Program-made: the position numbers and the translations under genes | Notes under the pieces: model-generated | The model's database searches: none | Told to the model about the DNA's origin: nothing | Seen by the model: only the letters and a program-made list of their open reading frames with translations | DNA from: Candidatus Krumholzibacteriota bacterium | Lineage (GTDB): Bacteria > Krumholzibacteriota > Krumholzibacteriia > Krumholzibacteriales > Krumholzibacteriaceae | Direction: 5' to 3' | Length of the DNA: 64,000 nucleotides | NCBI GenBank assembly: GCA_016932415.1 | Contig: JAFGCX010000027.1 | Location: 1 to 64,000, forward strand | Shown: positions 1 through 64,000 of the stretch, piece after piece | Position numbering within the stretch: position 1 is the first letter of the stretch | Layout of the letters: every line of letters begins with the position of its first letter

Positions 1-468
1 AAGCATTGTTGCGAGGAAGAGTGAAGAGCAACTGGACTATTGTACTACAGACATAACCATTTGTCAAGAAGGGTGTTAATAACTGAAGGTGCCTATGGGT
101 ACTGATACCTATTTAAATCACGAAGATATCTCTTTACCGATAAGATCCCCCGGACTCGGTTCCCGCGCGACCAGGTTTAATGAATCTGAATGCCACGTAT
201 GGAAAACTGCTGCTGGCAGATGATTTGCAGTCTTCTGACATATCGATGGACGAATGGATGTTTCCAGGTCACCGGGATACGGAATTAAATTGTCGAAACG
301 GGCTATCCGGTTATCATGGATATGATTACATAAAAAGCCCTGGTCACGCTATTTTTTCAGGCCAGACCCTGTCCCTTCTGGCCGGGAAGATTTTTCCACA
401 TCGCCAGGCATATCTTCACAGGGTCGAGTGCCCTTGAGAGAGCAGGTGTTTCAGTCATCAGGATCCTG
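1..468. other. No confident gene; leader of the glycosyltransferase gene
   Basis: I see no protein I can support here. One frame is open from base 2 to a TAA at 77-79 (25 codons) and could be the tail of a gene that starts outside the window, but the peptide is too short to recognise. An open frame at 180-437 has no Shine-Dalgarno site and no protein-like pattern. The frame of the next gene is open back to a stop at 331-333, but this upstream part has no ATG, GTG or TTG that makes sense, so translation probably begins at 469. Confidence 0.4.
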
Positions 469-2919
469 ATGGTATTAAAAAGGTTCGATCCCGGGTCGCT
501 TTTCGGTGGTGCCGAAAAATCAGCCCTGCGGCTGGCCATCGCTTTGCTCGGTAAGGGGGTCGAGGTCATGATAGCCGGCGCGCGGATCGAACCGCACTGG
601 CGTAAAAGGGAAAATATCCCTGCAGCCGGGCGACATCTGCATGTTGAAAGGATCGACAGGCCTTCAGTGAGGTTTTTCGGCACTCTGGTCTACAACTATC
701 GCCTTTTAAGGATGATCCTGCGAAACAGAAGAAAACTTGATCTAGTCCATATACATTTCGCGTCATTTGAGATGATCACAGCAGTGATCGCGAGGATCAT
801 CGGAGGTCCTCCCGTTATATGCAAGATCGCGTGCAGCGGCAGGAGCGGAGAACTGCACCTTGCCAGCCGGAGGAGCTTCTATCCACTTTTCAGGTTCTTC
901 ACTCGCCGCGTCGACAGCTGGGTAGCAATAAGCCCGGCGATCAGGGACGAACTGCTCCTGGCCGGAGTGAAGCGGGCATCGATCATCGAGATACCGAACG
1001 GTATCGACCCTGAAAGTCATTACATTCCGGGGAGGAAAGAGAAAAGATCGGCAAGGGCTTCTCTGGGCATAGATGACGAATCGATCATCCTTCTCTTTAC
1101 CGGCAGGTTATCGAGGCAGAAGAACCTTGATATTCTTCTCGAAGCGATGGAACAGGTCGCCCGGCCGGGGCTAAAGCTTCTTATAGCCGGGAAGGGACCT
1201 GAGAGGGAAAGACTCGAGAGAATCGCCTCAAAGGAAACTCTGAACGGTTCAGTTTCGTTTCTTGGACCTGTGGAAGATCCAGAAATACTTTACAGGGCTG
1301 CCGATATCTTCGTACTTCCATCGCGGGAAGAGGGCATGTCCAATTCTCTTCTCGAAGCCATGTCGAGCGGCCTGAAGGTAATAGCGACTGATATCAGCGG
1401 ATCTTGCGAACTGATCGACGATGGAATATCCGGACTTCTCGTTCCGCCGGGAGATGCCCGATCACTCGGGGAAAAGATTCTCGAAGCCGCCAGTGGAAGA
1501 TTCGACCCTGGCACGGCTCCGAGGGAGAGGATACTGGAAAAATATTCGATCGGCTCTGTCGCGGACAGGTATATAGATCTGTATAATGCTCTGACAGATC
1601 GCATCGCGAAAGGTAAGGACAGGACGCAGCGGAATGATCCGGCAGGCAGGATAAGCCCACTCTTCCTGATAAACAGCTATCCTCCAAAAACGGGCGGAGC
1701 GGAGCGGCTCGTTGAATCTCTTGTCACCGAATTCGGCCGAAAAGGATTTAAAAGCACTGTAATAACAAGATGGCAAAAGAACACTCCGCTGATAAAAAAC
1801 GATGATCACGCTCTGATCCTGCGCGTCCCGGTCTTTGGCCCGCGTCTGCTAAGGTCGTTGACCTTCAGATCGACCTCTTTTCTGCTCCTGCTGATTCTCT
1901 CCACGCGATATACCTGCGTCCACGCGCACTCTCTCGATTCTCCAGCAGATACGGGAGCGGCGGCCTGCAGGTTAACCGGCAGGAGACTCTTCGTGACGAT
2001 CCATAATACAGGCAAGATCGACCGGCTCGCGGATTCTTTCAACGGGCCAGGGAGATTCGAGGCGATCCTCCACTCGACATCCGGCATAGTATCGATAAAT
2101 AATCAGATAGCGCAAGAACTGCTCACTGCGGGAGTTCCTCCCTGGAAGATAATATCGATCCCTAATGGAGTAGACACTTCGATCTTTCATCCCGCTTCAC
2201 CTGAAAAAAAGAATCAGATGTTGACTCGTATGGGTATCCTGGGAAGGACTATTTTCATATTTACAGGCAATTTTCACAGCCAGAAAGGTATCGAAATCCT
2301 TCTGGAAGGATGGAAGATATTTACTTCGTCGATCCCCGGCACCAGCGCGCTTCTTCTTATGGCGGGCGATGGAGTCCTTTTCGGGACGATGAAAAGACTT
2401 GCTGAAGAGCTCGACCTGCTTGAATCAGTCCGGTTTCTGGGCAACCGTCCCGATGTAAGCAGCTTTCTGAAAATCGCCGATATATTCGTTCAGCCTTCAA
2501 GATGGGAAGGGCTGTCAATAGCTCTTCTTGAAGCTATGGCGTGCGGACTGCCGGTCATCGTCACTCCGGTCGGAGGTGCTGTCGAAGCAGTCACCGAAGG
2601 GGAAAACGGCCTTTTCGCTCCCGTAGATAACCCGGGTGCTCTGGCTGACGGGATGAAGACGCTCTTTGAAAACGGCAATATGAGAAAGAGCTTTGGACGC
2701 GAAGGGATGGAAAGGGTCGTCAGGTATTACTCGATCGACAGATGCGCGCTCGCACATATAGATCTTTTTACCGCGGCGGATGCGGGATCAGTCAATCTCC
2801 ATGCGGGAGAGAAAGAAAGGTTAGACGGGAATGATAAGAAAAAAGATAAGCGCGGCGGTCCACCCCCCCACGAATGTGACGAACAGGCTGCAGAACAGAA
2901 AATTAAGATCCTTTCTTGA
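469..2919 (+). CDS. Tandem double GT4 glycosyltransferase
   Basis: Two complete family-4 (GT-B fold, retaining) glycosyltransferase units are fused in one 816-residue chain, about residues 1-385 and 400-780, joined by a short charged linker. Each has an N-terminal glycine-rich 'GGAE' acceptor segment (SLFGGAEKS; KTGGAERLV), a central 'FTG..S.QKN' or 'FTGNFHSQKG' strand, and a donor-site E-x7-E pair: E288/E296 in the first (EGMSNSLLEAM) and E680/E688 in the second (EGLSIALLEAM). Family members transfer sugars from nucleotide donors during capsule, O-antigen or exopolysaccharide assembly at the cytoplasmic face of the inner membrane. Single GT4 enzymes are about 380 residues, so this is a true fusion rather than an extension. 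The Shine-Dalgarno site is weak. The last 30 residues are a charged tail overlapping the next gene. Genes for an SLBB exporter, sugar aminotransferase and epimerase nearby support a surface-glycan role; the sugar is unknown. Confidence 0.9.
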   Translation: MVLKRFDPGSLFGGAEKSALRLAIALLGKGVEVMIAGARIEPHWRKRENIPAAGRHLHVERIDRPSVRFFGTLVYNYRLLRMILRNRRKLDLVHIHFASFEMITAVIARIIGGPPVICKIACSGRSGELHLASRRSFYPLFRFFTRRVDSWVAISPAIRDELLLAGVKRASIIEIPNGIDPESHYIPGRKEKRSARASLGIDDESIILLFTGRLSRQKNLDILLEAMEQVARPGLKLLIAGKGPERERLERIASKETLNGSVSFLGPVEDPEILYRAADIFVLPSREEGMSNSLLEAMSSGLKVIATDISGSCELIDDGISGLLVPPGDARSLGEKILEAASGRFDPGTAPRERILEKYSIGSVADRYIDLYNALTDRIAKGKDRTQRNDPAGRISPLFLINSYPPKTGGAERLVESLVTEFGRKGFKSTVITRWQKNTPLIKNDDHALILRVPVFGPRLLRSLTFRSTSFLLLLILSTRYTCVHAHSLDSPADTGAAACRLTGRRLFVTIHNTGKIDRLADSFNGPGRFEAILHSTSGIVSINNQIAQELLTAGVPPWKIISIPNGVDTSIFHPASPEKKNQMLTRMGILGRTIFIFTGNFHSQKGIEILLEGWKIFTSSIPGTSALLLMAGDGVLFGTMKRLAEELDLLESVRFLGNRPDVSSFLKIADIFVQPSRWEGLSIALLEAMACGLPVIVTPVGGAVEAVTEGENGLFAPVDNPGALADGMKTLFENGNMRKSFGREGMERVVRYYSIDRCALAHIDLFTAADAGSVNLHAGEKERLDGNDKKKDKRGGPPPHECDEQAAEQKIKILS

Positions 2920-3496
2920 CGGCCTGCCCCTCGAAAGCCTGATCCTTGACATGGGGGCGGGAAGAAAAAAAACGCGGGATGATATCATCTCAATCGATAT
3001 CTACAAGGCTCCGGGAGTGACGCTGCTCGGCGATATCCATCATCTCCCGTTCGAAACAGATTCGATAGACGCGATCATCGCGCGCGGTGTCCTCGAACAT
3101 GTCGAACATCCCGAAGAGGTCGTCGATGAATTTTTCAGAGTCCTTAAACCGGCGGGGAAAGTATACTCATCTATCCCGTTCATGCAGGGTTATCACCCCA
3201 GCCCGGGAGACTACCGGAGATATACTATTGATGGGATCGAGATCCTTTTCTCGAAGTTCCGGAAACTGGAATGCGGGATCACGAGGGGATCTGCTTCTTC
3301 CTACGTCTGGATCGCCAGGGAATTCTTTTCGGAGCTTTTCTCCTTTAACAATATTGCTCTTTACAAATTCTTCAAAATCGTCTTCGGGTGGCTTCTGCAA
3401 CCGGTAAAATATCTCGATCCCCTGACAGAGAGACATTCGATGGGCCATGTCGTGGCGTCCGGATTTACCTTCGTCGGCGAAAAACCATCACCCTGA
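2831..3496 (+). CDS. Class I SAM-dependent methyltransferase
   Basis: A 221-residue Methyltransf_11-type protein. Motif I is LILDMGAGRKK (around residues 37-47), followed by the acidic strand end 'ISIDIY', motif 'GDIHHLPF' and the post-motif 'VLEHVEHPEEVVDEFFRVLKPAGKVYSS', here seen only in part order: VLEHV, then RVLKPAG. These bind S-adenosylmethionine in the Rossmann-like fold. Proteins of this type methylate sugars or lipids when found in glycan clusters. The start at 2831 overlaps the end of the glycosyltransferase gene by 89 bases in another frame; the first 35 residues look protein-like and an AAAGG lies about ten bases upstream, so I keep this start. The overlap implies translational coupling or a lost upstream stop codon. 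The gene converges on the SLBB gene with only 13 bases between. Confidence 0.85.
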   Translation: MIRKKISAAVHPPTNVTNRLQNRKLRSFLDGLPLESLILDMGAGRKKTRDDIISIDIYKAPGVTLLGDIHHLPFETDSIDAIIARGVLEHVEHPEEVVDEFFRVLKPAGKVYSSIPFMQGYHPSPGDYRRYTIDGIEILFSKFRKLECGITRGSASSYVWIAREFFSELFSFNNIALYKFFKIVFGWLLQPVKYLDPLTERHSMGHVVASGFTFVGEKPSP

Positions 3497-3509
3497 CCTC
3501 AGGTCTTCA

Positions 3510-5861
3510 CTACATCTTTGTAACTATATAGACAGTCGTCAGGGCGCTCGCGATGATACTGACCGATGTCTGGAGTATCTTCATCCAGTCCCGGTCCCTG
3601 ATTACCTTCTCTGGTACGATTATCGCGTCACCGAGTTCTATGACCTGTGAGAGCGCCCTGCGTTTAAGGACTCTTCCGTCCGCTTTGAGTATTCTCAATT
3701 CGCCGCTCGCCGCTCTTCGCGAAAAACCACCCGCCCTGTCGATGTAGTATTTCGTCTTCTTTCCTGGAAAATACTTGATCGTACCGCTGGACGCGACTGC
3801 GCCAAGCACGTTCACTCCCGAGGGACGAGGAGGGATCGTGATCCTGTCTCCCGCCCTCAGGACGATATCGTCTGCTCTTTCCCCGCTTTGAGAGATTGTT
3901 TCGAGGTCGATGATTATCCTGTTCATCTTGCCGGAATTGTAATTGACAGAATAGCCGTCTGCCATGACAGCTCCGCTGCTGTCCCTCTGCGCCTCCCGCA
4001 ATGAAAGGATCACATCTTCGACATGCCTGTACCTGAGTTCATCGACGATGCTTCCACGTTCAAAAAGGGCTCCAGGAAGAAACGCCTTGCCGGTGAATCC
4101 GCCAGCACGTTCGATCAGATCGGTCAGGGTCTCTACGCCCTGCTCGATCACGTAAGTCCCGGGGAAAAGCACTTCCCCGGCGATCGTTACCCTCTCGTGC
4201 CCGGAATAGTTCGGTATCTCCCGGATGAAAAGAGCATCTCCTGGATATAGAAGGATATCTTCTTTACCATGCGGCTCAGTCAGGACGCGGCCGAGGTCGA
4301 ACATCAATATTTCGGAAGATCTCGTCGTATCGGGAACAAGCCTTGCGAGTTCGGCGCGAAGAAGATACGCCTCTTTTTTTATCCCGCCCGCCTGATAGAT
4401 CAGATCGCTGACGACCATATCGTCGGCAAAAATATATTCGCCGGGAAGTCTTATCTCCCCTTCGATGCTCACTGACTCGGTATCGTGCATCCTCTTGGTC
4501 GAGTAGACCTCGATTATATCGCCTGGATAAAGGATCATATCGCGCGTGATCAGCTTGCTCTCGGACAGTTCTTCCGGTACACCTTTCCCATTCTCTTCGG
4601 TCTCCTCTTTTCCCGCCTGACCGACCGGTATGGAAGACAACAGATCTTTTAGAGCTACCTGAAAGACTGATCTGCGCCTGTCATTGAAGATCCTCGTGAC
4701 AAAGACCCTTTCCGTATACGAATCAGGCAGGAGCATTCCCCGGCCGATCAGATCCGTTATCTTCATCCCTATGTGATGACTGTATTCTCCCGGGTACTTC
4801 ACCTTCCCCTGCAGCAATACCACATCCTCTTTCAAGTCATGGATGGATCTCACCTTTATCCGGTCGCCGTCTATTATCTCGATATTATCTTTTTTCGCCC
4901 CACTCTTACCCGTGATATCGAGATCGATAAGGACATTTTTCAGGTTATCCTCGAAACGGATCAACTCGACTTTTTCCAGATACGCTGAAGACCGCAGCCC
5001 CCCGGCAAGTTCGATCGCGTCAAGGACCCTTTCACCACCGAGTATCTCATAGACACCCTCTCTCTTCACTTCTCCCGCTACCGTGACGAGAGGTCCCGCC
5101 ACGGGGACAAAAATAATATCGTTCGATTCGAGCCGGACATCCTCTCCTTTTCCGTTCATCAGAAGTTCGTAGAGATCGACCACTTTCACGACACTCGTGC
5201 CCCTGACCAGCCTGACCCTTCTAAGCGAACCTCTCTCCGTAGGGCCACCGGCAAGGTGGAGCGTGTTAAAAAGAGTATAAAGCGAACTGACAGTGTAAGC
5301 TCCCGGTCTCATCACTTCTCCGCTTACGTATACTGTGACCGACCTGATCTTACCTAGGATCAGGTTCATTTCGAACTTTGAATATATCCTGCTGTAATGC
5401 TCAGCGAGCCTTTTCTCCGCCTCTTCGATCTTCAGCCCCCAGATCACCAGCTCTCCAGCCTTCGGGACAAAGACCTTACCCTCTCGATCGATCACCAGTT
5501 CCATTGTCAGATCGGCCGATCCCCAGAGGTTTACGACCAGATGGTCGCCTGGTCCAAGTGTATAGTCGGATGGAACCGGGATCTCCGAGGATGACACGAA
5601 TTCAGCCGGCACGGATGAAAAAACGTCGATCCCGTAACGGGTGGGGGTTGTATTCGCATGCCTTTCGGGAGGCAGCACAGGTTCGCTGTCATTGTATATC
5701 TCGACAGTATTGGACTCCTTTTCAGAATCTTTCAACGCCGCCTGGTTTTCGATATATTTTCTATAAGCTTCTTTCTGAGCTTCAGTCTGAGCGCGCACCG
5801 CATCGGGAATCGAAAATATGACAACGACCGATAGCGCCGCCAGTATGATCCTTCTGAACAT
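3510..5861 (-). CDS. Polysaccharide export protein (Wza-like) with six SLBB domains
   Basis: A 783-residue exported protein. A signal peptide covers about residues 1-24 (RIILAALSVVVIFSI, then AVRAQ). The Poly_export domain follows at about 95-175, recognised by DYTLGPGDHLVVNLWG and GKVFVPKAGE. Six SLBB (beta-grasp) domains then repeat the pattern 'V.V.GEV..PG.Y' with a downstream 'AGG': VYVSGEVMRPGAY, VAGEVKREGVY, LQGKVKYPGEY, IEGEIRLPGEY, IAGEVLFPGTY and VLGAVASSGTI. A hydrophobic segment near the C-terminus (SVSIIASALTTVYIV) could cross a membrane. The family forms the periplasmic and outer-membrane channel for capsule or exopolysaccharide. Wza itself has only two or three such domains, so this long form resembles the SLBB-rich exporters of soil and FCB bacteria. 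No lipobox is seen. The Shine-Dalgarno site AAGGAAGG sits about eight bases upstream. No Wzc-type kinase is in the window. Confidence 0.9.
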   Translation of the reverse strand: MFRRIILAALSVVVIFSIPDAVRAQTEAQKEAYRKYIENQAALKDSEKESNTVEIYNDSEPVLPPERHANTTPTRYGIDVFSSVPAEFVSSSEIPVPSDYTLGPGDHLVVNLWGSADLTMELVIDREGKVFVPKAGELVIWGLKIEEAEKRLAEHYSRIYSKFEMNLILGKIRSVTVYVSGEVMRPGAYTVSSLYTLFNTLHLAGGPTERGSLRRVRLVRGTSVVKVVDLYELLMNGKGEDVRLESNDIIFVPVAGPLVTVAGEVKREGVYEILGGERVLDAIELAGGLRSSAYLEKVELIRFEDNLKNVLIDLDITGKSGAKKDNIEIIDGDRIKVRSIHDLKEDVVLLQGKVKYPGEYSHHIGMKITDLIGRGMLLPDSYTERVFVTRIFNDRRRSVFQVALKDLLSSIPVGQAGKEETEENGKGVPEELSESKLITRDMILYPGDIIEVYSTKRMHDTESVSIEGEIRLPGEYIFADDMVVSDLIYQAGGIKKEAYLLRAELARLVPDTTRSSEILMFDLGRVLTEPHGKEDILLYPGDALFIREIPNYSGHERVTIAGEVLFPGTYVIEQGVETLTDLIERAGGFTGKAFLPGALFERGSIVDELRYRHVEDVILSLREAQRDSSGAVMADGYSVNYNSGKMNRIIIDLETISQSGERADDIVLRAGDRITIPPRPSGVNVLGAVASSGTIKYFPGKKTKYYIDRAGGFSRRAASGELRILKADGRVLKRRALSQVIELGDAIIVPEKVIRDRDWMKILQTSVSIIASALTTVYIVTKM

Positions 5862-6214
5862 TTAACCTGTTCCTTCCTTGCATCGTATCTGGAAAATATT
5901 CCCGGACAATCCGGTTCCTGCCCCGGTAGTAACAATATCCATTCCACCGGTCGATATTCCCGCATTGATATCGGGCATCGCAACCTGTTGCGGGACAGCC
6001 ATTAGCGAGGCTCCAAAGTCGCCTCGCGCCCGGGCGCTACGAAAATAACGGCCGACAGGGTATTTTTTTCCTTTGGTAGAGAGAAAAAAGGAAAGAATTT
6101 CCTTCAGAAATAAACAGTTAAGCTCCTTCACGACCATACCGATAGAACGTAAAGAACCAGCAAAGCTTCACATACAAAAGACATTGACGATCTGGGAAAA
6201 CGAATGGAGAACTG
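5862..6214. other. Divergent intergenic region with GC-rich inverted repeats
   Basis: This 353-base stretch separates the divergent SLBB exporter and aminotransferase genes, so it should hold both promoters. I cannot assign a clear -35/-10 pair. It contains three inverted repeats close together: CGCAAC-ct-GTTGCG (5979-5992), GCGAGGC-9nt-GCCTCGC (6005-6027) and the perfect 12-base palindrome GCGCCCGGGCGC (6026-6037). A minus-strand frame runs through the area and ends with a TAA directly before the exporter ATG; its glycine/threonine-rich sequence has no recognisable family and I do not call it a gene. Confidence 0.5.
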
Positions 6215-7405
6215 ATGGAATCTACTTTGGAAGAGATCAGGCAGTCTGAAGACAATTCAGTCGAGCCAGGCATAACGGATCGCGGTATGACCGAGCCGAT
6301 ACCAATCATCCGCCCCAACCTACCTCTATGGGAAAATGTCGAGAAACGCCTGAAAAAGATCTATTCATCGAGAATGCTGACAAATCACAGCACGGTCAGC
6401 GAACTCGAATCGACCGTCGCTCGCTATCTCGAGGTCGATCATGTCGTGGCCCTGTCATGCTGCACCTCGGGTCTGATGCTGGCGATGAAAGCTCTCGGTA
6501 TAACCGGAGAGGTGATAGTCCCGAGCTTCACCTTCTCGGCAACCGGGCACGCGATCTACTGGGCGGGAGCAAAACCGGTCTTTGTCGACTGCAACAACAG
6601 GGACTGGAACATATCTATCGAATCGGCGATCCAGGCTTCATCGGAAGAGACATCGGCTATTCTCGCCGTCCACATCTTCGGCAATCCCGCTCCGGTGGCA
6701 GCCCTGGAGGAACTCGCCAAAGAACTCGGTGTCCCTCTGATATTCGATGCAGCTCACGCTTTCGGGGGAAGCGTTTCGGGAAGGATGACCGGCGGTTTCG
6801 GCGATGTCGAGATATTCAGCCTGAGTCCGACAAAATTGATTACTGGAGGAGAAGGCGGTCTTCTGACCACCAATGACAGCTCTCTCGCTGAACAGATCAG
6901 ATACCTGCGTAATTACGGCAACAAAGGCGATTACGATTGTTTTCTGCCCGGACTCAACGCGAGGATGCCGGAGTTCAACGCGGCCCTGATACTCGAAGGA
7001 CTTCCACTCGTCGCCGGAGAGATCGCCGAAAGGGAAAGACTGGCATCTGTCTACAGGGAAGAACTCTCCGGGATTCCCGGGATCGCGTTCCAGGAGATAC
7101 CCGAGGGAAACCAGCACACATGGAAGGACCTGACTGTCACGATAGACCCCTATATCTTCGGAATGGACCGTGACAAACTGCATACCCTTCTGCATGAAGA
7201 GAATATCATGACAAAAAAATACTTCTATCCTCCTCTTCATAAACAAAGCGGTTACTCCGAGCTTCCGCAACGATCGGTAAAACTGACCGTGACGGAATGG
7301 TTGTCGAATAATGTCCTGACACTGCCCCTTTACTCGGCGCTGGGAGAGTCGGGAATCAGAAAGATCTCAGATGTCGTTAAGAAGATACACAGTGAAATCA
7401 AATGA
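6215..7405 (+). CDS. DegT/DnrJ/EryC1/StrS-family PLP aminotransferase
   Basis: A 396-residue enzyme of the sugar aminotransferase family, which moves an amino group from glutamate to a keto sugar nucleotide. It shows the family landmarks in order: PNLPLW near the N-terminus, the phosphate-binding CCTSGLMLAM, VPSFTFSATGHAI, the aspartate strand IFDAAHAFGG, and the PLP lysine K207 in SPTKLITGGEGG, followed by RYLRNYGNKG and GLNARMPEFNAAL. The active-site lysine is present, so it should be an aminotransferase and not one of the lysine-less dehydratases. The start has GGAG five bases upstream; an internal ATG before TEPIPIIRP could also be used. It lies 28 bases upstream of an NAD-dependent epimerase gene and is probably cotranscribed, consistent with synthesis of an amino sugar for the surface glycan. 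Confidence 0.92.
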   Translation: MESTLEEIRQSEDNSVEPGITDRGMTEPIPIIRPNLPLWENVEKRLKKIYSSRMLTNHSTVSELESTVARYLEVDHVVALSCCTSGLMLAMKALGITGEVIVPSFTFSATGHAIYWAGAKPVFVDCNNRDWNISIESAIQASSEETSAILAVHIFGNPAPVAALEELAKELGVPLIFDAAHAFGGSVSGRMTGGFGDVEIFSLSPTKLITGGEGGLLTTNDSSLAEQIRYLRNYGNKGDYDCFLPGLNARMPEFNAALILEGLPLVAGEIAERERLASVYREELSGIPGIAFQEIPEGNQHTWKDLTVTIDPYIFGMDRDKLHTLLHEENIMTKKYFYPPLHKQSGYSELPQRSVKLTVTEWLSNNVLTLPLYSALGESGIRKISDVVKKIHSEIK

Positions 7406-7433
7406 CCCTGGAAATCCTTGATCGGAGGATAAG

Positions 7434-8555
7434 ATGCGTTTAGAAGATGAAAAAGTGCTCGATGCTCTTGAAGAACTTGTGGAAAGGGATCCGCTGACCA
7501 GGATCATCCATGGCGAGAATCGATATAAACACAGCAACGTCCTTCTTCTTGGCGGAGGGGGATTTCTTGGTACTGCCCTGGCGAGGCTTCTCATTGAAAA
7601 CGAACATAACGTCACGGTCCTTGACCGGTTTCTCTATGGGAACAGATCGCTCGATTCGATCAGCAGTTCGGTAAAACTCAATATATATACCGGCGACATC
7701 AGGGACGTGGAACTACTCGAGACATTGATAAGAGGGAAAGATACCGTTATCAACCTCGCGGCCATCGTGGGAGACGAAGCATGCAGGATAAATCCGGCGG
7801 CGACCCGGCAGATAAATACTGAAGCAGTTGGTACTATTGCCAGGATCGCGAAAAAACAGGGAGTAAAAAGAATAATTCACGCCTCGACCTGCAGCACTTA
7901 CGGTAAAGGCGAGAATAGCCTGTTGAATGAAGATTCCGAACTGCTGCCGCTCTCTCTCTATGCCGAAAGCAAGGTAGAAAGCGAAAAACTGCTCCTCGCC
8001 GAAACTGGAGGGGGCCATTCGCCGGCATGCTGTATCTTCAGGTTTTCCACACTCTTCGGATTCTCCCGCAGACCGCGTTTCGATCTCGTTGTAAACACCC
8101 TTACGGGAAACGCCTGGAAGAATGGAAAGATCAGGATATTCGGCGGGGCCCAATGGAGACCGCTTCTTCACGTCGCCGACGCGGCCAGAGCAATCAGGAA
8201 AGCGGTCGAATCAAGGCCGGAGAAGATCGCCGGCAAGATATATAACACCGGTGGAGAAGACCTGAACCTCACCATTAAGGAAGTCGGCGAGATCATCCGG
8301 AAACTCATCCCTGGCACTGAACTCGAGACCGACGAGCAGGTCTCGGACGAGCGGGACTACAGGATCGATTTTACCAGGATCCGTGAAGAGATGGATTTTA
8401 CACCCGAGATATCGATCTCCAATGGCGTATTCGAACTCGTCCACGCTCTCGACAATGGAGAAGAAATCGATCCGGAACTGCCGGTCTATTCGAATTACAA
8501 GTGGTTGAACGCTAATACCGGTCTTCTTGAAACAGAGGCCGAGATTTTGATCTGA
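7434..8555 (+). CDS. NAD-dependent epimerase/dehydratase (extended SDR)
   Basis: A 373-residue extended short-chain dehydrogenase/reductase. About 35 residues precede the Rossmann fold, which begins with VLLLGGGGFLGTALA (residues 36-50; the glycine motif is GGGGFLG). The aspartate that selects NAD(H) is in VTVLDRF. Further markers are GDIRD, NLAAIVGDEACR, the serine strand IIHASTCSTYG and the catalytic pair Y176-x3-K180 in LYAESKVESEK. Such enzymes epimerise, dehydrate or reduce nucleotide-sugars. The start ATG has an excellent GGAGGATAAG Shine-Dalgarno site. The gene follows the DegT aminotransferase by 28 bases, making a two-gene nucleotide-sugar operon; the 35-residue N-terminal extension is unusual for the family and could mediate contact with a partner. 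Confidence 0.9.
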   Translation: MRLEDEKVLDALEELVERDPLTRIIHGENRYKHSNVLLLGGGGFLGTALARLLIENEHNVTVLDRFLYGNRSLDSISSSVKLNIYTGDIRDVELLETLIRGKDTVINLAAIVGDEACRINPAATRQINTEAVGTIARIAKKQGVKRIIHASTCSTYGKGENSLLNEDSELLPLSLYAESKVESEKLLLAETGGGHSPACCIFRFSTLFGFSRRPRFDLVVNTLTGNAWKNGKIRIFGGAQWRPLLHVADAARAIRKAVESRPEKIAGKIYNTGGEDLNLTIKEVGEIIRKLIPGTELETDEQVSDERDYRIDFTRIREEMDFTPEISISNGVFELVHALDNGEEIDPELPVYSNYKWLNANTGLLETEAEILI

Positions 8556-8569
8556 CAAGTTCGTTTTTC

Positions 8570-8591
8570 CCCGGAAAGGGTCTATTCCGGG
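8570..8591 (+). terminator. Weak stem-loop after the epimerase gene
   Basis: CCCGGAA and TTCCGGG form a perfect 7-base stem around an 8-base loop, 15 bases after the epimerase stop. There is no T-run after it, so intrinsic termination is doubtful. Confidence 0.25.
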
Positions 8592-8708
8592 AGTACAGCG
8601 CGCCCCGTGTCTTAAATGATGTATACCAGCCCGCTCTTCCGATCGGCTGTCAGGCGCCTTCTCCCGGAACCCTGCCCGGGGATTTCCCTGATCAACCCGG
8701 CAGATACC

Positions 8709-10559
8709 TCAATCCGCGATAAACCAGTCTGAATCAAATATCGCGGGCAGGTGATAGATGACCTTCAGCAGGCGCAGTTCGTCTATCGAAGGATCATCAA
8801 TATACGGCGCCGTCATCCCTATCATCAGGTGGCCGGGATCGAGACTGTGTTTGAGCCCGACGACATGCCCGAGCTCGTGGGCGAATATCATATGCCCTTT
8901 CAGATCTATCGGAGAGAGGGTATTCAGCAGGTATATCCTGATCTCTTTCTTCTTCGGAGTACCGTCCGGATTCTCCTCGACAGTCTCGACATGATGTTTA
9001 AGCTGTCCATCGTAGTAATAGACGATCTTGACATCGGCGACCTCGGGATACGCTGTCTCGGTAAACAGATCGAGACCGGTACCATCCTCCCAGGAGGCCA
9101 TCGAACCACGCGCTACTTCCTGGATATCAACATCATTGTAGATCATGGGAGGATTATATATCGTCAGGGGCCAGTGGTCCCAACCGTAATACACCGTGGG
9201 ACGCTCCAGAAGTCCTTCCGTGTCGGTCATATCCTTAAGAAGTATGAGAAAATCATCATACCTGCCCTCTACGCACGATTCAACGGGATAAGCCGGCAAC
9301 ATATAGAAATCGATCGTCAGATCGGCATTTATCTCTTCCATTTCACTCAGAAAATCATAGTAATCTCCCAGTATGCCATGCTCCGCCTCATCGCGGATCC
9401 GGATGACCTGGGCGTATTTTGGTAGATCGCTCAGGAAGTAATACCCGGAAGGATCTGTATCGGCGACAAGCATTCCCGCCGATACCATCATATCACCGGC
9501 TGTTTCTCCCGTACCTGCATCGTAGACATGTCCATCCATATCATAACCACGAACGAGCAGGCTGATGCAGTTGCCCATCGGTCCGAGGTTTCCAAAGTCA
9601 TCGAGCGCTCTAGCCGTAACATAAAGATTCGTTCCCGGGTAACAGTTGAACGCCGTCATCGTCTCCACCGTTCCAGGCGGACCGGGATCGGGAGTCCCGT
9701 ATTTGTAAGAAGCGTCAGACCAGTCGCTTTCCGTGATGATCGGGACAGTCGAAGTCTTGATCTTGTATCCGAATACTATTCCATCGTCCCCGTCATCACC
9801 GGGCGCGGTCCACTGAAGGAATATCGAACCTGCCAGATCGCCGGTCCATCCCTCAAGGTCATTAATGACCCCGGGATTGACAGTATCAGGATCCCCTGTG
9901 ACGTTCACCGACCATGAAACTGAATCAGAATACTCCCAGTCCCAGACTATTCCCGTGACCTGGTAATCTCCGTTTTCCACGAAACTGTGGGAGATGTAGG
10001 AACTCTTTATCCACTTGCTTTCGTAATCCGTGTTGACTCCCTTGACGAGGAATTTGTACCTGAGATATTCCGGGTTCTCGTCGAGGGCTGATATCCTGAA
10101 TTCGACAGGCCTCATGAGCAGGCACGAGAAAGACTCCATGTCGGGAAGGAATGATTTTATCACCGGTGGTTCGTTGAGGTCTTCTATCACCTCTACATAC
10201 CAGTTGACCGAGACCTGTTCTCCACCATCACGGACCCTTGCCTGGATGTGATACCTGTCCCCCTTGATCGCGAAGAAATCAGCGGAATTCGAGGAACTGA
10301 GCATCGAATCCACGACCGATCCACTTATCGTCGAGACGACAAATTCATATGTCAACTCGTCCCCGTCGAGGTCGCTGGCCCAGACATCGAACGACACCAT
10401 GTCTGTCGGCGCGTACAGGACAGTATCATTGCTCTGAGGGCTGAACGATTCTATCGTCGGAGGAATATTCGGCCTTACCGGATCGTTCTGGAAGATACAG
10501 GAGTTGAGAATCAAAAAGGGCAGAATGACTGTTATCGTTATAAATATATTTCTTTTCAT
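8709..10559 (-). CDS. Lipoprotein metzincin (M10-like) zinc protease
   Basis: A 616-residue lipoprotein. The start is taken at the ATG at 10559, preceded by AAAGGTCGGGTCA; an upstream in-frame TTG gives six extra residues and no better signal. The N-terminus is a lipoprotein signal (MKRNIFITITVILPF, lipobox LNSC). The middle has at least two PKD/Ig-like beta domains (about 30-210) and a fibronectin-type region (about 225-330). Near the C-terminus is HELGHVVGLKH (starting about residue 561), the metzincin zinc motif HExxHxxGxxH, with LMIG after it as a likely Met-turn. Metzincins cleave proteins outside the cytoplasm. The catalytic domain is at the far C-terminus and ends within 45 residues of the motif. 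The peptidase is probably tethered to the outer membrane. The substrate is unknown; nothing nearby suggests one. Confidence 0.85.
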   Translation of the reverse strand: MKRNIFITITVILPFLILNSCIFQNDPVRPNIPPTIESFSPQSNDTVLYAPTDMVSFDVWASDLDGDELTYEFVVSTISGSVVDSMLSSSNSADFFAIKGDRYHIQARVRDGGEQVSVNWYVEVIEDLNEPPVIKSFLPDMESFSCLLMRPVEFRISALDENPEYLRYKFLVKGVNTDYESKWIKSSYISHSFVENGDYQVTGIVWDWEYSDSVSWSVNVTGDPDTVNPGVINDLEGWTGDLAGSIFLQWTAPGDDGDDGIVFGYKIKTSTVPIITESDWSDASYKYGTPDPGPPGTVETMTAFNCYPGTNLYVTARALDDFGNLGPMGNCISLLVRGYDMDGHVYDAGTGETAGDMMVSAGMLVADTDPSGYYFLSDLPKYAQVIRIRDEAEHGILGDYYDFLSEMEEINADLTIDFYMLPAYPVESCVEGRYDDFLILLKDMTDTEGLLERPTVYYGWDHWPLTIYNPPMIYNDVDIQEVARGSMASWEDGTGLDLFTETAYPEVADVKIVYYYDGQLKHHVETVEENPDGTPKKKEIRIYLLNTLSPIDLKGHMIFAHELGHVVGLKHSLDPGHLMIGMTAPYIDDPSIDELRLLKVIYHLPAIFDSDWFIAD

Positions 10560-10678
10560 TGACCCGACCTTTATCAACCGGTGGAGGTCTCACCCAATTG
10601 ATAATCAATTTCAATAAGAAAAGAAAGATAATTCTTCAGACTGAACATATCGCAGTGGACGGCAGGATCGGTCTTATC

Positions 10679-11005
10679 CTATGATGATCTCGATCTTGAT
10701 GTCAGGAAATGACTTATCGAAAGATCCAGGGCCTGAAAAAAGCTCTGTTCATCCGAGACCCTTATCTCGCATTTCGGACTTTCTCCGACAGATACGGTAA
10801 ATATCTCGCTGTACGGGGAAAGTACTATCATCATTCCCCCTGGTCCGGAAAATCTCGTCTCGAAAAGAGCTGCCTCGACTTCGATCGAGGGAGATGACCT
10901 TATCAGGTAATCGCATATAGTATTGTAGAGGTCCCTGATCTTCGCCGGTTTGATCCTGGCGCCGTTCCCAGCGGCTTCCCTTATCCTGCTGTTATATGAC
11001 TGCAT
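10679..11005 (-). CDS. Small protein of unknown function in the ParA-CBM48 operon
   Basis: I do not recognise this 108-residue protein. It has no signal peptide or membrane segment and appears to be a soluble alpha/beta domain; the C-terminal third (FFQALDLSISHFLTS) is probably helical. Its start overlaps the end of the preceding gene by 14 bases, which supports real translation and coupling. It is the third gene of a set beginning with the ParA-CBM48 fusion, so it may be an accessory or partner protein of that ATPase. This is inferred from position only. Confidence 0.6.
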   Translation of the reverse strand: MQSYNSRIREAAGNGARIKPAKIRDLYNTICDYLIRSSPSIEVEAALFETRFSGPGGMMIVLSPYSEIFTVSVGESPKCEIRVSDEQSFFQALDLSISHFLTSRSRSS

Positions 11006-11813
11006 CTCTTCTCTTTCTTCTGTCGTTCGACGCGATCGACTGGATAATACTGATCGCGATCCCCTTTATAAAAGGTGAGACCGGAGGTATACGCCTGCCA
11101 AGATCCTCCCCGAAATTCGAGGGTATCTCGAGATAACGCAGATCTCCCCCCTGATCCGGCTTCGGTGTCCTTTCCTCCCGGCTTATCAGAAAAACCGGTT
11201 GCCCTGGATATTTTTTGATGAACCCGGAGACGATATGGTCGATCGTGGAGTCCTCTTCGCCGAAATCAAAGACGGCAAAAACAGTCCTTTCCCTGTCCGA
11301 TCGATCACTTTCACCGCTTTTTCCCGCGCGGAGAAAAGATATCCGCCTTATGGCACCATCCCGATCAAAAGAAGTCCCGTAACCGAACGCTTCTATTTTC
11401 ATCTGTATACCAGACGGGAGGGAAAATGGATCTGAATACTGCTGAAGGTCTATGCGTCGCGCGGCATAGGAATACCTGAGGTGGTCATTGATTCTTTCCC
11501 TGAAACCCTTGACGTTTCCCATTGTCGTCGAGAGGTATTTTCCCGGTTCAAGCGAAAAATAATAACCGGCATTGGGCATCGAATCTCCTGATTCGAGAAG
11601 GGTGACCGGTATATTCTCCGAAGATACGGCCATCGCTATTCCGGCCGAAATATAAGCGCGGTAACAGGGCTCGCCTGATACATAGAGATATATCAGGCTT
11701 TCGAAAGACCGTTTCTCCTTTTCCCCGGGTCTGGATCTTCCCGAAAGGAAAAGATGTGAGACATCCTGAATTCGATTTGATCTTTTTCTTTCAGGCATCC
11801 GCTGATCTGCCAT
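10992..11813 (-). CDS. Degenerate MinD/ParA-like protein lacking the Walker A lysines
   Basis: A 273-residue cytoplasmic protein. After a basic N-terminus with RIQDVSHLFLSG, residues 40-85 resemble the first beta-alpha-beta unit of MinD/ParA: a hydrophobic strand SLIYLYVSG, then EPCYRAYISAGIAMAVSS where an active ATPase has KGGVGKTT..NLA, then IPVTLLESGDSMPNAG where it has VLLIDADLGMAN. The glycine/lysine P-loop is absent. A later strand TVFAVFDFGEED may match the Walker B region. I therefore read it as a pseudo-ATPase; the resemblance is by eye and needs a profile or structure comparison. The gene starts seven bases after the stop of the ParA-CBM48 gene and overlaps the next small gene, so the three are one transcription unit. 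A catalytically dead paralogue could regulate or form heterodimers with the active ATPase. Confidence 0.6.
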   Translation of the reverse strand: MADQRMPERKRSNRIQDVSHLFLSGRSRPGEKEKRSFESLIYLYVSGEPCYRAYISAGIAMAVSSENIPVTLLESGDSMPNAGYYFSLEPGKYLSTTMGNVKGFRERINDHLRYSYAARRIDLQQYSDPFSLPSGIQMKIEAFGYGTSFDRDGAIRRISFLRAGKSGESDRSDRERTVFAVFDFGEEDSTIDHIVSGFIKKYPGQPVFLISREERTPKPDQGGDLRYLEIPSNFGEDLGRRIPPVSPFIKGIAISIIQSIASNDRRKRRDAVI

Positions 11814-11820
11814 AACTGAC

Positions 11821-12897
11821 CTAAACGATCAGAAGGGAGTTCTCCTGCCCGAACTCGTTCAGGACGGTGTCCACATTATTAGGATCCTTGATCCATACTC
11901 CATCAACAATAAACCTGTATTCGTAATCGCCTGGATCGAGGTTCATCATTATTTTCCAGGTCTCGTTGTCTTCGCTCTTCAGCATCCGGATCCCCTCGTG
12001 CGACCAGTTAGTGAATTCTCCGGTCAGGCTGACGCTTGACGCGTTTGGAGCGTTCAGCGTAAAGAGTACGCCTGATTCAACGACTTTCGGACCGTTAAGT
12101 TTTACCATCCAGTCCTTGATATTCTCAACCTCAAACGATGATGTCTTATCCTCCTCGAGTTCGCGCGCAAGGGATAGATACTCCCACTGCAACCTTTCGG
12201 ATCTGGGCATCTCAAAGATCGATACACCCCTGAGGGCCGCTTCCTTGTATTTTACCGAATGACTGATCGTCGTATCGAGAAGTATCCCGGCGTGGTCGCG
12301 CTCGAGTTCCATAACGACATCTCGGGAAAATGTCGTCCTCTTCTCGATATTGTTTACGATTATATGGATATTCGTCTTGTGTTTCGTCTCGCTCTTGAGG
12401 ACTTCAAGAGTCTCCATCAGTCTCGACAGACCCTGCAGAGAAAAATAGCTCGGTTCCACTGGAATCAGCACTTCTCCCGAAGCAAGCAGGGAATTGAAAG
12501 TCAGCAATCCCACATTTGGAGGAGAATCGATAACGATATAGTCATAATCTCCGTTGAGTCTTACAAGTTTTGACGCGAGCCTCATCTCCCTTCCGGGCTT
12601 GCCGGAAAGCTCCTGCTCGATGGCGCTGAGAATCGGAGATGAGGGAATTACGTCAAGGTTGTCGTCGATAGTAAAAAGAGCATCCTTGACCATCACCCTG
12701 GGGTTTTTCAGAAGATCATAAGTTGTATACTGGACATCATGGTAACTGACGTCAAGTCCAAGGGAAGCATGTGACTGAGGATCAAGGTCAATAAGCAGGA
12801 CCCGCTTTCCGATCTCGCCGAAAGCGGCGGCGAGATTTATGGCAATGGTGGTCTTCCCGCAACCACCTTTTTGATTGATGACCGATACCGCTCGCAT
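11821..12897 (-). CDS. ParA/Soj-family ATPase fused to a CBM48 (AMPK-type glycogen-binding) domain
   Basis: A 358-residue two-domain protein. Residues 1-255 are a ParA ATPase: deviant Walker A KGGCGKTT (10-17), Walker A' LLIDLDPQ, and Walker B DYIVIDSPPN. Such ATPases dimerise with ATP and position DNA, proteins or particles in the cell. Residues 272-358 match the carbohydrate-binding module 48 of AMPK beta subunits: LTGEFTNW, PGDYEYRFIVDGVW, then DPNN. By eye the AMPK sugar-contact residues are kept: W298 (W100 in AMPK beta1), R328 (K126), W335 (W133) and N353 (N150). The fusion is intact, without frameshift. Start is set by AGGAGG eight bases upstream. No parS-like palindrome or parB follows, so plasmid-type partitioning is unlikely. 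A role in positioning polysaccharide granules or glycan-linked machinery is inference. Confidence 0.9.
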   Translation of the reverse strand: MRAVSVINQKGGCGKTTIAINLAAAFGEIGKRVLLIDLDPQSHASLGLDVSYHDVQYTTYDLLKNPRVMVKDALFTIDDNLDVIPSSPILSAIEQELSGKPGREMRLASKLVRLNGDYDYIVIDSPPNVGLLTFNSLLASGEVLIPVEPSYFSLQGLSRLMETLEVLKSETKHKTNIHIIVNNIEKRTTFSRDVVMELERDHAGILLDTTISHSVKYKEAALRGVSIFEMPRSERLQWEYLSLARELEEDKTSSFEVENIKDWMVKLNGPKVVESGVLFTLNAPNASSVSLTGEFTNWSHEGIRMLKSEDNETWKIMMNLDPGDYEYRFIVDGVWIKDPNNVDTVLNEFGQENSLLIV

Positions 12898-13223
12898 TTA
12901 CGTATCCTCCTGTTCCAGTGAAACCGGCCGAATGATGCGCATCGGTGCTGATACCAAAACCGGATCAATCGTAATCGATCCGGCAGAAGAGATCATTTCG
13001 GTGCATTCTATATGATTCTATATCAGATATTATCTTTCGTGTCCGCTGATAAACCATATGTCTCATCTTCTCCACCAGCCCGTCCTTCACCCCCTGAACA
13101 GAAGTAGATTCTGCCGCAAACATATACTCCACCTGCATTTTCGGTCATCAATCAGAATCGTGTCAAGGGTTTTTTGCCTAATCAGTGAGTAATAAAGCGT
13201 TCGGCACTCAACCAGACGCCTTT
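12898..13223. other. Gap between the PAP2-like and ParA-CBM48 genes
   Basis: The 326 bases hold the likely terminator at 12956-12983 and probably the promoter of the ParA operon downstream of it on the minus strand. I found no open frame worth calling, no confident promoter and no parS-type site (TGTTTCACGTGAAACA or close variant). Confidence 0.45.
12956..12983 (-). terminator. Probable intrinsic terminator of the PAP2-like gene
   Basis: Read on the minus strand, CCGGATC and GATCCGG form a 7-base stem with a 10-base loop, followed directly by TTTTGG. It lies between the PAP2-like gene and the ParA operon and would separate them. Confidence 0.5.
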
Positions 13224-13646
13224 TTAATAATAGAGAAGCGCCACCAGAATGCCGACTATGAATCCGCCTATCACCTCACCCCAGGTATGGCCTATCAGTT
13301 CCTGCAGTTCTTCGGCGTTGAGATGATGCGTCTCTCTCACCTTTTCGATGATCTCATTGAGTACCCTGGCCTGGTTCCCTACTTCCTGTCTCAACCCGGT
13401 AGCTTCGAAAATAAAATACAGGCTGAATACGACGGATATCCCGAAAAGGGGTGAACCGACTCCCTGGTAGACGGCGACTCCCGTGGTCAGCGTAGTCACG
13501 GTGGAAGTATGAGAAGAAGGCATTCCCCCCGAATCGAACATACGGAAAAAATGAAATCCTTTTTTCTGAATCAGATCGATAAATGGCTTAAGTATCTGCG
13601 CCGCGATCGCGCTTATCAGCGCCGCGATAGCTATATCATGTACCAT
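13224..13646 (-). CDS. Divergent PAP2 family membrane protein (DUF212)
   Basis: A 140-residue protein of the DUF212/YuiD 'divergent PAP2' family, a short membrane relative of acid phosphatases. It has hydrophobic segments at about residues 5-22, 45-90 and 118-138, and the two family signatures: GGMPSSHTSTVTTL (phosphatase-like SxxxH region) and GHTWGEVIGGFIVGI near the C-terminus. Length matches the family (about 140-155). The start has GAGAGG seven bases upstream. Members are thought to act on lipid phosphates, but the biochemistry is poorly established. It stands alone between a terminator and the solute-binding protein gene. Confidence 0.9.
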   Translation of the reverse strand: MVHDIAIAALISAIAAQILKPFIDLIQKKGFHFFRMFDSGGMPSSHTSTVTTLTTGVAVYQGVGSPLFGISVVFSLYFIFEATGLRQEVGNQARVLNEIIEKVRETHHLNAEELQELIGHTWGEVIGGFIVGILVALLYY

Positions 13647-13705
13647 TCAGTCGCCTCTCAATGCCGCCCTTGTCACGGTGCCAGTGCGCCAGCGGCCGAT
13701 CTCAA

Positions 13706-15325
13706 TCAGTTTCCTGGCCTTTTTTCCCCTTCGATCCACCATTCATGCAGGTTATGAAAACTGCTTATGGCGTCAGGTTCAGCGTCCCTGAACCTCTTGT
13801 GCAATATAAGCAACTCAGACCTTACATATAGAAAAGTATACGGCTGCTCGTCATAGATCATCCTCTGCGCTTTATAAAAAAGAGGCCTTGCTTCGTCGAA
13901 ATCGAACTTGGAACAGGCAAGGGCGTTGAGGCTGTCGACAACGGGATTGCAATATTCAACCCTGTTGTACCCGCCTTCTTTCCTCGCCTCACAAGACCAT
14001 ATCGGAGAAAGATCAGCTTTTGTGCTCGCGCTCCACGCGCTGATGATGGCGTCAAAATCAGCCGCTTTGTGCTTTGAGAGCATCACGGTCCATTCCATCG
14101 TTACGGGAATCACCTTTACCCCTATTTTTTTCAACTGCTCCTGTACCATGATCTGGATATCTGCGCGAATCTGGTTTCCCTGATTCGTGAGCAGTTCGAA
14201 CTCAAAACGCCTGCCATCCTTTTCGAGATAGCCGTCACCATCCGTATCTTTGAATCCCTCTTCGGCCAGTATCCTCGATGCTTTTACGGGATCATGAGGT
14301 ATTGGTTCGATATCGGGGTCGTAGGCCCATATGACCGGAGGGAACGGGCCTATACATTCCTTCGCGAGGCCGTAATAAAGATTGTCTATTATCATCTTCC
14401 TGTCGATGGCGTGGCTCAACGCTCTCCTTACTTTCACGTTGTCGAATGGAGGTCTGGCGCCGTTCCATCCTATGTATACGTACCCTCTTCCGTCATACTC
14501 GATGATCCTGAGATCGGGATACTTGCTTCTGAGCATCTCCACTTCCGCCGGAGGCGCCGTTTCCATGCAGTCGATCTCTCCAGCCCTGAGCTGGGTGATA
14601 AGGGTCATCTGGTCAGGAATGATCTTGAAGATCACTTTGCTGAGATAAGGTTTTCCTCTCTCGTAATAACTTTCATTAGGTACAAGTGTCAGAGACTGTC
14701 CCTTGTCCCATTTCTCGATCCTGAACGGACCATTGACGGGAAACTCCTCTACGGGAACCGCCCCTATCATCGCTGGCTGGTATTTCTCTATGAAATGTTT
14801 AGGGAGTATAGGTCCGTCGTTGACATCCATGATCTGGTACGGATAGATATGATTGAAATGATATACAACGGTAAGATCGTCTATGACCTGTACGCTGTCT
14901 ATGTATTTCTTAAGATGCCTTCCACTCCATACGGCAGATGGATCTATCTGGAGCTGGTAGGTGGCTTTCACATCGTGCGCCGTGACTTTCACCCCATCAC
15001 TCCAGAAGACACCATCTCTGAGATGAAATGTCAGCTTCGAGCGGTCCCCGGAAAATTCCCATGATTCAGCCAGCCGAGGAGAGAAGGTCAGAAGATCGGA
15101 ATTCTCTTTGAGAAGCAGAAGAAAAAGCTGCTGATAGATATCCCTTGCGTGCGAATCGGTCGTCTGCATCGGATTGAGGGATTCGTAAGCGCTCGTCTCC
15201 CCGATTATCAGCGTTCCTCCGCGCTGCGCGGCGTCCCTGCTCTCGGTACATGAATAGGATGACAGAAAGATTACTGCCGCGAGCGCGAGCGATATCGATA
15301 TCTTCATGACTCTGCCTTTTTTCAT
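13706..15325 (-). CDS. ABC transporter solute-binding lipoprotein, family 5 (OppA/DppA-like)
   Basis: A 539-residue substrate-binding protein for peptides, nickel or similar ligands. The start is placed at 15325 (GGATGG upstream) rather than nine codons earlier, because MKKGRVMKISISLALAA then begins a lipoprotein signal with lipobox SYSC. The SBP_bac_5 fold is recognisable from SYESLNPMQTTDSHARDI, LAESWEFSGDRSKLTFHLRD (only part shown), GVFWSDGVKVTAHDV, GPFRIEKWDKG and VRRALSHAIDRKMII, in family order and over the family's usual length. In Gram-negatives it would bind ligand in the periplasm and deliver it to a two-permease, two-ATPase transporter. None of those subunits is in this window, so its transporter must be elsewhere. 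Confidence 0.92.
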   Translation of the reverse strand: MKKGRVMKISISLALAAVIFLSSYSCTESRDAAQRGGTLIIGETSAYESLNPMQTTDSHARDIYQQLFLLLLKENSDLLTFSPRLAESWEFSGDRSKLTFHLRDGVFWSDGVKVTAHDVKATYQLQIDPSAVWSGRHLKKYIDSVQVIDDLTVVYHFNHIYPYQIMDVNDGPILPKHFIEKYQPAMIGAVPVEEFPVNGPFRIEKWDKGQSLTLVPNESYYERGKPYLSKVIFKIIPDQMTLITQLRAGEIDCMETAPPAEVEMLRSKYPDLRIIEYDGRGYVYIGWNGARPPFDNVKVRRALSHAIDRKMIIDNLYYGLAKECIGPFPPVIWAYDPDIEPIPHDPVKASRILAEEGFKDTDGDGYLEKDGRRFEFELLTNQGNQIRADIQIMVQEQLKKIGVKVIPVTMEWTVMLSKHKAADFDAIISAWSASTKADLSPIWSCEARKEGGYNRVEYCNPVVDSLNALACSKFDFDEARPLFYKAQRMIYDEQPYTFLYVRSELLILHKRFRDAEPDAISSFHNLHEWWIEGEKRPGN

Positions 15326-15699
15326 TGATTCACCATCCTTGGCATTCCGCAAAAACGTTCTCTGTCGAATATTATATCAGCCTGTCATTTAAACAAAGGA
15401 AAAAGCTCTTCTTCTGCCGCACTTTCACCCCCTCCACCGCTTAAAGTGAACTGCCAGGGATCGGGGTGTAACGGCAGTCTTCCGGACTCCGGCGGCCTCC
15501 TTTGAGCGCGGGCGCGGGTGGTGTCGATCATTTCCTTGGCATAAATGACTGAAACGTTTATTATGTTCGCAATCGGGCCGGGAAACCCGTGTCGTCCTGT
15601 CCCGGCAAAAGCTGCCCCCCTGGTCCTGATAGGTCAGTACGGGGATATCGAGATCATCCGCGGCGCCCCGGCGCTGCAAGATTATCGGAAGAGACGAAA
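15326..15699. other. Divergent gap holding the namZ-operon promoter
   Basis: About 370 bases between the divergent solute-binding protein and NamZ genes. It contains the strong plus-strand promoter at 15536-15564, giving a leader of about 130 bases. The reading frame of NamZ is open through part of the leader, but the encoded sequence is proline/arginine-rich and unlike the family, so I consider it untranslated. Confidence 0.5.
15536..15564 (+). promoter_or_regulatory. Sigma-70-type promoter of the MurNAc salvage operon
   Basis: TTGGCA (-35, five of six) and TATTAT (-10, five of six) are separated by exactly 17 bases. It faces the NamZ-like gene with no other plus-strand gene between. Confidence 0.7.
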
Positions 15700-16866
15700 T
15701 TGGTCAAAACCGGCTGCGACATACTTGCCGATGGCTCGTGCGATTCTCTCAGGGGACGGAGGATAGCCCTGCTTGCCAATCCCGCTTCTGTCTCGTCCCG
15801 CCTGGTCCACGTCGCCAGGATACTGCTTGAAAACGGGATCGGCCTTAATGCTATTTTTGGTCCGCAACACGGCTTCCGCGGTGATACGCAAGCCAACATG
15901 ATAGAATGGGAAGGATATATCCACCCCATTTACGGGATTCCCGTCCACTCCCTTTACGGTAAGACGAGGAAACCTGCGCCCGGGGACCTTTCGGGAATCG
16001 ATATGGTCGTGATAGACCTGCCCGATATCGGCGCGCGCCAGTATACGTACATCTGGACCGCGCTGATGATGATAGAGGAGTGTTCACGCCTGGGAGTAGA
16101 AGTGCTGATCCTGGACAGGCCTGATCCGATAGGAGGTTCTGTCGTGGAGGGGCCGGTACTGAGAGAAGAGTATTTCTCTTTTGTCGGTATGCACCAGCTC
16201 CCCGCCAGACACGGATTGACGATCGGTGAAGCTCTCCTTATGATAAGCCATCTGCGCGGACTGAGCGGCCAGATCAAAGTCATCGCCCTGGAAGAGTGGA
16301 AGAGAGACCTGTATTTTGACGGGACGGGGCTGCCTTGGGTCCTGCCCTCTCCGAATATGCCGACCCTCGAAACTGCGATCGTATATCCCGGAATGGTGCT
16401 GCTGGAAGGAACGAATATATCGGAAGGACGCGGCACGACCCGGCCTTTCGAGATAATCGGCGCGCCCTGGATAGATTCGGCCAGGCTTCTTTCCGCTCTG
16501 GAAAGATCTCACCATGAAGGTGTGGCATTTCGCCCACTGGAATTTTCACCCGCGTGGGATAAATATGCTGGCAGACTATGCCAGGGGATCCAGCTCCATG
16601 TGACCAGCCGGGAGCTCTTCAGACCTTTCAGAACTGCCGCCATCCTGATCAGAACGATCTCGGATCTCTTCGGGGATGATTTCGAATGGCTCTTGCCGCC
16701 ATATGAATACGACGATTCGCATATGCCGGTAGACATCATCTCCGGCGGTCCTGATCTGAGGCTGGCGATAGATATGAAGTCTGACATGAATGACCTTTTC
16801 GACTCATGGAAAAACGATGAGAACGATTTTCTCGCGGCTAGAAGAGAATTCCTTTTGTACGAATAA
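15700..16866 (+). CDS. namZ: NamZ-like exo-beta-N-acetylmuramidase (DUF1343)
   Basis: A DUF1343 protein; characterised members (NamZ) release terminal MurNAc from peptidoglycan fragments. Signatures are IALLANPASV, FGPQHGFRGDTQ, VVIDLPDIGARQYTYIWT, LDRPDPIGGSVVEGP, ARHGLTIGEAL, PSPNMPTLETA and EGTNISEGRGTTRPFE. I place the start at the TTG at 15700, which has GGAAGAG eight bases upstream and gives 388 residues beginning just before the family homology; the frame is open further upstream but that part is low-complexity. With this start there is no signal peptide, so the enzyme would act in the cytoplasm on imported muropeptides or sugars, unlike exported NamZ proteins. The next two genes look like a MurNAc-1-phosphate uridylyltransferase and an AmgK-type kinase, which fits a salvage pathway. 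Confidence 0.85.
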   Translation: MVKTGCDILADGSCDSLRGRRIALLANPASVSSRLVHVARILLENGIGLNAIFGPQHGFRGDTQANMIEWEGYIHPIYGIPVHSLYGKTRKPAPGDLSGIDMVVIDLPDIGARQYTYIWTALMMIEECSRLGVEVLILDRPDPIGGSVVEGPVLREEYFSFVGMHQLPARHGLTIGEALLMISHLRGLSGQIKVIALEEWKRDLYFDGTGLPWVLPSPNMPTLETAIVYPGMVLLEGTNISEGRGTTRPFEIIGAPWIDSARLLSALERSHHEGVAFRPLEFSPAWDKYAGRLCQGIQLHVTSRELFRPFRTAAILIRTISDLFGDDFEWLLPPYEYDDSHMPVDIISGGPDLRLAIDMKSDMNDLFDSWKNDENDFLAARREFLLYE

Positions 16867-16924
16867 GAGATGCCAGGGGAAAAAACGAAGCGGTTCTAGC
16901 GGGTATTTCCGGTGAAAGTGTGAT

Positions 16925-17911
16925 ATGGGGAAAAAAACGTTGAAGATCGCTGGAATGATCCTGGCAGCGGGGTTCGGAAAGAGGATGAGGTCTATTACTT
17001 CCTTCATCCCAAAACCGCTATTGCCCGTGCTCGGAGTTCCAATGATCGCCATCAACGCTGAAAAACTCTCTTCAGCGGGAGCATCTGTCCTCCACGTCAA
17101 TATTCATCACCTTGCCGATGATATCGAAAAGATAGTTAAGAAAGAAAAATGGCCGATGACCCTCCACCGCGAGAAGACCCTGCTTGATACGGGAGGCGGA
17201 ATCGGTAATATGGCGCTCTCTCTCGGCGACGAGGAACTCATTCTTCTTACAAATTCCGATATATTGACCAATATCCCTTTTCAGCCGGCCATCAGGTACC
17301 ACATTGAGAGAAAAGCCCTTTTTACGATGATCCTTACCGGAGAAGACCTGTCACTTCCCGTATCTCACCGTCCGCCGCTTCACGTTCATTGTGGCGCTGA
17401 TCGGTCCGTCCTGTCGTTCGCTCCCCTGGGCCCCGATGAGAGTGCTCCCGGTGGGTATTTTGGCTACACGGGGATGTCGGTCATATCGAGGGAAGCGATC
17501 GGATATTTCCCCCATGGAGAAAAAACAAGCCTGATAGAGGTCCTGAAGACTATAATAAAGGAGAAGCCTGGAGCAGTAGCAGGATTTGTCGTTCAGGAAA
17601 AATCGGGATTCTCCTGGGGCGAGACGGGGACGTGCTCTTCCTACCTCGATCTGCACCGAAGGATCCTTATTCATAGGGATCTTTTCTCACCCCTGCTCAA
17701 ACCGCCCCCCCTGCCGCTCCACGCCGGCAGAGGTTCTTTCATTCCCCCCGACACGCGTTGGAAGGGTTTTCTTGAGATCGGTCAGAATGTCACGATCGGA
17801 AAAGGTTGCACGCTGATCGATTGCGTCCTCCTTGAGGATTCAGTTATCGGCGATGGAATAAAACTCGAAAGGACTATCGTCTTCCCGGGAGGAGAGATGA
17901 AAGAGCAATGA
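16925..17911 (+). CDS. Sugar-1-phosphate nucleotidyltransferase, MurU-like
   Basis: A 328-residue nucleotidyltransferase. The N-terminal GT-A-like domain (about 1-235) begins with MILAAGFGKRMRSIT, the nucleotide-binding signature, followed by FIPKPLLPVLGVPMI and a metal-binding 'NSD' in LLTNSDILTNI. MurU enzymes make UDP-MurNAc from MurNAc-1-phosphate. The C-terminal 60 residues add a short left-handed beta-helix (hexapeptide repeats: FLEIGQNVTIGKGCTLIDCV), which Pseudomonas MurU does not have, so another sugar-1-phosphate is possible. The stop overlaps the ATG of the kinase gene by four bases (ATGA), and a NamZ-like gene lies upstream. The context is the main reason for favouring MurU over a glucose- or mannose-1-phosphate enzyme. 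Confidence 0.75.
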   Translation: MGKKTLKIAGMILAAGFGKRMRSITSFIPKPLLPVLGVPMIAINAEKLSSAGASVLHVNIHHLADDIEKIVKKEKWPMTLHREKTLLDTGGGIGNMALSLGDEELILLTNSDILTNIPFQPAIRYHIERKALFTMILTGEDLSLPVSHRPPLHVHCGADRSVLSFAPLGPDESAPGGYFGYTGMSVISREAIGYFPHGEKTSLIEVLKTIIKEKPGAVAGFVVQEKSGFSWGETGTCSSYLDLHRRILIHRDLFSPLLKPPPLPLHAGRGSFIPPDTRWKGFLEIGQNVTIGKGCTLIDCVLLEDSVIGDGIKLERTIVFPGGEMKEQ

Positions 17912-18936
17912 AAGATATGGAAAATATCATCAATCAGTATCTCCAGACTGCGATCCGGTTGACAGGCGGGCTTCCTGGTGGCCCTTTTTCCCTCGATTCG
18001 ACTTTCGACATCATAGCCGGAGGCGGCTCAGACAGGTTTTTTCTCAGAATAAAGGATGACAGGCGAAGCATAGTAGCGATGATACAATCTGGCGGGCCGG
18101 ATGAATTTTCACGCTATATCGCGATCGGGGATTTCCTGAGAAAAAACGGGATCGCCGTTCCCGAATTCTACGCATTCGATCATGGCGCCGGCATCCTTTT
18201 GATGGAGGATCTCGGCTCACTCCATCTTGAAGACGCGCTTGAAGGAGCCAGCAGCGAAACTGAACTTTCCTTCTACCGCGAGTCGATGGAGATCCTTTTC
18301 AGGTTCCAGACCTCGGTGAAAAAAATGATGGCGGAGACAGGGATGCTCTCCGAAACGGTCTTCAACGAGGAAAAACTGCTCGGTGAAACGGAATACTTCG
18401 AAAGAGAATTTCTTGGAAGGTTCTTCTCCTCTTCGATCCCGAAGGGATGGGAAGCTGAGCGCCGGAGGCTCGCCAGAGAGCTGGCCTCCGAACCCCTGGT
18501 CTTTATGCACAGGGATTTTCAGAGCAGGAACATCATGATAAAAGGAGGCGAAGCGCGGTTGATCGATTTTCAGACAGCTCACCGTGGACCTGGAATATAT
18601 GATGCCGCCTCGATCCTGAAAGATCCCTACCATCCCGTGCCGCCCGGAACAAGAAAGACCCTCCTATTGGAGTTCTACTACAGGTTGACCGAGACGGGAG
18701 CGGTAGGAGACCTCTCTTTTGAAGCTTACAGAGACAAATTCATCATCGCAGCGATCCAGCGTAATCTGCAGGCCCTTGCCGCTTTCGCTTTTCTTGGATT
18801 TGTAAAAAAGAAAAAACATTTTCTCGAATCTGTGCCGCGCGGTATCGACCTGCTCGAGGAAAGCGTCGACGAGTCGGGAGAGTTTCCCGCGATCAAAGCT
18901 ATAATCAGTGAGTCGCGGGAGAAACTCGATATGTAA
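17908..18936 (+). CDS. AmgK-like anomeric sugar kinase (phosphotransferase family)
   Basis: A 342-residue protein of the aminoglycoside phosphotransferase (APH) kinase fold. Seen are the glycine-rich nucleotide loop GGGSDRFFLRI, the hinge segment GILLMEDLGSLHLEDAL, the catalytic loop MHRDFQSRNIMI (Brenner HxDxxxxN) and the metal site LIDFQTAHRGPGIYD. AmgK phosphorylates MurNAc or GlcNAc at C1. The start codon overlaps the preceding nucleotidyltransferase stop (ATGA), implying translational coupling, exactly the AmgK/MurU pairing known from cell-wall recycling. Together with NamZ upstream this gives release, 1-phosphorylation and uridylylation of MurNAc, bypassing early peptidoglycan synthesis. 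Whether the true substrate is MurNAc cannot be seen from the sequence. Confidence 0.8.
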   Translation: MKDMENIINQYLQTAIRLTGGLPGGPFSLDSTFDIIAGGGSDRFFLRIKDDRRSIVAMIQSGGPDEFSRYIAIGDFLRKNGIAVPEFYAFDHGAGILLMEDLGSLHLEDALEGASSETELSFYRESMEILFRFQTSVKKMMAETGMLSETVFNEEKLLGETEYFEREFLGRFFSSSIPKGWEAERRRLARELASEPLVFMHRDFQSRNIMIKGGEARLIDFQTAHRGPGIYDAASILKDPYHPVPPGTRKTLLLEFYYRLTETGAVGDLSFEAYRDKFIIAAIQRNLQALAAFAFLGFVKKKKHFLESVPRGIDLLEESVDESGEFPAIKAIISESREKLDM

Positions 18937-19011
18937 TGATAATCTCCGTGGAAGACCCGCCGCTTCGCGCAAGAGTTCTATCTCTGACGGATTACTCCCT
19001 GACTTGACTTG

Positions 19012-20079
19012 TCAATCCGCTTTTTTATCACCCGACCCGCTCGGTCCGGGCGGAAGATGTGAACCGAGCAGTACCGCTATCCACCGCGTGTCTTCACGGC
19101 TCTCCAGGACGATCTTCATCGTCACGGTCAGGACTACTGACAGAAGCATTCCGACCGGTCCGAGGACCCACCCCCAGAAAATAAGGGAAAGGAATACTAC
19201 CAGAGTCGAGAGGCCAAGTCCTTTACCCATGAATCTCGGTTCGACAAGATTGCCCATTATGAGGTTGATAAGAAGAAAAACGATCGCTACTCCCGAAGCC
19301 CTCCCAACTCCGTACTGGATTAGAGCCAGCAGGACCGGAGGTATCGCCGCTATTATCGACCCGATATTGGGAACATAGTTGAGAAGAAAGGCGAGAAGTC
19401 CCCAGAGCAGCGGATAATCGACCTGAAAGATCGAAAGCATCACGGCGACCAGCACTCCGGTTATCAGACTGATGACAGTCTTGATCGCCAGATAATTCTT
19501 TATATTCGATGTTATCCTTCCCAGCTGGGCGATGGAATCATCGGGATTTCGGAAGACTGAATGAAGTTTTGCCGGTATACTTGAGGCTTCGAGAAGCATG
19601 AATATCACCGTCAGGATAATCAGAAGCCCGTTGGTCAGGACTTCTCCGAGACTGTTGAAGAGTTTCCCGACAAGCTGCATCGCTTTCTGGGGATTGAATA
19701 CTTCGACAAGTTCGAGATTCGATATATCCATTCCCCTGCTTTCAAGCCATTTCAAAAGATTTCCGTACTGATCATTAAGAGCCGTCCCGTATTTGGGGAT
19801 GTTAGTCGAAAAATCATCTATCGAGCTGCCAAGAAGGCTTGCGATTATGAACCCGGCGAAGATCGCTCCGGCTATTATGACGACAATCGCGATCCACGCG
19901 TGGATACCCCTGTCCCTCATCCAGAAAAGAGGTGCTGAACATATTATCGATATGAAAGCGGCGAGCAGGAAAGGAACGACTATCTGCGATGACGCGCGCA
20001 GCCCCGCGACTACCACTACGAAGGCGGCTACTGTCAGAAGTGTCTGTGAAGCTCTCGATCTGTCGAACCCTGATTCCAT
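19012..20079 (-). CDS. AI-2E family transporter (TqsA/PerM-like)
   Basis: A 355-residue polytopic inner-membrane protein of the AI-2E exporter family (formerly UPF0118). Hydrophobic segments occur at about residues 13-50, 60-85, 145-170, 200-265 and 285-330, with the soluble central region usual for the family (about 85-145). The best signature is the C-terminal LLAFLLNYVPNIGSIIAAIPP, shown here in part, and LVEPRFMGKGLGLSTLVVFL. Family members have been linked to autoinducer-2 export or Na+/H+ transport; the substrate here cannot be told. It is followed on the same strand by nothing closely linked and is convergent with the kinase gene. I see no clear Shine-Dalgarno site before the ATG. Confidence 0.93.
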   Translation of the reverse strand: MESGFDRSRASQTLLTVAAFVVVVAGLRASSQIVVPFLLAAFISIICSAPLFWMRDRGIHAWIAIVVIIAGAIFAGFIIASLLGSSIDDFSTNIPKYGTALNDQYGNLLKWLESRGMDISNLELVEVFNPQKAMQLVGKLFNSLGEVLTNGLLIILTVIFMLLEASSIPAKLHSVFRNPDDSIAQLGRITSNIKNYLAIKTVISLITGVLVAVMLSIFQVDYPLLWGLLAFLLNYVPNIGSIIAAIPPVLLALIQYGVGRASGVAIVFLLINLIMGNLVEPRFMGKGLGLSTLVVFLSLIFWGWVLGPVGMLLSVVLTVTMKIVLESREDTRWIAVLLGSHLPPGPSGSGDKKAD

Positions 20080-20175
20080 GTGAGGATACTGATATGTTTT
20101 CGTGATAATGTCAACCGCTACGATCGGTCAGAAGCGAAAATGCCAGTTTTCATCAGGGGCGTCCTCATAAAAAGG

Positions 20176-20613
20176 TCACCGGTCATCCAACTCCGAAGGA
20201 AGCTTCTCAATAAAAGATCGTATCTCGTCCCTTACTCTTCTGTAATGAAAAAGGATCTTTTCTTTTTCCGTCTCCCCCGCGGCGAGGAGAGGAGGATCGT
20301 CGAAACCTCTGTGGATAAGACGGATCCTCGATGGAAAAACAGGACAGTTCTTTTCCGCGTCGGAGCAGACTGTGATCACGTAATCGAACTTTTCGGAGAG
20401 ATATTCCGTGATTTCAGTACTTTCCTGATCCGAAATATCGACTCCCGCTTCGGCCATCACTTCGACGGCATAGCGGTTCAGCCCGTGAGTCTCAAGCCCG
20501 GCGGAAAAGGCATCTATGTGGCCTGCCCATAGATGCCTCGTCCACCCTTCAGCCATCTGGCTCCTGCATGAATTTCCAGTGCAGATAAAAAGCACCCTTA
20601 TCCTGTCATCCAT
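20176..20613 (-). CDS. arsC: Arsenate reductase, thioredoxin-coupled (low-Mr PTP fold)
   Basis: A 145-residue ArsC of the low-molecular-weight tyrosine phosphatase fold, reducing arsenate to arsenite. The active loop CTGNSCR (C11, R17) is at the N-terminus, and the redox pair C83 and C90 lies in VCSDAEKNCP, matching the three catalytic cysteines of the Staphylococcus enzyme (10, 82, 89). The GFDDPP motif follows. Plain LMW phosphatases lack the C83/C90 pair, so arsenate reductase is the better call. The start has AGGAG seven bases upstream. No arsR, efflux pump or arsenite methyltransferase is adjacent. Confidence 0.93.
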   Translation of the reverse strand: MDDRIRVLFICTGNSCRSQMAEGWTRHLWAGHIDAFSAGLETHGLNRYAVEVMAEAGVDISDQESTEITEYLSEKFDYVITVCSDAEKNCPVFPSRIRLIHRGFDDPPLLAAGETEKEKILFHYRRVRDEIRSFIEKLPSELDDR

Positions 20614-20706
20614 TTTCCACTCCTGCCGGCAGCGTGTCCTTACCTTTTATCCTATGCCTGTCCCCTTACGATGTTTTATAACACTGCTTCTGCTCCCGGG
20701 GCAAAT

Positions 20707-22686
20707 CTATTTATTCTTTTCTCCTGTTTCCGGTTTGCTGCCGTCATCGCGAAGTTCAGCTATCACTTTGGCGAGATTTACCAGCCGGATGAACTCCGAT
20801 CTGTACTCGTACCTGTCATCCCCCTTGGCGCCCCTGGCAAGTTCCAGGACAGAATCAAGGTCGGCCGATCCACGATACTCAGACTCCCTCAGTATCATAC
20901 CGAACATCGCGACGGCGGCGGAGAACCTGAAGTTATTTGAAGATCTTCCGAGCGAGACGGGATCATCTTTAAGGACTTTGCTGATCAATCTGCTCTTGTC
21001 GCCCAGAGGCTCCTTGTACCTGATGTTTACAGTAAGCAGTTCGCCGGATTTTTTCGCATTTTTGCTGATCACCACGTCCTGGTACTTCAGGTTATCCTCG
21101 ATCTCGCCCTCTCCGTCCGGTCCAGGCACGATCTCATAGAGGGCAGTGACTGTATGTCCCGCGCCGATCTCACCGGCATCCTTCGTGTCATCCTCGAAAT
21201 CCTCTGTTTCAAGCATCCTGTTCTCATACCCTATCAGCCTGTACTCAGCGACCTTGGCCGGATTGAATTCAACCTGGATCTTCACGTCTTTGGCGATCGT
21301 ATAGAGAGTCGCGGTGATATCATTGACGAGGACCTTCTTCGCCTCCATGATGTTGTCTATGTAGGCGTGGTTGCCGTTACCCTTGTCGGCGAGCTGTTCG
21401 AGCCTGTGATCCTTGTAATTTCCCATTCCGAAACCGAGCACCGTGAGAAAGATCCCGTCATCGCGTTTCTTTTCGATGAATTCTATCAGCTCCGACGAAC
21501 TCGATATCCCGACGTTAAAATCGCCGTCGGTAGCGAGGATAATCCTGTTGTTTCCATCCTTTATGAGATTCTCCCTGGCCACTTCATAAGCAAGCCTGAT
21601 CCCCTCTCCCCCCGCCGTCGATCCCCCGGCCCGCAGCCTGTCGAGAGCTTCAAGGATCTTCTCCTTTTGCGATCCTCTCGTCGATGGAAGAACCAGCCCG
21701 GCCGTGCCGGCATAGACGACTATCGCCACCTGGTCGTCCTGCCCGAGTTGATTGACGAGAAGCCTGAAAGCATCCTTCAAAAGGGGAAGCTTGCTCGGTT
21801 GATCCATCGAACCCGACACGTCGAGAAGAAAAACCAGGTTGCTCGGCCTTCTGTCTTTTTCATCGAGCTCTTCTCCGCGAAGACCTATGTGCACAAGCCT
21901 GTGGTCTCTGTTCCACGGACACTCGGAAAGCTCCAAATTTATCGAAAAAGGTTCTCCTTTTCCGGGTTTTTCATAGTCGTAATCGAAATAGTTGATCAGT
22001 TCCTCTATCCTGATCGCGTCCTTGTACGGATACTGGTTGTTATTGATGAACCTTCTCATATTGGCATAAGAAGCGACATCGACGTCGATGGAGAATGTGG
22101 AAAGGGGATTGGCGATCACGCCAAGGAACCTGTTGTCGTTGATATGTTCGTACTCTTCAGTATTATATTCCGCGGGAGGGTACGGTCTTCGGATGATCCC
22201 TCCGCCAAGAGCCATATCCTTGGTCGGTTTTCCGAAAAACTGGCGGTCACTGTCCTTTACTTCGACCATTTTCATCTCACCGCCGACAATGATTTCCTGG
22301 GTCTGGCCGACAATTTCCTCTTGCAGTCTAAATTCGATCTTTACCGTCTTACCGGCGACTACTTCGACTTCCTTTTTCTCCTCGATCCTGTAACCCATCA
22401 TCATCACCTTGACTGTGTACCTGCCCGCTGGGACAGCTGCGATCAGGAACGAGCCGTCCTCCAGGGTCATCGCTCCGTACTTAGTTCCCACGATTATAAC
22501 GTTGGCGTAGGGAAGCGGTTTACCGGTCTTATTTTCGACCACCGTGCCGCTTATCTTTCCGGTCTGCGCGCCGGCCAGAAGAATCGGCGTCAGCGCGCGG
22601 TTGATTCCTCCTGTCAGGGTTGCAACGATCAAAATCGCGGCGGTTATGTATGCTGCGGCCTTCGATTGGATTGAGTGATGTCTCAT
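20707..22686 (-). CDS. Exported von Willebrand factor A protein with DUF3520 tail
   Basis: A 659-residue exported protein, start set at 22686 by AAGGAG upstream (an earlier in-frame start adds nine residues). After a signal peptide (AAAYITAAILIVATL), a carboxypeptidase-regulatory-like beta sandwich (about 45-130; GTVVENKTGKPLPYANV) precedes a vWF N-terminal region containing FSIDVDVASYANMRRFI and IRIEELINYFDYDY. The vWA domain follows with a complete MIDAS: LLDVSGSMDQPSK (DxSxS), a threonine near RAGGSTAGGEG and ATDGDFNVG. The C-terminal DUF3520 region includes VKIQVEFNPAKVAEYRLIGY. This architecture equals the YfbK family found across FCB bacteria. The function is unknown, probably metal-dependent protein binding in the periplasm or at the surface. 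A promoter lies about 250 bases upstream. Confidence 0.92.
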   Translation of the reverse strand: MRHHSIQSKAAAYITAAILIVATLTGGINRALTPILLAGAQTGKISGTVVENKTGKPLPYANVIIVGTKYGAMTLEDGSFLIAAVPAGRYTVKVMMMGYRIEEKKEVEVVAGKTVKIEFRLQEEIVGQTQEIIVGGEMKMVEVKDSDRQFFGKPTKDMALGGGIIRRPYPPAEYNTEEYEHINDNRFLGVIANPLSTFSIDVDVASYANMRRFINNNQYPYKDAIRIEELINYFDYDYEKPGKGEPFSINLELSECPWNRDHRLVHIGLRGEELDEKDRRPSNLVFLLDVSGSMDQPSKLPLLKDAFRLLVNQLGQDDQVAIVVYAGTAGLVLPSTRGSQKEKILEALDRLRAGGSTAGGEGIRLAYEVARENLIKDGNNRIILATDGDFNVGISSSSELIEFIEKKRDDGIFLTVLGFGMGNYKDHRLEQLADKGNGNHAYIDNIMEAKKVLVNDITATLYTIAKDVKIQVEFNPAKVAEYRLIGYENRMLETEDFEDDTKDAGEIGAGHTVTALYEIVPGPDGEGEIEDNLKYQDVVISKNAKKSGELLTVNIRYKEPLGDKSRLISKVLKDDPVSLGRSSNNFRFSAAVAMFGMILRESEYRGSADLDSVLELARGAKGDDRYEYRSEFIRLVNLAKVIAELRDDGSKPETGEKNK

Positions 22687-22939
22687 GATTGCTCCTTTCG
22701 TTTCTCCTGGCATGAACCGGCGAGACGATCCATGCTGTCATTTTTCATCTCGCATATTAGACCGGAAAAATCACTCCAGTGTTCCCCTCCTTCGATTTTT
22801 TTTGTGGCAGGGACAAAAATTCCGGCAGCCCCCCGGTTGCGGGGATAGCCAGAAGGACCCGGTCCGGACGATTTTCGTCCTGCGCGGGGTTTTCCGGGTA
22901 CGGTGGAATCTTTGTTGAAAAATCATCCCTTGATATTAA

Positions 22940-22968
22940 AATCTAATTATCAGAGCGCTTCCTGTCAA
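22940..22968 (-). promoter_or_regulatory. Sigma-70-type promoter of the vWA gene
   Basis: On the minus strand TTGACA (six of six) and TAGATT (four of six) are 17 bases apart, upstream of the vWA gene and just downstream of the preceding gene's terminator. Confidence 0.55.
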
Positions 22969-23010
22969 GAACCGCGGCGAGCCGGTCACGCGTCCGGACC
23001 AGCTCGCCTT

Positions 23011-23040
23011 TAAAAATAAGCGGAGATGCCAGTCATCTCC
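23011..23040 (-). terminator. Intrinsic terminator after the aldo/keto reductase gene
   Basis: On the minus strand GGAGATG and CATCTCC form a 7-base stem around a 5-base loop, 21 bases after the stop codon, followed by GCTTATTTTTA. Confidence 0.6.
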
Positions 23041-23061
23041 CGGGAGGGACTGATCGTTTAT

Positions 23062-24273
23062 CTACGCGAGGAAATCGTCCGGAACATCGCCGAGTCTCGC
23101 GATATCTGATATCTTCCCTTTTACGTCGAAACCCATCCGGCAGTCGACGCTGCATGACGCGCAGCCGCCGCAGAGACCGCTCTCCTTAAGGACCGGCCTG
23201 ATAGTCTCCTTCGCCTTGGAGAGGTTCCTGTATCCATACGCGTACATGTAACTTCTCATCATCGATGGAATATCGATGTGATTTCTGCACTGGTCGATAC
23301 ATCTTCCGCACTGGTCACAGTAGAGGCCCTGATAGCCGGCAGCGGACCCGAGCTCGAGATCTTTTTTCTCCTGCGCGCTCATCTTTAGATCGGCCATAAC
23401 GGAAATATCTTCTTCAAGCTGTTCGAAAGTGGTAAAACCGGGGATAGAGGTATGCACGTTCTCATCGCTCAGGACCCACTTCAGCGCCGCTTTCATGTTG
23501 ATCATCTTCGTGCGTTCCTTGTCCCAGTAGACTCCCGCCTGGGTCTTCATCGCGACTACGCCGATCCCTTTCTTTGCCGCCCTGGCAATAGCTTTTTTCA
23601 CTTCTTTCCAGTGAGGCTGACGGAAGTTATAGGCGGTCAAGACGACATCGTAGGAACCGCTTTCGATCATTGCGTCTATGACCTCTACTTCGTTCGTGTG
23701 GACCGATACCCCTGACGCGAGGATCCTGCCGTCCTTCTTGAGTTTTTCGAAGGCCTTCAGGACCGGTTCGTAAAGGACCGCTTCCCTGCTTGCCAGCGCG
23801 TGGGCGTGAAGGACTTCCACGTAATCGACTCCGAGCCTTTCCAGGCTGCCTTCAAAAGTCTCTATGAACGCCTCGGTCGTCGCTTCCTTCTTGAACGATC
23901 CCGTTTTCTGATCGATCGGAAGATAGACCTTCGTGCTGATCATATAGGAATCTCTCGGCCTCCCCTTGATGACCTCGCCGACGACCTTTTCATGCTCTCC
24001 GTTACCGTACGTATTGGCCGTGTCGAAATGGGTAAGCCCGGCGTCGAGAGCGGCGCTGAATATCGCCGCATCCTGGGCCTGGGCGCCGATACTTACGATC
24101 GGCACTTTTATTCCCGTTCTTCCAAGAGTCCTGTAAACGAGCTTTTTCTTTTTATTCTCTTTTTTCTCTTCCTGAGCGCCGAGGAGCGCGGGGGCCAGAG
24201 CGGCTCCAGCTATTCCGGCGATCCCCACCCTGATAAAATCTCTTCGCCCTGTCTTTAATTCTTTCTTCTCCAT
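23062..24273 (-). CDS. Tat-exported aldo/keto reductase with C-terminal ferredoxin domain
   Basis: A 403-residue protein. The N-terminus carries a twin-arginine signal (GRRDFIRVGIAGIAGAALAP, then LLGAQ), so the folded enzyme with cofactor would be exported. The aldo/keto reductase barrel (about 45-310) shows LGRTGIKVPIVSIG, HFDTANTYGNGEHEKVVGE, the tyrosine/lysine region MISTKVYLP and VVAMKTQAG. A 4Fe-4S region follows: CDQCGRCIDQCRNHIDIP and CGGCASCSVDCRMGF. The family reduces or oxidises carbonyl groups with NAD(P)H; the cysteine-rich tail suggests electron transfer to iron-sulfur centres. The start has GGAGG six bases upstream. Periplasmic members of this type are common in FCB and Planctomycetes genomes, but substrates are unknown. 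Confidence 0.92.
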   Translation of the reverse strand: MEKKELKTGRRDFIRVGIAGIAGAALAPALLGAQEEKKENKKKKLVYRTLGRTGIKVPIVSIGAQAQDAAIFSAALDAGLTHFDTANTYGNGEHEKVVGEVIKGRPRDSYMISTKVYLPIDQKTGSFKKEATTEAFIETFEGSLERLGVDYVEVLHAHALASREAVLYEPVLKAFEKLKKDGRILASGVSVHTNEVEVIDAMIESGSYDVVLTAYNFRQPHWKEVKKAIARAAKKGIGVVAMKTQAGVYWDKERTKMINMKAALKWVLSDENVHTSIPGFTTFEQLEEDISVMADLKMSAQEKKDLELGSAAGYQGLYCDQCGRCIDQCRNHIDIPSMMRSYMYAYGYRNLSKAKETIRPVLKESGLCGGCASCSVDCRMGFDVKGKISDIARLGDVPDDFLA

Positions 24274-24336
24274 TGCTGACCTCCAGACCCCTTCGGGCAG
24301 TTGTTTTGCCTGTCTCCCTAATTGATCTTTTCCCGA

Positions 24337-25059
24337 TCATCTGAAACTGAGAAAATCACTCTTTTTAAACCAGCCGGGGACTGTATATACATTCTCCGGC
24401 GGATCCTTTTCCTCGATTCCCGCTACTTCGGAAATTCCTTTCCTGGCCTGCCCCTCCGCGTACTGGGTCGATTCCGAAAAGATTTCAAGACCTTTGGCGG
24501 CCATTCTTGCTTCCCTGTAATCGTCGCTGAGATTGTTCATCCTGTAGACGGTATCATGATATTTCTCAAGAACCGCTGGATCGAACGGAAGATCGGTGGT
24601 GAACCACGAACTGATCTCGGTCTCCCTGTAGCGCGTCCCCCTGTAATCGATCCATGACACAAGGTTGTAGCAGAGGCACTCGCGACCGTCGATCTTTTTC
24701 GTTTTCCCGGCAGGTTTAACTTCCCCCTTCGTGGGATACATCGCCAGGCGCTGCATCCTCTCGGGAGATACGACCTTTGCCATGTCGAGCGGTAATTCTG
24801 TCTCAACGTACGTACTGTCACTCATCTGCATGATGGTCAAAATATTCGAAGAAAGATCAAGGATAAGATGATAATTATCGCTTATCGAAGCTATCCGTCC
24901 TTCCCCTATCCACAGCTCGCTCTCACTGTCGACCGCAGGATCGATCGTCCCGTGATGATAGCTTGCGTCAGTGTGATCTTTCATCCTGATACAGGTCTCC
25001 GCTTTCAACGATACGGCGCTGATGACAACCAGGATCGCGGTCATTATCGATTTCAGCAT
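24337..25059 (-). CDS. Exported protein of unknown function, DUF4412-like
   Basis: A 240-residue protein with a signal peptide (MTAILVVISAVSLKAE). The mature part resembles DUF4412-type beta proteins, which track or bind a lipid or small ligand in the periplasm: it has the pattern LWIGEGRIASISDNYHLILD and SNILTIMQMSDSTYVE (a cue often described as 'record current state'), and IDGRECLCYNLVSW. A helical tail follows. The match is by eye and weak. The start has GAGGG a few bases upstream. The gene sits between the aldo/keto reductase and the TraB-like gene on the same strand, with gaps of 63 and 117 bases, and may belong to the same transcript. Confidence 0.65.
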   Translation of the reverse strand: MLKSIMTAILVVISAVSLKAETCIRMKDHTDASYHHGTIDPAVDSESELWIGEGRIASISDNYHLILDLSSNILTIMQMSDSTYVETELPLDMAKVVSPERMQRLAMYPTKGEVKPAGKTKKIDGRECLCYNLVSWIDYRGTRYRETEISSWFTTDLPFDPAVLEKYHDTVYRMNNLSDDYREARMAAKGLEIFSESTQYAEGQARKGISEVAGIEEKDPPENVYTVPGWFKKSDFLSFR

Positions 25060-25176
25060 AATCCCTCACTTTCCCTGAGATCCGTCATGATACAAGAGAA
25101 ACAATTCTGCTCCAGTATCTTTGATGAAAACCTGGCAGTCAACTCTAAAACAGCGCCTTCACTGCCGGGACATTCT

Positions 25177-26046
25177 TTATTCCAATCCGTATCTGATAAC
25201 GACACAACCCATCTCTTCAAGTCTCCTTATAATTCCTTCCTCGCCGATAAGGTGAGCGGAACCGACCAGGATCAATTCCTTCTCTTCCGAATCGAAGAGA
25301 TCTTTTATCTGTGGAAGCCATTTTCTGTTCCTCTCGACTATAAGAGTCTCATACAGCCCGGGGTATTCTTTCCTTATGCTTTCTACAAGCAGGCTGTCGA
25401 TTGTCTCTTCGTCCCCGCTCTTCCACGAATCTATAAGGACTCCGATCATCTCGGGAGTCTTTTTCAACTCCTCGATCGTATGGATCATAAACTCGTCCTC
25501 GTACCCTTCCCCCATGGAAAGAAGATAGTCTACCTGGTCCTCGATCGATTCGAGCCCTTTTACAGTTTTTCCTTCCGACCCCGCCTTCTTCTGGTAGAAG
25601 AGATCGATCCCATCCTGGTCGATCCCCAGCTTCTGAAGTTCCATTCCGAGAAGGACAGTCGCGGCAAGTGACGGTTTCAGGCTGTTCAGAGCGGCGACAG
25701 GCAACCCGGAAGCATCGCAGTATAATCTGAGCTCGGCGAATGCTTCATCCGAAAGTATCTTTTCGAGACTTTCTCCCTCGCTGAAAGACCCTTTGGACAA
25801 GATCATTTCGATAACGGCAGGATCGTTGAGCCTGCCGAGATCCGTTTCCAGAACGAGGATATCGGAATCGAGATAAGCCCTGTCGTACTCTTCCGGCAGG
25901 GGATAATCGCTCTCGCGCAGCATATGGACAGTCCCGCCGATATAAACAGTGTCTCCGCCCGAGACCACTTGCCAGACCATGGGGCCCGAATATGTCGGAG
26001 AGGCGAAGAATAAGATCGTGATGAGCGCGGCAATGGACCTTTTCAT
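25177..26046 (-). CDS. TraB/GumN family exported protein
   Basis: A 289-residue TraB/PrgY/GumN-family protein, starting at 26046 (GGGAG upstream), with signal peptide MKRSIAALITILFFASPTYS. The family's conserved points are visible: GTVHML, ETDLG, RNRKWLPQI (the RNxxW motif) and the C-terminal VGSAHLIGEEGII. These residues form a possible metalloprotease-like active site in the Tiki/TraB superfamily; bacterial members are periplasmic and of unsettled function. It lies 75 bases after a metallophosphoesterase gene. GumN is named from xanthan clusters, but that association does not by itself make this a polysaccharide gene. Confidence 0.9.
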   Translation of the reverse strand: MKRSIAALITILFFASPTYSGPMVWQVVSGGDTVYIGGTVHMLRESDYPLPEEYDRAYLDSDILVLETDLGRLNDPAVIEMILSKGSFSEGESLEKILSDEAFAELRLYCDASGLPVAALNSLKPSLAATVLLGMELQKLGIDQDGIDLFYQKKAGSEGKTVKGLESIEDQVDYLLSMGEGYEDEFMIHTIEELKKTPEMIGVLIDSWKSGDEETIDSLLVESIRKEYPGLYETLIVERNRKWLPQIKDLFDSEEKELILVGSAHLIGEEGIIRRLEEMGCVVIRYGLE

Positions 26047-26121
26047 TTTTATACTCCCGTTCTGAGATCGCCGATCGTATAGGAATGTCACCGGCAGGAG
26101 GCAGAGATAGCGGCTGCAGTC

Positions 26122-27060
26122 TCAATTCCTGGCTTTCCACCCGAATGATTCATAAAAATAGTCGTACTTCTCTCCATCGATGTCAATTACGACAAATCCT
26201 TCAGGAAATCCTTCGTATGGCCCTTTCCACCAGGCGCCGCTGACAGCTCCTCCGGTGACGAAGTGCGTCCCCCTGATCGCTATCTGTTCGACGATGTGCA
26301 GATGTCCCTGCAATACGAGCTTGAGGTTATAACGATCGAAGAGCGCGAGGACTTCGTGAGAGTTCACCACGACTTCTGCCGGGGGAGAGATCGACGCCGC
26401 CCCTTCTTTTATCTGCCTGAAAGCTGTGACGAGCGGAATATGCCCAGCGAGGATGATCGGCTTGTCCCTCCCTGTTTTTTCAAGATCGCGAGCTATCCAT
26501 TCGAGCTGTTTTTTCCCGACAAAACCGAAATACCTTCTGTCAACCCGGAATTCTATCGTATCGAGAAGGATAAAATGCCATCCCCTGAAATCGAACGACC
26601 GGTACGTCGATCCGCCGCCGATCTTTTCCATGAACATCTTCTTTCCATACAGGGGATGCCCCGAATCGACACCGCTTGCCGGGTAGAGGCCGAAGATCTC
26701 ATGATTTCCGATCACGTCATAGACGGGGGCTTCGATACCCCCGCGCATCTCGATATAGAGATCGTAAAGATACCCGGCCCTGGATTGATCGACTTCGAGG
26801 GCGTCGTAAATAAGGTCGCCTCCCGTTATTACAAGGTCGGGGTCGAGCTGGTTGATCCTCTCGATCGCAGCCCGGAACCCTCCTGTTCCATTCAATTCAG
26901 GCATCAGGTGTATATCGCTCATGAATACAAGGCGGAAGGATTCCGCCCTGAGAATCGCTGCCGAACCTGCGAGCAGAAAAATGGCTGATATAATTATACA
27001 GGTCATACGATTTGTCTTCGATGACCCGTGATCTCCCTTTTTTGTTCTCGTATTGATCAT
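26122..27060 (-). CDS. Exported calcineurin-like metallophosphoesterase
   Basis: A 312-residue protein with a signal or anchor segment at about residues 20-40 (CIIISAIFLLAGSAAILRA). The dinuclear metal site is complete: FMSDIHL (D-x-H), ITGGDLIYD (GD), VIGNHE (GNH), ILAGHIPL (GH) and VLQGHLHIVEQI (GHxH). Members hydrolyse phosphomonoesters or phosphodiesters; the substrate of this one is unknown. The start has GGGAGAGAGG immediately upstream. The preceding gene, a STAND-like ATPase, stops 15 bases before this start, so the two are likely cotranscribed. Confidence 0.92.
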   Translation of the reverse strand: MINTRTKKGDHGSSKTNRMTCIIISAIFLLAGSAAILRAESFRLVFMSDIHLMPELNGTGGFRAAIERINQLDPDLVITGGDLIYDALEVDQSRAGYLYDLYIEMRGGIEAPVYDVIGNHEIFGLYPASGVDSGHPLYGKKMFMEKIGGGSTYRSFDFRGWHFILLDTIEFRVDRRYFGFVGKKQLEWIARDLEKTGRDKPIILAGHIPLVTAFRQIKEGAASISPPAEVVVNSHEVLALFDRYNLKLVLQGHLHIVEQIAIRGTHFVTGGAVSGAWWKGPYEGFPEGFVVIDIDGEKYDYFYESFGWKARN

Positions 27061-27075
27061 ATCCTCTCTCCCAAT

Positions 27076-28206
27076 TTAAGAACCTCTCCTGATCCATATC
27101 TTAAAAAACCGGTCGCTTATGAAAAACCTGTTTCCATCCCGATCGATCACATCGCGCGCCAACAGGTTATTGACCGCCCTCTGCACGGAAGAAGGCGTAC
27201 TGAGATTATACTTCGTAATAAACACCGTTCCAAAAATCTCAGGTCCCGGAGATTCGACAGCAAGTCCTTTCAAAATCCGGCGATGATTCAGACCGAATGA
27301 ATCCCATAAAGATGTATAGGCGTAATTCTCCCTTTCAAGCAGAAGAGCTATCGCGAGTTCTATCATACTTTCAGTCACGCCGGAATCCTGTTCGCATAAT
27401 TCCCATACGGCGTGGCAGAGGTGCTGCGTGTAAAATGGATGGCCTCCGGTATGTTCGCAGATCATCGTGATATAGGAATCTTCGATAGATTTTCCACTCG
27501 ACTGAAAATGATTCCGGATAAAAGGTTTCCACGATTCAAGATCTATCGGCCCGATAGGATAATGACCCCCTGATCTGTAAAGTGGACGGTTTTGATCGAG
27601 AAACATCTTCTGGATCAAATGCTTCTTGCTGCCCAGAAAAATAAACGACACTCCGCTCTGATCCTGAATCGCGCTCCTGAGAGTCCGCTCAGCCTTATCA
27701 GAACCATACTCGAGGATTCGCTGAAATTCATCGAAAACCAGTACTACCCGGCGTTTTCTTTTTTCGGCGATCAGCCTCGGTGCCCGCAAGACCTCATCCA
27801 GGTCAGGTAGTTCGTTTCCGCTCTCTCGAAAAGAAAAGGTGACCTGAGGCCTGCCCTCTGAATCCGAGGTAATTGCTGGAAGCAACCTGCTGAAAAACCG
27901 CTGCGCGACTTCGAGCATTTTATCGGCCGTACCAGAGAGGCTCTCCGTGATCGCCTTGGCGACAGCTATAGCGAATGAAGCCTCTCCGTCGGTGGGCCAC
28001 AGATCTATGTACGCGCCGACGATCTGAGATCCGGGGAGATCCTGAAGGGCACGTTTCACCAGTGAGGTTTTTCCCAGGCGACGTTCCGAATAGATAAACA
28101 GCCTGTCGCCATTCTCCATTGCCCTTTTGAGATCTGCGATCTCTTTGACGCGGTTGCAGAATGAACCATTACCTACGACGCCACCATACTTGAAGGGATT
28201 TACCAT
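27076..28206 (-). CDS. STAND-like AAA ATPase with C-terminal winged helix
   Basis: A 376-residue ATPase of the 'ATPase domain, archaeal/prokaryotic' kind (AAA_35/MNS type). It begins with NPFKYGGVVGNGSFCNRVKEI, the segment that precedes the P-loop in this family, then a Walker A with arginine replacing the first glycine-rich part (SERRLGKTSL), Walker B VVLVFDEFQRI, sensor FIFLGSKK, a helical GGHPFYTQHLCHAVW signature, and a C-terminal winged helix (SSVQRAVNNLLARDVIDRDG). Such proteins are often solitary regulators or toxin-like switches. The gene has its own promoter with a palindrome over the -10, which suggests self-repression. AAGGAG lies six bases before the start. Confidence 0.88.
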   Translation of the reverse strand: MVNPFKYGGVVGNGSFCNRVKEIADLKRAMENGDRLFIYSERRLGKTSLVKRALQDLPGSQIVGAYIDLWPTDGEASFAIAVAKAITESLSGTADKMLEVAQRFFSRLLPAITSDSEGRPQVTFSFRESGNELPDLDEVLRAPRLIAEKRKRRVVLVFDEFQRILEYGSDKAERTLRSAIQDQSGVSFIFLGSKKHLIQKMFLDQNRPLYRSGGHYPIGPIDLESWKPFIRNHFQSSGKSIEDSYITMICEHTGGHPFYTQHLCHAVWELCEQDSGVTESMIELAIALLLERENYAYTSLWDSFGLNHRRILKGLAVESPGPEIFGTVFITKYNLSTPSSVQRAVNNLLARDVIDRDGNRFFISDRFFKIWIRRGS

Positions 28207-28223
28207 ATTACGCTCCTTGCATA

Positions 28224-28236
28224 ACGCATTCTGCGT
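28224..28236. promoter_or_regulatory. Palindrome ACGCA-TTC-TGCGT over the ATPase -10 region
   Basis: A perfect 5-base inverted repeat with a 3-base centre, overlapping the minus-strand -10 box, located 20-30 bases before the ATPase start. It is a candidate operator. Confidence 0.4.
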
Positions 28237-28256
28237 AATTAGCTGAAGTATGTCAA
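28228..28256 (-). promoter_or_regulatory. Sigma-70-type promoter of the STAND-like ATPase gene
   Basis: On the minus strand TTGACA (six of six), 17 bases, CAGAAT (four of six). The start codon is about 15 bases after the expected transcription start, so the leader is very short. Confidence 0.65.
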
Positions 28257-28271
28257 GCCTTTTTTCAACAG

Positions 28272-28299
28272 TTGACGGCTATATCGTATCTCATATATT
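28272..28299 (+). promoter_or_regulatory. Sigma-70-type promoter upstream of the TPP riboswitch
   Basis: TTGACG (five of six) and TATATT (five of six) are 16 bases apart; the predicted start is about ten bases before the aptamer begins. It is back to back with the ATPase promoter. Confidence 0.65.
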
Positions 28300-28313
28300 A
28301 TCATCCTGTTCGA

Positions 28314-28443
28314 TTCAGGGGAGCCCTTTCTCGCGTCCAGGCAAAAGAACGCGGGGACCAGGGCTGAGAGTCCCGGAGGTACCGGGAGACCCTCTCCCCC
28401 GATGAGGGGACGAACCTGATCAGGGTAATTCCTGCGAAGGGAG
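28314..28443 (+). promoter_or_regulatory. TPP (thiamine pyrophosphate) riboswitch, THI element
   Basis: The conserved core of the TPP aptamer is unmistakable: GGGCTGAGAG (28361-28370), GACCCTC closing the first arm, then GAACCTGATCAGGGTAAT (28412-28429) and CCTGCGAAGGGAG (28431-28443). An extra hairpin of about 30 bases is inserted in the P3 arm. The aptamer's last conserved bases, AAGGGAG, also form the Shine-Dalgarno site, six bases before the ATG at 28449, so ligand binding would hide the ribosome site directly: translational control. I see no terminator hairpin between aptamer and gene. Confidence 0.95.
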
Positions 28444-28448
28444 AAGAT

Positions 28449-29495
28449 ATGTCAGAAGAGAAACTGCCCGATCTCGGCAAGATACATCCCGAATTCTTCG
28501 ATCGAGTCATCTATCCCCGGCTTGGCGTCAGGGACGAATCGGTACTGATCGGTCCGCGCCATGGCGTTGATTACGGAGTGATAAGGATCGGGGACAGGTG
28601 CCTGGCCATGTCTTCTGATCCATTTTTTATAATGCCCGAATACGGCTTTTCCAGGGCTGCATGGTTCGCCTTTCATATTGTCTTCTGTGATGTCGCGGTT
28701 TCCGGCCTGACGCCGAAATATCTGACTATCGATCTCAACCTTCCACCCTCGACGACCGAGGCGCAACTTGAAGAACTCTGGCAGGTCGTGCATGATGAAT
28801 CCTGCAGGTACGGCATAACCGTACTCACCGGTCACACCGCCAGATACACCGGTTGCAATTTCCCGATGGTCGGTGGCGCAACCACTATCGCCGAAGGTCC
28901 TGAATCGGAGCTAAGAGGGCCACATCTCGTAAAGACCGGGGACAGGGTACTCATTACGAAGGGTGCCGCTATTGAAGCGACAGGCCTTCTCGCCGTAGGA
29001 TTCCCCCAGCATTTCATAGATGCGGGAGGGGATCAGTTCAGGAAAGAGGCTGAAAACATCTTCTACCAGATGTCGGTAATGGACGATTGTATCATCGCTC
29101 GGCGCTTCGGCGGGGTCCACGCGATGCACGACGCCACCGAATGCGGAGTGTGGGGAGGACTTTACGAAATGGCGAGGGCCGGCGGATTTGGTTTGCGGAT
29201 CGACAAAAAATCGATTCCTGTCCTTCCCGTCGTCGCGAAGACTGCCAGGCTTTTCGATTTCGATCCATTCTGCGCGATAAGCGAAGGAACGCTGATCGCT
29301 ATCGTAGCTCCGACCGAAGCTCTTGAAGTAGTCTCCGCCATGAACGCCGAGGGAATAGAATGTTCGATCGTCGGCGAGGTCGTCGAAGAGAGCGAAGGAA
29401 TGAATATCATCGAAGATGACAGGACGATTCCCCTGGAGCATCCAAAATCAGACCCATACTGGAGGATCGTCTCGGAACTTACGCAAGGCGGATGA
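28449..29495 (+). CDS. AIR synthase/HypE/ThiL-superfamily protein under TPP control
   Basis: A 348-residue member of the PurM/HypE/ThiL/SelD superfamily. The N-terminal AIRS half (about 30-145) has AMSSDPFFIMPEYG (metal/ATP aspartate), FHIVFCDVAVSGLTPKY and LTGHTARY; the C-terminal AIRS_C half (about 165-320) has GDRVLITKGAAIEATGLLA, AMHDATECGVWGGLYEMA and CAISEGTLIA. It is closer to HypE-type than to classic ThiL, whose 'DG...GVHF' opening I do not see. The TPP riboswitch at the ribosome site ties it to thiamine supply: candidates are thiamine-phosphate kinase activity, a step of thiazole or pyrimidine synthesis, or salvage. No other thiamine gene is nearby, so the gene is a single-gene regulon member. 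The assignment to thiamine metabolism is inference from the riboswitch. Confidence 0.85.
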   Translation: MSEEKLPDLGKIHPEFFDRVIYPRLGVRDESVLIGPRHGVDYGVIRIGDRCLAMSSDPFFIMPEYGFSRAAWFAFHIVFCDVAVSGLTPKYLTIDLNLPPSTTEAQLEELWQVVHDESCRYGITVLTGHTARYTGCNFPMVGGATTIAEGPESELRGPHLVKTGDRVLITKGAAIEATGLLAVGFPQHFIDAGGDQFRKEAENIFYQMSVMDDCIIARRFGGVHAMHDATECGVWGGLYEMARAGGFGLRIDKKSIPVLPVVAKTARLFDFDPFCAISEGTLIAIVAPTEALEVVSAMNAEGIECSIVGEVVEESEGMNIIEDDRTIPLEHPKSDPYWRIVSELTQGG

Positions 29496-29511
29496 TCGAT
29501 CGCGATCATCC
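29490..29511 (+). terminator. Hairpin overlapping the AIRS-like stop codon
   Basis: GGATGATCG and CGATCATCC form a perfect 9-base stem with a 4-base loop; the TGA stop (29493-29495) lies in the stem. No T-run follows, so it may instead stabilise or limit the convergent transcripts. Confidence 0.3.
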
Positions 29512-29561
29512 CGTGGACCAGAGGTTAAGCGAAAAGGCGCATACGAGATAAGACCGCTCCT

Positions 29562-30422
29562 TCATACTGTCGTGGCTGCCGCGGTATTGAGGGAAGCTTC
29601 GGTCTCCTCTACCTGTTTGCGGGCTTTCTGTATGATGAACCTGATCTGCGGTTCATCGAGCTGGAACCGTCTGGACACTCGATCCCTTGCCACATCCTCG
29701 ATCGTTGGTCCCCTGCGCTGATCGTCTGCCAGCTTGGCGATAAGGTTTCCCAGGTATGTGATCTCTGTAAGATCCTTGTTTTTACCGGTTTTTTTGGGAA
29801 TATGATGATACTTGACCGCGTCGGTGAGGCTTCCCGGGAATTTCCACTTTCTCAGCAACCTGCTCCCGATCATCCCGTGATGCATTCCGAGAACTTTTTC
29901 CTCGGCATCGACATGTGACAATCCTTCTGCGACCTGGTCTACGACCTTCTGCAGAAGCCCCCTGTCGCATTCGGCAAGGACGAGTTTACCTATATCGTGA
30001 AGCAACCCTGCTGTATAGGCAACCTCGATCATCTCCTGCCTCGCGAAGAATGCCAGCTGTTCGCAACAGGACCCGGCAAGGATGGAATGTCGCCAGAGAT
30101 CGACATCTTCTCCGTCATATACCAATACCTTCTTTTTCAGATAGATCGAAGGACCAAGGGTTATGCACATGTTGGAGATAGTATTGAATCCGACCATAAC
30201 TACAGCTTCGTTGATTGAAGAGACTTTTTTCGACAGCCCGTAATATGACGAATTGCATAACTTGATTATGCTGGCGGTAAGAGACTGGTCCCGTTCGATC
30301 AGTTCGAGTATGTCCCGTATATCCGCGTCAGGGTCGGCTGTAAGATCGACAAGACGCTTTATTACCGCGGGAATAGTGGGAAGCTGGTCTATCTTTTTTA
30401 TCAGCATATTGACATCTAGCAT
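29562..30422 (-). CDS. HDOD domain signalling protein
   Basis: A 286-residue HDOD protein, a relative of HD phosphohydrolases that usually acts as a signalling scaffold. It begins with IDQLPTIPAVIKRLVDL and has the family order: RDQSLTASIIKLCNSSYYGL, INEAVVMVGFNTISNMCI, an HD pair in AGLLHDIGKLVLAEC, HHGMIGSRLLRKW and VKYHHIPKK. A true HD-GYP motif is absent, so phosphodiesterase activity is not expected. It ends close to the AIRS-like gene on the other strand and follows the histidine kinase gene by about 55 bases, so the two are likely cotranscribed and may form one signalling path. Confidence 0.93.
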   Translation of the reverse strand: MLDVNMLIKKIDQLPTIPAVIKRLVDLTADPDADIRDILELIERDQSLTASIIKLCNSSYYGLSKKVSSINEAVVMVGFNTISNMCITLGPSIYLKKKVLVYDGEDVDLWRHSILAGSCCEQLAFFARQEMIEVAYTAGLLHDIGKLVLAECDRGLLQKVVDQVAEGLSHVDAEEKVLGMHHGMIGSRLLRKWKFPGSLTDAVKYHHIPKKTGKNKDLTEITYLGNLIAKLADDQRRGPTIEDVARDRVSRRFQLDEPQIRFIIQKARKQVEETEASLNTAAATTV

Positions 30423-30476
30423 CTTTTCACCGCCATTGTTCGATAATTCTGTAAGGTTCTGATGGAATTCATATTC

Positions 30477-31919
30477 TCAACATCTTTTCGATTGCCGTTC
30501 CACCTGCAGGCTGTTTATTACGGGAAGCCAGATTGAAAATTCGGCTCCCTGTCCCCTGTCACTTTTACAGTAGAATCTGCCGCCATGACCTGCGATGATC
30601 TTCTGCGATACTGAGAGACCAAGGCCAAACCCTTTTACCTCGCCTAGGGCTGAATTCGAAGCCCTGGCGAACGGTTCACACATCATCTTTATCTCATCGA
30701 TCGGGATCCCTACTCCATCATCCTTTATTCTCGAAATGAAATAATATTCGACCTCTGAAGATATTGCCCCATCGCTCTTCCGGCTGCCCTTTTCCCCTCC
30801 GGACCCTGGACTTCCCTCGTCGGACTGCCATGCCCGGATCTCTATCCCCTCAGCTTCATCCGGTCCTGCGTGACTTGTCATGACATTAATATCTATATGC
30901 CCGCCCTTTCCGACAGAACTGATCGCGTTTTCGATCACGCTCTTGTAGACAAGCTTCATTTTGACCGGATCGACGATCACTTCCTTCATATCGACATTCC
31001 GGTCGAACCTTAACGCTATACCGCTCTCTTCCATCCTGGTTAAATCCTCGGTTATGCATTCTCCGATCAGGGCTACCATATCGGTATGCCTTAGATCTAG
31101 CGAGGATTCATTAAGCCCAAGTTCGTTGAGAGAAAGTATCTGTTCTATCTTTTCCTGAAGGCGGTTCACGGCAGTCTGGGCGAGCTCGATCAATGTCTTG
31201 TCCTGCGAATCCTCCGGCTCGATCGACCAGAGCGTGCTTTTAAGAATAGTGAGCGGCGTACGAAATTCATGCGACGTATGGAGCATGAATTCTTTTTTTA
31301 TCCTGGAGAACTTTATCAGTTCGTTTTTCGACTTCGTGACATCCTGATACAAAAGGGCGTTTCGTATGGCAAGAGTCGCGACCCTGGAGATCGTTTTCAG
31401 TATCTCAATATCCATATCCGACAGACCGCATCCATCGATCTTTTCACCTATCAGAGCGAGACCTATCATGTCGGATTCATCTCCGAGGCAAATAGCCCAG
31501 GAAAAACCTTTTTCAGAAAACAACCCGATAATGTCTTCGACTCCATCAGCACTCTTATCTGTTCCTGCAGACTCGAAAATTTCCAGGATCCCGTCATCGC
31601 GACTCACGCTCGCTATAAGATTGGAATCGAGACTGATATCGCCTGGCAGGTCGACGGAGCGGATTCCAATGGAATGAAAATATTCAAGTTTTCCCGATTC
31701 GGTGGAATAAAGGTAAAATGCCATCTGGTTTAAACATAGCTGTCCCGTTGTCGTCATCGTCAGCAGGGGAACTATTTTTTCAAGGTCCAGAGTCGTACCG
31801 AGTTTTTCGGTAAGTCTGAAAAGAGTCTCGAAAGCGAAATTCTTCTCGTCGACCTGTTGCTCAAGTTCCCTTATCCGGGCCGTGATTTCTTCAGTACCGT
31901 TTTGCGTTACGACTTCCAT
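30477..31919 (-). CDS. GAF-domain sensor histidine kinase
   Basis: A 480-residue soluble kinase; I start it at the ATG at 31919 rather than 16 codons earlier, since the extra residues look unrelated. A short coiled coil (about 8-35) leads into a GAF domain (about 35-190), the phosphoacceptor helix with H217 in LHTSHEFRTPLTIL, and an ATPase domain with N box ENAISSV, G1 DGVGIP, and G2 GFGLGLSVSQKI. An acidic/serine-rich insertion lies between the N and G1 boxes. No membrane segment is seen, so the signal is intracellular. No response regulator is adjacent. The HDOD gene directly downstream is the likely partner in the same transcript. Confidence 0.93.
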   Translation of the reverse strand: MEVVTQNGTEEITARIRELEQQVDEKNFAFETLFRLTEKLGTTLDLEKIVPLLTMTTTGQLCLNQMAFYLYSTESGKLEYFHSIGIRSVDLPGDISLDSNLIASVSRDDGILEIFESAGTDKSADGVEDIIGLFSEKGFSWAICLGDESDMIGLALIGEKIDGCGLSDMDIEILKTISRVATLAIRNALLYQDVTKSKNELIKFSRIKKEFMLHTSHEFRTPLTILKSTLWSIEPEDSQDKTLIELAQTAVNRLQEKIEQILSLNELGLNESSLDLRHTDMVALIGECITEDLTRMEESGIALRFDRNVDMKEVIVDPVKMKLVYKSVIENAISSVGKGGHIDINVMTSHAGPDEAEGIEIRAWQSDEGSPGSGGEKGSRKSDGAISSEVEYYFISRIKDDGVGIPIDEIKMMCEPFARASNSALGEVKGFGLGLSVSQKIIAGHGGRFYCKSDRGQGAEFSIWLPVINSLQVERQSKRC

Positions 31920-32055
31920 CGCTACCTGCCAGATTAATACCTCTATATGTCTCGACAGAAAGGTCACGCCACTGAAGGCGAAAATTGCGGTCTGACAAAA
32001 TAATTGATTATTTGATTTTGAGGAGTATTTAGAAAAATCCGAAAAGAGATCTTCT

Positions 32056-32487
32056 TTATTGACTGTCGTCCGTGTCCTGCCAGCATCGTTCGAATTCGAT
32101 CAGTTCGACGGGGAATCCATCAGAAATGATCATTGCGACTCTTATCCCTTTCATCGGAGACCCGATTTCTCCAATAATTTCATACCCTTCGATCGCTTTG
32201 TCGAGATCATCTACCTCAAAAGCAAGGTGCGGCAGCCTCTGGATGATCTCCGAGACCGGGCTGTCCGGTTCGAATCGCATGGTCTCTATTCCGAACGGAT
32301 TGTGTCCAAATCCACTGACATACATCCTGAAATCGGCCAGATACCTTTCCCCTGTTCTTTTTTCTTTTACCGGAACACCAAGATGGTGATATCTCCATCC
32401 CCAACCTGCCGAAGCTTCTGGAGGATCGCTCTCAAGGCGCTCCCTGGGCTCCTTGTTTTCGGAATCATCATTTTTCGAATCTGACAT
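32056..32487 (-). CDS. Glyoxalase/VOC superfamily protein
   Basis: A 143-residue protein with a charged, disordered N-terminus (about 1-28) then a vicinal oxygen chelate fold: WGWRYHHLGVPVKEKR carries the first metal-type histidine, LPHLAFEVDDLDKAIEGYEI is the second half's opening, and FPVELIEFE holds the last glutamate. Family members act on glyoxal adducts, bleomycin-type drugs or aromatics; the function here is open. GAGG lies five bases before the start. It sits between a histidine kinase and a DUF4105 gene on the same strand. Confidence 0.82.
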   Translation of the reverse strand: MSDSKNDDSENKEPRERLESDPPEASAGWGWRYHHLGVPVKEKRTGERYLADFRMYVSGFGHNPFGIETMRFEPDSPVSEIIQRLPHLAFEVDDLDKAIEGYEIIGEIGSPMKGIRVAMIISDGFPVELIEFERCWQDTDDSQ

Positions 32488-32520
32488 TATCGCCTCACTT
32501 CTCTTCCGTATTTTCGATTG

Positions 32521-33354
32521 TCAGTCTTCCTGTTCTACTTCTCTTATCCTCAGGGAAAAGCCCTTACCACCGGCATATTTCCTGACCCTTTCGTTCACCT
32601 GAAACCGTTCTCTTACCTGGTCGATGGATCCTTCAGCATCGATAAGTCCGAGAGTAAGCGCTACTTTATCGGAATAGCCGGGCAGAAAAGTATAGAGACC
32701 GCCTGGGATCTTTTCAGAGGCAACAACATTGGCATGTTCGAGGATATTCGTCGTACAGTTGTTCCAGATCGTGTTGTAGAACTCCGGTTCCCTGCCCAGC
32801 CTTTCAGCCCTTTCAGTAATATCAATGAACAGTTCCCGTGCTTTTTCAGGAGTCGTGATCAACGGATAGATATAAACGATATCGTCCCGGCACAGGGCAC
32901 GCAATGTTATTATATCATTCTCATCGGCTACTATATAGATCAGTTCGAATCGTTTCATCATCCCTTTCCAGATCGAATATGATTCATCAGATTCGCGCCT
33001 TGCTTCGACCGATACCGCGACAAAAGATGAATCTCCGAATTGGAAGCTGAGGAATGGATGCGCCGGGCCTCGCCGTTCCGGATTGAATAGTGATATGACA
33101 AGCCACACATTTTTCATATCGCGCAAGTCATACCTGCCGCTGCGCCACGCCGTGGAGGCAGGTCCTCCCCCATCGGGACAGTGATCGAAATGCCTGACAT
33201 TGGTGATCGATACTATTGAGTCTTCGATAGAGACAGAGACGACTTCGGCCTGGTCCACGGCCCAATTTCGGTCACCTGATGGCCTGATCATGCTCCAGGC
33301 CGACACCGCGAGTACAATTGGAATTATTATTAACATCAGTCTTTTTAACTTCAT
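32521..33354 (-). CDS. DUF4105 (Lnb-type) exported or membrane-anchored protein
   Basis: A 277-residue protein from the ATG at 33354, where a hydrophobic signal or anchor follows (KRLMLIIIPIVLAVSAWS). A TTG overlapping the upstream stop (33510) would add 52 residues without a signal, which seems less likely. The DUF4105 core is clear: FLSFQFGDSSFVAVSVEARR, YIVADENDIITLRA and YNTIWNNCTTNI. The cysteine/histidine set of this family resembles NlpC/P60-like cysteine peptidases, though its role is not established for most members. A characterised relative is the N-terminal domain of the Lnb lacto-N-biosidase group. Confidence 0.85.
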   Translation of the reverse strand: MKLKRLMLIIIPIVLAVSAWSMIRPSGDRNWAVDQAEVVSVSIEDSIVSITNVRHFDHCPDGGGPASTAWRSGRYDLRDMKNVWLVISLFNPERRGPAHPFLSFQFGDSSFVAVSVEARRESDESYSIWKGMMKRFELIYIVADENDIITLRALCRDDIVYIYPLITTPEKARELFIDITERAERLGREPEFYNTIWNNCTTNILEHANVVASEKIPGGLYTFLPGYSDKVALTLGLIDAEGSIDQVRERFQVNERVRKYAGGKGFSLRIREVEQED

Positions 33355-33506
33355 GCGACGTAAGATCCCTTCCTGGAGAAATATCTTCTTTTTTACTATC
33401 CCGGCTCTTTCGCCGGCAATAAATATCTTCATACCAGCCATTAAAGAACTCTGTTTCATGATCACGGCGCCGGGATATCCCTCTTCACTTCCCGCTGGCG
33501 CTGGAT

Positions 33507-33980
33507 TCAATCATTCGGCAGCATATTTTCCGGCATCCTGACTGCTATGACCGTCCCTTTCGCGCATATTTTGCCCCCTGCTGAGAGAGTCTCACTGATA
33601 ACTACCTTTTTACCCGATATTTCTTCTACTTTTCCGCGTATCTCGAGAGGGACTCCCATCGGCGTCGGACGCAGGTAATCGACTTTCAATGAAGCCGTGA
33701 CGAAACGGAGGGGAGGATCCGAAGACATCTCCCTTCCTTCGGCTCGGTATGAAGCCGCCGAAGCGGTACCAGTGCCGTGGCAGTCTATCAGCGAGGCTAT
33801 AAGGCCCCCATATACATATCCTGGAATCGCAGTGTGGCAGGATCGGGGTTCAAATAGAGCTATCGATTCCTCTCCATCCCAGTAACTCTTGATCTGCAGG
33901 CCTTCTTTATTCAACCTGCCGCATCCATAGCAATGGCTCAGGTCATCGGGGTAATAATCCTGAAACGCTTTTCCCTTCAT
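33507..33980 (-). CDS. PaaI-type hotdog thioesterase
   Basis: A 157-residue 4HBT/PaaI-family protein. The start at 33980 has AAAGGAGG eight bases upstream; twelve codons earlier there is an alternative without such a site. It opens with CYGCGRLNKEGLQIKSYW, typical of the group, and has the hotdog helix motif GYVYGGLIASLIDCHGTGTA with the catalytic aspartate, followed by TASLKVDYLRPTPMG. Members hydrolyse acyl-CoA thioesters. Divergent from the RsbW-like gene. Confidence 0.9.
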   Translation of the reverse strand: MKGKAFQDYYPDDLSHCYGCGRLNKEGLQIKSYWDGEESIALFEPRSCHTAIPGYVYGGLIASLIDCHGTGTASAASYRAEGREMSSDPPLRFVTASLKVDYLRPTPMGVPLEIRGKVEEISGKKVVISETLSAGGKICAKGTVIAVRMPENMLPND

Positions 33981-34124
33981 AAATAATGCCTCCTTTAGGA
34001 AACAGAATAATAACATCCTGATCTCAATACTCCGAAAGGAAAATTTACTTGCATTAACTTCACTGCGCAGCTAGGCTGTGTGGGATTTATCACAAAAGAC
34101 CGACCAGGGGGATCCGGCTGAGTT

Positions 34125-34544
34125 TTGAAGAAATCATTCGAAAGAAGCATCGATTCACTTGAATCGATTTTCAGTTTTATCGGAAAGTTCGTCGCTGATA
34201 ACGATCTTGATGAGGCCATGTCCTTCAACCTCAACCTTATAATAGAGGAATTATTCACCAATCAGGTCAGGCATGCCGCCGGAGGGACAGATCACATCGA
34301 TATCTCACTCGGTTTCAACAGGTCTGCTCTGAGAATAGATATTGAAGACTTTGACGTTGCCCCTTTTGATCCCTCCGAAAGAAACCCAGTCGATACGAAT
34401 GAACCGATAGAGTCACGAAAAAGCGGCGGCCTGGGAATTCACCTGGTAGAAAACCTGACTGACGATCTGAGGTTCGAGAATGTTGATGGCATATTACGTA
34501 TAACCGCGACTATTAATATGGAGGACACCGATGTTCGACATTAG
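34125..34544 (+). CDS. RsbW/SpoIIAB-like ATP-binding anti-sigma kinase
   Basis: A 139-residue HATPase_c protein with a TTG start (no ATG or GTG fits; the upstream stop is six bases away). The Bergerat ATP site is complete: N box LIIEELFTNQVRHA, G1 IEDFDVAPFDP and G2 SGGLGIHLVENLTDD. Proteins of this type phosphorylate a STAS partner and bind a sigma factor in partner switching. The next gene overlaps by 14 bases and encodes that STAS partner. In Bacillus order STAS precedes kinase; here it is reversed, as is common in FCB genomes. No SpoIIE phosphatase is present in the window. Confidence 0.88.
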   Translation: MKKSFERSIDSLESIFSFIGKFVADNDLDEAMSFNLNLIIEELFTNQVRHAAGGTDHIDISLGFNRSALRIDIEDFDVAPFDPSERNPVDTNEPIESRKSGGLGIHLVENLTDDLRFENVDGILRITATINMEDTDVRH

Positions 34545-34815
34545 AAAAGATGAAAACGGGATTATTAAATTCCAGGGTAAACTTGACGCCTCTAAAGTCG
34601 AAAAAGCCAGGGCAGTCCTCGACGCAGTCACTGGCTCGGCATCTATCGATTTCGGCGAACTCGATTATATCTCAAGCGCGGGGCTGGGAATCCTTCTTGC
34701 CACGCAGAGACGGCTGATGAAATCAGATGACAGGTTAAAACTCCTCAATCTCAACCAGCATATCCGTAATATTTTCAAGATCGCGGGTTTCGATTTAATC
34801 TTTGACATCGAATAA
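34531..34815 (+). CDS. STAS-domain anti-anti-sigma factor (RsbV/SpoIIAA-like)
   Basis: A 94-residue single STAS domain. The phosphoacceptor loop is DYISSAGLGILL with S48/S49 as candidates. It starts with MFDIRKDENGIIKFQGKLDA and ends at about the usual length. Its start overlaps the kinase gene, so production is coupled and stoichiometry is probably fixed. Phosphorylation by the kinase would release or capture the controlled sigma factor; which factor cannot be seen. Confidence 0.92.
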   Translation: MFDIRKDENGIIKFQGKLDASKVEKARAVLDAVTGSASIDFGELDYISSAGLGILLATQRRLMKSDDRLKLLNLNQHIRNIFKIAGFDLIFDIE

Positions 34816-35030
34816 GTTATAGCGTAACATTTCTTTTACATCACTTTACAGGAAAGACACCTTTCGGGAACTAAACCGACCACATTACGCGACATAGGTC
34901 GTCTGGCGTGTCTGTCATCTGATTTGGGGGTCAGTATATCTATAACAGGTATTTTGTGCCGGGATGTTTGGTCGATATCTGACAAAAAGGGATTTTTTTC
35001 GTCAAACTTTTTATTTTCAGGATTGTAATT

Positions 35031-35579
35031 ATGTCGGAATGCGATTCATTGCTCGTAGCGGAAAGTTTAAAAGGCGACAGGAATGCCTACGAAGCTCTGG
35101 TGAAGAAATATGAGAAAAAGATTTTCAATCTCGCGTTCAGGATAACAAACAACTATGAGGACGCAATGGATATAACCCAGACGGCATTTATAAAGGCATA
35201 TGAAAAGCTCGACAGCTTCGACCCGTCGTTCAAGTTTTTCAGCTGGCTGTACAGGATTACGACGAATGAAGCGTTGAACCTGGTAAAGCGTAACAACCGG
35301 TCCAGACCCCGGTCAGGCGAGACATCGATGAGTGTTATCGGAAATATCACTTCATCTCAGCCGAACCCCGAAGAACAGATGATAAAGAATGAGACTTCAG
35401 GCAGGGTCCAGGAGATGTTGATGAGACTCAAGGACGACTCGAGAGTGATCATAATATTGAAACATTTCGTCGATATGTCTTACAACGAGATCGGTGATGT
35501 GCTGGAGATTCCTTTGACAACGGTCAAATCGAGACTTTACGACGCAAGGCAGGATCTGGTGAGACTTCTAGCCGAATAG
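35031..35579 (+). CDS. ECF-family RNA polymerase sigma factor
   Basis: A 182-residue sigma factor of the extracytoplasmic function group. Region 2 (about 15-85) includes YEALVKKYEKKIFNLAFRIT, DAMDITQTAFIKAYE and FSWLYRITTNEALN; region 4 (about 125-178) includes LMRLKDDSRVIIILKHFVDM and YNEIGDVLEIPLTTVKSRL, the helix-turn-helix that reads the -35 box. The linker is polar and short. A membrane anti-sigma gene follows after eight bases, and a PrsW-type protease gene lies about 6 kb downstream. A GGAACT at 34868-34873 upstream resembles an ECF -35 element, but its -10 partner is unclear. Confidence 0.95.
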   Translation: MSECDSLLVAESLKGDRNAYEALVKKYEKKIFNLAFRITNNYEDAMDITQTAFIKAYEKLDSFDPSFKFFSWLYRITTNEALNLVKRNNRSRPRSGETSMSVIGNITSSQPNPEEQMIKNETSGRVQEMLMRLKDDSRVIIILKHFVDMSYNEIGDVLEIPLTTVKSRLYDARQDLVRLLAE

Positions 35580-35587
35580 GGTATGTG

Positions 35588-36370
35588 ATGTTTGATGACA
35601 AATACATGATATCACTTATGAACGCTGAAATAGACGGAGTCATTTCTCCCGAGGAAAAGCTCGTTTTAAGAAAACGGCTCGATTCCGATCCGGCGGCAGT
35701 TAAATTCTATCACGGGCTATGCAAGGCCACCTCGATGCTCGACGCTGAAGAAGATCTCGAACCCCCCGAATCACTGAAGGAAAATATCCTCCGTGAAATA
35801 TTCGGTCCATCCGAGCAGATTATCGATGATCGAAAGATCACATCCCTGGGTAAAAGATTCAAAGAGATGCTTTCCTGGAACAGACGATACGCATATGGAT
35901 TCACGACAGGTCTCGTAGCCGGCGCTCTTATACTGGCAGCCGTCCTGCTTGGTATCGACAGGGGCATTTCAATTGATTTGGCCGATTTTTACGCTGCGGT
36001 CGGTATCAGGGAAAACAATATTGGAAAGATCGATGATCTTTTCCAGTTCGTTGATGAAGATATCTCAGGAATCATTCGCTCGAGTTTTGATACGGACAGG
36101 TTGGTAGCGAAAGTCGAGATTTCGTCACGGTCTCAGCTCGAACTGGTCTTCGATCTGGCCGGTTCTACCCGGATCACGGGACTTGCCTGTCCAGGGAAAG
36201 GCCTTCCGGAATTCGAATCGTCAGGTAAGCGGCTTAAAATAGTCCATAAGGGTGATTCCCGGTATCTGGTCACTTTTGCGAGTGGTCCTGAAGAAAGCCC
36301 GGAAATCAATTTCAGCATTTTCAGGGGTGGCAGAATGGTCTCCGGAAAAAAATTTCCGGAATCTAACTAG
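35588..36370 (+). CDS. Zinc-free membrane anti-sigma factor
   Basis: A 260-residue single-pass membrane protein. The start is ATG 35588 (GTG at 35585 is possible), eight bases after the sigma gene stop. The cytoplasmic N-terminus (about 1-75) looks like an anti-sigma domain: MISLMNAEIDGVISPEEKLVL, then YHGLCKATSML, but the zinc motif HxxxCxxC is incomplete, as in zinc-free members. A membrane helix (TTGLVAGALILAAVLLGID) crosses at about residues 105-123. The periplasmic part (about 125-260) is a beta-rich domain with no recognised family. It probably holds the sigma factor at the membrane and releases it on proteolysis; the PrsW gene in the same cluster would be the natural site-1 protease. 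Confidence 0.85.
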   Translation: MFDDKYMISLMNAEIDGVISPEEKLVLRKRLDSDPAAVKFYHGLCKATSMLDAEEDLEPPESLKENILREIFGPSEQIIDDRKITSLGKRFKEMLSWNRRYAYGFTTGLVAGALILAAVLLGIDRGISIDLADFYAAVGIRENNIGKIDDLFQFVDEDISGIIRSSFDTDRLVAKVEISSRSQLELVFDLAGSTRITGLACPGKGLPEFESSGKRLKIVHKGDSRYLVTFASGPEESPEINFSIFRGGRMVSGKKFPESN

Positions 36371-36432
36371 ATCTTTTTCGACAATCAGACAACTTTAGGG
36401 ACTTGAAATTGTAATTAAATCAGAAAGCGGCA

Positions 36433-36448
36433 GATTAAACCTTTAATC
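36433..36448 (+). promoter_or_regulatory. Palindrome GATTAAA-cc-TTTAATC before the hexad-repeat gene
   Basis: A perfect 7-base inverted repeat, two bases before the Shine-Dalgarno site GGGAGGT of the repeat gene. As RNA it is a weak AU-rich hairpin; as DNA it could be an operator. Confidence 0.4.
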
Positions 36449-36462
36449 AGGGAGGTCAGGAA

Positions 36463-38427
36463 ATGGGAAAGAAGTTCCTGCTGGGTATAGTGATCATCGC
36501 AGTTCTCGTGATCGCTTACTTCGCGTTCATCTATCCCCCCGCGTCGGATGAAGATGCCCGCGGGACGATAGGTGCTGTCGAGAAGCACAGGGATACGCAG
36601 ATGACTGAGAAGGATGTCCTTCTCGAAGGACAGGAGAATGAATCGGATTACACCGAAGATCAGCTCCTTTCCGTCGAGGAGATGGCGTCCCTCTTCGAAA
36701 AGGCTTCACTTCAGGAAAAAGTATCCCTTATGGAGAAAACATCTATCGAGGAAAGAGTATCCATTCTGGAAAAAGCATCACTCCAGGAAAAAGTCTCCAT
36801 CTTTGAAAAATTCTCCATCGAGGAAAGGGTATCTATTTTCCAGCGTTTCTCGCTCAGCGAACGCAGCAGCATACTGAATCGCTTCTCGATCGAAAGTGAC
36901 GCATTCGAAAAGATGTCTCTCCAGGAGAAGTCATCGATCATGGGCAAATTCTCGATCCAGGAAAAAGCTTCGATCATGGAAAGAGCGTCGCTGCAGGAAA
37001 AAGCTTCGATCATGGAGCGGCTTTCACTTCAGGAAAAAGCCTCGATCCTCGAAAAAGCGTCTATAATGGAAAAAGCCTCGATATTCAACAGGGCTGAGAT
37101 CCAGGAAAGGCTTTCATTCCTTGAAAAAGCCTCGATCCAGGAGAAAGCTTCGATATTCAACAGGGCTTCGATCTTTGAAAAAGCTTCGATCCTCGAAAAA
37201 GCCTCGATCCAGGAGAAAGCTTCGATATTCAACAGGGCTGAGATCCAGGAAAGATCTTCCATATTCAACAGGCTCTCCCTGGCTGAAAGATCAAGCATCC
37301 TCAATCGCTATTCAATAGCGGCCGATGCTTTCGAGAAGATGTCTCTCCAGGAAAGATCATCGATCATGGCAAAGTTCTCGATCCAGGAAAAAGCTTCGAT
37401 TTTCCAGAGAGCTTCGCTGCAGGAAAAGGCTTCGATCATGGAAAAGGCTTCGATCCAGGAAAAAGCCTCGATCATGGAAAGAGCTTCGCTGCAGGAGAGA
37501 TCGTCGATCCTTCAGAGAACATCGATCCAGGGAAGGGCATTCCTCTTCCAGCGAGCCTCGATCCAGGAAAGGGCATCCTTGATGGAACGGGCTTCACTGG
37601 AGGAAAAGTCCTCCATATTCAACAGGTCGAATATCCAGGAGAGATTGTCGATATTCAACAGGTTCTCGATACAGGAAAGAACGAATATCCTCAATCGTTA
37701 TTCAATAGCCGTCGACGCTTTCGAGAAGATGTCTCTCCAGGAAAGAGCTTCCATAATGAACAAGTTCTCGATCCAGGAAAAGGCTTCTATCATGGAAAAG
37801 GCTTCGCTGCAGGAAAAGTCATCAATAATGGAAAGACTTTCACTGCAGGAGAAAGCTTCGATAATGGAGAAGGCTTCATTGCAGGAAAAAGCATCGATCA
37901 TGGATCGTTTCTCCCTCCAGGAAAAAGCTTCGATCATGCTCAGATCCTCAATCCAGGAAAAAGCCTCGATATTCAACAGATTCTCACTCGAGGAAAGAGT
38001 ATCGATGCTCGAACGCGCCTCTCTGGAGGAAAGATCCTCGATATTCGGTCACTTCACTCCCCAGGAAAGGGTAACTATCTTCAATCGGCTTTCCCTTCAG
38101 GAGAAGAGTGAGATCATGAACCGTCTTTCTACTTCGGTGGAGACTTTCGAGAAGATGTCCCTGCAGGAGAAATCATCGCTGATGGACAAATTCTCAGTCA
38201 TGGAAAGGTCTTCGCTTCTGCAGAAGGCTTCAATCCAGGAGAAAAGTTCAATCTTCGAAAAATTCTCTCTTCAGGAGAAAGCGTCTATTTTCAACCGTTC
38301 AAGCATTCAGGAAAGAGCTTCCATAATGGAAAAAGCTTCTTTGCAGGAAAAAGCATCCATATTCAACAGGGCTTCGATCCAGCAGAGAGCCTCGATAATG
38401 CAAAGGACATCTCTCGTCAGGGACTGA
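36463..38427 (+). CDS. Membrane-anchored hexapeptide-repeat protein of unknown function
   Basis: A 654-residue protein I cannot assign to a family. Residues 4-24 form one membrane segment (KFLLGIVIIAVLVIAYFAFI), then an acidic linker to residue 75. Residues 76-649 are 89 hexapeptides of the form S-[IL]-x-E-[KR]-x, where x3 is Q, M, F or E and x6 is A, S, F or L; examples are SLQEKA, SIMEKA and SIFNRA. They alternate roughly as S[IL]QEKx then SI[MF]x[KR]x, so a 12-residue super-unit is likely. Four decapeptides break the phase, each like SIAADAFEKM, at residues 142, 284, 414 and 556. The blocks hold 11, 22, 20, 22 and 14 hexads. A tail SLVRD ends it. The period of six with a small residue two before the aliphatic one could fit a left-handed beta-helix; a helical rod is the alternative. 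A strong ribosome site precedes it and a 15-base hairpin follows. Confidence 0.9.
   Translation: MGKKFLLGIVIIAVLVIAYFAFIYPPASDEDARGTIGAVEKHRDTQMTEKDVLLEGQENESDYTEDQLLSVEEMASLFEKASLQEKVSLMEKTSIEERVSILEKASLQEKVSIFEKFSIEERVSIFQRFSLSERSSILNRFSIESDAFEKMSLQEKSSIMGKFSIQEKASIMERASLQEKASIMERLSLQEKASILEKASIMEKASIFNRAEIQERLSFLEKASIQEKASIFNRASIFEKASILEKASIQEKASIFNRAEIQERSSIFNRLSLAERSSILNRYSIAADAFEKMSLQERSSIMAKFSIQEKASIFQRASLQEKASIMEKASIQEKASIMERASLQERSSILQRTSIQGRAFLFQRASIQERASLMERASLEEKSSIFNRSNIQERLSIFNRFSIQERTNILNRYSIAVDAFEKMSLQERASIMNKFSIQEKASIMEKASLQEKSSIMERLSLQEKASIMEKASLQEKASIMDRFSLQEKASIMLRSSIQEKASIFNRFSLEERVSMLERASLEERSSIFGHFTPQERVTIFNRLSLQEKSEIMNRLSTSVETFEKMSLQEKSSLMDKFSVMERSSLLQKASIQEKSSIFEKFSLQEKASIFNRSSIQERASIMEKASLQEKASIFNRASIQQRASIMQRTSLVRD
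36688..38409 (+). repeat. Tandem 18-bp repeat array within the hexad protein gene
   Basis: The 1.7-kb DNA consists of imperfect 18-base units (89 of them) interrupted by four 30-base units at 36886-36915, 37312-37341, 37702-37731 and 38128-38157. The distances between the interruptions are 426, 390 and 426 bases. Codons vary between copies (for example TCG/TCT/TCA for serine), showing that the peptide pattern, not the DNA, is under selection. Confidence 0.95.
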
Positions 38428-38464
38428 TCCGGACGGAGAAAGATAAAAGAACAGGGGAAGAGGT

Positions 38465-38500
38465 GGAAGATTCCCCGGCATCATCGCCGGGGAATCTTCC
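38465..38500 (+). terminator. Perfect 15-base stem-loop after the hexad-repeat gene
   Basis: GGAAGATTCCCCGGC and GCCGGGGAATCTTCC flank a 6-base loop ATCATC; TGCTGTTATTT follows. The T-rich tail is imperfect, so partial termination between the repeat gene and the downstream peptidase gene is likely. Confidence 0.6.
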
Positions 38501-38537
38501 TGCTGTTATTTATGATCATAAAACAGGTCTGGAAACG

Positions 38538-41522
38538 ATGAAAAAGATAATTTTTACCGCGTTGTTCGCTCTGATTATTACCGTGACTCTCCTGTCAGGC
38601 GCCGGGACCGCCGAAGAAAACGGGAATAAAGACCAGGAAATCAAAGTCCAATACCTCTCTCTCAGAACAAGAAATCTTCATCTCTTTTATTTTTTCAAGG
38701 ACCAGGAATATATCCTTGGACATCTCTCGCGATGTTTCGAAAACGCTCTCCATTATCACATGGATTTCTTCGATTATACTCCGAGCGGAGAAGTAACGGT
38801 ATTCTTCAATGATTCTGATGACTACGGCTACGCTGGAACGACAACGATCCCCAATAACTGGCTAACGCTCGGGATCGAACCATTTGAATATGTCTACGAC
38901 ACCTGCCCGACCAACGAAAGAATGAACTGGGTCATGAATCACGAGCTGGTCCACGTCGTTGCTTCCGACCAGGCAACCGGATTGGACAGGTTTTACCGGA
39001 GGTTGTTTTTCGGCAAGGTAGCTCCCACGGCCGAGGACCCCGTCTCCATTATATACAGTTATCTCACCAATCCTCGCAGATACGCCCCCAGATGGTACCA
39101 TGAAGGTATAGCGGTATTCATGGAGACATGGATGGCCGGGGGAATCGGAAGAACTCTTACAGGTTATGACGAGATGACATTCAGGGCCATGGTTAGGGAT
39201 CGATCTTTTTTCTATGACATAGTCGGGCTCGAATCGGAGGGCACGGCCAAGGATTTTCAGATCGGACAGAACTCATATCTCTATGGAACAAGATTCTTCA
39301 GTTACCTCGCCCTGAAATACGGTCCTGAGCGCCTGATCGACTGGGTAAAAAGGGACCCTGGGAGCAAGGGATATTTCTCAAGTCAGTTCAGACATGTCTT
39401 CGACAGGTCTCTCGGCAGTGAGTGGTCCGAATGGATCAGGTTCGAACACGAGTGGCAGCAGACCAATCTTGATTCGATAAGAAAATACCCCGTGACTCCG
39501 TACAGGGAACTATCAGGCAGGCCACTTGGGTCTGTCTCCCGTGAGTTTTTCGACCCTGAACATCGCAAGCTCTATACGGCGGTCAATTTTCCCGGCGATT
39601 TCGCGCATATTGAAGAGATCGATATAGATACGGGGAAAGCGAGAAAACTCTGCGAGATAGCTACGCCAGCTTTGTACTACGTGACTTCTCTCGCGTACGA
39701 TCCGTCTTCCTCAACCCTGTTTTTCACGACGGATAACAGCAAGGGGTGGCGTGACCTTAACAGCGTCGATATCGCCACGAGTAAGACGATGGTCCTTATG
39801 AAGAACAACAGGACCGGGGATCTCGTGCTGAACAGGAAAGACAGGTCCATATGGGGAGTGCAGCATGATAACGGACTGTCAAGGATTGTCGCTTTTCCCC
39901 ACCCTTATAATGACGGATTCGAAGTCATGGCCCTCAGGTATGGCAAGGATATCTTCGACTTGGACATCTCCCCTGACGGAAAATATCTCACCGGGACGCT
40001 CGCTGAGATAAACGGAAGCCAGAAACTTGTCAGGATGGAGATAGAGAAACTACTCGCCTACGACACATCTTACGATCTGCTGTGGGAATTCCCAGATAAT
40101 AACGTGGCTAATTTTGTTTTTTCCCCATGCGGAAGATACCTCTTCGGGACATCATATTATACCGGGACGTCTAATATATTCCGTTATGATCTTGAAACGA
40201 TGGCAATGGAAGCGATAAGCAACTGCGAGGTCGGAGTCTTTCGGCCACTTCCGATATCAGCCGATTCCCTCGTCGCTTTTCGATACACGGGAAAAGGTTT
40301 TCTTCCGGTGATGATGCCGAACCAACCGATCGAAGATGTCTGCGCGGTAAAATATCTTGGACAGGCAGTCGTAGAAAAGCATCCGATTGTCAAAGAATGG
40401 AAACTGGGATCACCGGCCGATGTCGATCTTGATTCCCTTACTATCTACAAGGGCGAATATCACATGGTCAGATCGCTCGGACTCTCCTCGCTCTATCCGG
40501 TTGCCGAAGGGTATAAGGATTACCCCGCCTTCGGGTTCAGGTCGGACCTTATGGATCCCGTTGGGATTAACAGCCTCGATCTATCTCTTTCATGGTCTCC
40601 TGAAGAGAAGCTTGCCGAAGACGAGCGGTTGCACGGCAGATTTAAATATCTCAGGTATCCGTGGACTCTCAGCGGAGCGTGGAACCGCGCCGATTTCTAT
40701 GATTTCTTCGGGCCAACAAAGATAAGCAGAAAAGGATATTCGCTCGCTGTTAAATATGATCACTCCTTTATCACGGACGCGCCGAGGAAGCTTTCCTACT
40801 CGGTAAGAGTCGCCGGATATGGCAATCTTGAAAGACTCCCCGATTATCAGAATATCTCCACTTCCTTCGATGAATTCTACACGGCATCGGCAAGACTCGA
40901 TTACAGCTGCCAGCGCGCGACGATCGGACGGATAGAAAGTGAAAAAGGGATAAAGTGGAGTTTTGAGGCTTTTGCCAGCAGTATCAGATCAAAGATATAT
41001 CCCCTGGCTCACCTCGATCTGGACTACGGGCTGCTCACACCATGGGACCATTCATCTCTCTGGCTGAGGACATCTTTCGGATATTCCCCCGGCAAACGCG
41101 AGGAACCATTCGCGAATTTCTATTTTGGAGGATTCGGCAACAACTGGATAGACCACGGGCCATTCAACAGGTACAGGGAATATTACAGTTTTCCGGGAGT
41201 CGAATTGAACGAAATAGGCGGCACGAACTACACAAAGGGAATGATCGAGTGGACGCTACCTCCCCTGCGGTATAAAAGTTTTGGAATACCGGCATTTTAC
41301 TTCAACTGGTCAAGGCTCTCGTTCTTCACAGGTGGAATCGTCACGAACCTTGACGATGATATTTTCAGGCGGAAAGTAGCTAACGCCGGCAGCCAGCTTA
41401 ACACCAAGATCGTGCTGTTTTCATCTCTTGAATCAACGATTTCGGTCGGTTACGCTGTCTCGGTAGAGGAAGGACGGGGACCGGAGGAAGAACTTATGGT
41501 CTCCCTGAAGATCCTTCGATGA
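38538..41522 (+). CDS. Exported gluzincin (peptidase MA-like) with propeller and outer-membrane barrel
   Basis: A 994-residue protein, start set at the ATG at 38538 (GGA upstream; signal peptide KKIIFTALFALIITVTLL), since the frame is open upstream only through the hairpin. Residues about 40-330 form a peptidase MA-like domain: zinc motif HELVH (H135-H139) in WVMNHELVHVVASD and a downstream glutamate in WYHEGIAVFMETW. Residues about 340-640 look like a beta-propeller (TolB/WD40-like: FSPCGRYLFGTSYYTG, SPDGKYLTGTLAEI). Residues about 680-994 are alternating strands ending in MVSLKILR, most like an outer-membrane barrel. The protein would thus present a zinc peptidase at the periplasmic or outer face of the outer membrane. 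It lies between the hexad-repeat and PrsW genes. Confidence 0.85.
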   Translation: MKKIIFTALFALIITVTLLSGAGTAEENGNKDQEIKVQYLSLRTRNLHLFYFFKDQEYILGHLSRCFENALHYHMDFFDYTPSGEVTVFFNDSDDYGYAGTTTIPNNWLTLGIEPFEYVYDTCPTNERMNWVMNHELVHVVASDQATGLDRFYRRLFFGKVAPTAEDPVSIIYSYLTNPRRYAPRWYHEGIAVFMETWMAGGIGRTLTGYDEMTFRAMVRDRSFFYDIVGLESEGTAKDFQIGQNSYLYGTRFFSYLALKYGPERLIDWVKRDPGSKGYFSSQFRHVFDRSLGSEWSEWIRFEHEWQQTNLDSIRKYPVTPYRELSGRPLGSVSREFFDPEHRKLYTAVNFPGDFAHIEEIDIDTGKARKLCEIATPALYYVTSLAYDPSSSTLFFTTDNSKGWRDLNSVDIATSKTMVLMKNNRTGDLVLNRKDRSIWGVQHDNGLSRIVAFPHPYNDGFEVMALRYGKDIFDLDISPDGKYLTGTLAEINGSQKLVRMEIEKLLAYDTSYDLLWEFPDNNVANFVFSPCGRYLFGTSYYTGTSNIFRYDLETMAMEAISNCEVGVFRPLPISADSLVAFRYTGKGFLPVMMPNQPIEDVCAVKYLGQAVVEKHPIVKEWKLGSPADVDLDSLTIYKGEYHMVRSLGLSSLYPVAEGYKDYPAFGFRSDLMDPVGINSLDLSLSWSPEEKLAEDERLHGRFKYLRYPWTLSGAWNRADFYDFFGPTKISRKGYSLAVKYDHSFITDAPRKLSYSVRVAGYGNLERLPDYQNISTSFDEFYTASARLDYSCQRATIGRIESEKGIKWSFEAFASSIRSKIYPLAHLDLDYGLLTPWDHSSLWLRTSFGYSPGKREEPFANFYFGGFGNNWIDHGPFNRYREYYSFPGVELNEIGGTNYTKGMIEWTLPPLRYKSFGIPAFYFNWSRLSFFTGGIVTNLDDDIFRRKVANAGSQLNTKIVLFSSLESTISVGYAVSVEEGRGPEEELMVSLKILR

Positions 41523-41562
41523 TCGGCAGCCATTTCTGAATCGGAAACCGGGGGAGCAGTAT

Positions 41563-42561
41563 TTGAGATATCTTTTCAGTTTTCTGCCTGTGATTGTATT
41601 TCTGCTGGCTCTGAAAAGTATGGACAGCTACAAGCTGGTGAGATTCAGGGCGATCGTTCTTGCCCTCCTCGCGGGGGTCGTCTTCGCTCTCCTGAGCATG
41701 GTAATAAACAGGTCTCTTATCGCCACAATATCGATCGAGACAGCCGATTACTCAAAATATATCGCTCCGATCGTAGAAGAATCGTTGAAATCTGTCTATA
41801 TCGCCTATCTGATCGCGTCAAGAAGGACAGGGTTTCTGGTTGATGCCGCGATTTTCGGATTCGCCGTCGGGGCGGGCTTCGCGATTATAGAAAACAGTTA
41901 TTATATCATCGCGCTTGGAAATAATAACCCGCTTATCAGCATCATCCGGGGATTCGGACCGGCGATAATGCATGGAGGGACGACAGCGATTCTTGCCATC
42001 GTCGCTAAAAATATTTTCGACCGCAAATCAAGTCACTCTTTCTCTTTTATCTTCCCGGCACTATTGCCTGCTGTAGTGATACATTCGATCTTCAATCATT
42101 TCCTCGTCTCTCCTGTAATATCGGCAGCGGGGCTCGTCATTATTCTCCCGTCCCTTATGATCGCCGTCTTCACCAGGAGCGAAAGATCCCTTTCAAGGTG
42201 GCTTGGCATAGGCTTCGACGCCGACGCCGATATGCTAGAGATGATAACGACTGGCCAGATACTCGATTCTCACGTCGGGAAATATCTGATTTCGCTTAAA
42301 AACAATTTTTCAGGAGAAGTCCTCGCTGATATGCTTTGCCTGCTCAGAATTCATCTTGAATTGTCGATAAGAGCCAAGGGACTCCTTTTAATGAAGGAAT
42401 CGGGGTTCACCCCCCCGCCCGATCCTGAGTTGAAAGAAAAATTCGTGGAACTCAATTACCTTAAAAGCAATATAGGCGGCACCGGCATGCTGGCGATGCA
42501 TCCTCTTCTGCGCTGGAGCAGCAGAGACCTTTGGCAGATGCACATGCTTGAAAACCATTGA
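41563..42561 (+). CDS. PrsW-family intramembrane metalloprotease
   Basis: A 332-residue polytopic membrane protein with a TTG start (GGGGGAG six bases upstream). It carries the PrsW motifs in order: the glutamate pair E72-E73 in APIVEESLKS, E110-N111 in GFAIIENSYY, H137 in MHGGTTAIL and a late histidine pair in HSIFNHF. PrsW in Bacillus makes the first cut in the anti-sigma factor RsiW. A C-terminal cytoplasmic part of about 140 residues, helical, is extra to the core. Its gene follows the metallopeptidase by about 40 bases in a cluster headed by an ECF sigma/anti-sigma pair, so the anti-sigma at 35588-36370 is the obvious candidate substrate. Confidence 0.9.
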   Translation: MRYLFSFLPVIVFLLALKSMDSYKLVRFRAIVLALLAGVVFALLSMVINRSLIATISIETADYSKYIAPIVEESLKSVYIAYLIASRRTGFLVDAAIFGFAVGAGFAIIENSYYIIALGNNNPLISIIRGFGPAIMHGGTTAILAIVAKNIFDRKSSHSFSFIFPALLPAVVIHSIFNHFLVSPVISAAGLVIILPSLMIAVFTRSERSLSRWLGIGFDADADMLEMITTGQILDSHVGKYLISLKNNFSGEVLADMLCLLRIHLELSIRAKGLLLMKESGFTPPPDPELKEKFVELNYLKSNIGGTGMLAMHPLLRWSSRDLWQMHMLENH

Positions 42562-42587
42562 GACTGCTGCCAGGATCAATCCCGGGT

Positions 42588-45500
42588 TCAGTTCTTCCTG
42601 TAGTCACTCCCCCCATCCCCGATGAGAATAAAAGCCGACCAGTAGAATGGGTGTTCGTACGGTCTGCTTCCATCTTCATCTTCGAGATTCATAAGCCAGT
42701 TCTTGGCTTCCGTAAGGGCCTCTGCCTTCGGCATAGGCGTATTTTCCCCGCCGTTTCTTACATCGGTGTATGCTCCGAAATAATTCTCATAAAACCGTTT
42801 CATCAACCTGGTAGTCGCTCTATCCTCGACTTTCCAGAGACTGACCACCATGCTTCTCGCGCCAGATTGAAAAAAAGCGTGCGACAACCCGATATATCCC
42901 TCTCCCGCGAGCCTCATACCAAGCCCGGTCTCACACGCGCTCAAATTGACGAGATCGGCGTCGAGATCCCATTCGCGCACTATCTCTCCCGCGGAAAGCA
43001 GCCCGTCATATATCCTCCTGCCCTCGAGAGCCGCTTTCACAGGATCTGGAAGTCCCGCTTGTGACAGGACCAGAGATGATCTCTCCGGATACCGGTCATC
43101 TATCAGGGCATGGGTAGCAATATGGATGATCGAAAAACTTGACAGTGTTCCCTTTACGGCGAAGTTCGCCAGATTCTTCTCCGACGCGTCCGGTCCGAGC
43201 AGAACGACCGATTCCCCGGATATTTTCGCTATCTCTTCTATCTCCTCGCGGCTTCCAGCAAGCCGGGGCAGCCTGGCTATCGCCGCCGAATCGCGGGAAT
43301 ACCCCCCCCGCTGCCTCGCCTCGTCACTGGCGCCGTCCATTTTCACCATTTTTAACAAAGTATCGGGTGCCTCGATATCGTTCGACATCACAACGAGATC
43401 CTCCCCGGAGAATGGAGGATCGCCAACGAGAAGCGCTTTTTTTGATTTATTCCGATTCCTTTTCGATCCCTTCTCCGCGAGCCATGCCGAGATAGTAGCC
43501 GACGGTGCGTACGATATCGTGTATTTCTCACAAAGATAACTGCCATCGCTATCTACGAGCGCTTCTACCGGAAGGCCAAGCATCGCCCCCGATGGTATGA
43601 TTATCAGTCTCTCAATGTCCTCGAGTTCCAGGGAGAGGGGAGCCATCCTTTCTTCCCAGAATTCCTTTGAGCGTTTCGCCAGAGCCTCGATATGGATTCC
43701 GGCAGAAGCAAAAGACCTTCTCAGGTCATACCCTCTTCTGAAGGGCGACCCGGATCGTTCACGACCATCGGGGCCGAGCCTCTCCCATCTGACTGGCCCG
43801 TTCTTCCTGATGACATATCCCCAGGAGGAATATTCGCCCTTCTTTTCCTCGACATCGAGCCATCCGATCATCGCTGTCTTTCCCCGCAGGCTTTTCTGGA
43901 TCTTCTTAAGCTGATAAGCCATCCCTCCTGTCATGGGGTATTTTTTCGCCATCCTGCTCTGGACCTCGCTCAACCGTGCCTGCGCTCTGAGTAATTCGTC
44001 GTATGCTTCCGAGGCTTTTTTATCGGCCTCTTTTGATCCTTCTTCCCCCGCGGCTGTTTTTAAGACGGCCAATCTTTGCTCAAGTCCGCCGATCTCCCTT
44101 CGCATCGATTCGATCGTCTCAGCTTCCTCTTCAGTGAATGGCTGCTTGCCGGATACGGACAGCAGTTCGGCAAGTACCCTGCCCATCTCCCTTTCGGCAT
44201 ATTGCCACGCCTTTTTTTCCCGGCCTGTTGAAAGAAGGACATCCGCCAGTCTTGAATATGGTGATTTCTGGAACGTCACCCTGCCAAATCCCGTTCCTAC
44301 CCTGAGCCTCGACGAATCATATACCTTTATCGCCTGGTTAAGAAAAGGTTCCGCATCTTTATATTTCCCCTGGGCGAGATAGTGATTTGAATAACTGAAA
44401 AGACACATTGATATATAAGGATGATCCTGCCCGAGAAGATCTTTGAAAAGAGAAAGAGATTCTCCATAATATTGCTCCGCCTCCTGATAATTCCCTCCAT
44501 CCCTGTAATTTCTCGCGAGGTTGAGAAGAACGATTGCCGACTCGGGATGGTTATCCTTTGATATTTCGCGTCTGATTCGCAGAGCTTTCAGGTACAGTGG
44601 TTCCGCTTTCTCATATTCTCCCGTATCGTGAAACAGGTCAGCGAGATTATTGTAAGATGCAGAGACTATCCCGTCAGTCTCGCCGAATATCCCCTCGAAT
44701 ATTTCTATCGCCTGGCGATAAAGCTGCTCCGCTCCGGCATAAAACTCCCTGTCCTGAAGAAGGCTGCCAAGGTTAAGCATTACTATCGCCCTGTCAAAGG
44801 AATGATCGTCCTCGAGCTGAGAATATATATTCAACGCCTGGCGAAAAAGTGGTTCGGCTTCCTGAATATCCCCCTTCGCGACAAGAGTTGTCGCCAGGTC
44901 GTTCATGCAGCTGGCTACGTCAGGGTCTATTTCTCCCCACATCTGCCGGTAGACGGCAAGCACGCGCCTGAACAGAGCCTCCGCTTCGGCAAGCTCTCCC
45001 TTATCCTTGAGGAGACTTCCCAGGCTGCTCATCACCCATGCCGAATTCTCCTGATCATCTATCTCTTCAGAGGAATAGATCGCGTACGCCTCGCGGTAAA
45101 GAGTATCAACATCTTCCATTCTTCCCATCTCATGGAGCAATATTCCGAGATTGGTAAGATCCTCCGCTACGAAAGGATGCATCTTTCCGAGGATCTCCCT
45201 GTCCAGTTCAAGAGCCTTGCGATAATATCTTTCGGCCTCTTCCCTTCCTCCCGAATAATCATGGAGGAACGCGGTGACGGTGAGGATCCTGGCAAGCTCG
45301 GGACATCTGGCCCCAAGGAAGTTCTTTTTTATATCGTACTGTTCATTTGTGATCGCGATCGCTTTTTCTATTTCGTCTTTGTCGTAAGCTTCTTCATAGA
45401 TGGCGTTCATTCCATCCGCCCTCGCCATTTCATTTTTTTCTCTCTCCGTCAGGCGATTGATTTTAAAAAGGGTCGCGACGAGCCTGTCTAAATCTTCAGT

Positions 45501-45713
45501 TTCGAATTTCCTGATTCCTTCTGTCACTGGCGCTTCGCTTAAGAGATATTCCGCGATCTTAAGCGCCTCATCGTAGCGGCCCTCGATCCTCAGGACAGAG
45601 ATGCTGTCGGAAAGAGCTTCCAGAAAAGCTGTATTTTCAGCGGCCATAATCGGGCAGCACAGGTTTAAAAGCATTCCCATAGCAAACGGGAAGAGAACCA
45701 GTGTCCTTTTCAT
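42588..45713 (-). CDS. Exported TPR-CHAT caspase-like protease
   Basis: A 1041-residue protein. The start at 45713 has GGAGG and begins a signal peptide (MKRTLVLFPFAMGMLLNL, CCPIMAAE), so it is exported; the earlier in-frame ATG adds 23 unlikely residues. About twelve tetratricopeptide repeats (about 60-520), such as AERYYRKALELDREILGKMH, are followed by a coiled coil (about 560-640) and a C-terminal CHAT domain (about 740-1041) with the catalytic dyad: histidine in IIHIATHALIDD and cysteine in LVNLSACETGLG; SHAFFQSGARSMVVSLWKV follows. CHAT proteins are caspase-like cysteine proteases, usually cytoplasmic. The exported form is located just after the giant surface protein gene and a small exported gene, so it may cleave or process the giant protein. 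Confidence 0.93.
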   Translation of the reverse strand: MKRTLVLFPFAMGMLLNLCCPIMAAENTAFLEALSDSISVLRIEGRYDEALKIAEYLLSEAPVTEGIRKFETEDLDRLVATLFKINRLTEREKNEMARADGMNAIYEEAYDKDEIEKAIAITNEQYDIKKNFLGARCPELARILTVTAFLHDYSGGREEAERYYRKALELDREILGKMHPFVAEDLTNLGILLHEMGRMEDVDTLYREAYAIYSSEEIDDQENSAWVMSSLGSLLKDKGELAEAEALFRRVLAVYRQMWGEIDPDVASCMNDLATTLVAKGDIQEAEPLFRQALNIYSQLEDDHSFDRAIVMLNLGSLLQDREFYAGAEQLYRQAIEIFEGIFGETDGIVSASYNNLADLFHDTGEYEKAEPLYLKALRIRREISKDNHPESAIVLLNLARNYRDGGNYQEAEQYYGESLSLFKDLLGQDHPYISMCLFSYSNHYLAQGKYKDAEPFLNQAIKVYDSSRLRVGTGFGRVTFQKSPYSRLADVLLSTGREKKAWQYAEREMGRVLAELLSVSGKQPFTEEEAETIESMRREIGGLEQRLAVLKTAAGEEGSKEADKKASEAYDELLRAQARLSEVQSRMAKKYPMTGGMAYQLKKIQKSLRGKTAMIGWLDVEEKKGEYSSWGYVIRKNGPVRWERLGPDGRERSGSPFRRGYDLRRSFASAGIHIEALAKRSKEFWEERMAPLSLELEDIERLIIIPSGAMLGLPVEALVDSDGSYLCEKYTISYAPSATISAWLAEKGSKRNRNKSKKALLVGDPPFSGEDLVVMSNDIEAPDTLLKMVKMDGASDEARQRGGYSRDSAAIARLPRLAGSREEIEEIAKISGESVVLLGPDASEKNLANFAVKGTLSSFSIIHIATHALIDDRYPERSSLVLSQAGLPDPVKAALEGRRIYDGLLSAGEIVREWDLDADLVNLSACETGLGMRLAGEGYIGLSHAFFQSGARSMVVSLWKVEDRATTRLMKRFYENYFGAYTDVRNGGENTPMPKAEALTEAKNWLMNLEDEDGSRPYEHPFYWSAFILIGDGGSDYRKN

Positions 45714-45798
45714 CGCGTTCCTCCGGATGGACGGTACTATTATCGCGTTTTGATGGAATAGAATAATATCATAAAGCAGCAATAGCAGTATATCTCTA

Positions 45799-46254
45799 TT
45801 ACTCCCTGAGCAAGGCCTTGATAGCTCCCCATGAAGTCGAATCGTTAGATATCAATCCCTGTATCAGGTCTATCATGATCCTGTTTTCGCCGATATCATC
45901 CTGGCTTATCCTCTTTCTCTCGTAGAGATATTCCTCTTCCTCCCCATCGGCCCTCGCCCAGATTTCCACCCAGTCATCGGTTGAGACGACGCATCCGCCC
46001 GTAAAATCAAGGAATACCACCTTGTATTTTCCTTCATCCAACCCATTTCCGAGCTCAGATACGCCCTCGATGTCCTTTGTCGCGTTCACGACTCTGATAA
46101 AATAATTCTCGCTGGAGGGAGTACCATAACTGTCGGCGTACATCATCCCGTATACGACGAAGACTGCCGATTCATCCTGGGCCGACACCCCGGTTGGACC
46201 CGAGGCAGCCAGCATGAATATGATCGCCGCCAGAACAAACGACCTTCCTTTCAT
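45799..46254 (-). CDS. Small exported protein of unknown function
   Basis: A 151-residue protein; the start at 46254 has GGAAGGAAG upstream and gives a signal peptide (RSFVLAAIIFMLAASG, then GVSAQD). The open frame runs further upstream to just after the giant gene's stop but without a signal. The mature part is beta-rich (FVVYGMMYADSYGTPSSENYF), with an acidic patch (DGEEEEYLYERKRISQDD). I recognise no family. It lies between the giant surface protein and the CHAT protease genes, with gaps of 87 and 85 bases, so the three probably share one transcript. Confidence 0.7.
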   Translation of the reverse strand: MKGRSFVLAAIIFMLAASGPTGVSAQDESAVFVVYGMMYADSYGTPSSENYFIRVVNATKDIEGVSELGNGLDEGKYKVVFLDFTGGCVVSTDDWVEIWARADGEEEEYLYERKRISQDDIGENRIMIDLIQGLISNDSTSWGAIKALLRE

Positions 46255-46341
46255 ATTCTTCCTTCCTTTCATCTGTAATAGCCTTTTATAAAATCCATAT
46301 TTTCCCCTTTTTTCACCGATGGATTCGTGTATGCAACCCAC

Positions 46342-49300
46342 TCATCGTAAAATAACCATCTTCAAAGCTTTCTTGTAATCTACAGTCTCCAGCCTGTAGA
46401 AATAGACCCCCGATGCTGTAAGGGATCCGTTGTTATTGCGTCCGTCCCAAGTCATCTGGAAATATCCCGCTTCTCTCTGCTCATCGACCAGAGTGCGGAT
46501 AAGCTGTCCCGCCACGTTGTAGATCTTCAGTTTGACCCGTCCGCGCGCTGATGTCTGGAACCTGATCGTAGTGATGGGATTGAACGGATTGGGAAAATTC
46601 TGATACAGTTTCGTGACGGACGGCATGCCTCCTTCAAACAGGGCGTCGAAGTAAGCGTACCTCTTCTTTATGTCGTTATCTTTGATAGTGTATTCAAAAG
46701 GTTCGCATATCTCCCTGCCGGAACTTCCCAGTACCCTTACCTTGAGAATATCCCCCTGCAATATATCGCCGCGGTTTTCGAGATCGATCAGTACGGCTGA
46801 AAATTCTCCACGCTCAAAATCGACTCTTACCGGCACATCTATATTCGTCCGGCTGTTCCGGATTCTGACGGTGCAACCCGGATCGAGGGATTTCTTCTCC
46901 CCCCATATCATCGTCGACAGGCTTCCGGTCACGCCAAGAAGCGGAGCTCCCGCGACCTGATTCTCATTCTCTGTTGGAATATATCCGCCCACAGGAAGCT
47001 GCTGACTGCCGATCCATCCGCTTCCGGTGAATGATAGGGTATCATCCTTTTCGCAGAAAGCTATGTATCCGCGCGCTCCAAGGATTCCGAATCCGTCCCC
47101 GCTGTCGAAATCCGGTATGAAGGCGTTCCATCTTCCTCCAGTGAAATCGTATCTAATAAGCAGATCCGATCCGAGTCTGTCGCAGAACGAACGGGCATTA
47201 AACGGCTCTGCCGGATCGACGGGGAGTGAGACTATATTCATCCCTTCATCTACTATTATCTGTGGCAGATGTGTTATACCGGTGTACGCGACTTCTGCCG
47301 CCTGATCGAGGACCGCGATATATCCCCTGGTATTATCTATGAAGAAACCGTCGCCAGTCTGCTCTGACGGAATGAATGTCTCAAAGCATCCTGCCGTATC
47401 ATACCTGATTATCTGGGAAGCGCCGAGAAGATCAGCGTACGACCGGGCAGTATATTCGCTCGACGGCTCAAGAGGAAGCGCCACCAGGTTTATATCCTGC
47501 GCGTACTCCACGTAATATGTCTTCTCCTCCACATCTACGATAAAGACTCTCTCATTGTTCTCTTCATCTGTTTCGATCACGCTGCCGTTATGATCGACCC
47601 TTATGTATATCCCGTACTGGCCGAGCTGCCTCTGTGATATCCATACTATCTCTACTTCTTTCTCCTCCCCGCTCGCCAGTCTCGCGACAGGGACAGGAGA
47701 GCCTATCAGCGCTCCTCCAAGCTCCGGGTCTCCGTTGAAGAAATGGACCATGAAATTCTCGGCGGGGGCTTCCCCGAGGTTGGTTATTACCGCCCGCACG
47801 CGCACTTCTTCTCCTTCGACAAACGAAGTAAACGCCGAATATCCAGATGAAGAGGCTATATACAGGTCGGGGAATTCCCTCCTGATCACGTTGAGTATCT
47901 CGTTCGTCTCTATCGCGTCGTTGTCATCGAATACTATCAACGCGCTGTTGGTTATCTCTGCTCCGTCGGGAACATCGCTGTCGGGCCTGACAGTGAAATA
48001 GACATGCCCCTCGCCTATACCATTCTCGTCATTGGGCGGAAGGAATCCCGCATCTGGATCGATCGGCGGGAGGCCTGTAGCAGGATCTATCGTATTGAAG
48101 ATCCAGTGGGCTATACCGGTCATCGTATTGATGCCGGCGTTTATCTCAAGCAGATAACCCGATTCAAGCTCGAGTGTCGTATAATAGTAGGACAGGTTCG
48201 CGGGGACCGCGACGACCTGGTCGGAATAGACTATGTCGCCAAGCCTGAATTTGCGCCAGTCAAGATTCTCATCGAGCTGATCCGTTATGACTACCTGCTG
48301 CGCTGCAGCCTGGGCGTCCGGGACATTCTCGAAGTATATCGTGTATGGCAGATCGACGAGCTGGGAAACGAAATTCTCCTCTTCCGGCATAGTCGGCCCG
48401 AGTTTTTCGTTGGGGTCCCTGGCTATTCTAACCGTGACATTCGTCTTTTTCTTCTTGAACTTGTCATCGTCTTTCGCCGAGACATAGAAATCGTTGACCT
48501 TCTCATCAGCTGCGATCAGTCCGAGCGCTGTGATCCCCGTTTCCTGCGTCGGGACCTCGGGAGATCCAAGCGCCGACGCGGCGGAAAGAATCGTCTCGTC
48601 GATCCTGTCGCTGACCAGTTCGGTGATCGTGCTTCCTTCACTGTACAACCGCTCTTCGTTCCACGCTTCGGTAAAGAGCAGGTCGAATGTGTCGGGATCT
48701 ACGATCACTCCGTCGTATTCAAGCCGTTCGACGAAAGCGTCCGCGGCGTCATCGGCCCACGCCGATATAAGAGACCTGTTCTGCTCTGCTCCCCTGAACT
48801 CAGGTTCGGAATAGACCGAGATCACCTCTATGCTGAAATCGGCCATGCCCCAGATGGAGATTGTGAAATCAGATGATGACCCCGCCCCTGTAAAGCTAGT
48901 ATATACGAGGAACGGTTCTCCGTCTGAGACAATGGGAAGTCTCATCATGCCGTCGACGCCGAATGAATACATCGATCCCGCGTCGACTGTCACTGAACTG
49001 ATTATATCGTGCCCATCGCTTCTGCCCAGGTTCATCAGCGCTATGTCGTAATTCGTCCTGACATTCTGCCTTATCGCCGTCGCTCCCTTGATATAAGGCT
49101 GGATCACCGGCCCCACGCCGTCTACAACGGTCACAGAACCGAGAAGTTCCGCCGAATCAGGAGCAGCGGTCGTCAGTACTACATCGTACTGGCCAATAGC
49201 GGCTCCCCTCAGATCGAACCCGGCCTCTACCCTTGTGCTGTTGATCGAATATATGTCCCAGGCTTCTACCGATTCTCCCGCCAGCGGTCTGAGTTTTACC

Positions 49301-52300
49301 GAAACAGCATCGCTGAGGTGTCCTCCCGTTATGGAAAAGGTGACAAGCCCCGTGTTATCTACCACGACCGGCTCTATATCGGTGAGCTCGAAGAGGAATG
49401 ATTCCGGTCTTATCGAGTAGGAACCTCCGCCAGGCACGTAATCGCCATATACCATCAGGTAGCAGACAAGAGTGTCGCAGCCGGGGATGATATGCTCCTG
49501 GCTCCCGATTAGCTCGAACCTGTATTCATAATCGATCCTGTCGGGTACTTCACCGTATTTGATGAACATGACGAGTTCATCATTCTGGCCGAGACACTCC
49601 GTATAGAATCTCAGGTCATTTCCACCCGACGCGCCGAGCCTGTAAAACTGCTGTTCCGAGTACTTGATGATCGACTGGTGCGTAACCCCCAGGGAGAGGG
49701 TCTGAAGGTCGATATCGATATCGTCCTGGGAATATCCCGTGTTGTTAGTCTCGTCAGCCTCGTGTATATTATTACGGATATCAGAGCGGACAAGAGCGTA
49801 ATACCCTCCCGGAAGCAGTCCCGGGACAGACGATTCGATCGCGCTGAGATAATCCGATGTGGCGATCGTGAAACTCAGCCTGACTAGGCCGCCGGCCTGA
49901 AGCCCGCTCGAGTGAAGCAGTTCTCCGAGGTATATATCCCCAAGGGACCATGACGTATCGGGAGAGATATAGACTGCATCGCGCCACTGGCCTTCAAGAT
50001 CGAACTCACTTTCGTTTATCACCGTCCAGATGATCGTTATCGAATCGCCGACTACTCCCGATGGCGGTATAGTAACTCCGCTTACAATCAGATCGGCATC
50101 TGGCGGCGGGATATAGATATGGATCGGGTCCGGATCGTACGCCATGTTGTTGTCTTCGTGTACATATTCGTAGACGTTATCATTCCTGTCGGTCTCGACG
50201 AAGAAGTAGTAGTTCCCCGATATCCCTGACGGTATGGTGACCTGGCGGCTTGCCGGGTATGAAGCGCCGGAAGCGAGGCCCCCGCTGTGATAACGCGTCC
50301 CGAGCAGATAATCGGTCTCATCAAGCATCCTGTCGATCGAGAGATATACTCCGTCATACCAGCTTTCCGGATCGCACGGACCAGTACCTTCGTTGCTTAC
50401 AGTCCAGGTAATTATCGCCGGCTGCCCCGCTATCACTGAATCCTGGTCACAGTCGACGCCCGCGACGGTAAGATCCGGAGGAGTCATCACTATCTCCCGG
50501 AAAATAAAGGCGGTATTGTTCTCTTCCGTCTCTTCAGTGACCGCTTCTCCCGCGTCAGTTATCCCGATAATATAGTATTCTCCCTCTGTCCCTTCAGGAA
50601 GAGAGATCTCGTTCGTCCTCGAGTAACTGCTCAGTGGAGCGAGGTCTCCGACCCGGCTGTACGATACGATGAGGATATCGGTCGAAGTTTCCAGCGTGCT
50701 GTCCGGCGAAAGATAGAACCTGTCAAGCCAGCTCCTCTCCCCTGAAGGTACGCCATAATCGCTTTCATTCGTCACCGTATAGCTCAGCGTGTCCTTGACG
50801 CCGTCGATAAACCCAAGGGTGGTCATCGCGAGATCGGGGGGAGGATCGGGCGGTATCGTACTGATGGTAACGTGAGCCGATCTCATGTTGTTGTCTTCAT
50901 TCCCATGTTCATAGACATTGCCGCCTGCGTCAGCGAGGACAAGGATATAATAATCACCTTCATATCCTTCCGGGATGGTGACGCTCCTGTTACTCTGGTA
51001 GAACTGCCCCGCGCCAAGCGCGCCGTTGTGGGAGAATATACCGATCTGCGTATCGACGCCTGAATTATAAGTGCTGTCTGATGAGAGGTATACGCGGTCA
51101 GTCCAGGACGTAGAGACTGTACCTCCGCTGCCGAGATTGCTCACAGTCCACTGGACCGCCGCCTGCTCGCCCGATGTCATCTGAGTTTCCGGCAGAAGTT
51201 CGGTGACCTGAAGATCTGGCGGAGGCGTCAGGTTGATGACGAATGGCACGACGGCGATATTGTTATCCTCTGCTCCAGGTTCGTACACTTTACCCGTCGC
51301 GTCTGTCACAACGAGAAGATAGTAATCACCTGAAAGACCGTTAGCGATACTGATATTCATCGATTTTGAATATGTCTGGTTTATTACCAGCGCTGCGCTT
51401 CTCTGCGCGGAAAGAAGAAGCTGATCGTCACCGTTGCCGGGAAGACTGTCGGTGGAGAGATAGACATAATCGTACCAGCCAGTCGCTGATGTCTGATCCG
51501 GTCCGAAGTTCTTGACTGTCCAAACTATTTCCGCCGTGGACCCTGACCATGCCTCTCCTGACACTCCCGCTCCGATGATCCTGAGATCAGATTCAGCCAG
51601 CACAGGTTGCACCGGTTCCACGATCTCTATCGGTATCATATATCTCAGTGAATTGTTATTTTCGAAAATATCTTCCTCGACTACGTCGTCGATATCGGTA
51701 TAGACGAATAGATAATACAAACCGGTTATCCCTGAAGGTATATCGACCGTGTACGACCTTGAATAGATCCCTCCGGGATTGAGATACCCGGAATGATAGA
51801 CTCTTTTAAGATTCAAGTCAGTCCCCGTGACCAGGGAATCGTCGACAGATATGTATATCGCGTCCGTCCAACCGGAAGCTGAAGTCGGCCCCGCTCCCTC
51901 ATTGGTGACTTCCCATTCGATTTCCAGAGTCGCTCCGGCTGTGACGGTATCGGAAGCAGTGGAAATGTTGCTCACCACAAGATCGGCCGGTGAGGGAGAA
52001 TTGATGATTATCGGATAGACGTCGCTGAAGTTGTTCAACAGCTCCGGATCGTCGAAACTCAGATCGACATCGGTCCATACGAAGATATATCTGGTCCCGC
52101 TCAGGTTTGATGGAAGGGTAATGGTCCTGATTGTCGTATAGCTCGAATCCGGCTCAAGCGGCTGTCCTGGTATATCTCCTCCGATATGTATGCTGTTGTG
52201 AGGATCGACTATGCTATCCGGGCAGATCATCACCCAGTCCACAGGGGCTGCGGCTCCGGTAGATTCGTCTCCGATGTTGGTCACGGTCCATCTCACCGTC

Positions 52301-55300
52301 ACTGGATTTCCGGCCCAGCCGGTCAAGGCCGGAACGAAATTAGTGACGGCCAGATCCGGCCTTGGATATTCTATATACCTGACAACGATATGATCGCTTA
52401 CCGTGATGTTGTTTCCCTCTTCATTGTGCTCGTCGACATAATCCCTGTTATCAGCGACAACAACGATATAGTAGATGCCTCCCGGGATCTCCTTCGGTAT
52501 CATCACAGGTCTGTTCTGCTGCGAGTAGCTCTCCTGAGGACCAAGGTATGACATATTCTCATATTCGCCGAGAAGATAAGCTCCCTGAAGGGACGGGTTG
52601 GGAGAGAGATATACCTTGTCATACCAGACCGGGGTCGTCGTGGCAGCCCCTCCCTGGTTAGTGACATCCCAGCTTATCTCGATCTCAGTATTGGTATCTG
52701 TCGAATCGGGCAGTTCTATGCTAGAAACGACAAGATCGGGATATGGCGTCATGGTTATCGCTATCGAATCATCCGAGACTGCGGTGTTGTTACCCTCCCA
52801 TTCGTACTCGCTTACTTCGTCTTCTGCGTCCGTCACGACGACTATCCATCTGCCCCCTTCTATATCTTCGGGGAATGTGATCGGATGGATATGGGTGTAC
52901 GAGGAATCGACATCGAGAGAATAATTATAATTGAACTCTGACAGTTTGATATCGCCACCGGCGACCTGATCGTCAGAGAGATATATATGTTCCGTCCAGC
53001 CTCCGGTGGACGGCGCGTCCCCTTCATTACGCACCGTCCACTCTATATAGACTCCCTGACCTGACATTCCTTCTGCCGGCACTGAAATATCAGTTACCCG
53101 CAGATCAGGGTGAGGCGGTATGGAGATCATGAAAGAATTGCTTATCATCGCGTTATTGCCCTCGTGTCCTTCCTCGCTGACCCCCGCCGCTCCGTCGGCG
53201 ACCACTACCAGCCAGTACCTGCCGGTGATATTATCGGGAAGAAGTAGCGATCCGCTTACTTCGGTGCTCTGGCCCGGACCTAGCGGCCCTGATACGGAAA
53301 CGTTACCCAGAAGCACGTCCCCTCCCACCGCGCTGTCTGGGGAAAGATAGACCCTGTCCGACCAGCTACCCTGGACTTCGCAGTCTCCGATATTTGAAGT
53401 TATCCAGCTGGCACCTATCTCGCTGTTACAGAAAGCGCTGTCAGGGACAGTTATCTCAGTTATGACAAGATCGTTATACCCGACGGAAAAGAGGACCGTA
53501 TCTGGACTGGCGTCGATATTCCCGGCAAGATCCCTCGCCTGGACTTCGAACATATGGCTCCCCTGGGTAAGGCTGGTATATGAACATCCCGTACCCGTCG
53601 ACCAGATCGTGTATATCGCTCCATCGAGCCTGTAGCGGTATTGAAGAGCGTTGACAGAAGTATACTCGTCAAGCCCCGTCCAGGTGAAACTCACCGAGCT
53701 GCTCGGCCAGCAGCTCCCATCTTCCGGGCCGCCGGTGACCTGCGTCCCCGGCGATGTTATGTCGATCGTAAAGATCCTGGTCAATGCTCCCGCGTTACCT
53801 CTCTCGTCTTTAGCCCTTATGTCGAATGTATGGATTCCTTCGTCAAGTCCGTAATACGCCGCCGTGCTGTCCCTTCCCCAGTCGCAGAATCCATCGGAAT
53901 CTATTCGGTATGAATAGAGGATGCTGTCTTCGGGAGAGATATCGTCTGATGCTCTCCATTCGAAACTGACATCGACGCCTGAAAGATGCTGTCCTTCATC
54001 CGGCCCTTCTTCAATGACTATCACCGGCGGCTGGGCGTCGATCGTGAACGAAAGGGTATCGGGGGTCGCGTCTTCATTGCCGGCAAGGTCCCTCGCCTTT
54101 ACCGATATCATATGCGGACCGTCTGTGAATCCGGCGAAGGTATGTGTCGTATCGGGAGTGAAAGCTGAATATGGCATTGCATCGACCCGGTAGGAATATT
54201 GAAGATCTTCTGTTCCGGATTTATCGTCGCTTCCGCTCCAGGTGAGAGTTACCGATGATGAAGTTACAAGGCTTCCCGCCTCTGGCCCGCTTGTTATTAC
54301 TGTCTGGGGGGCTACCGTATCGACCTGAAATACTACCGTATCGGGAGTGGCTTCTTCATGACCGAGAGGATCCTTCCCCTTTACCATAAATACATGCGTG
54401 CCCTCACTCAATCCATCGTACGTAACCGTGTTGTCACTGCTCCAGTCGCTGAACTCAGATGAATCGAGGCTGTATGAATAAAGAAGAGCTTCAGGCGGAG
54501 CAATATTATCGCTACCCGTCCAACCGAAAGTAACGCTTGTCAAATTCGTCCAGCCTTCATCATTCGGGCCGCTCGTGATCTGTGTTTCCGGTGGCGAAAA
54601 ATCAACCGCAAAGTTCCTCTCTGCGATCCCAATATTGTCTTCTGTATCCCTCGCCCTGACCTCGAACAGATGAAATCCTTCAGAAAGGCCACTTAATGTT
54701 ATCGACGTTACCTCTCCCCAGCCGCTCAATCCGCCCGAGTCGAGCTGATACGCGTACAGTATACTATCCTGGGGAGTGAAATTGTCTGTCGCTATCCATG
54801 TAAAATCGGCCGAAGTCTCGATCTGGGATGATCCTTCCTCTGGTCCCGACGTGATAACTATGACAGGTGGTGTTATATCGTCGATTTCAACATTGTAAAG
54901 GCCAGCCTTTTGAACTCTTGTTCCAATAATGAATTCATCACTTCCATCATCGTCTATATCCCCTATGGATGATACGCACCAGCCTGACTGCTCATTCTGC
55001 GCGCTTCCTGAAGCGATAAGGTCAACATTTCCATCGGGGACGGGGCTGCCTCTGTATATGAATGTCTTGCCCTGATAGACAAAATCATCGACGACATTCG
55101 GCGCTCCGACCATAATATCGCAATACCCGTCGTCATCGATATCTCCTGCTGATGCGACTGAATACCCGAACCAGCCGTTGGCGACTGGGGGAATAATGCT
55201 GACGTCAGCGGTTGCGTCCATGACTGAACCGCCAAGGAAAATATAAGCCGCTCCGTCCTCCACGTTCTTCCAGTACGCGCCGACTATCACGTCGGAATAT

Positions 55301-58110
55301 CCATCACCATTCACATCGCCCGCGGAAGAAACACAGGTACCGAAACGATCTCCATCATCAGATCCATCGATGACGACATCTGCGAGAGGATCCATAATTG
55401 TTCCACCGAGGAAAACATAAGCCCTTCCACGATCCTCTCCGTACATCCCCGCGCCGACAATCACATCGTCGATTCCATCTCCGTTGACATCCCCCGCGCC
55501 CGAGACGGAACAGCCAAAAAGATTATCTGATCCGGGACCATCAATACTCATTACAACATCTTTAAGATTATCAACAGACGATCCGCCAAAATATATATAC
55601 GCTTCACCATCGTCGCCGGCGCCGGAAGCACCGATGATAATATCGCCGTAATTATCGTCATTTACGTCTCCCGCCGATGCTACTGAAATACCGAAACGAT
55701 CCCCTGTGACATTTCCAATAACTATAAGATCGACAGTATTGTCAGGTTCGTTTCCGCCGAAAAAGACATAGGCACATCCCCTTTCAGTATTCCTTCCATA
55801 TGCCCCGACGATCACGTCGTCATATCCGTCATTATTAATATCGCCGGCGCTCGCTACTGAACTGCCGAATCTGTCTCCACTCGACTCACCGTACAGGACC
55901 AGACCTGGTTGATCGGTGAACAATTGCCCGCCGTAATATATATAGGCGACGCCCGATGTGGCGTTGGAGAGGTTCCTGCCTGTCTGAGCACCTATGATTA
56001 TATCGGGAGCTCCATCCCCGTTGAAATCACCTGCTGAACCGAGCGCTCCGGCAAAAAGATCAGAGACAGCGGGAGTATTTATGACCATATCTGCCGTGAT
56101 CTCTACCGCCTCAACCGCTGAACATCCCACGCCCCAGGCCCCTATCTGCCCGCACCCGGGGTTATCCGGCCTGCAGGGAGAATCAACCCTGAGAGTCCAC
56201 GGTTCACTCGGATTATCATCTGCACAGAAGACCGGGTCTATCGAAAGGTTTCCGCCTGCGCCATCCTGGCCTGTCAGGCATCCTGTCCAGTCACCTGCGT
56301 CGTTACCGTAGACGTCGCAGCAGGTAAGTGTCACCGAGGGTGTTCCATCGTATCCGGCGGCGCTGCCGGTCTTATTGAATGCTATTATAGTGTGGTCTAT
56401 CGTGCTGACTATTCCATCACCAAGATATATCCCCGCTCCATCCGGGGCTTCATTATCGGCTACCGTGCAGTTGTTTAGATTGATTCCCCAACTTGAATAC
56501 GGGATAGCTGCATAGATCCCACCACCTTGATCGGAAGCAGTATTTCCTTCTATCGTAGTCGATAATAACGTCACACCACTAATGAGGGAGTATATTCCTC
56601 CACCATCTGTCGCCGTGTTTCCCGATATGATACAATCTTCCAGATTTATCTGAGAAATCAGTAAATATATGCATCCACCTGCAGAGGAAGATCCATTTTT
56701 AAGGGTGAACCCTTTTATCAATGCGTCGCTGATGCCATTGGCGTAAAAGACCCGGCCGAATCCCTGCGCATCTATGTTCACATCCGTCGGGTCCCCTGTT
56801 GCGCCGATTATATCGATCCCTGATTTCAGTGTTATATCGTGTTCGAAATACGTCCCCGCGTCGACGAACACTGTATCGCCTGCCGAGGCGGAATCGATCC
56901 CTGCCTGTATAGTCGGCGCTTCGGAAGGAACGTACCAGATATTGTCGGAAGTGACATTTACAGTAAACGACCTCGCCGCCGGGGTTTGATCCTCATTAAG
57001 GACTTCATCCCTTGCTTTTACTTCGAATAGATGCGATCCATTCGAAAGACCGACATATTGGCGCGAAGTCCCTCCGGAAAACGCGCTGTACCCCTCTCCG
57101 TCAAGCTGGTATGAATACTCGAGGTCTCCCGTGGCTGTATGGTCATCCGAACCGGTCCATTCAAAAGTCACATTCGATGTGCTGATCGTGGAACCCTCCG
57201 AGGGCCCCGCGGTGATCTGCGTTTCGGGTGGAGCGACATCAAAACCTGTTATATTCATGATATTTCCGGATACTATCGGATTGCCTTCCGAGTCTTCCAC
57301 ATTATCTACCTGGACTGTGTACCCTGTGCCCGCTACAAGAGGCGCTGCGAGAGTAAGCAGGACACTCATCGAATCGCTTTGCAGAGATGCCGCCGCGACG
57401 GGTATCGTCGTCGAAGGATCCAATGTCTCGAATACAAGATAGTTTGATACGTCCTCCGCGGAAGATGGATACAATTCTTCCGTAAAGAGAAGTTCGACCT
57501 GGTTGGCGGCGACCTGATCGGCACTGACAAGTTCTGGAGTGCAGGAACCGTTATACGTGAAAGAACCACCCAGAACAGGCATCTCAGAGCGATTTTCATC
57601 ACAGATCGCTATCCTCGGATTGGAATTTTCAGGACAGGGCATTATTTTTACAATATTCGGGGAATCCAGAGCGAGGGGAATCACTCTTATCATCCCTATT
57701 AAAACCGGTCCTCCGAGTTTGCCCTGGCAATCACTAAAGGACATCATAAACCCCGTATCAATATCCCCCATCCAGAGATTACCTTCCCATTCAGTACCTA
57801 TGATATATAAATTAGGGCTTGTCCTCTCTACGCGGAATTCGCATGCCCATATCCCTTCGGTATTATCCTCTGGATGGTATACTACATATAGAGTGTCTAT
57901 CTGATAGAGAGCCAGTTCACTGTCACAATCAGTCCCGGCCGGATCTCTATAGATACCGATCTTCCCTCCATGCGGATCAATACGGTCCAATGATTGTGAG
58001 CCAGAGCTGAAATATGGAAACTGGGCCATCGCCTGGCTACTGAGAAGAAATGATGCGATTGAAATGATTAAAGACAGAAAGATCCCCCCGGACAATCTTC
58101 GGCGTCTCAT
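46342..58110 (-). CDS. Giant multidomain surface protein with C-terminal sorting domain
   Basis: A 3922-residue exported protein (signal peptide GIFLSLIISIASFLLSSQAM). Domain order: N-terminal beta region (about 30-190); a Big/SwmA-like unit (195-290); a 'PPETQITAGP' Ig/Fn3-like module; a right-handed beta-helix (about 395-640; IQAGIDSASAGDTVFVDAGT); seven FG-GAP integrin repeats (about 650-1085; SAGDVNGDGYSDVIVGAY); five more 'PP.T.I..GP' modules (about 1085-1530); ten tandem CARDB modules (about 1530-2900; PDLVVSSIELPDSTDTNTEI); bacterial pre-peptidase and DUF11-like domains; an eleventh CARDB; two 'NLVALPLEP' repeats; and a final sorting domain (about 3835-3922) with LYQNFPNPFNPITTIRF and ASGVYFYRLETVDYKKALKM. 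The last is the FlgD-like/T9SS-type A signal of FCB bacteria. It is probably a secreted or anchored adhesin. Frame and codon use are uniform across 11.8 kb. Confidence 0.92.
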   Translation of the reverse strand: MRRRRLSGGIFLSLIISIASFLLSSQAMAQFPYFSSGSQSLDRIDPHGGKIGIYRDPAGTDCDSELALYQIDTLYVVYHPEDNTEGIWACEFRVERTSPNLYIIGTEWEGNLWMGDIDTGFMMSFSDCQGKLGGPVLIGMIRVIPLALDSPNIVKIMPCPENSNPRIAICDENRSEMPVLGGSFTYNGSCTPELVSADQVAANQVELLFTEELYPSSAEDVSNYLVFETLDPSTTIPVAAASLQSDSMSVLLTLAAPLVAGTGYTVQVDNVEDSEGNPIVSGNIMNITGFDVAPPETQITAGPSEGSTISTSNVTFEWTGSDDHTATGDLEYSYQLDGEGYSAFSGGTSRQYVGLSNGSHLFEVKARDEVLNEDQTPAARSFTVNVTSDNIWYVPSEAPTIQAGIDSASAGDTVFVDAGTYFEHDITLKSGIDIIGATGDPTDVNIDAQGFGRVFYANGISDALIKGFTLKNGSSSAGGCIYLLISQINLEDCIISGNTATDGGGIYSLISGVTLLSTTIEGNTASDQGGGIYAAIPYSSWGINLNNCTVADNEAPDGAGIYLGDGIVSTIDHTIIAFNKTGSAAGYDGTPSVTLTCCDVYGNDAGDWTGCLTGQDGAGGNLSIDPVFCADDNPSEPWTLRVDSPCRPDNPGCGQIGAWGVGCSAVEAVEITADMVINTPAVSDLFAGALGSAGDFNGDGAPDIIIGAQTGRNLSNATSGVAYIYYGGQLFTDQPGLVLYGESSGDRFGSSVASAGDINNDGYDDVIVGAYGRNTERGCAYVFFGGNEPDNTVDLIVIGNVTGDRFGISVASAGDVNDDNYGDIIIGASGAGDDGEAYIYFGGSSVDNLKDVVMSIDGPGSDNLFGCSVSGAGDVNGDGIDDVIVGAGMYGEDRGRAYVFLGGTIMDPLADVVIDGSDDGDRFGTCVSSAGDVNGDGYSDVIVGAYWKNVEDGAAYIFLGGSVMDATADVSIIPPVANGWFGYSVASAGDIDDDGYCDIMVGAPNVVDDFVYQGKTFIYRGSPVPDGNVDLIASGSAQNEQSGWCVSSIGDIDDDGSDEFIIGTRVQKAGLYNVEIDDITPPVIVITSGPEEGSSQIETSADFTWIATDNFTPQDSILYAYQLDSGGLSGWGEVTSITLSGLSEGFHLFEVRARDTEDNIGIAERNFAVDFSPPETQITSGPNDEGWTNLTSVTFGWTGSDNIAPPEALLYSYSLDSSEFSDWSSDNTVTYDGLSEGTHVFMVKGKDPLGHEEATPDTVVFQVDTVAPQTVITSGPEAGSLVTSSSVTLTWSGSDDKSGTEDLQYSYRVDAMPYSAFTPDTTHTFAGFTDGPHMISVKARDLAGNEDATPDTLSFTIDAQPPVIVIEEGPDEGQHLSGVDVSFEWRASDDISPEDSILYSYRIDSDGFCDWGRDSTAAYYGLDEGIHTFDIRAKDERGNAGALTRIFTIDITSPGTQVTGGPEDGSCWPSSSVSFTWTGLDEYTSVNALQYRYRLDGAIYTIWSTGTGCSYTSLTQGSHMFEVQARDLAGNIDASPDTVLFSVGYNDLVITEITVPDSAFCNSEIGASWITSNIGDCEVQGSWSDRVYLSPDSAVGGDVLLGNVSVSGPLGPGQSTEVSGSLLLPDNITGRYWLVVVADGAAGVSEEGHEGNNAMISNSFMISIPPHPDLRVTDISVPAEGMSGQGVYIEWTVRNEGDAPSTGGWTEHIYLSDDQVAGGDIKLSEFNYNYSLDVDSSYTHIHPITFPEDIEGGRWIVVVTDAEDEVSEYEWEGNNTAVSDDSIAITMTPYPDLVVSSIELPDSTDTNTEIEISWDVTNQGGAATTTPVWYDKVYLSPNPSLQGAYLLGEYENMSYLGPQESYSQQNRPVMIPKEIPGGIYYIVVVADNRDYVDEHNEEGNNITVSDHIVVRYIEYPRPDLAVTNFVPALTGWAGNPVTVRWTVTNIGDESTGAAAPVDWVMICPDSIVDPHNSIHIGGDIPGQPLEPDSSYTTIRTITLPSNLSGTRYIFVWTDVDLSFDDPELLNNFSDVYPIIINSPSPADLVVSNISTASDTVTAGATLEIEWEVTNEGAGPTSASGWTDAIYISVDDSLVTGTDLNLKRVYHSGYLNPGGIYSRSYTVDIPSGITGLYYLFVYTDIDDVVEEDIFENNNSLRYMIPIEIVEPVQPVLAESDLRIIGAGVSGEAWSGSTAEIVWTVKNFGPDQTSATGWYDYVYLSTDSLPGNGDDQLLLSAQRSAALVINQTYSKSMNISIANGLSGDYYLLVVTDATGKVYEPGAEDNNIAVVPFVINLTPPPDLQVTELLPETQMTSGEQAAVQWTVSNLGSGGTVSTSWTDRVYLSSDSTYNSGVDTQIGIFSHNGALGAGQFYQSNRSVTIPEGYEGDYYILVLADAGGNVYEHGNEDNNMRSAHVTISTIPPDPPPDLAMTTLGFIDGVKDTLSYTVTNESDYGVPSGERSWLDRFYLSPDSTLETSTDILIVSYSRVGDLAPLSSYSRTNEISLPEGTEGEYYIIGITDAGEAVTEETEENNTAFIFREIVMTPPDLTVAGVDCDQDSVIAGQPAIITWTVSNEGTGPCDPESWYDGVYLSIDRMLDETDYLLGTRYHSGGLASGASYPASRQVTIPSGISGNYYFFVETDRNDNVYEYVHEDNNMAYDPDPIHIYIPPPDADLIVSGVTIPPSGVVGDSITIIWTVINESEFDLEGQWRDAVYISPDTSWSLGDIYLGELLHSSGLQAGGLVRLSFTIATSDYLSAIESSVPGLLPGGYYALVRSDIRNNIHEADETNNTGYSQDDIDIDLQTLSLGVTHQSIIKYSEQQFYRLGASGGNDLRFYTECLGQNDELVMFIKYGEVPDRIDYEYRFELIGSQEHIIPGCDTLVCYLMVYGDYVPGGGSYSIRPESFLFELTDIEPVVVDNTGLVTFSITGGHLSDAVSVKLRPLAGESVEAWDIYSINSTRVEAGFDLRGAAIGQYDVVLTTAAPDSAELLGSVTVVDGVGPVIQPYIKGATAIRQNVRTNYDIALMNLGRSDGHDIISSVTVDAGSMYSFGVDGMMRLPIVSDGEPFLVYTSFTGAGSSSDFTISIWGMADFSIEVISVYSEPEFRGAEQNRSLISAWADDAADAFVERLEYDGVIVDPDTFDLLFTEAWNEERLYSEGSTITELVSDRIDETILSAASALGSPEVPTQETGITALGLIAADEKVNDFYVSAKDDDKFKKKKTNVTVRIARDPNEKLGPTMPEEENFVSQLVDLPYTIYFENVPDAQAAAQQVVITDQLDENLDWRKFRLGDIVYSDQVVAVPANLSYYYTTLELESGYLLEINAGINTMTGIAHWIFNTIDPATGLPPIDPDAGFLPPNDENGIGEGHVYFTVRPDSDVPDGAEITNSALIVFDDNDAIETNEILNVIRREFPDLYIASSSGYSAFTSFVEGEEVRVRAVITNLGEAPAENFMVHFFNGDPELGGALIGSPVPVARLASGEEKEVEIVWISQRQLGQYGIYIRVDHNGSVIETDEENNERVFIVDVEEKTYYVEYAQDINLVALPLEPSSEYTARSYADLLGASQIIRYDTAGCFETFIPSEQTGDGFFIDNTRGYIAVLDQAAEVAYTGITHLPQIIVDEGMNIVSLPVDPAEPFNARSFCDRLGSDLLIRYDFTGGRWNAFIPDFDSGDGFGILGARGYIAFCEKDDTLSFTGSGWIGSQQLPVGGYIPTENENQVAGAPLLGVTGSLSTMIWGEKKSLDPGCTVRIRNSRTNIDVPVRVDFERGEFSAVLIDLENRGDILQGDILKVRVLGSSGREICEPFEYTIKDNDIKKRYAYFDALFEGGMPSVTKLYQNFPNPFNPITTIRFQTSARGRVKLKIYNVAGQLIRTLVDEQREAGYFQMTWDGRNNNGSLTASGVYFYRLETVDYKKALKMVILR

Positions 58111-58156
58111 GATATCTCCTTATGAAATAATCAGGTCCCCTTTAATCCGATGCTTA

Positions 58157-58175
58157 ATTATTTGAAACAAATAAT
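58157..58175. promoter_or_regulatory. Inverted repeat ATTATTTG-aaa-CAAATAAT
   Basis: A perfect 8-base inverted repeat about 50 bases upstream of the giant gene's start. Its half site ACAAATAAT recurs at 58234-58242. Confidence 0.45.
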
Positions 58176-58233
58176 CCCCCAAAGCATCACATTCAATGTA
58201 AATGATTGTTGACAATTAGGAGTTCATTTTATC

Positions 58234-58251
58234 ACAAATAATATAATTTGT
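58234..58251. promoter_or_regulatory. Inverted repeat ACAAAT-aatata-ATTTGT
   Basis: A perfect 6-base inverted repeat sharing the CAAAT/ATTTG half site with the element at 58157-58175; together they look like tandem operators. Confidence 0.4.
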
Positions 58252-58472
58252 AAAGATAATTACCTATATTTTCGACTTTGTTGTATCAACTGCCGATATC
58301 AGACCCTGTCAACCGGCAAGAAGGATAATGCCTCCAAAACAGCCTCAATACCTGATTTTTTATCTCCTGTGTCTCTCAACCGATATCATATCCTCTTCTC
58401 TCTTGACATAATCTCGTGCCTGTGGATACCATGCGGCAATTAAGCCATTTTCCACTTTCAAAGGAGGGATTT

Positions 58473-59036
58473 GTGTCAAAACTCTTCAACTCTTTTGTCA
58501 TCCTTGTGATCCTCGTAGCCTTGGCCGCCGCGCCCTCGTCAGCGAGTGAATTCCTCGAAAAGAACACGACGTACAACTTCCAGGTAGGCATGATCAGCCC
58601 AGGCACCTTCTGGGTGGATGGAAACGACTTTGACAGCGATATGAGCTACAGCCTCAGCGCCGGGCTCGATTATAAACTCGGCCCGAAGATCTCCGGCGGC
58701 ATAGCCACCAATATCAGCAATTTCAGCGTCGAATCGGAATCATCGACAATGTTCGAGTTCGGATTCCTTTTGAAGGCATGGATCGCTCCGGAGGGAAAAA
58801 ACTTCATCTTCCGCCCGGGATTCGGATTATCGTACGGTGCCCTCAGTTCGAATGACCAGACCGATTCTTCCAGCTATTTCGTCATAAACGGCACATTCGA
58901 GATGATCTTTCCAATGGATAACGGCATCAACTGGCTGATAATGGCTGGTATCACGGGAGCTCCGTCAGGCGGAAACGACGACTATGAGATGACTTACGGC
59001 CCCGGTTTTATTTTAAGAGGTGGAGTTACTTTTTAA
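58473..59036 (+). CDS. Small outer-membrane beta-barrel protein
   Basis: A 187-residue exported protein. I start it at the GTG at 58473, six bases after AAAGGAGG; the frame is open 19 codons further but that part is not signal-like. Signal peptide: FNSFVILVILVALAAAPSSA. The mature chain alternates polar and hydrophobic residues over about ten strands (YSLSAGLDYKLG, ISGGIATNISNF, FIFRPGFGLSYG) and ends in phenylalanine (RGGVTF), the outer-membrane insertion signature. It is the typical 'porin family/outer membrane beta-barrel' shape, function unknown. A clear bidirectional terminator follows. Confidence 0.82.
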   Translation: MSKLFNSFVILVILVALAAAPSSASEFLEKNTTYNFQVGMISPGTFWVDGNDFDSDMSYSLSAGLDYKLGPKISGGIATNISNFSVESESSTMFEFGFLLKAWIAPEGKNFIFRPGFGLSYGALSSNDQTDSSSYFVINGTFEMIFPMDNGINWLIMAGITGAPSGGNDDYEMTYGPGFILRGGVTF

Positions 59037-59083
59037 TACCCGGCCGAACGACCTAATTCGGGGTCACCGGCTTAAAAATAATT

Positions 59084-59117
59084 ACGGCGGAGAGCAAAAG
59101 CCTCCGCCGTTTTCTTT
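59084..59117. terminator. Bidirectional intrinsic terminator
   Basis: ACGGCGGAG and CTCCGCCGT form a 9-base stem around a 9-base loop. TTTTCTTT follows on the plus strand and, on the minus strand, TAATTATTTTT follows, so it can end both the barrel gene and the RNase G transcript. Confidence 0.8.
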
Positions 59118-59140
59118 CACTCGCCAGGGTCAGTCCGATA

Positions 59141-60670
59141 TCAAACGAACTCGGCTTTCAGGTCCCTCTTGCCGTCGAGCGAATAGATCTGGAAGTCCTC
59201 CCTGTGCATTCTCGGATCATCGATCACCTCGACTATGATCTTGTAAGAATCGGCCATCTCACGAATATATTCATTCCTGTCTTCCCTGAGGAATATGCCG
59301 AGAATCGGATTCACGCGGAACTGCAGGCCCTGGATATTTCTCTGCGATCCGATCCGCCTTATCCATTGCTCAACCTTCATCGCCATCGATTCGATGCTGA
59401 GGATCTTTCCGCTCCCCACGCAATAGGGACATTCGTCGCTGTAATAGTGTAACAGGCTCGGCCTGACCCTCTTTCTGCTTACTTCGATCAGCCCGAGATC
59501 GCTTATCGGCGATATCCTCGCTCTCGAACGGTCCTTTCTCAGGCAGTTCCGGAACTCATTGTAGACTTTTTTACGGTTCTCTTCACGTTCCATATCGATG
59601 AAATCGACGACTATTATACCCCCGATATCCCTGAGCCTCAGTTGCCTGGCGATCTCTCGCGCCGCTATCAGGTTTGTCTGCAGGATCGTGTCTTCCTGGT
59701 TCTTCTTGCCGGTAAACCTTCCTGTATTTACATCTATCGAGACAAGAGCCTCGGTATGCTCTATGACTATATAACCGCCCTTCCGGACCCATATCTTGCT
59801 TTCCAGGGTCTTCTCGATCTCATCTTCTATCTCGTAATAATCGAAGACAGGGTTCTTGTCGTTGTAGAACTTTACCTTCGAAGACAGGTTCTGGCCGATC
59901 GAATCGAGGTATGATTTAAGACGCTCATATTCGTTCTTGTTATCGATCGTGATCTGGTCTACGTCCTCTGTAAAAAGATCCCTTAGAGCAAAGACGGTGA
60001 TATCGACATCTTCATGGACAAGGGATGGAGGGGTCGCCTTCTCTATGTTCTTTTCGATCTGTTTCCATCTTTTTTCGAGTTGTTTTATATCATCGCGCAG
60101 CTGCTGTTGTTCGACTCCTAGCCCCGCGGTCCTTACTATCACAGCCGATCCTTTCGAACGGTATTTGCGGACGATGGCGCGCAACCTGTTGCGTTCCTTG
60201 CGATTCTCAATTTTCTTACTCACTCCGACATGATCGAGATTCGGCATAAGTACGGCAAAACGGCCCGGCAGCGATATCTGCGAAGATATCCTCGGTCCTT
60301 TCGTCCCGATAGCCTCTTTTCGGATCTGGACGACGATATCCTGCCCTTTTTTGAGCAGTGTCTCGATGGGAGGAAAATCCTTTCGTTTTCTTCCCCCTTT
60401 CGGGACATAATCATCGTCATCGAGGAGATCGGGATCAAGAGATCCGGTCGCCACGTCGCTTACGTGAAGAAAGGCCGCTTTCTCCTGGCCGATATCGACG
60501 AATGCCGCCTGTATTCCGGGTATCACGGCATTTACCCTGCCGATATATATCGCCCCTACAGTCCTTCTGTTTTCTTCCCGCTCGATAAGGAATTCGACGA
60601 GCTCGTCATCCTCGAGTATCGCGATTCTCACCTCGCGTTTGGTGTAATTAATGACAATCTCTTTTTTCAT
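59141..60670 (-). CDS. rng: Ribonuclease G (RNase E/G family)
   Basis: A 509-residue endoribonuclease that cuts AU-rich single-stranded RNA and matures rRNA 5' ends. The start is the ATG at 60670, one base after the radical SAM gene's TAA; an earlier in-frame start would add 20 unrelated residues. The S1 domain (about 35-120; IYIGRVNAVIPGIQAAFVDIG) precedes the 5'-sensor/DNase I-like domain with the two catalytic aspartates in VSIDVNTGRFTG and IIVVDFIDM, and the zinc-link CPYCVGSG near residue 415. Length fits RNase G, lacking the long RNase E C-terminus. The TAA-T-ATG junction indicates translational coupling to the upstream gene. Confidence 0.96.
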   Translation of the reverse strand: MKKEIVINYTKREVRIAILEDDELVEFLIEREENRRTVGAIYIGRVNAVIPGIQAAFVDIGQEKAAFLHVSDVATGSLDPDLLDDDDYVPKGGRKRKDFPPIETLLKKGQDIVVQIRKEAIGTKGPRISSQISLPGRFAVLMPNLDHVGVSKKIENRKERNRLRAIVRKYRSKGSAVIVRTAGLGVEQQQLRDDIKQLEKRWKQIEKNIEKATPPSLVHEDVDITVFALRDLFTEDVDQITIDNKNEYERLKSYLDSIGQNLSSKVKFYNDKNPVFDYYEIEDEIEKTLESKIWVRKGGYIVIEHTEALVSIDVNTGRFTGKKNQEDTILQTNLIAAREIARQLRLRDIGGIIVVDFIDMEREENRKKVYNEFRNCLRKDRSRARISPISDLGLIEVSRKRVRPSLLHYYSDECPYCVGSGKILSIESMAMKVEQWIRRIGSQRNIQGLQFRVNPILGIFLREDRNEYIREMADSYKIIVEVIDDPRMHREDFQIYSLDGKRDLKAEFV

Positions 60671-60671
60671 A

Positions 60672-63341
60672 TTACCGTGTTTCCCGGCTGGAACCTCCGA
60701 CCATCTCTGCAGGCCCGAGATAACAGCCATTTTTCAAATACAATATCTTTTTCCTTCTTATTCTGACTATACCGGCCAGCCGCTCGGGGAGGATCAGGTA
60801 AAGAATATCCCTGATCCCCGGAGAGTGGCCGGAATCGATATAGATATCCAGCATCTTCTCGTCTATCTCTTCGACTATCCCGCACCCGTCGCAGGAGCGC
60901 TCTCTTCCTTTGCGATCGATGATCTTTTCGCCTGAAGTGAAAAGCTCTCTCAATCTCCCGGCAAGCCAGCCCGCCGACAAGATCCCATCAGTGATCGAAA
61001 CTCCAATATCCCTTCCGGAGCGGGACAGATCATGTTCGGTCTGACGATACCATAATCGACGGTCAACGGGCAACAGGGTATCATCATTAATTCCGGATTC
61101 GCCTCCTGCCCGGGTCAGCAGCGGATCGAGATCGAGTCGATATATATATCTCGTTTCTTCGGTAAGCCTGCCCTCGCTTTTTTGAAAAGGACCATGGCAT
61201 GAAGATACCTCTATACCTTCAGGCAGAAGATCATTCAGTCTGGAAGGAGCAATATCTTCCTCGCAAAGGAGTTCGACGTCAAAGAATTCCTCTTCCCCCT
61301 CGATCCCCACGGCTAGCGAAGGACCCATCGATATTCTGGCCAGAGGGTGAAATCCACCGCTGTAACTGAGCTTCAATCCGCTTCTCCTCAGCGCTCTGTG
61401 AAGAATATTGATAAACTCCCTGTGCGAGAGGAATCTGGCAAGACCGGTTCTGGAATAGAGGCATCGATAGCGCAGAGGGATTACCTCTCCATCGGCCGGT
61501 TTTGATTCATCGGGCATTTCCGATCCGGTCTGAGACACCGGTCCTTTTGCCGGACCGGCGCGTCCCGCTTCATAATCTTTCTTTTCGACGCATGCTCCAC
61601 AATCGCTGCATTTTCCTATCCTGCAGTCCTCGGTCGTCTCGGCCCTGAAAGCTTTCACTCTTTCATTGAGGAGAAACTCCTTACTTACTCTCGAACCGAA
61701 TCTGTCCCAGGGAAGGGCCGTGTCAGCAGCCCGGCCTTCCAGCAATTCGTTTATCGAAAACCCATGCTCTTGAAGGGCGCTCTCCCAGAGATCGAATCTG
61801 AAATGATCCCTCCATCCATCGAAACGGCACCCTTTTTTATGGGCTGTCTTGATGACAGGCCATAGATCGGAAGTCCCTCTGGCGAATATCCCTTCAAGGG
61901 CGCTTATCCGTGGTTCCCTCATGCTTAGCTGGATGTCCCGGTGTTTTATCTTTCCGGCAAGGTACTTTTCCTTTTCAGAGATCTCATCGATTGAAGCTTG
62001 TCTTTCCCATTGAAACGGAGTCTGAACTCTCGGGACGAAAGGAGATATCGATATATTCAGTTTGAATCTTTTTCTCCTTCGGGGAATGCGCATTACCCGC
62101 TCGACTATAGACGCGATACCGTCAAGGTCCTCGACCGTTTCCGTCGGTAATCCGATCATAAAATACAGTTTCAGCGTCTGCCATCCGGCGTTGAGGATAT
62201 CTGAACAGGCTTTCATTATCTCGTCATCGGACATTTCCTTGTTAATCACCCTGCGCAACCTCTCGGTACCGGCTTCCGGAGCTATTGTGAACCCGGATTT
62301 CCTGACCATCGCTGACGCGGACAGCACGGATGATGATATCGTCTCCGGCCTGAGGCTCGGCAGCGATAGCGATACTCTTCGTTTTTTGAGTTCGGGGCCG
62401 ATCCTTTCGATCAGCTCGTCGAATCTCGAGTAATCTGAGGTGGAAAGGGAAAGAAGCGAGACTTCCTCCCACCCCGAAGCGTCTAGTCCTTCGCATATCG
62501 CGCGGGTTATCTCATCGATACTTCTTTCTCTTCTTGGTCTGTATGTCATGCCGGCGTGGCAGAACCTGCATCCCCTCGTACAGCCACGGAGGATCTCGAC
62601 CGAGAGCCTTTCATGTATTATGCTGGCAGACGGCACTATCGGCTTTCCCGGAAGATCGCCGTCGGCGAGGATCCATTTACCTGGACGGACTGTTTTCGAT
62701 ATGCCATCGACATATACTCCATCGACGCGGGCCAGGGCTCCGCGTAATTCATCCCTTGTACCACCCAGCCCCTTTACGCCGATCAGAAGATCCACAGCTT
62801 CTGAGAGAGACCTTTCAGCGTCTCCCACAAAAACAGCGTCAAGGGCGTCGAGGATCGGAAGCGGGTTTGTCGCGCATGGTCCTCCCGCGATCACGACAGG
62901 ATCGCCATCTTTCCTCTCTTCTCTTTCCAGAGGGATCGACGACAGTTCGAGGATAGTGACAATATTCGTATAGTGGAGTTCGTATGGGACAGTTATCCCG
63001 ACTACATCAAAGTTGGCCAGAGGCGTACCGGTCTGTAAAGACCTCAGGGGTTCCTTCCCTTTCCTTAGCAACCCTTCCATGTCAGGCCATGGAGCAAAGA
63101 CAAACTCCACACCAACTCCATTTTTCCTGGAAAGGATCTCATAAAGAAGCCTCAGCCCCTGATGAGACATCCCTATCTCGTAGAGATCCGGAAATACCAA
63201 CGCTACGTTGAATCCCCCTCGGATGTATCCATCCGACGAAAGATTCAATTCACGGTCGATGTACCTGGAAGGTTTTTCGACAAGTGGCAGAATGATATCG
63301 CTCCAACAGCCGGCTGGCTTTATTTCCATTTTCTTTCTCAT
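60672..63341 (-). CDS. B12-binding-type radical SAM protein fused to DUF2344
   Basis: An 889-residue fusion of a TIGR03960-like radical SAM protein and a TIGR03936/DUF2344 domain. The start is chosen at 63341, just after the TldD gene's stop; an earlier frame start overlaps TldD. The cobalamin-type domain (about 30-190; VFPDLYEIGMSHQGLRLLYE, PVVIAGGPCATNP) is followed by the radical SAM barrel with RGCTRGCRFCHAG (CxxxCxxC for the 4Fe-4S cluster; the spacing is as seen here), then the iron-sulfur-like CRIGKCSDCGAC, and the C-terminal DUF2344 (about 640-860; YSRTGLARFLSHREFINIL, GGFHPLARISMGP). Its substrate is unknown but the gene is almost always found with rng, suggesting a link to RNA or ribosome modification. 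Confidence 0.93.
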   Translation of the reverse strand: MRKKMEIKPAGCWSDIILPLVEKPSRYIDRELNLSSDGYIRGGFNVALVFPDLYEIGMSHQGLRLLYEILSRKNGVGVEFVFAPWPDMEGLLRKGKEPLRSLQTGTPLANFDVVGITVPYELHYTNIVTILELSSIPLEREERKDGDPVVIAGGPCATNPLPILDALDAVFVGDAERSLSEAVDLLIGVKGLGGTRDELRGALARVDGVYVDGISKTVRPGKWILADGDLPGKPIVPSASIIHERLSVEILRGCTRGCRFCHAGMTYRPRRERSIDEITRAICEGLDASGWEEVSLLSLSTSDYSRFDELIERIGPELKKRRVSLSLPSLRPETISSSVLSASAMVRKSGFTIAPEAGTERLRRVINKEMSDDEIMKACSDILNAGWQTLKLYFMIGLPTETVEDLDGIASIVERVMRIPRRRKRFKLNISISPFVPRVQTPFQWERQASIDEISEKEKYLAGKIKHRDIQLSMREPRISALEGIFARGTSDLWPVIKTAHKKGCRFDGWRDHFRFDLWESALQEHGFSINELLEGRAADTALPWDRFGSRVSKEFLLNERVKAFRAETTEDCRIGKCSDCGACVEKKDYEAGRAGPAKGPVSQTGSEMPDESKPADGEVIPLRYRCLYSRTGLARFLSHREFINILHRALRRSGLKLSYSGGFHPLARISMGPSLAVGIEGEEEFFDVELLCEEDIAPSRLNDLLPEGIEVSSCHGPFQKSEGRLTEETRYIYRLDLDPLLTRAGGESGINDDTLLPVDRRLWYRQTEHDLSRSGRDIGVSITDGILSAGWLAGRLRELFTSGEKIIDRKGRERSCDGCGIVEEIDEKMLDIYIDSGHSPGIRDILYLILPERLAGIVRIRRKKILYLKNGCYLGPAEMVGGSSRETR

Positions 63342-63346
63342 CCGGC

Positions 63347-64000
63347 TTACACTTCTCCGCCGACTGTTATCGCGGGTATCCTGAGTGTTGGCTGAGCGTC
63401 CGAAACGGGCACCTGCTGACCGTCCTTTCCGCAAGTCCCGATATCGAAACCGAGATCGTTGCCGACCATATCTATATCGGAGAGAACGGCCGGCCCATTG
63501 CCTATCAGAGTAGCTCCCCTGACGGGAGAGGCGATCTTTCCTTTCTCGATCAGAAACGCTTCATTGACCTTGAAGACAAAATCACCGCTTGAAGTATCGA
63601 CCTGTCCTCCCCCCATCCGCACGACGTACAGACCTTTTTCGACGCTTCCAATAATCTCTTCCGGCGCGTGATCTCCCTCGGCTATCATCGTATTGCTCAT
63701 TCTCACGATCGGTCTGTGGCGAAAATCCTCTCTCCTTCCGTTTCCAGTCGACTCGGTGCCTTCTTTTCGCGCGATCCGCCTGTCAAGAAGATATGATTTA
63801 AGGACTCCGTTTTCGACCGGGACATTTCTTCGCGATCTGACTCCTTCATCATCGAAATTATACGAACCCCTGGCTCCCTGGAGAGTCGGATCATCTATCA
63901 CCGTAATAAGCTCAGAGGCTACTTTTTCACCTTTCTTGCCGCTGTAGATCGAAAGACCCTTCTCGGCGGCATCACCTTCAAGCCCGTGCCCGATAGCTTC
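63347..64000 (-). CDS. tldD: TldD/PmbA-family metalloprotease, 3' part (cut by window edge)
   Basis: The C-terminal 217 residues of a TldD-type protein; the 5' part lies beyond base 64000. The first codons seen read EAIGHGLEGD, the metal-site motif of TldD (HExxxH, whose first histidine is just outside), followed by ARGSYNFDDEGVRS, PIVRMSNTMIA and the last stretch RMGGGQVDTSSGDFVF with IGNGPAVLSDIDMVGNDL. TldD with TldE (PmbA) degrades or processes peptides (microcin B17, CcdA). Its stop is followed after five bases by the radical SAM gene's start, so the tldD-radical SAM-rng order forms one operon. Confidence 0.93.
   Translation of the reverse strand, partial: EAIGHGLEGDAAEKGLSIYSGKKGEKVASELITVIDDPTLQGARGSYNFDDEGVRSRRNVPVENGVLKSYLLDRRIARKEGTESTGNGRREDFRHRPIVRMSNTMIAEGDHAPEEIIGSVEKGLYVVRMGGGQVDTSSGDFVFKVNEAFLIEKGKIASPVRGATLIGNGPAVLSDIDMVGNDLGFDIGTCGKDGQQVPVSDAQPTLRIPAITVGGEV

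Follow-up and report, generated by a model that had tools for sequence, protein, structure and literature searches.

The gene described here lies in a window of 64,000 nucleotides, the whole stretch of DNA analysed, from a Krumholzibacteria-type bacterium. It encodes a membrane-anchored protein whose C-terminal domain is strongly predicted to be a long α-solenoid of 49 very short helices, built from 45 twelve-residue and four ten-residue units. The protein is real and well conserved and apparently represents a known fold in a new form, in an apparently unstudied envelope-signalling operon. This class-restricted operon unites an outer-membrane peptidase-barrel, a very long solenoid with a predicted inner-membrane anchor and a sigma/PrsW module. 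The features are listed in Table 1.

Table 1. Features of the repeat protein gene and its neighbours (positions in the window).
Feature	Position	Strand	Basis
RsbW-like HATPase, serine-kinase anti-sigma type	34125..34544	+	Pfam HATPase_c_2 64 bits; conserved in cluster
STAS protein, anti-anti-sigma type	34531..34815	+	Pfam STAS_2 44 bits; conserved in cluster
ECF sigma factor	35031..35579	+	Pfam Sigma70_r2/r4_2
Anti-sigma-like protein, one TM and C-terminal extracytoplasmic domain	35585..36370	+	adjoins sigma; weak NCBIfam 22.9 bits; TM from sequence
Repeat protein, 654 aa	36463..38427	+	ORF translation
Single TM anchor FLLGIVIIAVLVIAYFAFIY, predicted N-in/C-out	36475..36534	+	sequence; aligned in 18 orthologues
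Conserved juxtamembrane motif GTIGAxxKxRxxQxxxxDVxL	36562..36624	+	alignment of 18 orthologues
Block 1, 6 dodecads	36670..36885	+	repeat parse
Decapeptide 1, SIESDAFEKM, predicted short helix	36886..36915	+	repeat parse and AF2 model
Block 2, 11 dodecads	36916..37311	+	repeat parse
Decapeptide 2, SIAADAFEKM	37312..37341	+	repeat parse and AF2 model
Block 3, 10 dodecads	37342..37701	+	repeat parse
Decapeptide 3, SIAVDAFEKM	37702..37731	+	repeat parse
Block 4, 11 dodecads	37732..38127	+	repeat parse
Decapeptide 4, STSVETFEKM	38128..38157	+	repeat parse
Block 5, 7 dodecads and SLVRD tail (5 residues)	38158..38424	+	repeat parse
Hairpin, 15-bp perfect, between repeat and barrel genes	38465..38500	+	z = -6.1
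Outer-membrane protein: signal peptide, HExxH peptidase-MA-like, beta-propeller, Omp85-like barrel	38538..41522	+	ORF, motifs, Pfam
PrsW-family intramembrane protease	41563..42561	+	Pfam 69.6 bits

The translation contains one hydrophobic segment near the N-terminus (residues ~5-24) followed by an acidic linker, both as described in the first-pass annotation. The N-terminus is positively charged and the segment behind the membrane span acidic, so that, by the positive-inside rule, the orientation given in Table 1 is strongly predicted, as is a type-II single-pass inner-membrane protein. The C-terminal repeat domain is probably periplasmic. LpxC is encoded in the genome and an LPS-bearing outer membrane is therefore likely. 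In the juxtamembrane motif, G34, I36, Q46 and D51 are invariant in the 18 orthologues, and a Pfam scan of the motif yielded no family. Second, short proteins with a TM segment and a GTIG/GTVTG...Q motif, but without the long array, are encoded in L105 (G033, about 4199-4500) and L106 (G032, about 5514-5882).

Parsing of the protein reproduced the 89 full hexads in blocks of 11, 22, 20, 22 and 14 that had been counted before, and returned exactly the four decapeptides (residues 142, 284, 414 and 556) at spacings of 142, 130 and 142 residues. The periodicity is far beyond chance when compared to shuffled sequences (z = 24 at lag 6 and z = 27 at lag 12). The hexapeptide as the repeating unit had to be given up. 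Directly ahead of the first hexad counted, SVEEMA forms a further unit, with which block 1 comprises 12 hexads and every block an even number. Position 3 of the hexad is M, F or L in all 45 even hexads, whereas a hydrophobic residue occupies it in only 3 of the 45 odd ones (permutation p < 5e-5). Owing to this strict alternation, the unit is a 12-mer with the consensus S-[IL]-[QE]-E-[KR]-[AS]-S-I-[MFL]-x-[KR]-[AFL], and the array consists of 45 dodecads (6-11-10-11-7) and four decapeptides, 49 units altogether. Matches to the protein on the minus strand of the genome were rejected as stop-broken antisense of the repeats, and no Rfam family was found in the window.

Relatives were detected in 16 of 57 related genomes and in the window's own genome by whole-genome searches, and a profile of the N-terminal part gave matches in 22 of the 80 Krumholzibacteriia genomes of this class-wide search. 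A genome-contig search returned relatives in only two named records, one from Krumholzibacteriia and one Eisenbacteria MAG, and none was present in the viral contigs searched. Divergent orthologues contain stretches such as ...RFTPEERFAMFDRFTPEERF..., ...RLDPKAREDIFSRLDPKAREDIF... and ...ERLTPAERTNVLERLTPAERT..., and nearly all show a stronger signal at lag 12 than at lag 6; thus, the 12-residue period is kept while the hexad is lost. Position 1 of the unit is mostly S, T, D, N or P in most orthologues, residues of the N-cap type. Position 2 is Pro in 74-86% of the units of two orthologues, Pro is almost never found at positions 4-12, and positions 6, 8, 9 and 12 remain hydrophobic. Pro at position 2, the N-cap residue before it and the retained hydrophobic residues therefore indicate an N-capped short helix as the unit, and an S/T N-cap is strongly predicted to open each 12-residue unit. 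In the G045 orthologue (L041, 450-2288), a near-perfect supra-unit of 34 residues (12+12+10) occurs about 15 times and the decapeptide marker returns after every two dodecads.

An AF2 model of a 269-residue fragment with a 21-row alignment reached a pLDDT of 85.3 and contained 22 helices at 12-residue spacing and no strand. The single-sequence model (pLDDT 60) was likewise all-helical. Both models place one helix of 8-10 residues in every 12 residues and a shorter one in the decapeptide, and these ten-residue helices are strongly predicted to act as phase or curvature markers. Of the long helical rod that the first-pass annotation had considered, the helical character was retained, but instead of one rod-like helix many short ones are predicted, and the solenoid could be compact instead of extended.

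The same annotation was aware of no named repeat family with this consensus, a statement that no longer applies. MgtE_N (PF03448) matches the window protein with 106 bits (cut-off 25.9) and exceeds this cut-off in each of the nine further dodecad orthologues that were scanned (L036, L037, L038, L039, L041, L044, L101, L102 and L103), including the least repetitive ones, whereas reversed decoys of the window protein and L044 gave no match. L037 also matches FliG_M (PF14841), as do L041 and L039 weakly. With models and family matches taken together, the fold class can be securely predicted as an α-solenoid, with short MgtE_N/FliG-like helices arranged in tandem. With the confident fragment (pLDDT 85), Foldseek found no significant match in the PDB, FliG and MgtE being among the best with E > 1, and the full-length single-sequence model, which was used for fold class alone, matched only α-solenoids with TM values of 0.1-0.2. 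No PDB match was obtained with the single protein sequence, one weak chain with the repeat profile (HEM_3.C9, E 0.005), and FliG 3hjl with the divergent orthologue L044 (E 0.025); hhalign of profile A2 against the genome's own MgtE sequence was not significant (E 0.26).

Other assignments were rejected. A TPR, PPR or HEAT solenoid is not indicated by any Pfam match in the protein or the scanned orthologues, and the 34-residue period of the G045 orthologue resolves into two dodecads and a decapeptide. The protein is no MgtE channel, as it ends in repeats without a CBS or channel match, and a real MgtE is encoded elsewhere in the genome. Matches to LpxD, EIF2B-LbH, LED_rpt, DruA, F-box and similar Pfam or NCBIfam models were considered hexad or low-complexity artefacts because several are below cut-off and some are absent from orthologues; LED_rpt matches the reversed decoy, too.

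The MgtE_N and FliG_M (ARM-like) domains share with the modelled repeat protein a short helix about every 12 residues; in these domains the helices form a right-handed superhelix, and presumably they pack in a superhelix in the repeat protein, too. Their copies in MgtE and FliG are cytosolic, comprise about 4-10 helices and are fused to other domains, whereas the repeat protein is membrane-anchored, probably periplasmic and carries its 49 units in tandem, interspersed with regular decapeptide markers. FlgY, an E-ring protein of the flagellar motor in Campylobacter, is periplasmic and uses an MgtE_N/ARM-like superhelix as envelope scaffold (PMC11870540). It has four helices, a long coiled coil and a flagellar role, in contrast to about twelve times more helices and no flagellar context here. 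In the repeat protein, helices of the MgtE_N/FliG type make up a long tandem series, and no solved counterpart of significance was found with the confident model. Neither an α-solenoid of 12-residue units nor a repeat protein from Krumholzibacteria turned up in a literature search.

Comparison of block numbers in orthologues, as had been proposed, gave the identical layout 6-D-11-D-10-D-11-D-7 (D, decapeptide) in four genomes, namely, that of the window, G009 (72% identity), G017 and G014 (54% each). A unit is closer to its positional counterpart (0.73 for G009, 0.55 for G017) than to the remaining units (0.54 and 0.44, respectively), and only one insertion of a single residue, in G014, was seen among the four proteins. 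With dS close to saturation, the dN/dS ratio amounts to about 0.1. Within the family, purifying selection is strongly predicted to act on helix count and marker positions. A freely slipping tandem array would not hold such a layout. Other lineages have other lengths, with 703-716 aa in the g2 genomes, 585-628 aa in the f7 genomes and 807 aa in CP070702. The first decapeptide lies near residue 142-149 in most orthologues.

Anchor and locus are retained in two lineages (G032 and G025) in which the C-terminal domain differs. The G032 orthologue (L074, 5020-6786) consists of about 55 nine-residue ASPDFQAAL units that match STI1-HOP_DP (PF17830) with 86.6 bits, a likeness to the DP repeats of STI1/HOP that was found in this relative alone and that the window protein does not share. 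The G025 form is short (295 aa) and has a mere trace of period 9. The conservation of anchor, GTIG motif and locus although the repeat chemistry differs argues that the C-terminal domain is needed as an elongated helical body and not for a particular surface. Conserved helix number and the exchange of 9-mer for 12-mer on one anchor provide a natural test of whether the sequence, or only length and shape, counts.

In most loci with enough contig, the gene order is HATPase, STAS, ECF sigma, anti-sigma, repeat, barrel and PrsW, while the genes around the repeat-barrel pair are arranged differently in G025 and G032. Of 58 genomes, 17 are barrel-positive and all of these have a repeat-type gene, which was absent from 39 of the 41 others (Fisher p ~ 9e-13). 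The two remaining genomes, G013 (L033) and G016 (L040), encode repeat proteins that have diverged and lack the GTIG motif, and no barrel gene was detected in them. A later N-terminal search added G029, with the anchor motif and no barrel match. The closest NCBIfam model of the ECF sigma factor is SigW with 146 bits (below the cut-off of 209), and the general ECF model scores 111 at a cut-off of 42.9. PrsW in the cluster is the only copy detected by the genome search. ECF sigma factor, TM anti-sigma factor and PrsW are encoded together as in SigW/RsiW/PrsW-type systems. The Bacillus PrsW initiates the breakdown of RsiW, by which SigW is released. Given the co-encoded PrsW and SigW-like sigma factor, a similar release logic, from PrsW via the anti-sigma factor to the sigma factor, is likely here by analogy. 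This cluster differs from the Bacillus system in that the host is a diderm and the one operon also includes the outer-membrane peptidase-barrel, the repeat protein and an RsbW/STAS pair of the partner-switch type. A TPR-rich protein with a C-terminal CHAT protease domain adjoins PrsW (42588-45782, minus strand), with a CHAT/TPR relative also beside PrsW in G018 (L076), and a protein with an Lnb_N periplasmic domain is encoded near the cluster (32521-33510, minus strand; Pfam 110.6 bits).

The barrel protein, whose ORF has an alternative start at 38463, possesses HExxH and WxHEG motifs that are invariant in 13 orthologues. Weak Pfam matches in these orthologues were PD40 (10/13), Omp85_2 (9/13) and Peptidase_MA_2 (3/13), and comparison of the barrel profile with solved structures found no sequence relative. 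Judged from its sequence, it is possibly a new Omp85-type architecture. A strong hairpin of 12-18 bp is found just past the stop codon of the repeat gene in most clusters (L029-L032, L036-L038, L041, L043-L045 and L074 besides the window), and none was seen in L034 and L039. Its position is conserved, the sequences are unrelated and several come with a T-tract. The hairpin is terminator- or attenuator-like, and its conservation suggests that repeat and barrel proteins are not made in equal amounts; more of the repeat protein would be produced.

The ways in which diderms span and sense their periplasm are known for few systems, such as Lpp, TamB/YhdP and flagellar rods. Tentatively, the repeat protein is here regarded as a periplasm-spanning strut or tether that would couple the outer-membrane peptidase to the inner-membrane sigma/PrsW module, a reading that is plausible and falls short of probable. 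The solenoid would reach into the periplasm in the order of 20-25 nm (about 49 helices of ~0.5 nm each, or ~1 nm per helix pair) as an elastic element. It could pass the state of the peptidase-barrel on to the anti-sigma factor and PrsW, perhaps via the GTIG...YR..Q..DV motif. When this contact is lost or changed, the sigma factor would be freed and the envelope regulon transcribed, including the operon of the repeat protein itself.

Alternatively, the repeat protein may be an oligomeric scaffold, its short helices packing against those of neighbouring molecules. Instead of a single strut, a ring, belt or lattice in the periplasm would then encircle the outer-membrane barrel or lie on the inner membrane, which is credible but unlikely. 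This is consistent with units of the MgtE_N kind, given the intermolecular stacking in FliG and FlgY, and with an excess of repeat protein that the hairpin ahead of the barrel gene would favour. FlgY itself, which is periplasmic and possesses a domain of the MgtE_N/ARM-like type, assembles into the E-ring as an oligomer (PMC11870540). However, 49 units per chain already form an extended object without oligomerisation, and the G025 version is much shorter.

The proposal of a ruler, spacer or lattice in the periplasm was reasonable for ruler and spacer in view of the conserved block sizes, with a periplasmic location being probable. In its strict form, the number of 12-residue helices would set or measure the distance between the membranes, and a barrel that is not reached or held would be the signal that frees the sigma factor through PrsW. 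Such a ruler would have been rebuilt in separate lineages from unrelated short-helix units, 12-mers of the MgtE_N type and STI1-like 9-mers, on the same anchor. A calibrated length is rather doubtful; as repeat-type proteins vary from 295 to 807 aa across lineages, no single ruler length is fixed in the class.

That the repeat protein serves the sigma regulon as a chaperone or holdase in the periplasm is also improbable, albeit not fanciful. Unfolded outer-membrane proteins would be gripped along its hydrophobic grooves and handed over to the Omp85-like barrel or the peptidase of the latter. The ECF/PrsW stress context fits this function, as do the peptidase motif and Omp85-like barrel of the partner and the STI1-HOP_DP-like repeat of G032 (86.6 bits), a fold that occurs in co-chaperones. 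A holdase would, however, not need a strictly conserved number of units and spacing of markers, and MgtE_N units are, to our knowledge, not the building blocks of any known chaperone.

That the array is a passive, low-complexity or disordered spacer that arose by repeat slippage is very improbable. It is indeed strongly repetitive and rich in S, E, K and A, but the model with alignment is confident (pLDDT 85), the units are positionally orthologous with identical counts across genera and dN/dS is ~0.1. The DNA copies of the repeat have diverged, which excludes recent slippage.

The left-handed β-helix, as in LpxA, LpxD and GlmU, is formed by hexapeptides in 18-residue coils of three strands with an aliphatic core residue. 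This fold, to which the first-pass annotation had pointed, can practically be dismissed: the hexad similarity, with its six-residue pattern S-[IL]-x-E-[KR]-x, and the matches to Pfam LbH_EIF2B (66.8 bits, cut-off 54) and NCBIfam LpxD (136 bits, below the cut-off of 207) are opposed by blocks of 22 and 20 hexads that are not divisible by three, a hexad that orthologues do not conserve in favour of lag 12, no LbH match in six orthologues scanned, the frequent Pro at position 2, which therefore is no β-helix core residue, and AF2 models that are helical throughout.
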